Assembly (NCBI GenBank): GCA_017434855.1
Contig: JAFRUA010000048.1
Span: 1-34,273 of the forward strand
Direction: 5' to 3'
From: Clostridia bacterium
Lineage (GTDB): Bacteria; Bacillota; Clostridia; Oscillospirales; Acutalibacteraceae
Length of the DNA stretch: 34,273 nucleotides
Part shown: positions 1 to 34,273 of the stretch, piece by piece
Layout of the letters: every line of letters begins with the position of its first letter
How positions within the stretch are numbered: position 1 is the stretch's first letter
Translations under genes and position numbers: made by a program
The notes under the pieces: generated by a model
Databases searched by the model: none
The model's input: only the letters and a program-made list of their open reading frames with translations
What the model was told of the DNA's origin: nothing

Positions 1-43
1 ACAATGTTTGCTTACCGCCGCCGCACAAAATATGAAGAAAATC

Positions 44-77
44 GCCATGTGCTGTGGGTAAAACACATGGCTTTTTT
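44..77 (+). terminator. Rho-independent terminator of an upstream gene
   Basis: GCCATGTG (44-51) pairs perfectly with CACATGGC (64-71), and six T follow. It probably ends a gene that lies before the window; no coding region is visible upstream of it here. Confidence 0.75.
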
Positions 78-96
78 CTTGCCCTGAGCAAAAAAC

Positions 97-126
97 AACC
101 CTATGCCTCTTGCAAAACATAGGGTT
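97..126. repeat. Perfect 9-bp hairpin
   Basis: AACCCTATG (97-105) and CATAGGGTT (118-126) form a perfect stem. It sits between the terminator at 44-77 and the palindrome at 139-163, so three stem-loops are stacked in 120 bases of non-coding DNA. No T tract follows, so a terminator role is doubtful. Confidence 0.5.
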
Positions 127-138
127 TGTCAGCAGTCT

Positions 139-163
139 GAACCACCGGTTTCACCGGTGGTTC
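139..163. repeat. CCACCGGT palindrome, copy 1
   Basis: GAACCACCGGT (139-149) and ACCGGTGGTTC (153-163) form a perfect 11-bp stem with a TTC loop, followed by ATTTTTAAAAA. The same core recurs at 9169-9196 and 21876-21900, always in non-coding DNA. It may be a dispersed palindromic repeat that can double as a terminator. Confidence 0.6.
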
Positions 164-200
164 ATTTTTAAAAACTTTCACCGAAAATCGCTGCACCCTC

Positions 201-229
201 TTGAAAAATGAGAAAAAATATGATATAGT
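201..229 (+). promoter_or_regulatory. SigA-type promoter of the metal/methyltransferase locus
   Basis: TTGAAA (201-206), a 17-base spacer and TATAGT (224-229). The first start codon is about 120 bases downstream. The -10 abuts the palindromic element at 229-247, so a repressor bound there would block the promoter. Confidence 0.6.
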
Positions 230-247
230 TAGCTAAGGCTAATTAGC
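229..247. promoter_or_regulatory. Putative DtxR/IdeR-type metal operator
   Basis: The 19 bases TTAGCTAAGGCTAATTAGC contain nested palindromes (TTAGCTAA and GCTAATTAGC). By eye they match 12 of 19 positions of the DtxR box as I remember it (TTAGGTTAGGCTAACCTAA). The element overlaps the transcription start of a locus that encodes a ZIP transporter and a metal-binding domain. The regulator itself is not in the window. Binding is inference. Confidence 0.5.
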
Positions 248-349
248 AAAGGATAACCAAGAATGTATGGCATTCCAAGGAGCAGAAAGGATATTCTTTT
301 TTGAAAAGTATATCCCCTGCATTCGAAAAAAGTGAATGAAGGCGTTCAG

Positions 350-1012
350 ATGACGATCGGTATGCCCATGGGTATGTGGGCACTTTATAAAGGATCGTTC
401 CAAAATCATCTGGTCTCCGTGCTCGGGTTCAAAGTTGAGGAGGCGGCAAGGGTCGCCGTCGCCGCAAAGCCGAAGTACAAGGAGATCATTGCAAAGCTGC
501 CGCCGTTTGAGAAAGGCGACCGATTTAAAATGAACATCGCGAACTGCGCCATGCTCGCCGCATTCCTTTTGAGTATGGACCAGAAGCCTGCCGTCGAGCC
601 GCTGACGCACTTTTACGCGCAGTCCATGATGAACGCGCCCACGCGCTGGTTTTGCCGGATGGAAGGCAAGCGTAAATTCAGCGACAGGAACGTTGCGGAC
701 ATGAAGGCGACCGCTGCTTTGAAGGCGGCCGAGCTTAATCCCTATTCCTGGAACATGGAATTCCTGCCTTATGCGGACGGCAGCGGCTACGAGGCGCGCT
801 TTTCCAAGTGCGGCATCTGCACACTGATGCGGGAGCTGGGGCTCTTTGATCTCGTTCCGGCGATGTGTCATCTGGACTACGATATGACCGACGCCGGCGG
901 AACTGCTGATTTTGTTCGCGAATTCACGCTGGCCTCTGGCGGGCCGTACTGCGACTGCGGATATATAAAGAAAGAAGGAAGAGACCATGATTCAAATAAC
1001 GCTGAAAATTGA
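350..1012 (+). CDS. L-2-amino-thiazoline-4-carboxylic acid hydrolase family protein
   Basis: This 220-residue protein resembles the ATC hydrolase family. The founding enzymes open the thiazoline ring of L-2-amino-thiazoline-4-carboxylate on the way to L-cysteine. Support comes from overall length, an SKCGICTL segment near the middle, a conserved Cys/Asp stretch (AMCHLDYD) and the ending SGGPYCDCGY. No signal peptide or membrane segment is seen, so it is probably cytoplasmic. I chose the ATG at 350 because AAGG lies about 8 bases before it; the frame also opens at a GTG at 332 with no ribosome site. It is first in the locus and overlaps the next gene by 26 bases, implying translational coupling. 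Many family members have no tested substrate. A neighbouring metallophore-type transporter suggests a thiazoline-containing ligand, but this is inference. Confidence 0.75.
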   Translation: MTIGMPMGMWALYKGSFQNHLVSVLGFKVEEAARVAVAAKPKYKEIIAKLPPFEKGDRFKMNIANCAMLAAFLLSMDQKPAVEPLTHFYAQSMMNAPTRWFCRMEGKRKFSDRNVADMKATAALKAAELNPYSWNMEFLPYADGSGYEARFSKCGICTLMRELGLFDLVPAMCHLDYDMTDAGGTADFVREFTLASGGPYCDCGYIKKEGRDHDSNNAEN

Positions 1013-1241
1013 CGGCATGATGTGCGGCATGTGTGAAGCGCACATCTGCGACACGATCCGGAACAGCGTGCCCGACGCGAAAAAAGTGGCGGCGTCCCAC
1101 ACCAGGGGCGAAGCAAGCTTTCTCTCAGAGACTGTACCCCGTGAGGATGTGCTTAAGGCAATGATCGACGCTACGGGCTATACGTTCGTTTCCATGACAA
1201 GCGCACCCTATGAAAAGAAAGGCTGGTTCCGCCGAAAATGA
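987..1241 (+). CDS. Heavy-metal-associated (HMA) domain protein
   Basis: This 84-residue protein has the HMA fold pattern: an N-terminal beta strand (IQITLKIDG) followed by MMCGMC, giving the metal-binding cysteines C13 and C16. It ends in a basic tail (KKGWFRRK). Known HMA proteins bind soft or transition metals such as Cu(I) or Zn(II) and pass them to transporters. It is a single free-standing domain without membrane segments, so it is likely a cytoplasmic chaperone or metal sensor-binder. A good ribosome site (GAAGGAAGAG) precedes the ATG. It overlaps the gene before by 26 bases and the ZIP transporter after by 4 (ATGA). That arrangement makes metal delivery to or from the ZIP protein a reasonable guess. 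Confidence 0.8.
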   Translation: MIQITLKIDGMMCGMCEAHICDTIRNSVPDAKKVAASHTRGEASFLSETVPREDVLKAMIDATGYTFVSMTSAPYEKKGWFRRK

Positions 1242-2017
1242 AAGACGTACTGCTGGGATTACTGATCCCGTTTCTCGGCACAAGCGCCGGTGCATGCTGT
1301 GTGTTCTTTATGAAAAAGGACCTGAGCCGGCCTGTGCAGCGCGCGCTCAACGGCTTTGCGGCGGGCGTGATGGTTGCCGCCTCGGTGTGGAGTCTGCTGA
1401 TCCCCGCGATGGAGCAATCCGCTGCCCTTGAACGGCTGGCGTTTTTGCCGGCCTTCTGCGGGTTCTGGTGCTGCATCGGCTTTTTGCTGCTGCTCGACCA
1501 TGTGATTCCGCATCTGCACCGCCGGGCGGGCAAGGCGGAAGGTCCGAAAAGCCGGCTGGCGCGCACCACAATGATGGTACTTGCTGTTACGCTTCATAAT
1601 ATTCCAGAAGGAATGGCGGTCGGCGTCGTATATGCAGGCCTTTTGAACGGTTCGGCGCAGATCACGGCGGGCGGTGCGCTGGCACTGTCCTTGGGCATTG
1701 CGATCCAGAACTTCCCGGAGGGGGCGATCATCTCCATGCCCTTGCACGCAGAAGGCAAACGAAAACCGGGCGCATTCGGCTATGGGGTGCTGTCCAGTGC
1801 GGTGGAGCCGCTGTTCGGGCTTTTGACCGTGCTGGCAGCCGGTTTGATCGTGCCGGCCATGCCGTATCTGCTCTCGTTTGCGGCAGGTGCCATGCTGTAT
1901 GTTGTGGTGGAAGAACTGGTGCCGGAGCTTTCTGCCGGGGAACATTCCCATATCGGCGTGCTGCTGTTTGCCGTCGGCTTTTCCGTGATGATGGCGCTGG
2001 ATGTGGCGCTTGGATAA
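1238..2017 (+). CDS. ZIP family metal transporter
   Basis: This 259-residue integral membrane protein belongs to the ZIP family, which moves Zn(II), Fe(II) or related divalent cations into the cytoplasm. The two signature metal-site helices are visible: HNIPEG at residues 120-125 and NFPEG at 158-162. They are flanked by hydrophobic segments spread over the whole length, about eight in total. A cytoplasmic loop with HLHRR (about residues 91-95) is histidine-containing, as is common between helices III and IV. The start overlaps the HMA gene stop (ATGA at 1238), so the two are translationally coupled. Its promoter region carries a DtxR-like palindrome, consistent with metal repression. The exact cation cannot be read from the sequence. 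Confidence 0.88.
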   Translation: MKDVLLGLLIPFLGTSAGACCVFFMKKDLSRPVQRALNGFAAGVMVAASVWSLLIPAMEQSAALERLAFLPAFCGFWCCIGFLLLLDHVIPHLHRRAGKAEGPKSRLARTTMMVLAVTLHNIPEGMAVGVVYAGLLNGSAQITAGGALALSLGIAIQNFPEGAIISMPLHAEGKRKPGAFGYGVLSSAVEPLFGLLTVLAAGLIVPAMPYLLSFAAGAMLYVVVEELVPELSAGEHSHIGVLLFAVGFSVMMALDVALG

Positions 2018-2039
2018 ACAAAAAGAAAGGAATGAAACG

Positions 2040-2882
2040 ATGGCTTATCACATTGAAAAAAACTCTGTGCAGGAAACGCTGGTGATCCCGCTGCTCGGTC
2101 GTGTGGTCTGTTCCGAACGGTTCCCGCAGCTCTTCACCGATCCGACGGCAAAGCGCATTTGCGACTCGCTGGATTATGACTTTTCGGCAAAACGAAAACT
2201 GATGGAATCTCCGCCGGGGCTTTTCGGTGCGCTGGAGGTTGCCCAGCGGCAGTTTGATCTGATGCAGGAGGTGCTGGACTATTTGAAAACGCACCCGAAA
2301 GCGGCGGTGGTCAACCTCGGCTGCGGGCTGGATGATACGTTTACCCGCGTGGACAACGGTCAGTGTAAAGGCTACAACCTCGACATGCCGGACGTGATCG
2401 AAGTCCGGAATGTTTTGCTCCCTGCCGCAGAACGCGAGCAGAACCTCGCCTGCGACCTCAACGACTTTTCGTGGATGGATCAGATCGACGCGGCAAACGG
2501 CGCAGTCTTCTTTGCCGCAGGGGTGTTCTATTATTTCAAAACCGAACAGATCAAAGCTCTGTTTTGCGAAATGGCAAACCGCTTTCCCGGCGCAACCCTT
2601 GCGTTCGACAGCTGCAACAAGCGCGGTGCAAAGATGATGGTGCGCACCTGGCTGAAAGAGGCCGGCATCACCGACGTCGGCGCCTTCTTCTCGCTGGAGG
2701 ATGAAGCTGTGCTGCGGACTTGGAGCAACGCCTTTGCTTCTGTCACAGCCAAAAGCTATATGCGCGGCTACCGCGACATCTATCATGACGTCGACGCATT
2801 CCACAAGCTGATGATCCGCTTCTGCGACAGTTTGGTGAAAATGAAAATTGTGAAGATTTGCTTCAGGGAGGCAGACTTATGA
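2040..2882 (+). CDS. Class I SAM methyltransferase, LCMT/TcmP-like
   Basis: This 280-residue protein looks like the leucine carboxyl methyltransferase/TcmP group of O-methyltransferases. The SAM-binding motif I is VVNLGCGLDDTFTR, followed by YNLDMPDVIEVR with the acidic residue at the end of strand 2. Characterised relatives methylate carboxylates or hydroxyls of small molecules and proteins. The ATG at 2040 is preceded by AAGAAAGG; the longer frame from 2001 lacks a site and overlaps the ZIP gene. It ends with an ATGA overlap into the next methyltransferase. It is the first of three consecutive methyltransferases that are not close copies of one another. The substrate is unknown. Confidence 0.82.
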   Translation: MAYHIEKNSVQETLVIPLLGRVVCSERFPQLFTDPTAKRICDSLDYDFSAKRKLMESPPGLFGALEVAQRQFDLMQEVLDYLKTHPKAAVVNLGCGLDDTFTRVDNGQCKGYNLDMPDVIEVRNVLLPAAEREQNLACDLNDFSWMDQIDAANGAVFFAAGVFYYFKTEQIKALFCEMANRFPGATLAFDSCNKRGAKMMVRTWLKEAGITDVGAFFSLEDEAVLRTWSNAFASVTAKSYMRGYRDIYHDVDAFHKLMIRFCDSLVKMKIVKICFREADL

Positions 2883-3664
2883 AACCTGATTACAAAAACT
2901 GGATGCCCAAGGGCATGGTATTGACCGCTGCGGCGGCGACTGCTGTGCTGCTGTTGCTTTTCGTTCTCTTCGGCTGCACGGGTGTTGTGTCAGGCACGCT
3001 GAAAACCGTATTGTTTATCGTTTTCCTGATCGGTACGGTGATCGGACTCGGCGTATCGCTTTGGATGATCTTCATGTACCGAGCGTTTTCCTACAACGGC
3101 AAACGGCAGATGTCGCGCCAGATCATTGAGGGAATCGCAAAGCATGTGCAGATTCCGGACGGCGGCAAGGGACTGGATGTCGGCTGTGGCAGCGGCGCGC
3201 TGACCATCGCCGTTGCCAAGCGCAACCCGAACGCGCAGATGGTCGGACTGGACCGCTGGGGCAAGGAATATGCCTCCTTCAACAAGCCGCTTTGCGAAAA
3301 CAACGCCAAAGCCGAAGGCGTCGGCAACACGTCCTTTGTGCAGGGCGATGCCACAAAGCTCGACTTCCCGGACGGAAGCTTTGACGCGGTAACGAGCAAT
3401 TACGTGTATCACAATATCCCCGGCGACCGGCAGGCGCTGCTGCTGGAAACGCTGCGTGTTTTGAAAAAGGGCGGAACGTTTGCGATCCACGACATCTTCT
3501 CCAAATCGAAATACGGCGATATGGGAGCGTTCGTTCAAACGCTGAAGGATATGGGTTACGAGAAGGTTGCACTGATCGATACCACAGATGGAAAATTCAT
3601 GTCTAAACGAGAAGCGATGTGGATGGAATTATCCGGATCCGCGCTGCTCGTTGGCAGAAAGTGA
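2879..3664 (+). CDS. Membrane-anchored class I SAM methyltransferase
   Basis: This 261-residue protein begins with two hydrophobic segments (about residues 13-34 and 42-66), then has a methyltransferase domain. Motif I is GLDVGCGSGALT, and a later DAVTSNYVYHNI motif is typical of the Methyltransf_11 type. The anchor places the catalytic domain at the inner membrane face, if the second segment returns the chain to the cytoplasm. The ATG overlaps the previous stop by 4 bases, with CAGGGAGG upstream. Together with its neighbours it suggests coupled methylation of a membrane-associated or imported small molecule. The substrate cannot be named. Confidence 0.82.
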   Translation: MKPDYKNWMPKGMVLTAAAATAVLLLLFVLFGCTGVVSGTLKTVLFIVFLIGTVIGLGVSLWMIFMYRAFSYNGKRQMSRQIIEGIAKHVQIPDGGKGLDVGCGSGALTIAVAKRNPNAQMVGLDRWGKEYASFNKPLCENNAKAEGVGNTSFVQGDATKLDFPDGSFDAVTSNYVYHNIPGDRQALLLETLRVLKKGGTFAIHDIFSKSKYGDMGAFVQTLKDMGYEKVALIDTTDGKFMSKREAMWMELSGSALLVGRK

Positions 3665-3671
3665 GGGACTT

Positions 3672-4298
3672 ATGGGATTACTCAACAGCTTTTTTAATCA
3701 GACAAGAAAACCCGAGGGCTTCCTCGGCAAGCTGATGGTCGGCGGCATGAACAGCGGGCACGCTGCGGTTGCGGATTGGGGCATGGCGTCCCTTTCCGAT
3801 TTGCAGCCGCAAACGATTCTGGACGTCGGCTGCGGCGGCGGGCGCAACATCGGCGCACTGCTCGACCGTTATTCGACCGCAACCGGTTTGGCCGTGGACT
3901 ATGCGCCGGTCAGCGTGGAAAAGAGCAAACGGCACAACCGGGCGTTGATCAATGCCGGGCGGTGCCGTGTCATACAGGCAGATGTATCAGCGCTGCCATT
4001 GGGAAGCGGGACTTTCGATCTGGTAACAGCGTTTGAAACGGTCTATTTTTGGCCGGGACTGCCGCGCTGCTTTGCCGAAGTCGCTCGTGTGCTGAAAAGC
4101 GGCGGCGCGTTCCTGATCGTCAACGAATCCGACGGCACCGACAAAACAGCAAAAAGGTTTGAATCCATCATCGACGGCATGACCTGCTATACGGCGCAGG
4201 ATCTGGAAACCGAGCTCAAAGCGGCGGGCTTTGCGAAGATCAACGTTATGACGCATGAAACCAAGCCGTGGCTGGCTGTGCTGGCAAGAAAGGGATGA
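3672..4298 (+). CDS. Class I SAM methyltransferase
   Basis: This 208-residue soluble methyltransferase has motif I at ILDVGCGGGRNIGALL, an acidic strand-2 end (GLAVDYAPVSVE), an IQADVSALPL motif II and FDLVTAFETVYFW, the usual Methyltransf_11 order. The start at 3672 follows GTGAGGGA and lies 7 bases after the preceding stop. The frame is open back to 3588 but that stretch overlaps the upstream gene. It is the third methyltransferase in a row. The three differ in length, topology and motifs, so recent tandem duplication is unlikely. Small-molecule methylation is the family expectation; the target is unknown. Confidence 0.83.
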   Translation: MGLLNSFFNQTRKPEGFLGKLMVGGMNSGHAAVADWGMASLSDLQPQTILDVGCGGGRNIGALLDRYSTATGLAVDYAPVSVEKSKRHNRALINAGRCRVIQADVSALPLGSGTFDLVTAFETVYFWPGLPRCFAEVARVLKSGGAFLIVNESDGTDKTAKRFESIIDGMTCYTAQDLETELKAAGFAKINVMTHETKPWLAVLARKG

Positions 4299-4302
4299 GC
4301 AT

Positions 4303-4794
4303 ATGCTGACAACGATCTTACTTACACTTATGATGATGGCAGGGCTTTTTCTGCTGCTGTATGCAGGCGTAGCCCTGATCCAGAACCCGCGTTTTTTCTC
4401 CTCCGCCCCGAAGGAGGTCTGCGCGGCGGTGCAGCCAAAGCCGGAGCGTTTCAAGGGCGCGCACTTTCTCGGCTGGCTTCTTGCAATCCTCGCGCTTTTG
4501 CTGATGGGCGGAGCTTTATTTCTCGGTGCATGGAACGGCATCCGGAACGGCTTCGGCTTTTGGCAGTTCTTCTTCCGCTTTCTGATCATGCTCTGGGGAC
4601 TGGAAGCATATGACATTCTGTTCTTCGATTATTACCTGCTGTGCCGCTCCCGCTTTTTTCCGCATTATTACCCCGAGGTGGAACAGCTCCTCGGCCCGCA
4701 TCTGTTTGGCTATAACTGGAAATCGCACCTGTTTGCGGGGCTTGTGATTCCCGCGGCGTGTTTGCTGCTGGCGCGGATCTGCACGCTGTTTTAA
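4303..4794 (+). CDS. Small integral membrane protein, function unknown
   Basis: I do not recognise a characterised family. The 163-residue protein has four hydrophobic segments (about residues 3-25, 55-80, 85-105 and 140-160). A loop after the third is rich in aromatic residues and carries the pattern DILFFDYYLLC. The start at 4303 is 4 bases after the preceding methyltransferase stop, so it is probably co-translated with it. There is no signal peptide. Location next to methyltransferases suggests a membrane partner or transporter accessory, but nothing in the sequence proves this. Confidence 0.7.
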   Translation: MLTTILLTLMMMAGLFLLLYAGVALIQNPRFFSSAPKEVCAAVQPKPERFKGAHFLGWLLAILALLLMGGALFLGAWNGIRNGFGFWQFFFRFLIMLWGLEAYDILFFDYYLLCRSRFFPHYYPEVEQLLGPHLFGYNWKSHLFAGLVIPAACLLLARICTLF

Positions 4795-4853
4795 CGAAAC
4801 AAAGGTCAAAAGCATTGCCCCTGCTCTTCTGCGTCGGGGCTTTCAAAAAGGAT

Positions 4854-4877
4854 AATGGTTAGCGAAAGCTAACCATT
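4854..4877. promoter_or_regulatory. Perfect palindrome upstream of the MptD/ABC genes
   Basis: AATGGTTAGC (4854-4863) and GCTAACCATT (4868-4877) are perfect inverted repeats around GAAA. The half site GGTTAGC resembles the DtxR half site and shares TTAGC/GCTAA with the element at 229-247. A weak -10 (GATAAT, 4851-4856) overlaps it, but no convincing -35 was found. It could be an operator or a stem-loop in the leader. Confidence 0.5.
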
Positions 4878-4910
4878 GAAACATCAATTTTATGAAAGAA
4901 GGTACAAAAC

Positions 4911-5483
4911 ATGAAGAAAAAAACTGTATGGCACATTTTGATCGCAGCCGTCATCTATCTCGGCTTGTTCCTGCTCGGCGCAACAAGCGGGCTGATCCAT
5001 CCTACCTGCTTTGCGTACATTGGAGTGGTTTTGCCGATTTTTTTCAGCTTCGTTTATCTTTACACGGCGGCAAATCTGCAATGCTTCGGTGCAGCGGCAA
5101 TTCTGAACGGTTTTGTTCTGATCATCGGATTGATTGCCGGAGAAGGTAATATCGCTCTGGTCGTCGGCATGATCGTTTTAGCAGTGATTGCAGAGCTGAT
5201 CAGAAAGTTTGCCGGTTATGATACGAAAAAGGGCGTCCGGCTCAGCTTTCTCCCGTTTGCCTATTCTTTCTTTGCCTATACGGCGCATTGGTGGACAGAC
5301 AAAGCCGGCTCTCTCGCTGCAGCCGCAGAAGAGATGCCGGCAGGTTATGCTGACAAGGTGGCGCAAGTGATTGAAAACATCCCTGTTTTGATCCTTGCCC
5401 TGGTTTTGACCCTTCCCGTCGCTGTTCTTGGAATGCTGCTTGCCGAAAAGGTGATGAAAAAGACGGCGGCCAAATTGAAATAA
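4911..5483 (+). CDS. MptD family putative ECF transporter S component
   Basis: This 190-residue membrane protein matches the MptD/Trep_Strep family. It has an N-terminal hydrophobic segment, a GLIHPTCFAYIG motif, several further membrane spans, and a conserved ending (VLGMLLAEKVMKK) seen in S components of energy-coupling-factor transporters. S components bind a small substrate in the membrane. Here no ECF T protein or paired ECF ATPases follow; two exporter-fold ABC half-transporters do instead, 18 bases downstream. The start is preceded by GAAAGAAGG. It begins the second half of the locus, behind the palindrome at 4854. The substrate is not known. Confidence 0.78.
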   Translation: MKKKTVWHILIAAVIYLGLFLLGATSGLIHPTCFAYIGVVLPIFFSFVYLYTAANLQCFGAAAILNGFVLIIGLIAGEGNIALVVGMIVLAVIAELIRKFAGYDTKKGVRLSFLPFAYSFFAYTAHWWTDKAGSLAAAAEEMPAGYADKVAQVIENIPVLILALVLTLPVAVLGMLLAEKVMKKTAAKLK

Positions 5484-5501
5484 AGAAAGGTGGGTTAACA
5501 C

Positions 5502-7304
5502 ATGAAAGAAAAGAAACAAAACGACGTTGCAGTTCTCCTGAACTATGCAGGAAAGTATAAGGTGCTGACCTTTTTGGGCATGTTCCTTTCTGCTGTTGCC
5601 ATGGTCATGGGCATGGTTCCCTACGTCTGCATCTGGCTCGCGGCAAGAGATCTGATCGAGGTCGCGCCGAACTGGACGCAGGCGACGGAGCTTGCCAAAT
5701 ACGGCTGGATGGCGTTCGGCTTTGCCTTCGGCGGCATCATCGTATATTTCGCCGCGCTGATGTGTACGCACCTTGCGGCGTTCCGCACTGCAGCGAATAT
5801 ACGCAAACAGGGCGTTGCTCACCTGATGAAAACGCCGCTCGGCTTCTTTGACAACAACGCGTCGGGACTGCTCCGCAACCGTCTGGACGGCGGCGCGGGA
5901 GAGACCGAAACGCTGCTTGCGCACAACCTTGCGGATGTCGTCGGAACGGCGGCGATGTTCATCGCCATGATCGTTCTGATGTTCGTCTTCGACTGGCGCA
6001 TGGGCGCGGCTTGTCTCGTCGCCGCCGTGATCTCCGTTCTTTCTATGTTCACGATGATGGGCGGCAAGAACGCGAAGCTGATGATGGAATATCAGCAGGC
6101 GCAGGACGTGATGAGCAAAGCCGGCACCGAATACGTGCGCGGGATCCCCGTCGTCAAGGTCTTTCAGCAGACGGTGTATTCCTTCAGGGCATTCAAGGCG
6201 GCGATCGAGGATTACAGCGCCAAAGCGGAAAAATATACCGGCGGCGTCTGCCGCGTTCCGCAGTCGGTCAACCTGACCGCAACGGAGGGAGTCTTCATCT
6301 TCCTTGTGCCCGCGGTGCTGTTGATTGCGCCGGGGGCGCTGAAGAGCGGCGATTTTGCGACGTTCATCACCAACTTCGCGTTTTATGCGGTGTTCTCGGC
6401 GATCGTGTCCACAGCGCTCGCCCGCATCATGTTCGCTTCTGCAGGTATGATGCTTGCAAAAACGGCGCTCGCCCGTATCGACACGGTCATGAATGCGCCG
6501 ATACTCCCCGTCACGGATCACCCGCAGACGCCGAAGGACAACGGCGTGGTGTTCAAAGACGTTACCTTTACTTATGACGGCGCGGATCTTCCGGCGCTTG
6601 ATCACGTTTCGTTCAAAGCCCTGCCCGGTCAGACAGTCGCGCTGGTCGGTCCTTCGGGCGGGGGAAAAACGACGGCGGCAAGTCTGATACCGCGCTTCTG
6701 GGACGTTTCCTCCGGCGAGTTGCTTGTCGGCGGCGTCAACGTGAAAGATGTCGATCCGCACGTTCTGATGGACAAAGTCGCGTTCGTATTCCAGAATACC
6801 CGCCTTTTCAAAACGTCGATCCTTGAAAACGTGCGCGCCGCGCGTCCGGACGTCTCAAGAGAGGAAGTCCTCACCGCTCTGCACGCGGCGCAATGCGACG
6901 ATATTATCGAAAAGCTCCCGAACGGAATCGATACGGTGATCGGCTCAAAGGGCACGTATCTTTCCGGCGGCGAGCAGCAGCGCGTGGCGCTGGCAAGAGC
7001 GATTCTGAAGGACGCGCCGATCATCGTTCTCGACGAGGCGACGGCGTTTGCCGATCCCGAAAACGAAGCGTTGATACAAAAAGCGCTGAAAACGCTGACG
7101 AAGGGACGCACGGTCGTCATGATCGCGCACCGGCTCTCGACCGTCGTCGGCGCCGACAGGATCGTTGTTCTTGATAACGGGAAAGTCGTCGAAGAGGGCA
7201 CGCACGAAGCGCTTGCCTCCGGCGGCGGGCTGTACGAGCGGATGTGGGAGGAATACAATCAGGCGGTACAATGGAAGATCGCCTCAGGTAAGGAGGGCGC
7301 TTGA
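5502..7304 (+). CDS. ABC half-transporter, fused permease and ATPase (first of pair)
   Basis: This 600-residue protein has a six-helix exporter-type membrane domain (about residues 1-320) and a nucleotide-binding domain. Walker A is GPSGGGKTT (383-391), the signature is LSGGE (487-491), Walker B is IIVLDEA, and the switch histidine is in IAHRLS. The D-loop reads AFAD rather than the usual SALD. From memory, siderophore transporters of the YbtP/Q and IrtA/B kind, which have an exporter fold but import ferric siderophores, show such a form. It is followed 1 base later by a second half-transporter, so the two probably form a heterodimer. AAGAAAGGTGG precedes the start. Import of a metal chelate is inferred from context; export remains possible. 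Confidence 0.88.
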   Translation: MKEKKQNDVAVLLNYAGKYKVLTFLGMFLSAVAMVMGMVPYVCIWLAARDLIEVAPNWTQATELAKYGWMAFGFAFGGIIVYFAALMCTHLAAFRTAANIRKQGVAHLMKTPLGFFDNNASGLLRNRLDGGAGETETLLAHNLADVVGTAAMFIAMIVLMFVFDWRMGAACLVAAVISVLSMFTMMGGKNAKLMMEYQQAQDVMSKAGTEYVRGIPVVKVFQQTVYSFRAFKAAIEDYSAKAEKYTGGVCRVPQSVNLTATEGVFIFLVPAVLLIAPGALKSGDFATFITNFAFYAVFSAIVSTALARIMFASAGMMLAKTALARIDTVMNAPILPVTDHPQTPKDNGVVFKDVTFTYDGADLPALDHVSFKALPGQTVALVGPSGGGKTTAASLIPRFWDVSSGELLVGGVNVKDVDPHVLMDKVAFVFQNTRLFKTSILENVRAARPDVSREEVLTALHAAQCDDIIEKLPNGIDTVIGSKGTYLSGGEQQRVALARAILKDAPIIVLDEATAFADPENEALIQKALKTLTKGRTVVMIAHRLSTVVGADRIVVLDNGKVVEEGTHEALASGGGLYERMWEEYNQAVQWKIASGKEGA

Positions 7305-7305
7305 A

Positions 7306-9048
7306 ATGATGGGAAGGAAGCTTCAAAAGAAATACGCGCTGACCGATAAGGGTTTAAGAAACACGAGAGTCGGCGCAGCATGGACGGTCGTCGTCAACCT
7401 GCTTATGATGGCGGGAATGGGCATCCTGTATTTCCTGATGCAAAAGTATATGCATACGCTCACGGGCGGCGACGCCCTCCCGAATGCCTGGATCTTTATC
7501 GCACTGGTCGCGGCATTCGTCGTGCTGTCTTTTATCACCCATCTGCAGCAGTATCATAACACCTACGGTTTGGTATACAGAGAAATCAAGGATACGCGGA
7601 TCACGCTTGCGGAACGGCTTCGCAGGCTTCCGCTCGGCTATTTCGGAAAACGCGACCTTGCCGATCTGACCGAAACGATCATGGGCGACGTCAACCGCCT
7701 GGAACACGTCTGGTCTCACTGCCTCGGCTATCTTTACGGCGCTTATATCTCCACGGCGATTATAGCGGTGATGCTGTTCGTTTACGACTGGCGCATGGCG
7801 CTGGCCTGCCTGTGGGGCGTGCCGGTGGCGTTCGCGCTTCTCTTCGGCAGCAGAAAGATGCAAAAGCGTGCCTCCGAAAAACTGAAATCCGACGCTCTGG
7901 CGGTGTCCGACAACATTCAGGAATCGCTTGAGAATATCCGCGAGATCCGGGCGACCAACCGCGAAAAAGAATACTTGGATCGCCTTTACAAAAAGATCGA
8001 CTGTGTTGAAAAAACGATGAGAAACGGTGAGCTCATGATCGGTCTGTTTGTCAACGGCGCTTCCGTGATCATGCGTCTCGGTGTGGCAACGACGATCCTG
8101 ACGGGTGCTTCGCTTATCCTCTCCGGAAAGATCGATTTTATGCTGATGTTCATGTTCCTGATGGTCATCACCCGCATTTACGCGCCGTTTGATCAGTCGC
8201 TGGCTCTGATTGCCGAAATGCTCGTTTCCCAGGTTTCGGCGAATCGTCTGAACGAGATCAATGATACGCCGACTGCGGAGGGTGCCGAAGTGTTCCGGCC
8301 CGACGGTCACGATATCACATTTGAAGACGTCAGCTTCGCTTACGACGATCACGACGTGCTGAACGGCGTGAGCTTCACTGCCAAAGAGGGAGAAGTCACT
8401 GCGCTTGTCGGCCCGTCCGGCTCCGGCAAAAGCACCTGCGCCCGTCTTACCGCGCGCCTGTGGGATATCAACGGCGGAAAAATAAAGGTCGGCGGCGTGG
8501 ACATTTCGACCGTCGACCCGGAGGTGCTGCTCACCGATTATTCGATGGTATTTCAGGACGTTGTTCTCTTTGACGACACCGTTATGGAGAACATTCGCCT
8601 CGGCAAACACGGTGCGACAGACGAGGAAGTCCTCGCGGCAGCAAAAGCGGCGAATTGCGACGAGTTCGTCGAAAAACTCCCGGACGGTTATCAAACCCCG
8701 ATCGGAGAAAACGGCGCAAGACTTTCCGGCGGCGAGCGCCAGCGCATTTCAATTGCCCGCGCTCTGTTAAAAAACGCGCCGATCGTACTTCTTGACGAGG
8801 CGACGGCCTCCCTTGACGTGGAAAACGAAACGAAGGTGCAGGGCGCACTGTCGCGCCTGCTGGCGGGCAAGACCGTGCTTGTCATCGCCCACCGGATGCG
8901 CACCGTCGAGGCGGCGGATAAGATCGTCGTCTTAAAGGACGGCAAGATCGCCGAGGAAGGCTCGCCGAAAGAGCTTTATATCAACGAAAACGGTATCTTC
9001 CGCCGTATGGCGGACCTGCAGGCGCAAAGCGCACAGTGGCGCGTGTAA
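7306..9048 (+). CDS. ABC half-transporter, fused permease and ATPase (second of pair)
   Basis: This 580-residue protein is the likely dimer partner of the previous one. It has a six-helix membrane domain, then Walker A GPSGSGKS (369-376), signature LSGGE (from 473), Walker B IVLLDEA with a D-loop ASLD, and switch histidine in IAHRMR. The start was set at the first ATG (7306), with AGGAGGG 9 bases before it; the frame is open much further upstream but overlaps the partner gene. Both ATPase sites look catalytically complete, unlike many heterodimeric exporters with one degenerate site. It is the last gene of the locus; decayed non-coding DNA follows. Confidence 0.88.
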   Translation: MMGRKLQKKYALTDKGLRNTRVGAAWTVVVNLLMMAGMGILYFLMQKYMHTLTGGDALPNAWIFIALVAAFVVLSFITHLQQYHNTYGLVYREIKDTRITLAERLRRLPLGYFGKRDLADLTETIMGDVNRLEHVWSHCLGYLYGAYISTAIIAVMLFVYDWRMALACLWGVPVAFALLFGSRKMQKRASEKLKSDALAVSDNIQESLENIREIRATNREKEYLDRLYKKIDCVEKTMRNGELMIGLFVNGASVIMRLGVATTILTGASLILSGKIDFMLMFMFLMVITRIYAPFDQSLALIAEMLVSQVSANRLNEINDTPTAEGAEVFRPDGHDITFEDVSFAYDDHDVLNGVSFTAKEGEVTALVGPSGSGKSTCARLTARLWDINGGKIKVGGVDISTVDPEVLLTDYSMVFQDVVLFDDTVMENIRLGKHGATDEEVLAAAKAANCDEFVEKLPDGYQTPIGENGARLSGGERQRISIARALLKNAPIVLLDEATASLDVENETKVQGALSRLLAGKTVLVIAHRMRTVEAADKIVVLKDGKIAEEGSPKELYINENGIFRRMADLQAQSAQWRV

Positions 9049-9168
9049 GGCTTCATAAAGGAGAAACGGATATCTGGATCGTCGGCGCGGCGCTCACAGC
9101 GGGGATTATTAGGAATGGCTAAAATCTGCATTCTAAAACTGTGCAGGATGACAACGAAAGGGCAAACG

Positions 9169-9196
9169 AAAACCACCGGTAAAAACCGATGGTTTT
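9169..9196. repeat. CCACCGGT palindrome, imperfect copy 2
   Basis: AAAACCACCGGT and ACCGATGGTTTT form a stem with one mismatch and an A-rich loop. The core matches the elements at 139-163 and 21876-21900. It lies about 120 bases after the ABC gene and may serve as its terminator. Confidence 0.5.
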
Positions 9197-9267
9197 GATT
9201 CATTAGGTTTACACAATCATTCCTTTTTATCTTTGCCCTTCATTTCCCTGTAGATAATATAGTCGGG

Positions 9268-9290
9268 TTTCCTCTTTTGTCAAGAGGAAA
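9268..9290. repeat. Perfect 9-bp hairpin
   Basis: TTTCCTCTT (9268-9276) and AAGAGGAAA (9282-9290) pair perfectly around TTGTC. It lies between the end of the ABC gene and the end of the deacetylase remnant on the other strand. A role as a terminator is not clear, because no good T tract follows on either strand. Confidence 0.4.
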
Positions 9291-9460
9291 GAGAAAATTT
9301 GTTCGATAAATTTCATTTTGCAGTCCAAAAAAGTGCTTAAGAATAAATGTTAGCGTTAATGATGAAGCAAAACCTACGCAGACGGGTGCACTTCTCCACG
9401 GTTTTTCCTCCCGCCCATCGCGCCGGACGCGGCCGTGACGTTTCTTTTATGTGTTTATTT

Positions 9461-9727
9461 TCAGAAAAACAGCGGTTCCTCGCCTCTGTGCATCCGGAAG
9501 GCGTCGCCGATGGAGCAGCAGATCACATCGTCGCGGCCGGACACCATCCGGCAGATTTTCTCAAACTTTTGCCAGTTGCTCTCTTTGGTACCGAAATTGA
9601 ATTCATATCCATGCGCGAACATCAGAAAGAACAGATCACCTGTCTCCGGTTTTGCGTCAAGGAACGCCTGCAGCCTTTGCAGCGCGTTCTTTTTCACGTG
9701 CCAGCTTGTCATCGGCAGCGCCGGACG
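9461..9727 (-). pseudogene. C-terminal remnant of a polysaccharide deacetylase family gene
   Basis: The frame is open for 89 codons from a stop at 9728-9730 to a stop at 9461. It encodes LPMTSWHVKK, then FAHGYEF, then SGRDDVICCSIGDAF. This is the end of the NodB-like deacetylase family, where a conserved H-[SG]-YEF segment and GRDD stretch close the domain. A full protein would need 150 or more further residues at the N-terminus. I find no continuation in the other minus frames up to 10000, so the gene is truncated rather than simply frameshifted. The catalytic Asp/His motifs are missing. It could be a relic of a surface-glycan deacetylase. Confidence 0.6.
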
Positions 9728-10009
9728 TCACCCCCTGCGCTCCGCCAAAACCACAAAAGCGGATCAACCTTTGATTTAAAAGAGCTGTTTGAGGAATTCC
9801 TTATTGCAAAGCAGCATGTCAAATCTTTTATCATATTGAAGCAAAAACGCTTGATAAAACGTACGGTTCGTGATAAGATAAACTTATGATTCTGTACACT
9901 TTTGTTTTTCGCCTTTCAACCGTCTGAAAAGCAGAAGACTTGCGGAATCAAACGTCATGCGAGCCGTGATGAATGAGACCGGCAGGCAAAAAAATAGAGG
10001 GAGATGAAG

Positions 10010-10963
10010 ATGATGTCCGCTGTAAAAACGATACTCAAAGCCGGCGTCGGCGCTGCGGCCGCAGTGATGGGCGCAGGGGCGCTGGTGTATGAATGCGCGC
10101 TGAACACAAAGTTGAACGGCTTTTTCGTCAATCTGCTTGATGACCGCAGCGACGTGGAGCAGGAGGCACCATCCGGGGACGGAGTCAATCCGCGTGAACC
10201 CGGTTGGTTCGACCGACACAAGGGGGACGATCAGGTGATCACCACCGAGGCAACCGGTCGGATCCACGCGTATATCATCCCAGCGGAAAAGCCGTCGCAC
10301 AAATGGGCGATTCTCTGCCATGGCTATAACTCCGAGCCGGCATCCGTCGGCGTGTTTGCGGAGCATTACCGCCCGCTGGGCTATCACTGCATCTGCCCCT
10401 CGCTGCGCGGCTGGGGCAACGATGAAAAACGGTACTGCACGATGGGCTTCCATGACAAGGACATTCTGCTCGCATGGATCAATTACGTTGTGAAGGAGGA
10501 TCGGGACGCCGAGATCCTTCTGCACGGGTATTCCATGGGCGCCGTAACCATAATGCTTGCCACCGGTGAAAAGCTGCCGCCGCAGGTGAAGGCGGCTGTT
10601 TGCGACTGCGGCTTCACAAGCTGCTGGGAACAGTATGCGAACGTGATCAAGCTTTATGCAAAGCTTCCGGCGTTTCCGCTGCTTTACGCCGTGAATGCGA
10701 TGTCCATCCTGCGCGGAAATTTCGACATCCGTAAAAACGTGCCGATCGACGCCGTAAGGCGAAGCGTGACCCCCACGGTATTCCTGCACGGCACGGCGGA
10801 TAACTTTGTGCCGTTTGCCATGATGGACCGGCTGTATGACGCCTGCGCCGCACCGAAGACGAAGCAGGACATTAAAGGCGCGGATCACGCGCAGTCGGTA
10901 TATGTCGACCCGGCGCTGTACTGGAAAACGGTCGACGGTTTTTTGAAGGATAAAATATCATAA
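10010..10963 (+). CDS. Membrane-anchored alpha/beta hydrolase
   Basis: This 317-residue alpha/beta-hydrolase has the complete triad: nucleophile S175 in GYSMGA, D264 in HGTADNF and H293 in GADHAQS. An oxyanion-side motif (CHGYNSEP) comes early in the domain. An N-terminal hydrophobic segment (about residues 5-25) looks like a signal anchor, so the domain is probably outside the cell. GAGGGAG lies directly before an ATG at 10004. I prefer the ATG at 10010 because spacing is more normal; 10004 and 10013 are alternatives. Family relatives are esterases or peptidases with unknown natural substrates. It stands alone between decayed DNA and the promoter at 11058. Confidence 0.8.
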   Translation: MMSAVKTILKAGVGAAAAVMGAGALVYECALNTKLNGFFVNLLDDRSDVEQEAPSGDGVNPREPGWFDRHKGDDQVITTEATGRIHAYIIPAEKPSHKWAILCHGYNSEPASVGVFAEHYRPLGYHCICPSLRGWGNDEKRYCTMGFHDKDILLAWINYVVKEDRDAEILLHGYSMGAVTIMLATGEKLPPQVKAAVCDCGFTSCWEQYANVIKLYAKLPAFPLLYAVNAMSILRGNFDIRKNVPIDAVRRSVTPTVFLHGTADNFVPFAMMDRLYDACAAPKTKQDIKGADHAQSVYVDPALYWKTVDGFLKDKIS

Positions 10964-11057
10964 CGTGAAGCAAAAGCGATGCGCATTGCAGCTCTCCCCT
11001 TTTGTCTCACCTCAATTGCAGCACTGCACGTTGGCCGTATCTTGACCGCGGAACACC

Positions 11058-11086
11058 TTGAAAACATTGCGAAAGATTGTTATAAT
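11058..11086 (+). promoter_or_regulatory. SigA-type promoter of the aconitase X operon
   Basis: TTGAAA (11058-11063), a 17-base spacer and TATAAT (11081-11086). It lies 164 bases before the aconitase X start. The long leader (about 11095-11249) shows no regulatory RNA class I can name. Confidence 0.7.
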
Positions 11087-11249
11087 TAGATATGGGCAAA
11101 GGCCAAAACCGAAAAGTACAGTCAAACGAAAGATCAGGTGCGCTGCGTCAATTGATGCAGCCTGACAATAAAACCTGCATCGCGCTCAAACACCCTTTGT
11201 TTTCAGAAGTGTCCAATTCACAACACAGCAACAAAAGGAGGAATTTATT

Positions 11250-12521
11250 ATGCAACTGACAAAAGAACAACAGGCCATTCTGAATGGCGAAAAAGGCGAA
11301 ACAATAGCAAAGGTCATGCGCACGCTCGTGCAGTACGGCGAAGTCTTCGGCGCCGAAAAGATGGTACCCGTAACCGGCGATTACGGCCATCTGGTGCTCT
11401 CGTTCGGGCTGACCTTCCTGGGCCCGGTCTTTGATCTCTATCAAAAGCTGATCGACGAAGGGTGCCTTTCGGGGCAGAAATTCACCTGCGACCCGCGGCC
11501 GTATGACAAAAACGTGCCGCAGTCGCTGATTCAAAAGGCGGTTGCAAAGTTCGTCTTCGGCAAGCAAAGCCGCTATGAAAAGCAGCTTTCGCAACTCGGC
11601 CTTCTGGATGAAGACAGCTATACCTGCACCTGTTATCTGGACGAGATCGGCAACACGCCAAAGGCGGGCGACGTGCTCTCCTGGGCGGAATCGTCGGCGG
11701 TCGTCTATGCCAACTCGGTGCTCGGCGCGCGCTGCAACCGCAACTCCGGCATCATCGAACTGTTTGGTTCCATTGCAGGCTTTGTGCCGTATTTCGGTCT
11801 GCTGACCGACGAGGGGCGCAAGGCGGACTGGATTGTGGAGCTGAAAACGACCAAATGCCCCGACGCGCAGATCCTCGGCTCCGCCATCGGCATGAAGGTG
11901 ATGGAGGACGTGCCTTATGTCAAGGGGCTGGACCGGTATCTCGGCACGGAACTGACCGATGAAGCAAAGACCTATCTCAAGGATTTCGGCGCCGCCACGG
12001 CGTCCAACGGCGCGGTGGGCCTGTATCACATCGACCGCCTGACGCCGGAAGCCAAAGCGCAGGGCGAAGCTCTCATCAAGGAAGGCGCAAACGTCTATGT
12101 GATCGACGACGCGGAGCTGGAGCGCGTGAAGAACGGCTATCCCTGCGTCTGGAAAAACAAGGACGCCGCGCCGAAGCTCTGCTTCCTCGGCTGCCCGCAT
12201 ATGACGCTGCAGCAGCTCAAGGACTGGACCGACAAGATCGAGGCCGCGCTCAAAGAAGCCGGCAACGAAAAGGTGCTGATCCCGACGGTATTCACCACAT
12301 CCACGGGCGTGATGAAGGAATTTGAAAAAACGCCTTATGCCGCACGGCTGAAACGGGCGGGCGTCATCGTCAGCTATATCTGCCCGCTGATGTTTATGGA
12401 CAACCCGCTGTGGCAGGGCCAGCCGGTTATCACCTCGTCAAACAAGCTGCGCACCTACACGACGGCGCGGTTCTATTCCAACGACGAGATTTTGCGCATC
12501 ATCACAAAGGAGGGAAAATAA
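11250..12521 (+). CDS. Aconitase X large (catalytic) subunit
   Basis: This 423-residue protein is the catalytic chain of two-subunit aconitase X (formerly DUF521). It begins with the typical MQLTKEQQAILNGEKG and contains GARCNRNSG and the late segment FTTSTGV. Characterised aconitase X enzymes are Fe-S dehydratases: bacterial cis-3-hydroxy-L-proline dehydratase and archaeal mevalonate-5-phosphate dehydratase. The separate swivel subunit follows 1 base later, so this is a type II arrangement. AAAGGAGG precedes the start. No archaeal-type mevalonate genes are nearby, and the operon partner is a flavin ene-reductase, so the substrate is open. A hydroxy acid or hydroxyproline-like compound is the most reasonable class. 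Confidence 0.88.
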   Translation: MQLTKEQQAILNGEKGETIAKVMRTLVQYGEVFGAEKMVPVTGDYGHLVLSFGLTFLGPVFDLYQKLIDEGCLSGQKFTCDPRPYDKNVPQSLIQKAVAKFVFGKQSRYEKQLSQLGLLDEDSYTCTCYLDEIGNTPKAGDVLSWAESSAVVYANSVLGARCNRNSGIIELFGSIAGFVPYFGLLTDEGRKADWIVELKTTKCPDAQILGSAIGMKVMEDVPYVKGLDRYLGTELTDEAKTYLKDFGAATASNGAVGLYHIDRLTPEAKAQGEALIKEGANVYVIDDAELERVKNGYPCVWKNKDAAPKLCFLGCPHMTLQQLKDWTDKIEAALKEAGNEKVLIPTVFTTSTGVMKEFEKTPYAARLKRAGVIVSYICPLMFMDNPLWQGQPVITSSNKLRTYTTARFYSNDEILRIITKEGK

Positions 12522-12522
12522 G

Positions 12523-12963
12523 ATGAAGGAATTCAAAGGACGCGTGATCGCAAAGGGCGCACTGACGGCTGAAGCAGTCGTGACGAAGCAGGGCTTCAAC
12601 ACGCTGGCAAGCATGCAGATGATGTTCATTCAGTCAAAGACCAAGTGCGTGGATCAAAGCAACCCCGACCTTTATAAAAAGCTGCTGCAGGGCAAGGCGC
12701 TCTGCCTGCCCCAGACCATCGGCTCCACCACGGGCGGCATGTTCCTGTATTCCGCCGTCAAATCCGGCAAGGCGCCGGCGTGCCTGCTGTTTGCAAAGGA
12801 GATCGATTCGCTGGCCGCGGCCGGCGCGGTGCTGGCCGACGTGTGGTCTGATGACGCAAAAATGCCCACCATCGACAAGCTCGGCGACGAATTTCTCGAC
12901 TATGTGCAGGACGGTGACAAAATCACCGTGAAGGAAGACGGCACCGTGATCGTGGAGCGGTAA
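12523..12963 (+). CDS. Aconitase X small (swivel domain) subunit
   Basis: This 146-residue protein is the swivel-domain partner (formerly DUF126) of the preceding large subunit. The conserved GSTTGGMFL loop, followed by GKAPACLL, corresponds to the serine-rich substrate-gating loop of aconitase X small subunits. The start at 12523 lies 1 base after the large-subunit stop, with GGAGG just upstream, consistent with 1:1 production. The chain ends in a beta-rich segment (GDKITVKEDGTVIVER), usual for the family. It has no role without the large subunit. Confidence 0.88.
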   Translation: MKEFKGRVIAKGALTAEAVVTKQGFNTLASMQMMFIQSKTKCVDQSNPDLYKKLLQGKALCLPQTIGSTTGGMFLYSAVKSGKAPACLLFAKEIDSLAAAGAVLADVWSDDAKMPTIDKLGDEFLDYVQDGDKITVKEDGTVIVER

Positions 12964-13005
12964 CTCATTACGGAGTAACCGGAACAAGAAAAGGAGATAT
13001 CACTT

Positions 13006-15060
13006 ATGAAAAAAGAGTATGCATCCCTGTTGACGCCCTGGAAGATCGGCAATGTCGAAATCAAAAACAGAATCGTGCTGACCTCGATGGGTGGAACAAA
13101 TCTGCTGGGCTGGATGGAAAAGAACCACTTTGACAAGGAAGGCGCAAGGTTTATCCTGGAGGTTGCCAAAAACAACGCCGGGCTTGTGCTGCCCGGCTGC
13201 CAGCCGGTCTATAACCCCATGCTTGGCCAGTGGCTGCACAAAAACAAAAAGATGTTTCGGGATCTGGCTGCATGGATGCCGGAATTCCATCAAACGGGCG
13301 CAAAGCTGTTTGTGCAGTTGACGGCAGGCTTTGGCCGCAGCTTTACCATCTCACCGATGATGGAGATGCTGTATTCAAACAAGGCGCTGCGCGTGCTGTC
13401 AAAGCCGTTTATGGATCTGGACAGGATCACGGCCTCTGCCAGTCCGTCTCCCAACCGCTGGTCAGACAAAGTGCCGTCAAGAGAAATGACGAAGGCGGAA
13501 ATTCAGGAAATCATCGACTCGTTTGCGCAATGTGCAAAGCTCCTGAAGGACGCCGGCGTGGACGGCGTTGAGATTCACGCCGTGCATGAGGGCTATCTGC
13601 TGGACCAGTTCACGCTCAACTATGTGAACAAGCGGACGGACGAATACGGCGGCAGCCTGGAGAACAGATATCGCTTTGCGGCCGAGATCGTGAAAGCGAT
13701 CAAGCAGGAATGCGGCAGCGACTTTCCCGTTTCACTGCGCTATTCCGTGGTGTCCAAGACCAAGGGCATGCGTGAAGGCGCTCTGCCCGGCGAAGACTAT
13801 ACGGAAGTCGGCCGAGATATGGCGGAATCGGAAGAAGCGGTCCGGTTCCTGCAGGATGCGGGCTATGACATGCTCAACTGCGACAACGGGACCTATGACG
13901 CGTGGTACTGGGCGCATCCGCCCGTGTATATGCCGGAAAACTGCAATCTGGAAGACGTGCAGCACATCAAGCAGTTCGTCGATATTCCCGTGGTCTGTGC
14001 GGGCCGGATGACGCTGGACGCCGCCGCAAAGGCGATCGAAAACAACACGCTGGACGGCGCCGGCTTTGCCCGCAATTTCCTGGCCGACCCCGCCTGGTTC
14101 ACAAAGGTGATCGAGGACCGGGAGAAAGACATCCGCCCCTGCATCCTCTGCCACAACGGCTGCTTCAACATGTGCCACTACAAGGGCGTGCCGAACGAGC
14201 AGGAGCTGAGCGATTCGCTCCACCTTGCCCGGTGCGCCGTCAACGCGGAAATGATGCAGTGGAAAAAGCATTACATCAAAAAAACCGCTTCGCCCAGAAC
14301 GGTACATATCGTCGGCGGCGGAATCGGCGGCATGGAGGCTGCACGCGTGCTGAAGCTCCGCGGACACAACCCGGTGATCTATGAAAAGACTTCTGTGCTC
14401 GGCGGCACGTTTATCCCCGCTTCGTCCGAAAGCTATAAAAGCAAGCTCCGGGACCTGCTGACATGGTACCGCCGGGAGATGGACAAGCTGCAGATCACCG
14501 TCAAGCTCAACACAGAGATCACCGACCTCACGCAGTTCGGCAGCGATCCCGTGATCGTCGCAACAGGCGCAAAGCCGCGCGTGCTGCGCAGCGTGAAGGG
14601 CTTTGAAAAAATGATCGAGGCGTGCGACTATCTCAACGGCGCGCCCGTGGGGCACAGCGTCGCAGTGATCGGCGGCGGCCTGACGGGGTGCGAGATCGCC
14701 TATGAGCTTGCGCTGCAGGGCAAGGACGTGAAGATCGTTGAGATGAAAGACGACCTGGTTTCGCAAAAGGGCGTCTGCCTTGCAAACAGCTCGTATCTTC
14801 GCGAATGGTTCGCCTGGAAGCAGGTGCCGATATATCTGGAAAGCACGCTGAAAGAGGTCCGCGACGGCGGCATCGTCTGCACAGGCAAAGACGACAAGGA
14901 CTTTGAGATCCCGTGTGAAAGCGTGATCTCTTCGGCCGGCTATGTGCCCGCGCCGATCGCGCAAAAGAATAAAAACGTCTTCCTTGTCGGCGACTGCAGC
15001 GCCGTGGGGAACCTCAGAACCGTCATCTGGCAGGCCTACGAGACCGCGATGAAGCTGTGA
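13006..15060 (+). CDS. Old yellow enzyme family ene-reductase with Fe-S and FAD/NAD domains (BaiCD/FadH-like)
   Basis: This 684-residue three-domain flavoenzyme has an FMN TIM barrel (about 1-375), a 4Fe-4S site (C379, C382, C386 and C410) and FAD and NAD(P) Rossmann folds (VGGGIGGMEAA near 430, VIGGGLTGCEIA near 555). Barrel residues H191 and H194 lie in VEIHAVHEGYLLDQF, a form I associate with clostridial enoate reductases and bile-acid BaiCD/BaiH proteins rather than E. coli FadH. Such enzymes reduce or form C=C bonds next to a carbonyl. It follows aconitase X by 42 bases with AAGGAG upstream. A dehydratase followed by an ene-reductase is a logical pair: water loss, then reduction. The substrate is not determinable. 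Confidence 0.85.
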   Translation: MKKEYASLLTPWKIGNVEIKNRIVLTSMGGTNLLGWMEKNHFDKEGARFILEVAKNNAGLVLPGCQPVYNPMLGQWLHKNKKMFRDLAAWMPEFHQTGAKLFVQLTAGFGRSFTISPMMEMLYSNKALRVLSKPFMDLDRITASASPSPNRWSDKVPSREMTKAEIQEIIDSFAQCAKLLKDAGVDGVEIHAVHEGYLLDQFTLNYVNKRTDEYGGSLENRYRFAAEIVKAIKQECGSDFPVSLRYSVVSKTKGMREGALPGEDYTEVGRDMAESEEAVRFLQDAGYDMLNCDNGTYDAWYWAHPPVYMPENCNLEDVQHIKQFVDIPVVCAGRMTLDAAAKAIENNTLDGAGFARNFLADPAWFTKVIEDREKDIRPCILCHNGCFNMCHYKGVPNEQELSDSLHLARCAVNAEMMQWKKHYIKKTASPRTVHIVGGGIGGMEAARVLKLRGHNPVIYEKTSVLGGTFIPASSESYKSKLRDLLTWYRREMDKLQITVKLNTEITDLTQFGSDPVIVATGAKPRVLRSVKGFEKMIEACDYLNGAPVGHSVAVIGGGLTGCEIAYELALQGKDVKIVEMKDDLVSQKGVCLANSSYLREWFAWKQVPIYLESTLKEVRDGGIVCTGKDDKDFEIPCESVISSAGYVPAPIAQKNKNVFLVGDCSAVGNLRTVIWQAYETAMKL

Positions 15061-15132
15061 TGAACGGCAGCTTTCGGTTTTCATTGGCGCCCGATTTCAA
15101 AACGGGACAGCGACTGGAGGAACGGATCACAC

Positions 15133-16170
15133 ATGCAGATTCAAGCGCTTGACAAAAACTTTGTCGTATCCGCACCGGACGCCGCGCAAACGGTTTATTT
15201 CGACGTTGCCCGGCCGCCCTTCACCGTGCACGGTCTGCTGCGGGATGCACAGGGGTATTACCGTGTGCCCCACGCGCTTGCCGCCGAAACCAATATCGGC
15301 GTGCAGTGGATGAATCTGAACACGGCGGGCGGGCGCGTCCGCTTTCAGACAGACGCGGACCGGGTGGTCCTGCGCGCCGCAATGCGCTCCGTGACCCGGA
15401 TGCCGCATTTTGCGTTCACCGGCAGCGCCGGCTTTGATCTCTATGCCGATGACGTTTTCCGCGGCACCTTTGTGCCGCCGGAGGAGCTGAAAGACGGATA
15501 CACATCGGAACTGGACCTTGGCACAGGCGGCATGCGGGAGATCACGGTGCATTTTCCGCTCTACAGCGGCGTCACGCGGCTTGAGCTCGGCCTGCCGGCG
15601 GGCAGCATACTCAGGCAAGCTTCTGCTTATCGCATCACGGCGCCCGTTGTCTACTACGGTTCTTCCATCACGCAGGGCGGGTGCGCCTCCCGCCCCGGCA
15701 ACGCTTATCAAAACATCCTGTCACGGCTGTTATCCTGCGACCACCTGAACCTCGGCTTTTCCGGCAGCGCAAAGGGCGAGCGCTGCATGGCGGCGTATAT
15801 CGCCGGGCTTTCCATGTCTGCTTTTGTGCTGGACTATGACCACAACGCGCCCGATCCGGCGTATCTGGAAGCAACGCACGCCGCGTTCTTTCGTACCGTT
15901 CGGGACAAGCAGCCCGCGCTGCCGATCATTTTGCTTTCGCGCCCGCAGCCGAACCCGAACGAAGACGACCTGCTGCGCAGAGACGTCGTAAAGCGCACCT
16001 GGGAAACAGCAAAGCAAAGCGGCGATCAGAATGTGTTCTTTCTCGACGGAACAGAGATGCTGCGCCTTTTCGGCGGCGATTCCGGCACTGTGGACAACTG
16101 CCACCCAAACGATCTGGGCTTTTATTGCATGGCAAAAGCCCTGGAGCCGGTGCTGCGCGCCGTTTTGTAA
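15133..16170 (+). CDS. SGNH/GDSL-type hydrolase with N-terminal beta domain
   Basis: This 345-residue protein has an N-terminal beta-rich domain (about 1-165) and a C-terminal SGNH hydrolase domain. Catalytic S178 is in YYGSSITQGG, the block II glycine is in LGFSGSAKG, and D321/H324 are in DNCHPND. The architecture matches the carbohydrate-associated SGNH proteins that remove ester groups from glycans, although family members also act on lipids. No signal peptide is visible. CTGGAGGA precedes the ATG. It lies 72 bases after the ene-reductase and 36 before an alpha-galactosidase, so a role in deacylating a glycan used by the next two enzymes is likely but inferred. Confidence 0.8.
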   Translation: MQIQALDKNFVVSAPDAAQTVYFDVARPPFTVHGLLRDAQGYYRVPHALAAETNIGVQWMNLNTAGGRVRFQTDADRVVLRAAMRSVTRMPHFAFTGSAGFDLYADDVFRGTFVPPEELKDGYTSELDLGTGGMREITVHFPLYSGVTRLELGLPAGSILRQASAYRITAPVVYYGSSITQGGCASRPGNAYQNILSRLLSCDHLNLGFSGSAKGERCMAAYIAGLSMSAFVLDYDHNAPDPAYLEATHAAFFRTVRDKQPALPIILLSRPQPNPNEDDLLRRDVVKRTWETAKQSGDQNVFFLDGTEMLRLFGGDSGTVDNCHPNDLGFYCMAKALEPVLRAVL

Positions 16171-16206
16171 AGAGTACCATACCCCAACGCAACAGGAGGA
16201 CCCGCA

Positions 16207-18282
16207 ATGTTGAAATGGAAGTCCCTGCTTTGCATACTGCAGTCGCTTTTGCTGCTGGTGTCACAGCTTTCGGGATACAACTACGGTCTCAAGCAAAAGA
16301 CCGACCGTGCCGCGCTGTCACTGACCGGCGCCGGCGACTGTGCCTTTGCGCCGATCGACGCCGACGCGCTGCGGGTCACCGATGCAGAAAAAGCGCGCTG
16401 CCGCGCATGGTATGACGCGCACATCCGCACGGCAGACAGCCCGGCCTATGACCTCACGGTCGGCACGCGATCGCTGCAGCGCCATCTGAACGACTGGGCC
16501 ATCGACGTCGGCGAAGAAAGCGCGCCCGACGCACGCGGCGGCAAAACATCGGTCATCTCTCTGCGGCACAAAAAGAGCGGCCTGCGCGCATGGGTGGAGG
16601 CCACGATCTATGAAGACTTCGCCGCCTGTGAATGGACGGTCCATCTTCAGAACGCGGGCACTGTTCGTTCGGCTGTGATCAAAGACTTTTATGCTGCGGA
16701 CTGCAGATTGCAAACCGGACAAACAGATGTTTACTACAGCCGGGGCAGCCTGCCCGCCGCGGATGATTATGCGCTGCAATGCGCTGCCGTGTGCCCCACG
16801 CCGCTGCTCTTCAGCGCCACCTGTGGCCGTACCGAAACCGTTCTGCCGTTTTTCAATCTTTGCGGAAAAAACGGGGGCGCCGTGGCCGCCGTCGGCTGGA
16901 CCGGGCAGTGGCAGACCACGCTGTGTCAAACGCTTCGCGGCGTCCGCCTGCGCGTGAAACAGGCACAATTCTGCGCCGCGCTGGAACCTGGCGAGCGTGT
17001 GCGTTCGCCGCTGGTTTCACTGACGTTTTACAACCATCAAAATGCGCTCAAGGGCTTTGAAATGTTTCGCCAAATGCTGCTGCACTGCGTATATCCCACG
17101 TCCGTGCAGCCCATGCGCAGCCTGCTGCTTGCCAATGAATTCTGCACGCTGACGTGTGACGAACTGATTGAGAAGGTGAAGGCGACCCCGCCGGAGGTCC
17201 TTGCAGCAACAGACGCCTTCTGGATGGACGCCGGCTGGTATACGTATCAGACCGACTGGTATGACGGTGTGGGCAACTGGACACCGGACCCCGCACGGTT
17301 CCCGAACGGTCTGCGGCCGCTGGCCGACGCGATCGAACAAACCGGAAAGCGTTTTTTGCTCTGGTACGAGCCGGAGCGGGTGCGCGAGGGAACACGCCTT
17401 TATGAAGAAGGCAAGCTGCATGACGGCTGGATCGCGGAAGAGGGCGACAACCTGCTGTGGAACCTCGCAAACGACGACGCCTGCGCATATCTGACCGACT
17501 ATATTTCAGACTCTCTGATTCAAAACGGCGTCAGCGTCTATCGCCAGGATTTTAACTTCTATCCCCTGCAGTACTGGCACAAGACGGACCGGGTTCCGTG
17601 GCGGCTGGGTATCAGCGAAAACCACTACGTCACCAACCTGTACCGCTATCTGGATACGCTCTGTGCGCGCGTGCCGGGGCTGATCATCGACAACTGCGCC
17701 AGCGGCGGCAAACGGCTGGACCTGGAAATGTGCCGACGCAGCGTCCCTTTGTGGCGCAGCGATTACAACTGTGTAAACGCCGACGGCTCGATGCAGCCGG
17801 ACGTGCTTGAAGCCACGCAGGCCATGACCCACGGGCTGTCGTTCTGGCTGCCGTACAGCGGCACGGTGCAGCATACCGATTCGCTGTATGCCACGCGCAG
17901 CGGTCTGCTTACGCACCCGATGCGCATGTCTGCCGACACTTTACAGGACCCCGCTGAAGAAACGGTCCGCACATTCATGGATGATAATTATTTCCCGCTG
18001 ACCGACGGAAACACCGACACAAACAAACCGCTTGCCATGCAGTTTGGCAATGAAACGGCGGGCGCGGCGGTCATCTACATACGCAAGGACGCCCCGGCCG
18101 ATTTTACCCTGCGGCTGAACGGCCTTTCAAAAGACGGTGTTTACACCCTCTTTGACGCGGATGACCCGACGTTTTGCGAACATAAAACCGGGGCATATCT
18201 GATGGAAACCGGCGTGACCCTGACCGCGAAAGAAAAACCGGCCGCCGTCATAATCACATACAGCATAAACAACGCATCGTGA
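16207..18282 (+). CDS. GH36-type alpha-galactosidase
   Basis: This 691-residue glycoside hydrolase of family GH36 has the typical length and order: an N-terminal beta domain, then a TIM barrel starting near LLANEFC. The nucleophile is D448 in YRQDFNF and the acid/base is D519 in WRSDYNC. Other conserved pieces are FWMDAGWY, WYEPERV and DNCASGGKR. Family members remove terminal alpha-galactose. The first 20 residues are hydrophobic (SLLCILQSLLLLVSQ), which may be a signal anchor or simply a strand, so location is uncertain. AGGAGG precedes the start. It abuts the GH127 gene (stop at 18282, next start at 18291). Confidence 0.85.
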   Translation: MLKWKSLLCILQSLLLLVSQLSGYNYGLKQKTDRAALSLTGAGDCAFAPIDADALRVTDAEKARCRAWYDAHIRTADSPAYDLTVGTRSLQRHLNDWAIDVGEESAPDARGGKTSVISLRHKKSGLRAWVEATIYEDFAACEWTVHLQNAGTVRSAVIKDFYAADCRLQTGQTDVYYSRGSLPAADDYALQCAAVCPTPLLFSATCGRTETVLPFFNLCGKNGGAVAAVGWTGQWQTTLCQTLRGVRLRVKQAQFCAALEPGERVRSPLVSLTFYNHQNALKGFEMFRQMLLHCVYPTSVQPMRSLLLANEFCTLTCDELIEKVKATPPEVLAATDAFWMDAGWYTYQTDWYDGVGNWTPDPARFPNGLRPLADAIEQTGKRFLLWYEPERVREGTRLYEEGKLHDGWIAEEGDNLLWNLANDDACAYLTDYISDSLIQNGVSVYRQDFNFYPLQYWHKTDRVPWRLGISENHYVTNLYRYLDTLCARVPGLIIDNCASGGKRLDLEMCRRSVPLWRSDYNCVNADGSMQPDVLEATQAMTHGLSFWLPYSGTVQHTDSLYATRSGLLTHPMRMSADTLQDPAEETVRTFMDDNYFPLTDGNTDTNKPLAMQFGNETAGAAVIYIRKDAPADFTLRLNGLSKDGVYTLFDADDPTFCEHKTGAYLMETGVTLTAKEKPAAVIITYSINNAS

Positions 18283-18290
18283 GGTGGCAC

Positions 18291-19832
18291 ATGATCCCTT
18301 CTGTTTATCAGCTTCCGCAGCCCGGCGAGATCACCGTGACGGACCGCGAACGGGCCTATCTTGATTTCATCACCGAAACACAGTTGCTGGACACGGCGCT
18401 TTGGCATCGCTTTGTGCGCGTGTTTCAAACCGGGGCGGACGCCGCCGACCGAGGATGGCGCGGCGAATACTGGGGCAAAATGATGCGCGGCGCGTGCCTG
18501 GTCTATCGCTGCACCGCCGACCCGCGCCTTTATGACGTGCTGCGTCAGACCGTCTGCGATTTGCTCAGCACTGCCGACGCCGACGGCCGCATCTCCACCT
18601 ATCCGTGGGAACGCGAGTGCTGCGGCTGGGACCTCTGGTGCCGCAAATACGTCCTGACCGGGATGCTGCATTTTTGCGATATCTGCACCGACAGCGCGCT
18701 GACCGAACGCATCCTTGACAGCATGGAGCGGCACCTGGACTGCCTGATCGCACGCGTGGGGCCGAACGCGGGGCAAATCAAAATCACCGCCACGAGCGAC
18801 TTCTGGCTCGGCGTCAATTCCTGCAGCATTCTGGAACCGGTGATGGACCTGTATCGCCGCAGACCGCAGGAACGGTTTTTGCGCTTTGCCCGCTACATCA
18901 TCGGCACCGGCGGGTGCAGCGGCGGCGACCTGATCGCCCTGGCGCTTGAAAACAAAACGCTGCCCTGTCAGTACCCGGAAACCAAGGCGTATGAGACCAT
19001 GTCGTTCTTTGAGGGCGTGCTGGCCTTTTATGAAGCAACGGGCGAACAGAAATATTTGGACGCCGTGCTGCGCTTTGCCGAAGCGGTGTTTGAAACCGAG
19101 ATCACGCTGATCGGCTGCGCCGGCTGCACGCATGAGCAGTTTGACCACGCGGCAATCCGTCAGACGGAACCCAGCAAAAAAGTCATGCAGGAAACCTGCG
19201 TGACCGTGACCTGGATGCGCCTTTGCGCCCGGTTGTTTCTGCGCACGGGCAACGAAATCTATGCCGACCGCGTGGAGCAGTCCGCGCTGAACGCGCTTTA
19301 CGGCAGCGTCAATCTCTTTGCGCAGCCGTTCACCATGCCAAAGAGCGGCGAGACCGTGCCCGCCCTGCCGTTTGACAGCTACAGCCCGCTGGTTTTGAAC
19401 CGGCGCGGCCGGGACGTCGGCGGTCTCAAGGCGTTTGACGACGGTTCGTTTTACGGCTGCTGCGCGGCCATCGGCGCGGCGGGACTCGCGGTGTATCCGC
19501 TGATCCGGCCACTGCGCAAAGAACCGGCGACCGCTCCGACGCTGTGCGAACACCGCCTGAACGGCTGCGTCGCATTCACCTTCGGTCCCTTTGTGCTTGC
19601 GCGTGACGCGGCAAAAGAATCGGGCGATCTTGCTGCACCCGTCTGTCCGCTGCGGCAGGGTGAAACACTGTGCTACACGCTTTTGCCTTGCGAAAACGGG
19701 GAGTCCGTGCGCCTGCGGCTGAAGACCGAGCGCGGCCCGGTACTGCTGACAGATTACGCCTCCTGCGGCAAGCGCTGGGCAGAAAACGACGGCCCGATCA
19801 CGGTGTGGATGCCAACGCAACGTCCGCTTTGA
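18291..19832 (+). CDS. GH127-type beta-L-arabinofuranosidase
   Basis: This 513-residue protein belongs to the GH127 (DUF1680) group. Characterised members such as Bifidobacterium HypBA1 release beta-L-arabinofuranose from hydroxyproline-linked arabinan using a zinc-held cysteine nucleophile. The expected residues are present: E282 in THEQF, C303 in QETCVT and the pair C390/C391 in YGCCAAIG. The E-to-C and C-to-CC spacings (21 and 87) are near those I recall for HypBA1 (18 and 77). No signal peptide is seen. The start at 18291 uses GAGGTGG, which overlaps the upstream stop; the frame is open to 18279. Close coupling with the alpha-galactosidase suggests one substrate. Related families GH142/GH146 are alternatives. 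Confidence 0.8.
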   Translation: MIPSVYQLPQPGEITVTDRERAYLDFITETQLLDTALWHRFVRVFQTGADAADRGWRGEYWGKMMRGACLVYRCTADPRLYDVLRQTVCDLLSTADADGRISTYPWERECCGWDLWCRKYVLTGMLHFCDICTDSALTERILDSMERHLDCLIARVGPNAGQIKITATSDFWLGVNSCSILEPVMDLYRRRPQERFLRFARYIIGTGGCSGGDLIALALENKTLPCQYPETKAYETMSFFEGVLAFYEATGEQKYLDAVLRFAEAVFETEITLIGCAGCTHEQFDHAAIRQTEPSKKVMQETCVTVTWMRLCARLFLRTGNEIYADRVEQSALNALYGSVNLFAQPFTMPKSGETVPALPFDSYSPLVLNRRGRDVGGLKAFDDGSFYGCCAAIGAAGLAVYPLIRPLRKEPATAPTLCEHRLNGCVAFTFGPFVLARDAAKESGDLAAPVCPLRQGETLCYTLLPCENGESVRLRLKTERGPVLLTDYASCGKRWAENDGPITVWMPTQRPL

Positions 19833-20028
19833 GATGTCAAAGCACAGAAAAAAGCTGCATTGGATAAGCAACCGGATCCAAAGAACGTGCCCGCCCCGGC
19901 GCGTTTTTTGATGAACACCTGTGCTGCAAAAGCAGCCCCACTCCGTCAACGGCGCGAACAGCACATCATGAATCGGGCACCTCAAACGCTCGGGCTGTTT
20001 GCGCGTGCAGTTCTTCAGCGGTCACCGA

Positions 20029-20057
20029 TTGACAGGATCGGACAAAAGAGATATAAA
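20029..20057 (+). promoter_or_regulatory. SigA-type promoter of the metallophosphoesterase gene
   Basis: TTGACA (20029-20034), a 17-base spacer and TATAAA (20052-20057). Transcription would start about 20 bases before the ATG at 20086. It separates this gene from the glycoside hydrolase operon. Confidence 0.75.
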
Positions 20058-20085
20058 TTGTATCAAACAAACGGGAGGTCATCCT

Positions 20086-21255
20086 ATGAAAACGACGACA
20101 AAACGCGCTCTGAGCATCCTGCTTGCGCTCCTCATGCTGTGCGCTGCCTTTCTGATGCCGGCGACCGCAGCGGACAAAAAGCTGCGCTTTCACGCGGACG
20201 GCACGTTCCGCATCCTGCTGCTGAACGATTTTCAGGACACCGACGACACAAACGAAAAGTCGCTGGTGTTTTTGAACGTCGTGCTTGACAAGTACCAACC
20301 GGACCTGGTCATCCTCAACGGCGACCAGCTTTGGCCGGAGAACAACATGAGCGAAGCGCAGATCCAGAAGGCGCTGCGCGACCAGCTTTCGCCGATGGAA
20401 AAGCGCGGCATCCCCTTCCTGTTTACCTTCGGCAACCATGACCACGACCACGACGCACTGCTTGACCGGGCGGCACAGGCGGCCATCTATGATTCCTACA
20501 GCATGTGCTATGCCGCACACAACGGTCCCGACGCGGGAACCTACAACAACGTCATCTATTCTTCCGACGGTTCAAAACCGGCGCTGAATATCTATATGAT
20601 GGACAGCAACGAGTGGTCCGGCAATTTCATGAACAGCGGCATCAACGCCGACCAGCTTCAGTGGTACAAGGACACAAGCGGGGCGCTCAAGGCGGAAAAC
20701 GGCGGCAGCGCCGTCCCCTCTCTGGTCTTTCAGCACATCCCGGTCAAAGAAATGTTCCGATTTCTGAAGGCCGTTCCGGAAGGGACTGAAGGCGCGGTCG
20801 GCAGCATGTTTGGCCCGGAAAAATATGTGCTTGACCCGGACGCCGACCTGGTCGGCGATCACAACCAACTGAAAGAGCCGATCTGCTGTGAAAACCCGAA
20901 CAAAACCACCGGACAGTATGAAGCGTGGGTTGAACAGGGCGATGTCATCGGCGCCTATTTCGGGCACGATCACACCAACACCTTTGTGGGCCGCACGGAC
21001 GACGGCATCGTCATGGGCTACAACGGCGGCTTTGGCTTCGCGTCCTATGGGGACGGCAACGAGCGCTTCGCCCGCATCTTTGATTTCAAAGAGGACGACG
21101 TCGAACACTATACGCAGACGACGCTGCTGTATTCTCAGGTGACGGCTCAACACAAAGCGACCTATGTCTGGTATAGGGTCAAAGTCTTTTTCCAAAAGGC
21201 GTGGAATTCGGTTGTCAGCTTTTTCAAGCGCCTCTTCCATCCGGAAGCAAAATAA
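20086..21255 (+). CDS. Secreted calcineurin-like metallophosphoesterase
   Basis: This 389-residue protein has a clear signal peptide (basic start, hydrophobic core, likely cleavage after MPATA) and a metallophosphoesterase domain. The five metal-site blocks are in order: LLLNDFQD, LNGDQLW, GNHDHD, FQHIPV and GHDHTN. It should hydrolyse phosphate mono- or diesters outside the cell with two bound metal ions. The ATG at 20086 has GGGAGGT upstream; the frame extends to 19999 without a site. The last 25 residues form an aromatic, basic, amphipathic tail (FFQKAWNSVVSFFKRLF) that aligns without gaps to the end of the LRR protein at 27120. This suggests a shared surface or sorting signal. Monocistronic. 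Confidence 0.85.
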   Translation: MKTTTKRALSILLALLMLCAAFLMPATAADKKLRFHADGTFRILLLNDFQDTDDTNEKSLVFLNVVLDKYQPDLVILNGDQLWPENNMSEAQIQKALRDQLSPMEKRGIPFLFTFGNHDHDHDALLDRAAQAAIYDSYSMCYAAHNGPDAGTYNNVIYSSDGSKPALNIYMMDSNEWSGNFMNSGINADQLQWYKDTSGALKAENGGSAVPSLVFQHIPVKEMFRFLKAVPEGTEGAVGSMFGPEKYVLDPDADLVGDHNQLKEPICCENPNKTTGQYEAWVEQGDVIGAYFGHDHTNTFVGRTDDGIVMGYNGGFGFASYGDGNERFARIFDFKEDDVEHYTQTTLLYSQVTAQHKATYVWYRVKVFFQKAWNSVVSFFKRLFHPEAK

Positions 21256-21342
21256 CAAAGCGCATCGCCCGGCGCCGCGAAAGGACCGGAGCCGCAACTG
21301 AAAAAAAGTTTTGAAGAAATCAAAAGAATTTTAAAAATCCTC

Positions 21343-21371
21343 TTGACTAATTCAAAAAACTGTGGTATGAT
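21343..21371 (+). promoter_or_regulatory. Promoter of tRNA-Leu
   Basis: TTGACT (21343-21348), a 17-base spacer and TATGAT (21366-21371), ending 13 bases before the tRNA. A single-gene transcription unit is implied by the terminator right after it. Confidence 0.75.
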
Positions 21372-21384
21372 ACCTCTCGCAGTT

Positions 21385-21471
21385 GCGGATGTGGCGGAAT
21401 TGGCAGACGCGCTAGATTCAGGTTCTAGTGGTAGCAATACTGTGTGGGTTCAAGTCCCGTCATCCGCACCA
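21385..21471 (+). tRNA. tRNA-Leu (anticodon CAG)
   Basis: The acceptor stem GCGGATG (21385-21391) pairs with CATCCGC (21461-21467), followed by A and an encoded CCA. The anticodon stem CTAGA/TCTAG encloses TTCAGGT, giving anticodon CAG, which reads CUG. A long variable arm and GGTTCAAGTCC T-arm fit class II tRNA-Leu. At 87 bases it is the usual length for the class, with no intron or integration remnant at its 3' end. Confidence 0.95.
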
Positions 21472-21473
21472 GG

Positions 21474-21517
21474 ATCAGTCCCTGAAGGCAAATCTCTTCG
21501 GGGACTGATTCTTTTTT
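21474..21517 (+). terminator. Rho-independent terminator of tRNA-Leu
   Basis: ATCAGTCCCTGAAG (21474-21487) pairs over 14 bases, with one G-T, with CTTCGGGGACTGAT (21496-21509). A run of T follows (21512-21517). Confidence 0.9.
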
Positions 21518-22021
21518 GTTGAAACGCATGAGGGACTTGAAGCAGGAGCGGCACAGAGAAACAGTCCGGGGAAGCCACTCCATAAGGAAGTTGTTTTCCC
21601 CGGCTTTTGTAATCAGCCGGAATGATTGAAAAAACAGGACAAATTCAATCTCATTATCGGAGGATTACTACAATAAAAGATCAATCTTCATGACATAAAC
21701 CTCCTGTCATATTCTAGCAATGCGGTCGCCAAACCTTTGCTATTATATCTGGAGATTTATCTTTTGGCAAGACTCTTTGGGCTTGCTTTGAGTTCGCCCG
21801 TTTTTCCTTTGCTGAAGCCTTTTTCTCCCCCGGTTGAACCGGGGGTTTATTTCCACGTCTGAAGACACCAAATCAAAACCACCGGCGAAACCGGTGGTTT
21901 GCTCTGCCTCTAAAAGGGGCTATTACTGGCTTGGCTCATGAAAGGGGCTTTGAAGGTTCAGCATCGCAATACAATCCCAGCAGCCACTCACGCGCATCTG
22001 TTATTTTTTGATAGATTCAGT
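21518..22021. other. Non-coding stretch with several stem-loops
   Basis: No gene is supported in these 500 bases. Structures seen: CCGGGGAA/TTCCCCGG (21566-21603) followed by CTTTT, CCCCCGGTT/AACCGGGGG (21827-21845) followed by TTTATTT, and the CCACCGG palindrome at 21876-21900. AAAGGGGCT occurs twice within 40 bases (about 21913 and 21941). The 21827 hairpin may end a decayed gene; none could be named. Confidence 0.45.
21876..21900. repeat. CCACCGG palindrome, copy 3
   Basis: AAACCACCGG (21876-21885) and CCGGTGGTTT (21891-21900) pair perfectly around CGAAA. The stem core is shared with 139-163 and, imperfectly, 9169-9196. All three are in long intergenic stretches. Confidence 0.6.
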
Positions 22022-23782
22022 TTAGAACGCAGTTTTCAGTTCCAGAGAATGCGCTTCGTTCATTTCTGCCACGCCCTGCATGAACGCCTCCACCGGTACG
22101 CCGAACAGATTGTCCTTCACGCCGCGGATGTTGACCGCGACCGTGTTCTGCTCCGCTTCCTTTTCGCCCACGACCAGAACGTACGGAATGCGGCCAAGCT
22201 TATATTTCTTGATCTTGTTTTTCATGTTCTGATCGCTGTAATCGACCTCGAAGCGGATGTGATTTTTCATCATCAGGTCCGCCAGCTTTTTGGCATATGC
22301 GTTATGCTCCGGGCGGATCGGCACGATGCCGACCTGGACCGGTGCCAGCCAGAACGGGAACTGACCCTTGAAGTTTTCGATCAGGATACCGATGAAACGC
22401 TCAAAGGACCCGAAGATCGCGCGGTGGATCAGCACCGGCTGCTTCTCCGTGCCGTCCGGCGCCACGTATTTCAGGTTGAAGTTCAGCGGAAGCTGGAAGT
22501 CAAGCTGGATGGTACCCATCTGCCACTGGCGGCCCAGGCAGTCGCGCATGCCGAGGTCGATCTTCGGGCCGTAGAACGCGCCGTCGCCCTCGTTGATCTC
22601 AAAGCCGTCTGCACCGAATTTTTTGGTCAGGATGGATTTCAGCGAGGCCTCCGCCTGATCCCACAGCGCGATGTCGCCCATGAAATCGTCCGGCCGGGTG
22701 GACAGCTCCGCCGTATAGGTCAGGCCAAAGGTGGCGTAGATCGTCTTCGCGATGTCCATGATGTCGGCGATCTCGTCTTCGATCTGATCCTCTGTCACAA
22801 AGATGTGCGCGTCGTCCTGATGGAATTCCTGCACGCGGAACAGGCCGTTCAGCTCGCCGGACTTTTCACGACGATGGATCACGTCCACCTGGGAGTACCG
22901 CAGCGGCAGCTCCTTATAGCTGCGCTTCGTGCTGCGATAGACGTTGATCGCGTTCGGGCAGTTCATCGGCTTGATGGCATAGGTCGTGTTCTCGTCGATC
23001 GGCGCGATAAACATGCCGTTTTGATAGTGTGCCCAGTGGCCGCTGGTGATCCAAAGCTGTTTTTCGCTGAGGACGGGGCCGGAGATCTCCTGATAATTGT
23101 GGGGCACATGCTCGTTGCGCCAATAGTCCAGCAGGGCGTTGAACAGCTTCCAGCCCTTCGGCAGCCAGTACGGCATGCCGGGCGCGGTCTCGTGGAACAT
23201 GAACAGTTCCATCTCGGCGCCGAGCTTTTTGTGGTCGCGCTCCATCGCCTCGCGGATCATATCGAGGTGATCCTTGAGCTGCTGCTTGTCGGGGAAAGCA
23301 TAGACATACACGCGCTGCAGCTGGTCGTTGTGCTCGTCACCGCGCCAATAGGACCCGGACACGAACTTGATCTGGAACGCCACACCCAACAGCTCCTGCG
23401 AATTGTCGATGTGCGGGCCGCGGCAAAGGTCCACAAAATCGTCGCCGGTATAATAGATCGACAGCGTCGCGTCCTCCGGCAGGTCTTCGATGATTTCGAT
23501 TTTATACTTCTGCCCCTTGAACAGGTCGAGCGCTTCGGCGCGGCTGACCTCTTTGCGGGTCCACGCCTCTTTGCGCTTGAGAATTTCGCGCATCTTGTTT
23601 TCGATGGCCTTGTAATCATCCTTCGTGATCATGTGGTCCAGCTTGAAATCGTAGTAAAAGCCGTCGTCCACCTGCGGCCCGATGGCGTACTGCACGTCGC
23701 TCCCCCAAAGCTCGATAACCGCCTTGGCCAGCACATGCGCCATGGAATGACGATAGTTTGCGAGGAAGAATTCTTTGTCCAT
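22022..23782 (-). CDS. thrS: Threonine--tRNA ligase
   Basis: This 586-residue class II synthetase charges tRNA-Thr. The N2 editing domain comes first, with HSMAH near the start and the CRGPH motif. The catalytic core follows with MNCPNA (zinc cysteine), EFHQDDAH, and HRAIFGSFERF. A C-terminal anticodon-binding domain ends the chain (PVQVGIVPI onwards). The usual N-terminal TGS domain of about 60 residues is absent: the chain begins only ten residues before HSMAH. The ATG at 23782 has AAGGAG 8 bases before it. The longer frame to 23869 runs into the T-box terminator and is not coding. Expression is controlled by the T-box upstream. Shorter TGS-less ThrRS forms are known in other Clostridia, as I recall. 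Confidence 0.95.
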   Translation of the reverse strand: MDKEFFLANYRHSMAHVLAKAVIELWGSDVQYAIGPQVDDGFYYDFKLDHMITKDDYKAIENKMREILKRKEAWTRKEVSRAEALDLFKGQKYKIEIIEDLPEDATLSIYYTGDDFVDLCRGPHIDNSQELLGVAFQIKFVSGSYWRGDEHNDQLQRVYVYAFPDKQQLKDHLDMIREAMERDHKKLGAEMELFMFHETAPGMPYWLPKGWKLFNALLDYWRNEHVPHNYQEISGPVLSEKQLWITSGHWAHYQNGMFIAPIDENTTYAIKPMNCPNAINVYRSTKRSYKELPLRYSQVDVIHRREKSGELNGLFRVQEFHQDDAHIFVTEDQIEDEIADIMDIAKTIYATFGLTYTAELSTRPDDFMGDIALWDQAEASLKSILTKKFGADGFEINEGDGAFYGPKIDLGMRDCLGRQWQMGTIQLDFQLPLNFNLKYVAPDGTEKQPVLIHRAIFGSFERFIGILIENFKGQFPFWLAPVQVGIVPIRPEHNAYAKKLADLMMKNHIRFEVDYSDQNMKNKIKKYKLGRIPYVLVVGEKEAEQNTVAVNIRGVKDNLFGVPVEAFMQGVAEMNEAHSLELKTAF

Positions 23783-23805
23783 TGTGTTTGCTCCTTTTTG
23801 ATAAA

Positions 23806-23850
23806 ATAGAAAAGCCCCATCCCACTTGCACTTCTGCACTGGGATGAAGC
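23806..23850 (-). terminator. T-box attenuator terminator
   Basis: Read on the minus strand, GCTTCATCCCA pairs with TGGGATGGGGC over 11 bases (two G-T pairs), followed by TTTTCTATTTT. It competes with the antiterminator that contains the T-box sequence at 23859-23871, and so decides read-through into thrS. Confidence 0.85.
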
Positions 23851-24222
23851 ATCTGCTCCACGGTTCCACCCGGTTTCCGCAAGGCAGTCAATGATTTGCT
23901 CAGCGTGTGAAGATTGACGAGAAAATTTTTCGTCAGATGTAACAGAAATTCTGCAGGAAGCCGTTTGGCTTTCAAAGAATTTCTGCGCAAAATGGCGGAA
24001 AATTTACCGTCAAGCTTCGCGTGCTTGAGTGAATCAGTGCCTGCCAAAATGCGGCACTCATTTCGCCTTAACGCGGCGGCACGGTACACCCTTTCGGGGA
24101 CGGCTCAAAAGCGGTGCGCCTGTTCTCTGCCCGGCGGTACTTCCAGCCGTGGTACTGCCTCTCTGTACGGACATCTGCAAACATGCGGTCTTTGTCATAG
24201 CCTTTTGGGATTCGGTTTTTCG
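23806..24222 (-). ncRNA. T-box riboswitch leader of thrS
   Basis: The conserved T-box GGGTGGAACCGTG lies at 23859-23871 on the minus strand, just before the terminator. Upstream, a Stem I-like region shows the AGAGAG GA motif and a GCTGGAAG distal-loop motif. After it comes GCACCGCTTTTGAG, where ACC (24113-24115) is the apparent specifier, a threonine codon matching thrS. Uncharged tRNA-Thr (anticodon GGU) should stabilise the antiterminator and allow thrS transcription. The 5' limit is estimated from the promoter. Confidence 0.88.
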
Positions 24223-24228
24223 TGTGAT

Positions 24229-24257
24229 ATTGTAGCACTGGAATGATGATTTGTCAA
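24229..24257 (-). promoter_or_regulatory. thrS: Promoter of the T-box-thrS unit
   Basis: On the minus strand TTGACA (24257-24252), a 17-base spacer and TACAAT (24234-24229). It lies about 35 bases from the divergent promoter at 24291. Confidence 0.8.
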
Positions 24258-24290
24258 GAAGAATTGAGCGGAAAATGCAGATTATACGGC

Positions 24291-24319
24291 TTGATTTCAT
24301 GCGTTTTTCATGCTATAAT
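24291..24319 (+). promoter_or_regulatory. Promoter of the surface hydrolase gene
   Basis: TTGATT (24291-24296), a 17-base spacer and TATAAT (24314-24319), with an extended -10 (TGCTATAAT). The start codon is 29 bases downstream. Confidence 0.75.
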
Positions 24320-24348
24320 GAATTCAGTCTTTGAAAGGATGTGATTCC

Positions 24349-25272
24349 ATGCTGCAAACTCTCATTTCGTTTTTTATGTCCATCGTCGCGTTTTTCATGT
24401 CGCTGTTCGGCTTCGGCGGCACGGCCGACCCGGAACCGACGCCGACCCCTGTGACGGACCCGGACCCGGTGGTCTATGTTTCCGAAAACACCCTTGCCTA
24501 CGGGACCGACGCGAACCAGACGCTCGATTTGTTCTTCCCGGCGGGCAAGACGGGCGACGTCGGCCTCATCCTGTTCATCCACGGCGGCGCATGGGTCACC
24601 GGTTCCAAAGAGAGCTATACGATCGAGGCGCTGCAGTGGCAGGCGCGCGGGTTCGTGACCGCGTCGATGAATTACCGCTATCTCGGCAACGGCGTCCTGC
24701 CGTCGGATGAACTCTCTGACATCACGGCGGCGCTGCGGGCGATCAAAACCGCCGCCGCGCAAAAGGGCGTCACCGTCAACCGCGCCGTTCTGGTCGGGTC
24801 GTCCTCCGGCGGGCATCTGGCGCTGCTGTATGCCTATACCAAACAAAGCGAAGCGCCCGTGGCGCCCGTGGCTGTCATCAGCAGCAGCGCCCCGACCGAC
24901 TTCACCGACCCGGCGTTCATCCGCAGCGGCGCCGGCGAACTGCTGGCCGGCACCATCGGCGTCAGCACCGACACGCTGGCGGCCCTGATGGAAAGCGGCA
25001 TTGCACAGGCTTTTGTGCCGGCGCTGACCGATCTTTCCCCGGCAAAGCAGGTGAAAAGCAGTACCGTGCCGACGCTGTTTGCCCACGGTGCACAAGACAC
25101 GATCGTCCCCTATTCCAACGCGGTGTCGCTGGACACGGCGTTGACGGGCGCCGGCGTGCAGCATGATTTTGTGCCGTTCCCGAACTCCGGCCACGCACTG
25201 CTGAACGACCCGGACTGCACCCTGCGGTTCCAGGCGCTCACCGCGCAGTACATCGCGGCATATCTCGACTGA
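24349..25272 (+). CDS. Surface-anchored alpha/beta hydrolase (esterase/lipase type)
   Basis: This 307-residue protein has an N-terminal hydrophobic anchor (about residues 2-23, FFMSIVAFFMSLFGF), a Pro/Thr/Asp linker (PEPTPTPVTDPDP) and an alpha/beta-hydrolase domain. The oxyanion motif is HGGAW, the nucleophile S152 is in GSSSG, and an Asp and His are in GAQDTIVP and NSGHALL. This resembles the HGG-type (hormone-sensitive-lipase-like) esterases acting on small esters or glycan acyl groups outside the cell. The ATG at 24349 follows AAAGGATGTG; an in-frame TTG at 24331 is less likely. It is transcribed divergently from thrS and 48 bases before the next gene, which may be co-transcribed. Confidence 0.83.
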   Translation: MLQTLISFFMSIVAFFMSLFGFGGTADPEPTPTPVTDPDPVVYVSENTLAYGTDANQTLDLFFPAGKTGDVGLILFIHGGAWVTGSKESYTIEALQWQARGFVTASMNYRYLGNGVLPSDELSDITAALRAIKTAAAQKGVTVNRAVLVGSSSGGHLALLYAYTKQSEAPVAPVAVISSSAPTDFTDPAFIRSGAGELLAGTIGVSTDTLAALMESGIAQAFVPALTDLSPAKQVKSSTVPTLFAHGAQDTIVPYSNAVSLDTALTGAGVQHDFVPFPNSGHALLNDPDCTLRFQALTAQYIAAYLD

Positions 25273-25320
25273 AATCGGGACTGCATTTAGCGAAGAGCAG
25301 AAAAGGATGGAGGAGTTTCT

Positions 25321-26334
25321 ATGAAAAAATTCGCTGCGCTTTTATTGAGCCTGCTGCTGGTGGCCACGTTCGCTGTCCCGTCCCTTGCGGCATGCAGAGA
25401 ACGGACTTTCGGCGGCTATCAGCATGTGATCATCGTCGGTGTGGATGGCGCCGGCACGTATTTTGAAAAGGACTACATGACCAACTTCCACCGCATCTTT
25501 GCGGACGGCGCTGTCCGGTACGGCGTGCGCACAGAGACCAAGACCGACAGCGGCCCCAACTGGGCCAGCATCCTTTCCGGCGTGTCTTACTTCAAGACTG
25601 GAGCGGAAAACGGCGTGGTCGGCGGCGAAGAGGACCGGAAATTCCCGTGGTTCCCCTCAATCTTCAGCGACGTCCGCAAGGCCATGCCGGATGCAACGCT
25701 GGCGTCCTTCTGCAACTGGAGCGCGATCAATATCGGTGTGGTTGAGGACGGGATCGGTGTCAACAAGCAAAACATTCCCAACGACGACCGATTGACAGAG
25801 GCGGTGACGGACTATCTGGATGCGGGCAACCGCCCGACGCTCTTTTTCATCCACCTGGGCGAGGTTGACGACGTCGGCCACGCCTATGGCAGCAGCTCTG
25901 ACGAATACGCCGCCGCCATGCAGCGCACCGACGTGCGCATCGGCAAAATCTATGACGCGCTTGAACGCGCCGGTATGCTGGAGGACGGTCTGTTCCTGGT
26001 CACGGCGGACCACGGGCACAAAGCCACCGGCGGACACGGGCGGTTTTCAAAGATCGAATCGCTGTCAACCATCGCCGTGAAGGGGAAAACCGTGAAAAAA
26101 GGCGGCACGCTGGACTGCGACACCAAGCTGCGCGACGTCGCCGCGATCTCGCTGTATGCGCTCGGCGTTCTGTGCAAGCCCGTGCATTTTTCCGCAAAGG
26201 TGCCGGCGAACTGCTTCAACGACGTTCTGGGCCAGGTCCGCCCGGTACACAGAGACATCATCGACCTGCTCTGCGGGGCGTTCATGTGGATCTATACGAA
26301 CCTCGGTGCACCGCTGGATAAGTATTTCCCGTAA
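25321..26334 (+). CDS. Secreted alkaline phosphatase/phosphodiesterase superfamily protein
   Basis: This 337-residue protein has a signal peptide (likely cleaved after PSLA) and an alkaline-phosphatase fold domain like nucleotide pyrophosphatase/phosphodiesterases. Metal and nucleophile positions: D42 in GVDGAG, S77 in DSGPNW (the position of the catalytic Thr in NPP enzymes), GEVDDVGHAYG, and TADHGH followed by a later GGHGR. It should cleave phosphate or sulfate esters outside the cell; which is not clear. GGATGGAGG precedes the ATG. It follows the surface esterase by 48 bases, and a strong terminator closes the unit. Together they may be an extracellular ester-hydrolase pair. Confidence 0.82.
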   Translation: MKKFAALLLSLLLVATFAVPSLAACRERTFGGYQHVIIVGVDGAGTYFEKDYMTNFHRIFADGAVRYGVRTETKTDSGPNWASILSGVSYFKTGAENGVVGGEEDRKFPWFPSIFSDVRKAMPDATLASFCNWSAINIGVVEDGIGVNKQNIPNDDRLTEAVTDYLDAGNRPTLFFIHLGEVDDVGHAYGSSSDEYAAAMQRTDVRIGKIYDALERAGMLEDGLFLVTADHGHKATGGHGRFSKIESLSTIAVKGKTVKKGGTLDCDTKLRDVAAISLYALGVLCKPVHFSAKVPANCFNDVLGQVRPVHRDIIDLLCGAFMWIYTNLGAPLDKYFP

Positions 26335-26354
26335 AACGATCACGCGGAATAAAC

Positions 26355-26388
26355 ACAGCCGCCTTCCCGGATGGAGGGCGGCTGTTTC
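26355..26388. terminator. Bidirectional terminator
   Basis: ACAGCCGCCTTCC (26355-26367) pairs with GGAGGGCGGCTGT (26373-26385) over 13 bases with one G-T. It lies between the plus-strand phosphatase and the minus-strand XRE gene, with AAA on one side and TTT on the other. Confidence 0.8.
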
Positions 26389-26418
26389 AATGGAAAATGA
26401 AAAATTGGGAATGGAGAA

Positions 26419-26649
26419 TTATTTGCTGCCGGGAAACGGGAGATTCGAGGGCAGGCCGAGGAGATAATCGGCAGAGACGTGAAAGAATGTGCAAAGCGCA
26501 GCGATATCATCGATCGAAGGTTCGTTTTTTCCGCACTCGATATATGAGATTTTGCGCTGGGTCATGCCGGTCTTTTCGCCGAGCTGGGTTTGATTCAGGT
26601 CGGCGTCTTCGCGCAGATTACGAATTTTTTCGCCAAAAGAAAGCTTCAT
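26419..26649 (-). CDS. XRE-family HTH regulator (short)
   Basis: This 76-residue protein is a single helix-turn-helix of the XRE/Cro-CI type: FGEKIRNLRED, then NQTQLGEKTGM as the HTH, TQRKISYIECGKNEPS as the recognition helix and loop, and SADYLLGL at the end of the domain. No ligand or dimer domain follows. It lies downstream of a second XRE gene, 23 bases away, on the same strand, so both are likely co-transcribed. Such pairs often repress a neighbouring promoter; here the LRR gene promoter at 27040 is the obvious target. The Pro-rich end (SNLPFPGSK) is short. Confidence 0.85.
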   Translation of the reverse strand: MKLSFGEKIRNLREDADLNQTQLGEKTGMTQRKISYIECGKNEPSIDDIAALCTFFHVSADYLLGLPSNLPFPGSK

Positions 26650-26672
26650 ACCTCAATCCCCGCCAGACGTCG

Positions 26673-27011
26673 TCACGGTTGCGTGTCGGCGTTTTTATAT
26701 TGTTCCAACAAGTCAAGCTGTTTTAAAATCATTTCTTTTTCCGCGCCGGATTTTGACCTGAGCTTCCCTTCGATCTGGGTATCCAGAAAATCAGGCGCAC
26801 TTGATTCCTCCCTGAAAAAATCTGACAGCCGCACACCGAGCGCATCACAAATTTTTTGTACGGAACGCACCGTCGGGTTTTTCATGCCGCGTTCGATCTG
26901 ACTGATATATTCCGTGGACAGCTCTGCAAGCTCCGCCAGCTTTTCCTGTGAAAGATTCGCCTGCTGGCGCAAAAGGGCAACGCGATTTCCCAAACGATAG
27001 TTGTCAAACAT
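26673..27011 (-). CDS. XRE-family HTH regulator
   Basis: This 112-residue protein has an N-terminal XRE HTH domain (residues about 5-65: RLGNRVALLRQ, NLSQEKLAELAEL, STEYISQIERG, NPTVRSVQKICDAL) and a charged, probably helical, C-terminal tail (about 70-112) that may serve dimerisation. It is transcribed divergently from the LRR gene, with 108 bases between the two starts. An A/T-rich palindrome in that gap (27079-27096) is a natural operator. A minus-strand -10 TATAAT is at 27026-27031, but no good -35 is visible. Self-regulation is likely but inferred. Confidence 0.87.
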   Translation of the reverse strand: MFDNYRLGNRVALLRQQANLSQEKLAELAELSTEYISQIERGMKNPTVRSVQKICDALGVRLSDFFREESSAPDFLDTQIEGKLRSKSGAEKEMILKQLDLLEQYKNADTQP

Positions 27012-27039
27012 TTTTCATCACCAAAATTATAGTATTGTA

Positions 27040-27068
27040 TTGACAAACCGATTTCAACATATTATAAT
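27040..27068 (+). promoter_or_regulatory. Consensus promoter of the LRR protein gene
   Basis: TTGACA (27040-27045), a 17-base spacer and TATAAT (27063-27068): both hexamers are perfect. A palindrome follows at the expected start site. Such a strong promoter without control would be costly, which supports repression by the adjacent XRE proteins. Confidence 0.85.
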
Positions 27069-27078
27069 ACAAATATAA

Positions 27079-27096
27079 ATCAAACTATAGTTTGAT
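27079..27096. promoter_or_regulatory. 18-bp perfect palindrome, probable XRE operator
   Basis: ATCAAACTATAGTTTGAT is a perfect inverted repeat 11 bases after the -10. It is followed by an imperfect TTGAT/ATCAA pair (27092-27107). The position overlaps the transcription start of the LRR gene and lies upstream of the divergent XRE gene. Confidence 0.6.
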
Positions 27097-27119
27097 AAAA
27101 TAATCAAGGAGGTCTTTCT

Positions 27120-28436
27120 ATGACAAACACAACCCACAAACGACTCCCCGCCATCCTGCTTGCGGCGCTGATGCTGGTACTGACGTGCAGCATGTGCTTC
27201 ACCGCGTTCGCAACGGACGAAAGCGGCGGCTGCGGCAGCGGCCTGACGTGGACGTACAACGACGCAACAAAGACACTGACGATTAGCGGAAACGGAGCGA
27301 TGAACGATTATAAATCTTCCGGCAGCGATGGTCTCAACACACTAACAACCAATGCGCCCTGGTTTTCACACCGCACTGAAATCACAAGAGTAGTTATTGG
27401 TGACGGCGTAACAAAAATTGGAAAAAACGCTTTCCGCAAGCTTACAAATCTGACAAAAATCGAACTTCCAAACAGTGTCGAAATCATCGGACAATATTCG
27501 TTTTCACATTGTACAAGTCTTGTCTCTGCCACTTTTGGCACAGGATTGAAATCAATTGATGCATATGCATTCAACGCCTGTACTTCCTTAAAAACATTCT
27601 CTATTCCAAATCATGTTGAAAGCAACGCAGACTATGCATTTTATAAATGTCCGGTCACAGATTTATCACTGGGATACAACGTCCGAACAATTGGCAGCTA
27701 TGCCTTTTCTCAATGTAAACTTGTAAATGTTACCATGTACAACAAGGTTGAGGTTATTGGACAGAATGCTTTTGCAAAACAAAACAATAGCAGCACAGAT
27801 ATTATTTCTCATATCTACTATTACGGAACGGAAACCGATTGGAACAGCATTGCAATCGGACAAAACAATGAACCTCTAACCGGCGCACAACTGCACTTCG
27901 AGGGTGCATCTCACACCCACAGCTATACCTCCACCGTCACCAAAGCCGCGACCTGCAGCGAAACGGGCGTGCGCACCTACACCTGCGCCTGCGGCGACAG
28001 CTACACCGAAACGATCGCCATTGACCCCGCGAACCACGTCAACACCACCAACGTCGGCGCAAATGCGTCCACCTGCACCGTCCACGGCTACAGCGCCGGC
28101 GTGTATTGCAACGACTGTAAGCAGTACATCAGCGGGCATCAGCAGCAGCCGCTTGCCGCGCACCGAACCGAGCTGCGCAACGCCAGAGCCGCCGACTGCC
28201 TGAACGCGGGCTATACCGGCAACGAATTCTGCACCGTCTGTCAGCAGACGATCAGCTACGGCCACAGCGAAAATGCCCTCGGCCACACCGCACCGAACGC
28301 GGACGGCAACTGCACGCGCTGCGGCGCCCACATCAAAGACGTGGAACCGACCCCACAGCCGGAACCGAAGCTGAACTTCTTCCAGCGGATCATCCAGTGG
28401 TTCCGCAACCTCTTTGCCCGCCTGTTCGGGAGATAA
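27120..28436 (+). CDS. Secreted leucine-rich-repeat (BspA-type) protein with Cys-rich repeats
   Basis: This 438-residue surface protein has a signal peptide (cleavage near FTAFA), a GLTWTYNDATKTLTI segment typical of BspA-type proteins, and LRR_5 repeats (about 80-245; I see IGKNAFRKLTNL, IGQYSFSHC, IDAYAFNAC, IGSYAFSQC and IGQNAFAKQ). Three Cys-rich repeats follow (HTHSYTSTVTKAATC, CACGDSY, then CNDCK and CTVC forms). A Pro/Glu linker leads to an amphipathic tail (FFQRIIQWFRNLF). BspA-like LRR proteins mediate adhesion. AAGGAGG precedes the ATG. The LRR part is much more AT-rich than both ends, suggesting a mosaic gene. Its tail resembles that of the metallophosphoesterase at 20086. Confidence 0.83.
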   Translation: MTNTTHKRLPAILLAALMLVLTCSMCFTAFATDESGGCGSGLTWTYNDATKTLTISGNGAMNDYKSSGSDGLNTLTTNAPWFSHRTEITRVVIGDGVTKIGKNAFRKLTNLTKIELPNSVEIIGQYSFSHCTSLVSATFGTGLKSIDAYAFNACTSLKTFSIPNHVESNADYAFYKCPVTDLSLGYNVRTIGSYAFSQCKLVNVTMYNKVEVIGQNAFAKQNNSSTDIISHIYYYGTETDWNSIAIGQNNEPLTGAQLHFEGASHTHSYTSTVTKAATCSETGVRTYTCACGDSYTETIAIDPANHVNTTNVGANASTCTVHGYSAGVYCNDCKQYISGHQQQPLAAHRTELRNARAADCLNAGYTGNEFCTVCQQTISYGHSENALGHTAPNADGNCTRCGAHIKDVEPTPQPEPKLNFFQRIIQWFRNLFARLFGR

Positions 28437-28454
28437 ATCAAAGCTATATGCAAA

Positions 28455-28498
28455 GCAGCCGCCCCGTTTTGGAGCGGCTGTCATTTTGTTATTTTTCG
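28455..28498 (+). terminator. Terminator of the LRR protein gene
   Basis: GCAGCCGC and GCGGCTGT form the stem around a GC-rich inner part and GTTTT, followed by TTTTGTTATTTTT. It lies between two converging genes. Confidence 0.75.
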
Positions 28499-28499
28499 C

Positions 28500-29708
28500 T
28501 TACTTTGCCGGCGGGACGTTCAGCACCAGGTCCGTCAGCGGGAAGGAGCAGCACGGATGGATGCAGCCGAACTGCGCGTCCGCCAGGCGGCGGTACTCGA
28601 GGTGCTTCGGCACATAGACCTTGCCGGACAGCAGATGCGAGTGGCAAAAGCCGCACTCCCCGCTGCGGCAGCGGGACGGGACGGCGATGCCGTTCTTTTC
28701 GAGAATTTGCATCACGGAATCGGAACTTGACCCGGTGACGGTGGTCGTCTCGTCCTGAACGGTCACGGTGAGCTTTACCGTTGCCGGCACGTCGGCGGGA
28801 TAATCATCCTGCGACGCGGGATCGTGGAATTCGCCGAACATCTCGTGCCGGACGTATTTTCGCGGCAGGTTGAGCTGTTCCAGCTCCTTGTCCACGAACG
28901 CATACATCTGCTGCGGACCGCAAAGGAAGACGGAATACGGCGCGTTTGCAGGGGCATACTTTTGAATCAGCGCCGCGGTCAAAAAGCCCGCTTCGGCGCC
29001 GGGCAGGTCGTTCGCCGCACCCTCGTCGCTGAGGACGTGCACGACCTTCACCTTGTCTGTCCGTTTGGTCAGCGCGTCCAGCTCGTCATAAAACAGGATG
29101 TTCTCTTTGCTGCGGCTGCCGTAAAGCAGGACCATGTTGAAATCCTCGTCGCCGTCCGCAATGGCGTTCGCCATCGAAAGGAAGGGCGTGATGCCGCTGC
29201 CGCCCGCAAGACAGACCACCGTTTCGGCGTCGCGCAGGGGCTGGTACTCAAAATTGCCCGACGGGGCCGAGACCTCGACCGGCGTGCCGACCGCCCAGTT
29301 GTTCAGGATATACTGCGACATCAGGCCGCCGTCCACGCGCTTGACCGTCAGCTCGTACCGCCCCGCCAGCGCGTCCTTCGGCGCGGAGGAGATGGAGTAC
29401 GCCCGCGTGACCGGCAGGCCGCCGATCGTTTCAAACACGGTCAGATACTTGCCGGCGCCGAAATATGCCAGCGCCTCGGTGCCGCGTTCCGGATCCGGCA
29501 CCAGGGTAAAGCTCTTGCAGTCCGCCGCGCGTTCGGTCACGGCGGCCACCTTCAGGTACTGACGCTTCGGGTGCAGGGCCTTTGCGATCACCCGCGCCTG
29601 GTCGCTGCCCGCGGGCAGATCGGCGCGCGCCGCCGCAAAGTTGGCCTGCCGGTCCTTGAGCATCGGCAAAAAGCGTTTGAAATCCAATGATTTGATCGGG
29701 CTTGCCAT
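28500..29708 (-). CDS. Ferredoxin reductase-like FAD oxidoreductase with 2Fe-2S domain
   Basis: This 402-residue fusion has three parts in order. An FAD-binding FNR domain carries RAYSISSAP. An NAD(P)-binding domain carries CLAGGSGITPF and LCGPQQMY. A C-terminal plant-type 2Fe-2S ferredoxin domain has CRSGECGFC, then a final cysteine in CIHPCC. It moves electrons from NAD(P)H through FAD to the cluster and an outside acceptor. The start lies 1 base after the stop of the CrtI-like gene (TGACATG), so the two are coupled and the reductase may supply or accept electrons for it. The 60 leading residues have no recognised domain. No signal peptide; cytoplasmic. Confidence 0.85.
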   Translation of the reverse strand: MASPIKSLDFKRFLPMLKDRQANFAAARADLPAGSDQARVIAKALHPKRQYLKVAAVTERAADCKSFTLVPDPERGTEALAYFGAGKYLTVFETIGGLPVTRAYSISSAPKDALAGRYELTVKRVDGGLMSQYILNNWAVGTPVEVSAPSGNFEYQPLRDAETVVCLAGGSGITPFLSMANAIADGDEDFNMVLLYGSRSKENILFYDELDALTKRTDKVKVVHVLSDEGAANDLPGAEAGFLTAALIQKYAPANAPYSVFLCGPQQMYAFVDKELEQLNLPRKYVRHEMFGEFHDPASQDDYPADVPATVKLTVTVQDETTTVTGSSSDSVMQILEKNGIAVPSRCRSGECGFCHSHLLSGKVYVPKHLEYRRLADAQFGCIHPCCSFPLTDLVLNVPPAK

Positions 29709-29709
29709 G

Positions 29710-31281
29710 TCAGTTTCCCTCCTTCATTGCCTGGATCGTCAGCTTCGCGGCCTTTTCGCCGGAGTGATAGGCGCAGCCGTAGCCGTCGCCGCGCTCCTGC
29801 GTTGCGCCGCAGAAAATAAAGTTGTCAAACGGCTGGTCCTGCGCGAACTGCAGCGTGCGCGGGATCATGCTGTCCCATTTGTCAAGCATATAGCCGTAGG
29901 GTGTGCCCTGCGGGGTGTTGAGGTAGCGCGAAAACGTGGGCGGCAGGGCGATCTCGATCTCTTCGATGTACGGCTGGATGGAGATGTTCAGGGCTTTTTC
30001 GCACGTCTCGATCATGTCCTTCGCGACCCTGGTTTTGAACTTTTTATAGTCCTGCGGCTGGACGCCCCGCATCACGTCGCCGAAGGTCATGGACGTCAGG
30101 AAGAGCTGACTGGTCCCCTTGGGCGTGCAGTCGGGAATGATCTCGTTCAGGCAGTTGATGATGCAGTAGCCGCTGAAGTAATCGTGGCAGCGCGCAAACT
30201 GCTCGTCGGAATCCGACACCGGCGCGATGAACACCGAATAATCCGTGATCCCAAGCTCCTCCTTGGTCTTGTTCATACCGAGATAGACCGTGGTCAGCGC
30301 CGCGGCAATGGACCGCGCGTTGGTCATCTTCAGTTGCTTTTCGGGCACGTCCTTCTTCTCAAACAGATCGTTCCAGACAAAGTTGGGCGCGCTGTTGCAG
30401 ATGAACCGCTTGCCGTAAACTTCCTTTGTGCCGTTGACGACGACGCCGGCGGGCTTGCCGTCTTTCATCAGGACCTTGGTGACTTCGGAGTTGTACCAGA
30501 TGTCGCCGCCGTGGTCGCGGATGACCTTGTCGATGGCAAGGCTCATCGCATGGCTGCGCAGGCGCGGGATGCCCGTGCCGTTTTTGATGTAGCCGTGCAG
30601 CATCGCCATATAGTACAAAAAGTCAAACCGTGACGCGGGCGAGCCCATGTAGCACCAATAGGTGTTGAAGATATCCTGCGCCTTCTTCGGCATTCCGAGC
30701 GCGTCCAGGCCCTCCTTGAGCGTGTGAGAGGTCATGCGCATAAAGTCCGGCATGTATTTGACCGCCTTCAAAATGCCGCCCAGACTGTCGCCCTCGCCCA
30801 GCGCGTCAAAGGCCTTGTACATCTTTTCTGCCAGGCCAAAGGCCGCCATCGCGCTGTCATACGACCCGGGAACCAACTCGTCCAGCTTGCGGGAGAAATT
30901 TTCAAACCCGACGGGCATGCGCGCGTCCACCGTGACCCAAACGCCGTTTTCGTTGAGAAACGCGTCCTTGTCACCCTCCTTCGCAGGGATGACCAGACGG
31001 AACGTGGATCTGTCTTTGCACCAGTCCACATCCGCGCCCAGGTTGTTGAAAAACACCTCGACCATCCCGGGGTCCTCCGGCGTTCCGATGCCGGACAGCT
31101 CATGCAGCGACGGTTCAAACTCAAACCGCCCGCGCACAAACGACGACGCCGACCCGCCGGGAATGTTATGCCGCTCCAGCAGGAGCGTGGACAGCCCCGC
31201 CCTGGCGCAGGTTGCCGCAGCCGCCAGGCCGCCGTTGCCCGCGCCGATCACAATGACATCATACTGTTTCAATGTCTTCAT
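29710..31281 (-). CDS. CrtI-like FAD-dependent oxidoreductase (phytoene desaturase family)
   Basis: This 523-residue flavoprotein resembles carotenoid desaturases/isomerases and related amine-oxidase-fold enzymes. The N-terminal dinucleotide motif is VIGAGNGGLAAAA, followed by LLLERHNIPGGSASSF, which is diagnostic for the CrtI type. A C-terminal FAD motif is in IFCGATQERGDGYG. Related proteins desaturate, isomerise or saturate long isoprenoid or lipid chains. No other carotenoid gene is nearby, so that label should not be taken as function. The start ATG (31281) directly abuts GGAGG, an unusually short gap; a TTG at 31272 would have normal spacing. It overlaps the VTT gene end by 23 bases, implying translational coupling. 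Confidence 0.82.
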   Translation of the reverse strand: MKTLKQYDVIVIGAGNGGLAAAATCARAGLSTLLLERHNIPGGSASSFVRGRFEFEPSLHELSGIGTPEDPGMVEVFFNNLGADVDWCKDRSTFRLVIPAKEGDKDAFLNENGVWVTVDARMPVGFENFSRKLDELVPGSYDSAMAAFGLAEKMYKAFDALGEGDSLGGILKAVKYMPDFMRMTSHTLKEGLDALGMPKKAQDIFNTYWCYMGSPASRFDFLYYMAMLHGYIKNGTGIPRLRSHAMSLAIDKVIRDHGGDIWYNSEVTKVLMKDGKPAGVVVNGTKEVYGKRFICNSAPNFVWNDLFEKKDVPEKQLKMTNARSIAAALTTVYLGMNKTKEELGITDYSVFIAPVSDSDEQFARCHDYFSGYCIINCLNEIIPDCTPKGTSQLFLTSMTFGDVMRGVQPQDYKKFKTRVAKDMIETCEKALNISIQPYIEEIEIALPPTFSRYLNTPQGTPYGYMLDKWDSMIPRTLQFAQDQPFDNFIFCGATQERGDGYGCAYHSGEKAAKLTIQAMKEGN

Positions 31282-32038
31282 CCTCCGTTTCTGTTGTATC
31301 GTTTTTCATGGGTTCTTCTGTTAAATGACCTTGCAGCGCCTGCTGCTTTTTTTGTTTGCGTTTGCTCATGAACACCGACGCCGCAACGGCAAACAACAGC
31401 GCCGGCAGCACATAAAGATAAGACAGCGGATTGCTTACGTCGCCCTTGGAACCGAGCAGCGTCCACAGCACGTTGAGCACCAGCATGCCCAGATTGGCCG
31501 CCGTGAAATAAACGCGGAACGGGATCCCCATCGCGCCGAAGATCAGGCTGCTCAGGTCCGAGGGCATGAAACCGCCCGCCTTGAATACAAACACCACGGC
31601 AAAGCTGTTGGCGTCTGCAAAATCATCCAGCTTTTGAATCGCCTTGAACCGGCCCTTGAGGGAATCCACCATCGCTTTTCCCGTGAAGCGGCCAAGAAAG
31701 TACGGCAAAATCAAACTGGCCGCCGTGGCGATCACATTGACCAGCACCGCCGCCCAGAACGATTCAAACACCATACCGGACAGCACAAACAGCACCGCGG
31801 GCGGAAACACCAGCGCAAAGGATTTGACCACGCTGAACCCGATCAGCACCAGCGCGATGGCAACGGCACCGCCGGGCAGATACTCTTTCAGAGAATCCGC
31901 GTTCTTGACCGAGATGTGGTTTTTCACAAGGAAAACCACGCACAGCACCAGCATCGCCAACATAAATGCGAACGAAACGATCTGCAAAATCTTCACAAGC
32001 TTTCCGTATTGCTGCGCTTGATTTTTGTCGGTTGCCAT
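31259..32038 (-). CDS. VTT-domain (TVP38/TMEM64, DedA-like) membrane protein
   Basis: This 259-residue membrane protein has five or six hydrophobic segments and the VTT/SNARE-associated core: FPPAVLFVLSGMVF (re-entrant helix), then FLGRFTGKAM, then FKAGGFMPSDLSSLIFGAMG. The last 40 residues are charged (KRKQKKQQ, later acidic). Some DedA/VTT proteins move lipid carriers or phospholipids between leaflets. It is first in a three-gene operon with the CrtI-like and ferredoxin-reductase proteins, which points to lipid or isoprenoid chemistry at the membrane (inference). A perfect promoter lies upstream; GAGGCG precedes the ATG. Confidence 0.83.
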   Translation of the reverse strand: MATDKNQAQQYGKLVKILQIVSFAFMLAMLVLCVVFLVKNHISVKNADSLKEYLPGGAVAIALVLIGFSVVKSFALVFPPAVLFVLSGMVFESFWAAVLVNVIATAASLILPYFLGRFTGKAMVDSLKGRFKAIQKLDDFADANSFAVVFVFKAGGFMPSDLSSLIFGAMGIPFRVYFTAANLGMLVLNVLWTLLGSKGDVSNPLSYLYVLPALLFAVAASVFMSKRKQKKQQALQGHLTEEPMKNDTTETEDEDIETV

Positions 32039-32089
32039 GAAAACGCCTCGCTTTCATTTACAATTTTGTTACATTTGCACAACAACTTT

Positions 32090-32118
32090 ATTATATCGTA
32101 TTTTTCACTGTCTGTCAA
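32090..32118 (-). promoter_or_regulatory. Consensus promoter of the VTT operon
   Basis: On the minus strand TTGACA (32118-32113), a 17-base spacer and TATAAT (32095-32090). Both hexamers are perfect. The start codon is about 50 bases downstream. Confidence 0.85.
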
Positions 32119-32151
32119 TGAAAATGAATCAGAAAGGCAAAATGTTTCAAA

Positions 32152-32186
32152 GACAAAAATGCCCTCGCCGCAAAAGAGCGAAGGCA
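32152..32186 (-). terminator. Terminator of the spore protein gene
   Basis: On the minus strand GCCTTCGC (32185-32178) pairs with GGCGAGGGC (32169-32161), followed by ATTTTTGT. It lies just after the SASP stop and before the VTT promoter. Confidence 0.8.
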
Positions 32187-32203
32187 AAAAACACTGTGCA
32201 TGT

Positions 32204-32401
32204 TTATTTCATGCTGCTTTCATATGACTGGATCATTTTCTTCACCATCTGGCCACCGACGGAACCGGCTTCACGAGAGGTGAGATCACCATTGTAACCC
32301 TGCTTCAGATTGACGCCGACTTCGGACGCAGCTTCCATCTTGAAGCGGTCAAGCGCGTCTCTTGCACCGGGAACAGCGCTCTGGTTGTTGCTCTTGGACA
32401 T
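32204..32401 (-). CDS. Alpha/beta-type small acid-soluble spore protein
   Basis: This 65-residue protein is an alpha/beta-type SASP, which coats DNA in dormant spores, protecting it from UV and heat, and is degraded by the Gpr protease at germination. Both family blocks are present: the GARDALDRFKMEAASEVGV segment, with the Gpr site around MEAASEVGV, and the DLTSREAGSVGGQMVK segment with its conserved Gly/Ser/Lys pattern. AAAAAAGGAG precedes the ATG. No clear SigG promoter was found in the 128 bases upstream. Its presence shows that the organism belongs to a spore-forming lineage. A terminator follows directly. Confidence 0.93.
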   Translation of the reverse strand: MSKSNNQSAVPGARDALDRFKMEAASEVGVNLKQGYNGDLTSREAGSVGGQMVKKMIQSYESSMK

Positions 32402-32529
32402 GATAACACTCCTTTTTTGAAAATTGCAGGCTGATCCGGCGGTGAAACGGAAAAAGCCCGAATCAGCCGCTTGTCACGCTTGCAATAGTTAGTTTTGCAA
32501 AAAGAAGCGTCAATTATCAATGGCAATTT

Positions 32530-33084
32530 TTATTCCACAGTCAAGACCGAGATCACATCGGAATACAGATCGACCGCGTGATCATAGAAGTTGCGCTTGA
32601 CAACCTCGATCTGCCGCGCATCGGCAACATAGACCGTCAGTTTCATCAACTCGGTATCGGCGTCGATGATGGTGAAGGTCACATGATATCCCGGCGAAAG
32701 GGCGGTGACCTCCACACGGCTTTCACGTTTGATGCGTTCGCGCGTGAGCACCTGCAATGCGGCTGCAACCGCCTTTTCACGGATGGTGCGCGGCAGCGAC
32801 CGCTCGATGGTCTCCACGTCCAGCGCCATGCGCGGCGTCAGCGACAGCACCTCTTCGTCGTTTTGCAGCTCACTGACCACGGTTCCGTTCTTGACCAGCT
32901 CGCTCATCGCCTGATTGACCTCAAAATAGTTCGCGACCGGATACTCCTGCAAAATCTCATTGATCTGGCCGCGTGACAGCGGACGCCCCAGCGCCTTGAT
33001 CAGATAGCAGATCAGCAGCTTAATCTCTGACTGGTCGCGCAGGCCGCCGAGCGCAACGCCCTCACTGAATGCGTTTTGTTCCAT
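32530..33084 (-). CDS. DUF4364 family protein
   Basis: This 184-residue protein matches DUF4364, a conserved Clostridia family of unknown function. The N-terminal half looks like a winged helix: SEIKLLICYLIKALGRPLS, then VNQAMSELVKNGTVV. The C-terminal half is a mixed alpha/beta domain (about 110-184). A DNA- or regulator-binding role is possible but unproven. AAAGGC lies before the ATG. It lies 29 bases after the LCP protein gene on the same strand and is probably co-transcribed with it; spore-coat or envelope control is only a guess. Confidence 0.8.
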   Translation of the reverse strand: MEQNAFSEGVALGGLRDQSEIKLLICYLIKALGRPLSRGQINEILQEYPVANYFEVNQAMSELVKNGTVVSELQNDEEVLSLTPRMALDVETIERSLPRTIREKAVAAALQVLTRERIKRESRVEVTALSPGYHVTFTIIDADTELMKLTVYVADARQIEVVKRNFYDHAVDLYSDVISVLTVE

Positions 33085-33113
33085 AGAATTGCCTTTCTTA
33101 ACGTATCGTTGTG

Positions 33114-34273
33114 TTATTCATAGATGAATTCCTTCAGCAGCCGCGCATTCTCTTCCACATCAAACTGCAGCACGGCTGCGCCGTTGATCGTGGCATTCTT
33201 CCACGTTCCGTCGACCGGAATGTGAAACTGCGGGTTGTCGCCGCCGAGATAGTCGATCACGGCAAAAATCGCCGTGGAAAAGACCTTGCCCTGTTTCAGG
33301 CTGGTGGTGAAGTTCGGCAGCGTTTCTTTGACGATCTTGAGCAGCTTGACGGGGCCCATGCTTTTTGCCTGCTTGGCCAGGGCGCCGATGACCTTGCGCT
33401 GGCGCTCTGTGCGATGAAAATCGTCGTCCAGTTTCCGGATGCGGCAGTACCACAGCGCCGCCTTGCCGGAAAAGTGGTTGGTCCCCTCTTTGGCATACAG
33501 AATCTTGACCGTTTCTTTCAGATACTTCGCTTCCGCCGCGGTGACGTCTTCCACATCCAGGCCGCCCATCAGGTCGATCATCTTGGCAAAGCCCTCAAAA
33601 TCCACCAGCACATAGCCGTCGATCTTGATCTTGAAATTATATTCGATCGTATCAACCAGCAACTGCGGCCCGCCAAAGCTGAACGCGGCGTTGAGCCGGT
33701 TGCCGCTGCCTTTGGACGGGATGGTCACATAAGCGTCGCGCAGGAACGACGTCAGCTTGACCTTGTGGTGCCGGTTGTCGATGGAGCACAGGATCATCGT
33801 GTCGCTGCGCCCGCCGGTGATACCCGCGTCGTAATCGCGCTCGTCAGAACCGATGAACAGTATGTTTGTGACCGATTTATTCGTCGTCAGTGCGTCCTCG
33901 TCGATATAGGCGTTGCTGTCGACAAAGTCGGTGTCATAGTTCAGGTTGCCGACGAGGTTGTAGCCGTAAAGCATTGCGCCGCCGCCCGTAAGCAAAACCG
34001 CCAGGAACAGGCAAAGGATCACGATGGCCGCAATGCGCTTTTTGCTGCGGCGCTTTTTTTGCCGTCGGTTTTTGGGCGGTACCGGGCGCTGCGCGGGCTG
34101 ATTGGCGCCGCTGTATTGACGAAGCTGCGCCGCCGGGATCGCCATGGTGTGCGCGTTTTCCAATTCGCGGGCATTGCTTTTCGGAATCGGCCGCTGCCGG
34201 GCGGGGGCACGGTTCTGCGGGACCGTGCCGGGGCGCACGGGCCGGGCCTGCGGGGCGGGCGCACGGGTCTGCG
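33114..34273 (-). CDS. LytR-CpsA-Psr (LCP) family protein, N-terminus cut by the window
   Basis: At least 386 residues are visible; the frame stays open to the window edge with no confirmed start (a GTG at 34238 is only a possible one). Order: a long N-terminal cytoplasmic tail rich in Pro, Arg and Gln, a basic stretch (RRQKKRRSKKR), one membrane helix, then the extracellular LCP domain with IGSDERD, GGRSDTMIL, FLRDAYV and RKLDDDFHRTERQRK. LCP proteins transfer wall polymers such as teichoic acid from a lipid carrier to peptidoglycan. Conserved Arg/Asp residues for the pyrophosphate lipid are present. The tail is longer than in most family members. Confidence 0.88.
   Translation of the reverse strand, partial: QTRAPAPQARPVRPGTVPQNRAPARQRPIPKSNARELENAHTMAIPAAQLRQYSGANQPAQRPVPPKNRRQKKRRSKKRIAAIVILCLFLAVLLTGGGAMLYGYNLVGNLNYDTDFVDSNAYIDEDALTTNKSVTNILFIGSDERDYDAGITGGRSDTMILCSIDNRHHKVKLTSFLRDAYVTIPSKGSGNRLNAAFSFGGPQLLVDTIEYNFKIKIDGYVLVDFEGFAKMIDLMGGLDVEDVTAAEAKYLKETVKILYAKEGTNHFSGKAALWYCRIRKLDDDFHRTERQRKVIGALAKQAKSMGPVKLLKIVKETLPNFTTSLKQGKVFSTAIFAVIDYLGGDNPQFHIPVDGTWKNATINGAAVLQFDVEENARLLKEFIYE

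Follow-up and report, generated by a model that had tools for sequence, protein, structure and literature searches.

The window, a stretch of 34,273 nucleotides from a Clostridia bacterium, contained ten open frames on the plus strand at 332-9048, where the original prediction had placed a locus for the uptake and processing of a metal chelate. The proteins were named by scans against Pfam and NCBIfam profiles. Together the open frames and the profile matches confirmed the gene set that had been described, and the Pfam scan of 332-9048 bore out that the locus is without NRPS genes. The genes and the sites around them are listed below, with the number of compared loci in which a family was found.

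201-229, plus strand: promoter-like site TTGAAA-17-TATAGT (consensus match only)
229-242, no strand: DtxR-type box TTAGCTAAGGCTAA, placed where the -10 hexamer of the first promoter ends
350-1012, plus strand: ATCh, a PF14196 (ATC_hydrolase) protein (Pfam; start moved from 332)
987-1241, plus strand: HMA metal-binding protein (slightly below the Pfam cut-off; 41 of 84 loci)
1238-2017, plus strand: ZIP-family (ZupT-like) transporter (Pfam/NCBIfam; 30 of 84 loci)
2040-2882, plus strand: LCM-type methyltransferase (Pfam; start moved from 2001; 55 of 84 loci)
2879-3664, plus strand: MTa, a class I methyltransferase with a hydrophobic N-terminal segment (Pfam; 40 of 84 loci)
3672-4298, plus strand: MTb, a class I methyltransferase (Pfam; start moved from 3588; 36 of 84 loci)
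4303-4794, plus strand: small helical membrane protein without a family (start moved from 4255; 39 of 84 loci)
4859-4872, no strand: DtxR-type box TTAGCGAAAGCTAA, within a perfect inverted repeat of 10 bp (4854-4877), before MptD-ABC1-ABC2
4911-5483, plus strand: MptD/Trep_Strep ECF S component (Pfam/NCBIfam; orthologues in 3 of 87 loci including the window)
5502-7304, plus strand: ABC1, a YbtP/IrtA-like half-transporter (Pfam; ranking against solved structures)
7306-9048, plus strand: ABC2, a YbtQ/IrtB-like half-transporter (Pfam; start moved by eye from 7165)
9109-9122, no strand: weak box TTAGGAATGGCTAA, downstream, with no clear gene following

ATCh matched the PF14196 profile at 73.3 bits (cut-off 28.1), and the HMA protein, at 22.7 bits, narrowly missed its Pfam cut-off of 24.8. 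MTa and MTb were both Methyltransf_11 proteins in Pfam, while ABC1 and ABC2, encoded side by side, were both half-transporters of the ABC_membrane plus ABC_tran type. No EcfA or EcfT was found beside MptD among the ten locus proteins, in which the Pfam scan also named no nicotianamine-synthase-like protein and no opine dehydrogenase of the staphylopine type.

The genes had been described as packed with overlaps or very short gaps. Comparison with orthologues placed the starts at about 350 for ATCh, 2040 for the LCM-type protein, 2879 for MTa, 3672 for MTb and 4303 for the small membrane protein, and ABC2 more likely starts at 7306-7309, judged by eye without an alignment. After correction the short gaps (about 1 to 22 bp) and three true overlaps were left (ATCh/HMA, 26 bp; HMA/ZIP, 4 bp; LCM/MTa, 4 bp), but several of the claimed overlaps vanished because the earlier start calls were over-long. 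The sole break in the run, at 4795-4910, lies 5' of MptD and has its own palindromic box.

Palindromes of the pattern TTAG-N6-CTAA were searched for as candidate iron boxes, and the window contained three where 0.13 were expected, of which the weak downstream one may be a chance match or a relic. In the same genome a box also preceded feoB, a paralog of the HMA gene (two boxes) and a NuoE-like gene, and the genome encoded a DtxR-family protein (PF02742, 55.3 bits). Genome-wide it was the placement of the boxes that was unusual and not their number: the ten found were no excess over chance, a reversed control gave 31, and three of the ten had no evident iron gene alongside. Across 83 related loci there were 154 boxes, compared with 2 to 12 (about 7) in ten shuffles, and 129 of 153 lay within 300 bp upstream of the start of a recurrent gene, compared with 22% of random positions. 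The long form of the box preceded FeoA/FeoB, flavodoxin with DUF3793, a lone ZIP gene and a TetR-ABC-ABC unit in other genomes; it was absent from the locus in two of six carriers (G153 and G158), and at the G158 locus the box count (1) was lower than the control count (3). Boxes common to the locus and to iron genes such as feoB suggest iron control of the cassette, and the metal response that had been predicted is in this way indicated for iron.

The set of families recurred in related anaerobes beyond chance. Among the best 80 related loci, the PF14196 anchor was accompanied in 71 by one or more other first-run families and stood alone in nine, and 48 contained at least four of the seven first-run families. 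Conservation of gene order, the absence of which had been named as grounds for refutation, was not found: the order was mostly shuffled, gene content differed strongly between loci, and what recurred instead was the family set. FeoA, FeoB, DtxR, flavodoxin and a DUF6110/P-type ATPase pair recurred beside the cassette, and the loci of relatives carried additional hydrolases of the alpha/beta and metallo-beta-lactamase folds. In the complete genome of Lachnospiraceae bacterium GAM79, apparently an isolate, the locus held just two of the seven families, PF14196 and MTb. A literature search for this gene set yielded no description that we recognized within the terms and the paper library searched and the matches listed.

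The original prediction also likened ABC1 and ABC2 to the siderophore importers YbtPQ and IrtAB. In a PDB ranking of solved half-transporters, ABC1 scored highest against YbtP (300 bits) and then IrtA (293 bits), and ABC2 highest against YbtQ (285 bits), while a control, another half-transporter of the genome, had no siderophore importer among the best 60 matches listed. The likeness is first place in a ranking, not a position in the phylogeny that had been named as the comparison to make.

The proposed link to thiazoline siderophores fared differently. "Thiazoline hydrolase" is only the family name of PF14196, and as the link depends on that name, breakdown of thiazoline siderophores was dropped as the specific function. 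The model of the protein (pLDDT 93) weakly resembled H-NOX/V4R/TRAPP domains: the top fold matches were H-NOX, TRAPP, guanylate-cyclase and MopR domains, with a best E of 0.004, a TM of about 0.3-0.4 and no match below 0.001. The relation of the family to HNOB and V4R is already in print in a passage of PMC5847659, and a passage of PMC8401325 assigns to it tolI, from a tetrapyrrole cluster.

Part of the overall reading in the original prediction was retained (an indicated iron response, the YbtPQ/IrtAB ranking, the lack of NRPS genes and the recurring set), and the thiazoline link and the gene order were not. The reading that we tentatively favor, and regard as quite possible while short of probable, is that the cassette imports a metal chelate under iron starvation and then takes it apart or caps it with methyl groups. 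It would consist of two adjacent, probably iron-repressed transcription units in a DtxR/IdeR-type iron-starvation regulon, the first being ATCh-HMA-ZIP-LCM-MTa-MTb-small membrane protein and the second MptD-ABC1-ABC2. Iron shortage would release the repressor from the TTAG-N6-CTAA boxes, and the ABC pair of YbtPQ/IrtAB type, possibly assisted by the MptD S component, would import a metal chelate of foreign make. The PF14196 protein may bind or open the ligand, the methyltransferases may cap the groups with which the ligand binds metal and so prevent it from retaking the metal, and free metal would be handled by ZIP and HMA. Import and dismantling of a foreign chelate must be read beside the finding that a half-transporter of the ABC1/ABC2 family lay near only 21 of 84 loci, many of which were cut by contig ends.

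The same enzymes may instead build a ligand. Under iron starvation, methyltransferases and PF14196, joined in relatives by enzymes that resemble hydrolases and reductases, would make a metal ligand without NRPS, and the ABC pair would export it or re-import its complex. The recurrent families resemble tailoring enzymes, and the cassette loci have iron boxes. No known route to a chelator turned up, since none of seven carriers had an NIS (IucA/IucC) synthetase and the only long NRPS in the genome, which lies outside the locus and has A-PCP-C-A-reductase architecture, had no box in 36 kb. With no backbone-forming enzyme recognized in the families scanned, and with gene content so variable from locus to locus, we consider biosynthesis a doubtful but serious alternative. 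Iron-sparing remodeling, in which the enzymes would alter membrane lipids, quinones or some other cell component to reduce the need for iron and the ABC transport is separate and co-controlled, appears unlikely. The hydrophobic segment of MTa, the recurrence of small membrane proteins (39 and 42 of 84 loci) and of a PEMT/ICMT-like protein (7 of 84), and boxes shared with flavodoxin, a classic iron-sparing protein, are consistent with it, but the neighboring ZIP, HMA and FeoA/FeoB point to metal handling, and a lipid role is not evident for the hydrolases or the PF14196 proteins.

The ABC pair might also be an ordinary drug or peptide exporter surrounded by unrelated accessory genes. Full-length P-glycoprotein-type chains did score highest overall against the pair, as two summed stretches, and the best NCBIfam models were MsbA-type, all far under cut-off; however, YbtPQ/IrtAB came first among half-transporters, and an iron box stands directly 5' of the MptD-ABC unit and before an ABC pair elsewhere, so that we judge this improbable. 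Still less probable is the uptake of heme or another metal tetrapyrrole for iron, with PF14196 binding the macrocycle and the carboxyl methyltransferase acting on its side chains. H-NOX and related domains as first fold matches, the HNOB/V4R relation and tolI agree with this, but the matches are weak, the fold serves many ligands, and among the families scanned none was named as a known heme-degrading enzyme.

To the right of the locus, an aconitase X gene (11250-12521) was matched in 18 of the 20 other genomes searched within the genus. In the five examined in detail its left neighbors differed, so that no empty insertion site could be shown, and we draw no island boundary. An alpha/beta hydrolase at 10004-10963 shared a stretch of 88% identity with sequence near the G158 cluster, and was left out of the cassette because it occurred in only 2 of 87 loci, window included.

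Iron acquisition in strict gut anaerobes without recognized siderophore genes is poorly understood, and this compact group of genes for transporters, methyltransferases and hydrolase-like proteins, found in a gut-type Clostridia bacterium and recurring in large part in related anaerobes, may help those anaerobes to obtain iron. The recurrent cassette offers boxes that predict its on-state, named carriers and a definite enzyme set. It is conceivable, though we would not expect it, that anaerobes of the gut and rumen share a widespread, undescribed iron-starvation pathway, free of NRPS and NIS enzymes and coupled to YbtPQ-type transport, that makes or neutralizes a metal ligand with V4R-like PF14196 proteins and several methyltransferases; this would add a new chemistry to metallophore use. 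If the cassette makes or destroys chelators, the genome-based reading of chelator sharing in the gut would change, and PF14196 would carry a misleading name.

Among known systems, Feo and DUF6110/P-type ATPase neighborhoods recur beside the cassette, and the Feo genes share its boxes; to our knowledge, neither system as described includes methyltransferases or PF14196 proteins. Like YbtPQ and IrtAB, ABC1 and ABC2 are exporter-fold heterodimeric half-transporters, matched best subunit by subunit among the solved half-transporters, but the locus here lacks siderophore genes. In passages of PMC3672683, the equibactin locus of Streptococcus equi (eqbA-N) encodes the NRPS proteins that make equibactin, and the EqbHIJ permease/ATPase importer adjoins two fused ABC proteins that resemble YbtP/YbtQ, EqbKL, which were dispensable and may export, a point against the favored reading. 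The published operator of EqbA, the equibactin repressor, matches TTAG-N6-CTAA, so that a DtxR-like operator is common to both (PMC3672683). In the relative G135, which has EcfA/EcfT, a CbiQ-ABC-ABC fusion likewise adjoins MptD and an ABC pair. Unlike the equibactin locus, the locus here has methyltransferases, PF14196, HMA and ZIP in place of NRPS genes.

All ten reading frames of the original prediction were present, each in the family named there, as judged by frame calls and Pfam/NCBIfam matches. Several 5' ends had been drawn too long, and these starts were shortened after comparison with orthologues. The corrected layout is a compact run of seven genes, separated by about 116 bp from a further run of three, and accompanied by a palindromic box, TTAG-N6-CTAA, predicted to be a DtxR-type operator:

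201-229, promoter-like site (consensus match) running into the first box, TTAGCTAAGGCTAA
350-4794, plus strand, PF14196 protein (ATCh), HMA, ZIP, LCM methyltransferase, two further methyltransferases and a small membrane protein (the seven families)
4859-4872, second box, in the gap 5' of MptD, within a perfect inverted repeat
4911-9048, plus strand, MptD, ABC1 and ABC2
9109-9122, third box, imperfect, past ABC2
11250-12521, aconitase X (PF04412)

The window is the entire contig C39 of a genome of 2.74 Mb (77 contigs, 97.9% complete). Aconitase X was matched in 18 of 20 other same-genus genomes searched, which supports the assignment of C39 to this genome; it was 90-95% identical in the six nearest. 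Its surroundings varied among the same-genus genomes read.

The cassette is patchily distributed, since the PF14196 protein was matched in only 9 of 150 genomes of the same taxonomic family (five of them, including the window's own, at E < 1e-90) and in 2 of 21 other genomes of the genus. An alignment search with the LCM methyltransferase matched 21 of the 150 genomes, seven at E < 1e-100, and four of these seven were among the five strong PF14196 carriers; in the fifth, G060, a fragment of LCM lay at the edge of a contig. A scan of a species-genome collection yielded 392 relatives; the 80 best were examined. Their labels named Clostridia, Oscillospiraceae, Ruminococcaceae, Lachnospiraceae, Erysipelotrichaceae, Solobacterium and some further groups, and most were bins from metagenomes. 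PF14196 is present in all 80 loci by construction; one to seven of the seven families were found in 9, 11, 12, 21, 12, 11 and 4 loci, respectively, and 29 of the 38 loci of at least 15 kb contained four or more. The most frequent close pairs were ATCh-HMA (26) and HMA-ZIP, ZIP-LCM and HMA-LCM (13 each). The gene set was conserved in relatives; gene order was mostly shuffled apart from these pairs. The cassette is real and recurrent. A distant version (L043, 6521-13832; LCM 29%, PF14196 24%) had two boxes and may travel on a mobile element, because a MobL relaxase gene adjoins it. Part of the G135 cluster was present a second time in that genome, as an incomplete copy (L156, contig C18, 1289-2912) that was 93-95% alike and had two boxes.

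Reading frames were clustered over 84 loci, comprising the best 80, L039, L042, L043 and the window; L036-L038 were dropped as duplicates of L057, L097 and L111, and near-identical loci (L076, L077) remain. Family names were checked by a Pfam scan of one representative per group, except as marked.

Further recurrent families (loci of 84; lower bounds, as contig ends truncate many loci)
Fourth methyltransferase: 52
Second small membrane protein: 42 (no family)
Metallo-beta-lactamase-fold protein: 31
ABC half-transporters: 21
DUF3793: 20
Ketopantoate-reductase-like protein: 18
DUF6796, two groups: 17 and 12
DUF6110: 14
P-type ATPase: 12
FeoB-associated protein: 8
FeoA, two groups: 8 and 8 (second named by eye)
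DtxR-type repressor: 8
Flavodoxin: 7
TetR: 7
PEMT-like protein: 7
FeoB: 5 (relatives' FeoB named by eye)
PF14196 paralogue groups: 13, 11 and 5 (confirmed on one representative); 22 (weak BLAST similarity)
Hydrolase-like groups: 18 and 17 (Pfam-named); 21 (no Pfam match) and 10 (both named by eye)

The box occurred 154 times, in 62 of 83 loci (1.23 Mb), compared with 2-12 times in ten first-order Markov shuffles and 3-16 times for five other patterns of like composition. Spacers of N5, N7 and N8 gave no sites, N4 gave 4 and N10 gave 14, and the extended form was GTTAGC-N4-GCTAAC. When L077 was also dropped (82 loci), 129 of 153 boxes lay in the 300 bp 5' of the start of a recurrent gene (22% of random positions did), and 1 of 153 lay inside such a gene (44% of random positions did). 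DUF3793 was the commonest family next downstream (24 of 129). It was seen adjoining flavodoxin behind tandem boxes in L072, L049, L058, L065, L088, L102, L122 and other loci.

In six whole carrier genomes there were 1-22 sites of the longer form GTTAG-N6-CTAAC and 0-3 of its reversed control, which outnumbered the pattern in G158 (3 against 1). Sites at the PF14196 locus made up 2 of 7 in G043, 2 of 2 in G060, 4 of 8 in G098 and 3 of 22 in G135, and none of the single sites in the two same-genus carriers, G153 and G158. Twelve further stretches, taking in 22 long-box sites, contained FeoA/FeoB (three), flavodoxin with DUF3793 (two), an ABC pair with TetR, a lone ZIP and a partial second cluster copy (one each); four contained nothing of iron or cassette kind. 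A ZIP gene and an ABC pair therefore bear the box even when standing apart. In G098, an HMA gene is last in the Feo operon.

Three boxes were observed in the window against 0.13 expected. The whole genome had 10 sites, against 31 for the reversed pattern, showing no genome-wide excess (by our own arithmetic, scaling up the window rate gives about 10 expected). It is the placement of the boxes, not their number, that is unusual in this genome: the chance of 3 of 10 random sites falling in one 9-kb stretch is about 4 in a million (our own arithmetic, post hoc). Besides the three in the window, two lie in tandem on C52 5' of an HMA paralogue, one on C57 5' of feoB and one on C72 5' of a NuoE-like gene; the three on C40, C67 and C76 had no evident iron gene adjoining. 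The paralogue (C52:3769-4120, L015) stands alone, with 85% DNA identity to the window HMA and the tandem boxes just 5'. A DtxR-family gene is present in the genome. With boxes common to iron genes, the predicted metal link is stronger than could have been known from the window, and iron is likely the metal concerned.

The thiazoline chemistry proposed for the PF14196 protein was unsupported. Its structure, confidently predicted from 73 sequences (pLDDT 93), weakly resembles H-NOX/TRAPP-type domains: with few exceptions, the 50 Foldseek matches listed were to H-NOX, TRAPP, guanylate-cyclase and MopR/PoxR domains, the best at E 0.004 and none below 0.001 (TM about 0.3-0.4). C152, C171, D174 and R188 were invariant across the 73 sequences. 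Excerpts of published work relate PF14196 to HNOB and V4R, which have three cysteines in common with it (PMC5847659), and assign tolI, a tetrapyrrole cluster gene, to the family (PMC8401325).

As predicted, no NRPS genes were found within the locus. Condensation domains were matched in 5 of 7 carriers, with three in the window's own genome, and NIS synthetases in 0 of 7. The one long NRPS of this genome (2204 aa, A-PCP-C-A-reductase; C62:24117-30731, L144 12118-18732) adjoins a MATE-like gene, named by eye, and had no box near it in the 36 kb read. The locus enzymes resemble those that tailor or cleave molecules, which fits possible processing of an imported ligand slightly better than possible synthesis.

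No paper recognised as describing the cassette was found within the terms and library searched. Against all solved structures, the ABC proteins scored highest with P-glycoprotein-type full-length chains, the score in each case being the sum of two stretches. When half-transporters alone are considered, ABC1 ranked 6p6i chain A, which we take to be YbtP, at 300 bits, IrtA at 293 and MsbA at 262 (best 60 of 259 matches), and ABC2 ranked YbtQ at 285, 6p6i chain A at 252, IrtB at 248, TM288 at 243 and Sav1866 at 232 (best 60 of 262); this is a score ranking, not a tree. A control half-transporter from the same genome gave Sav1866 at 181 bits and TM288 at about 178, with no siderophore importer among its best 60 of 128 matches. 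Transport direction is not readable from such likeness, because in the equibactin system, as far as the excerpted account goes, EqbHIJ is required for import whereas EqbKL is dispensable and may export (PMC3672683). In the same excerpts, the S. equi EqbA operator as printed includes the TTAG-N6-CTAA pattern, and EqbA binding is both metal-dependent and palindrome-dependent (PMC3672683).
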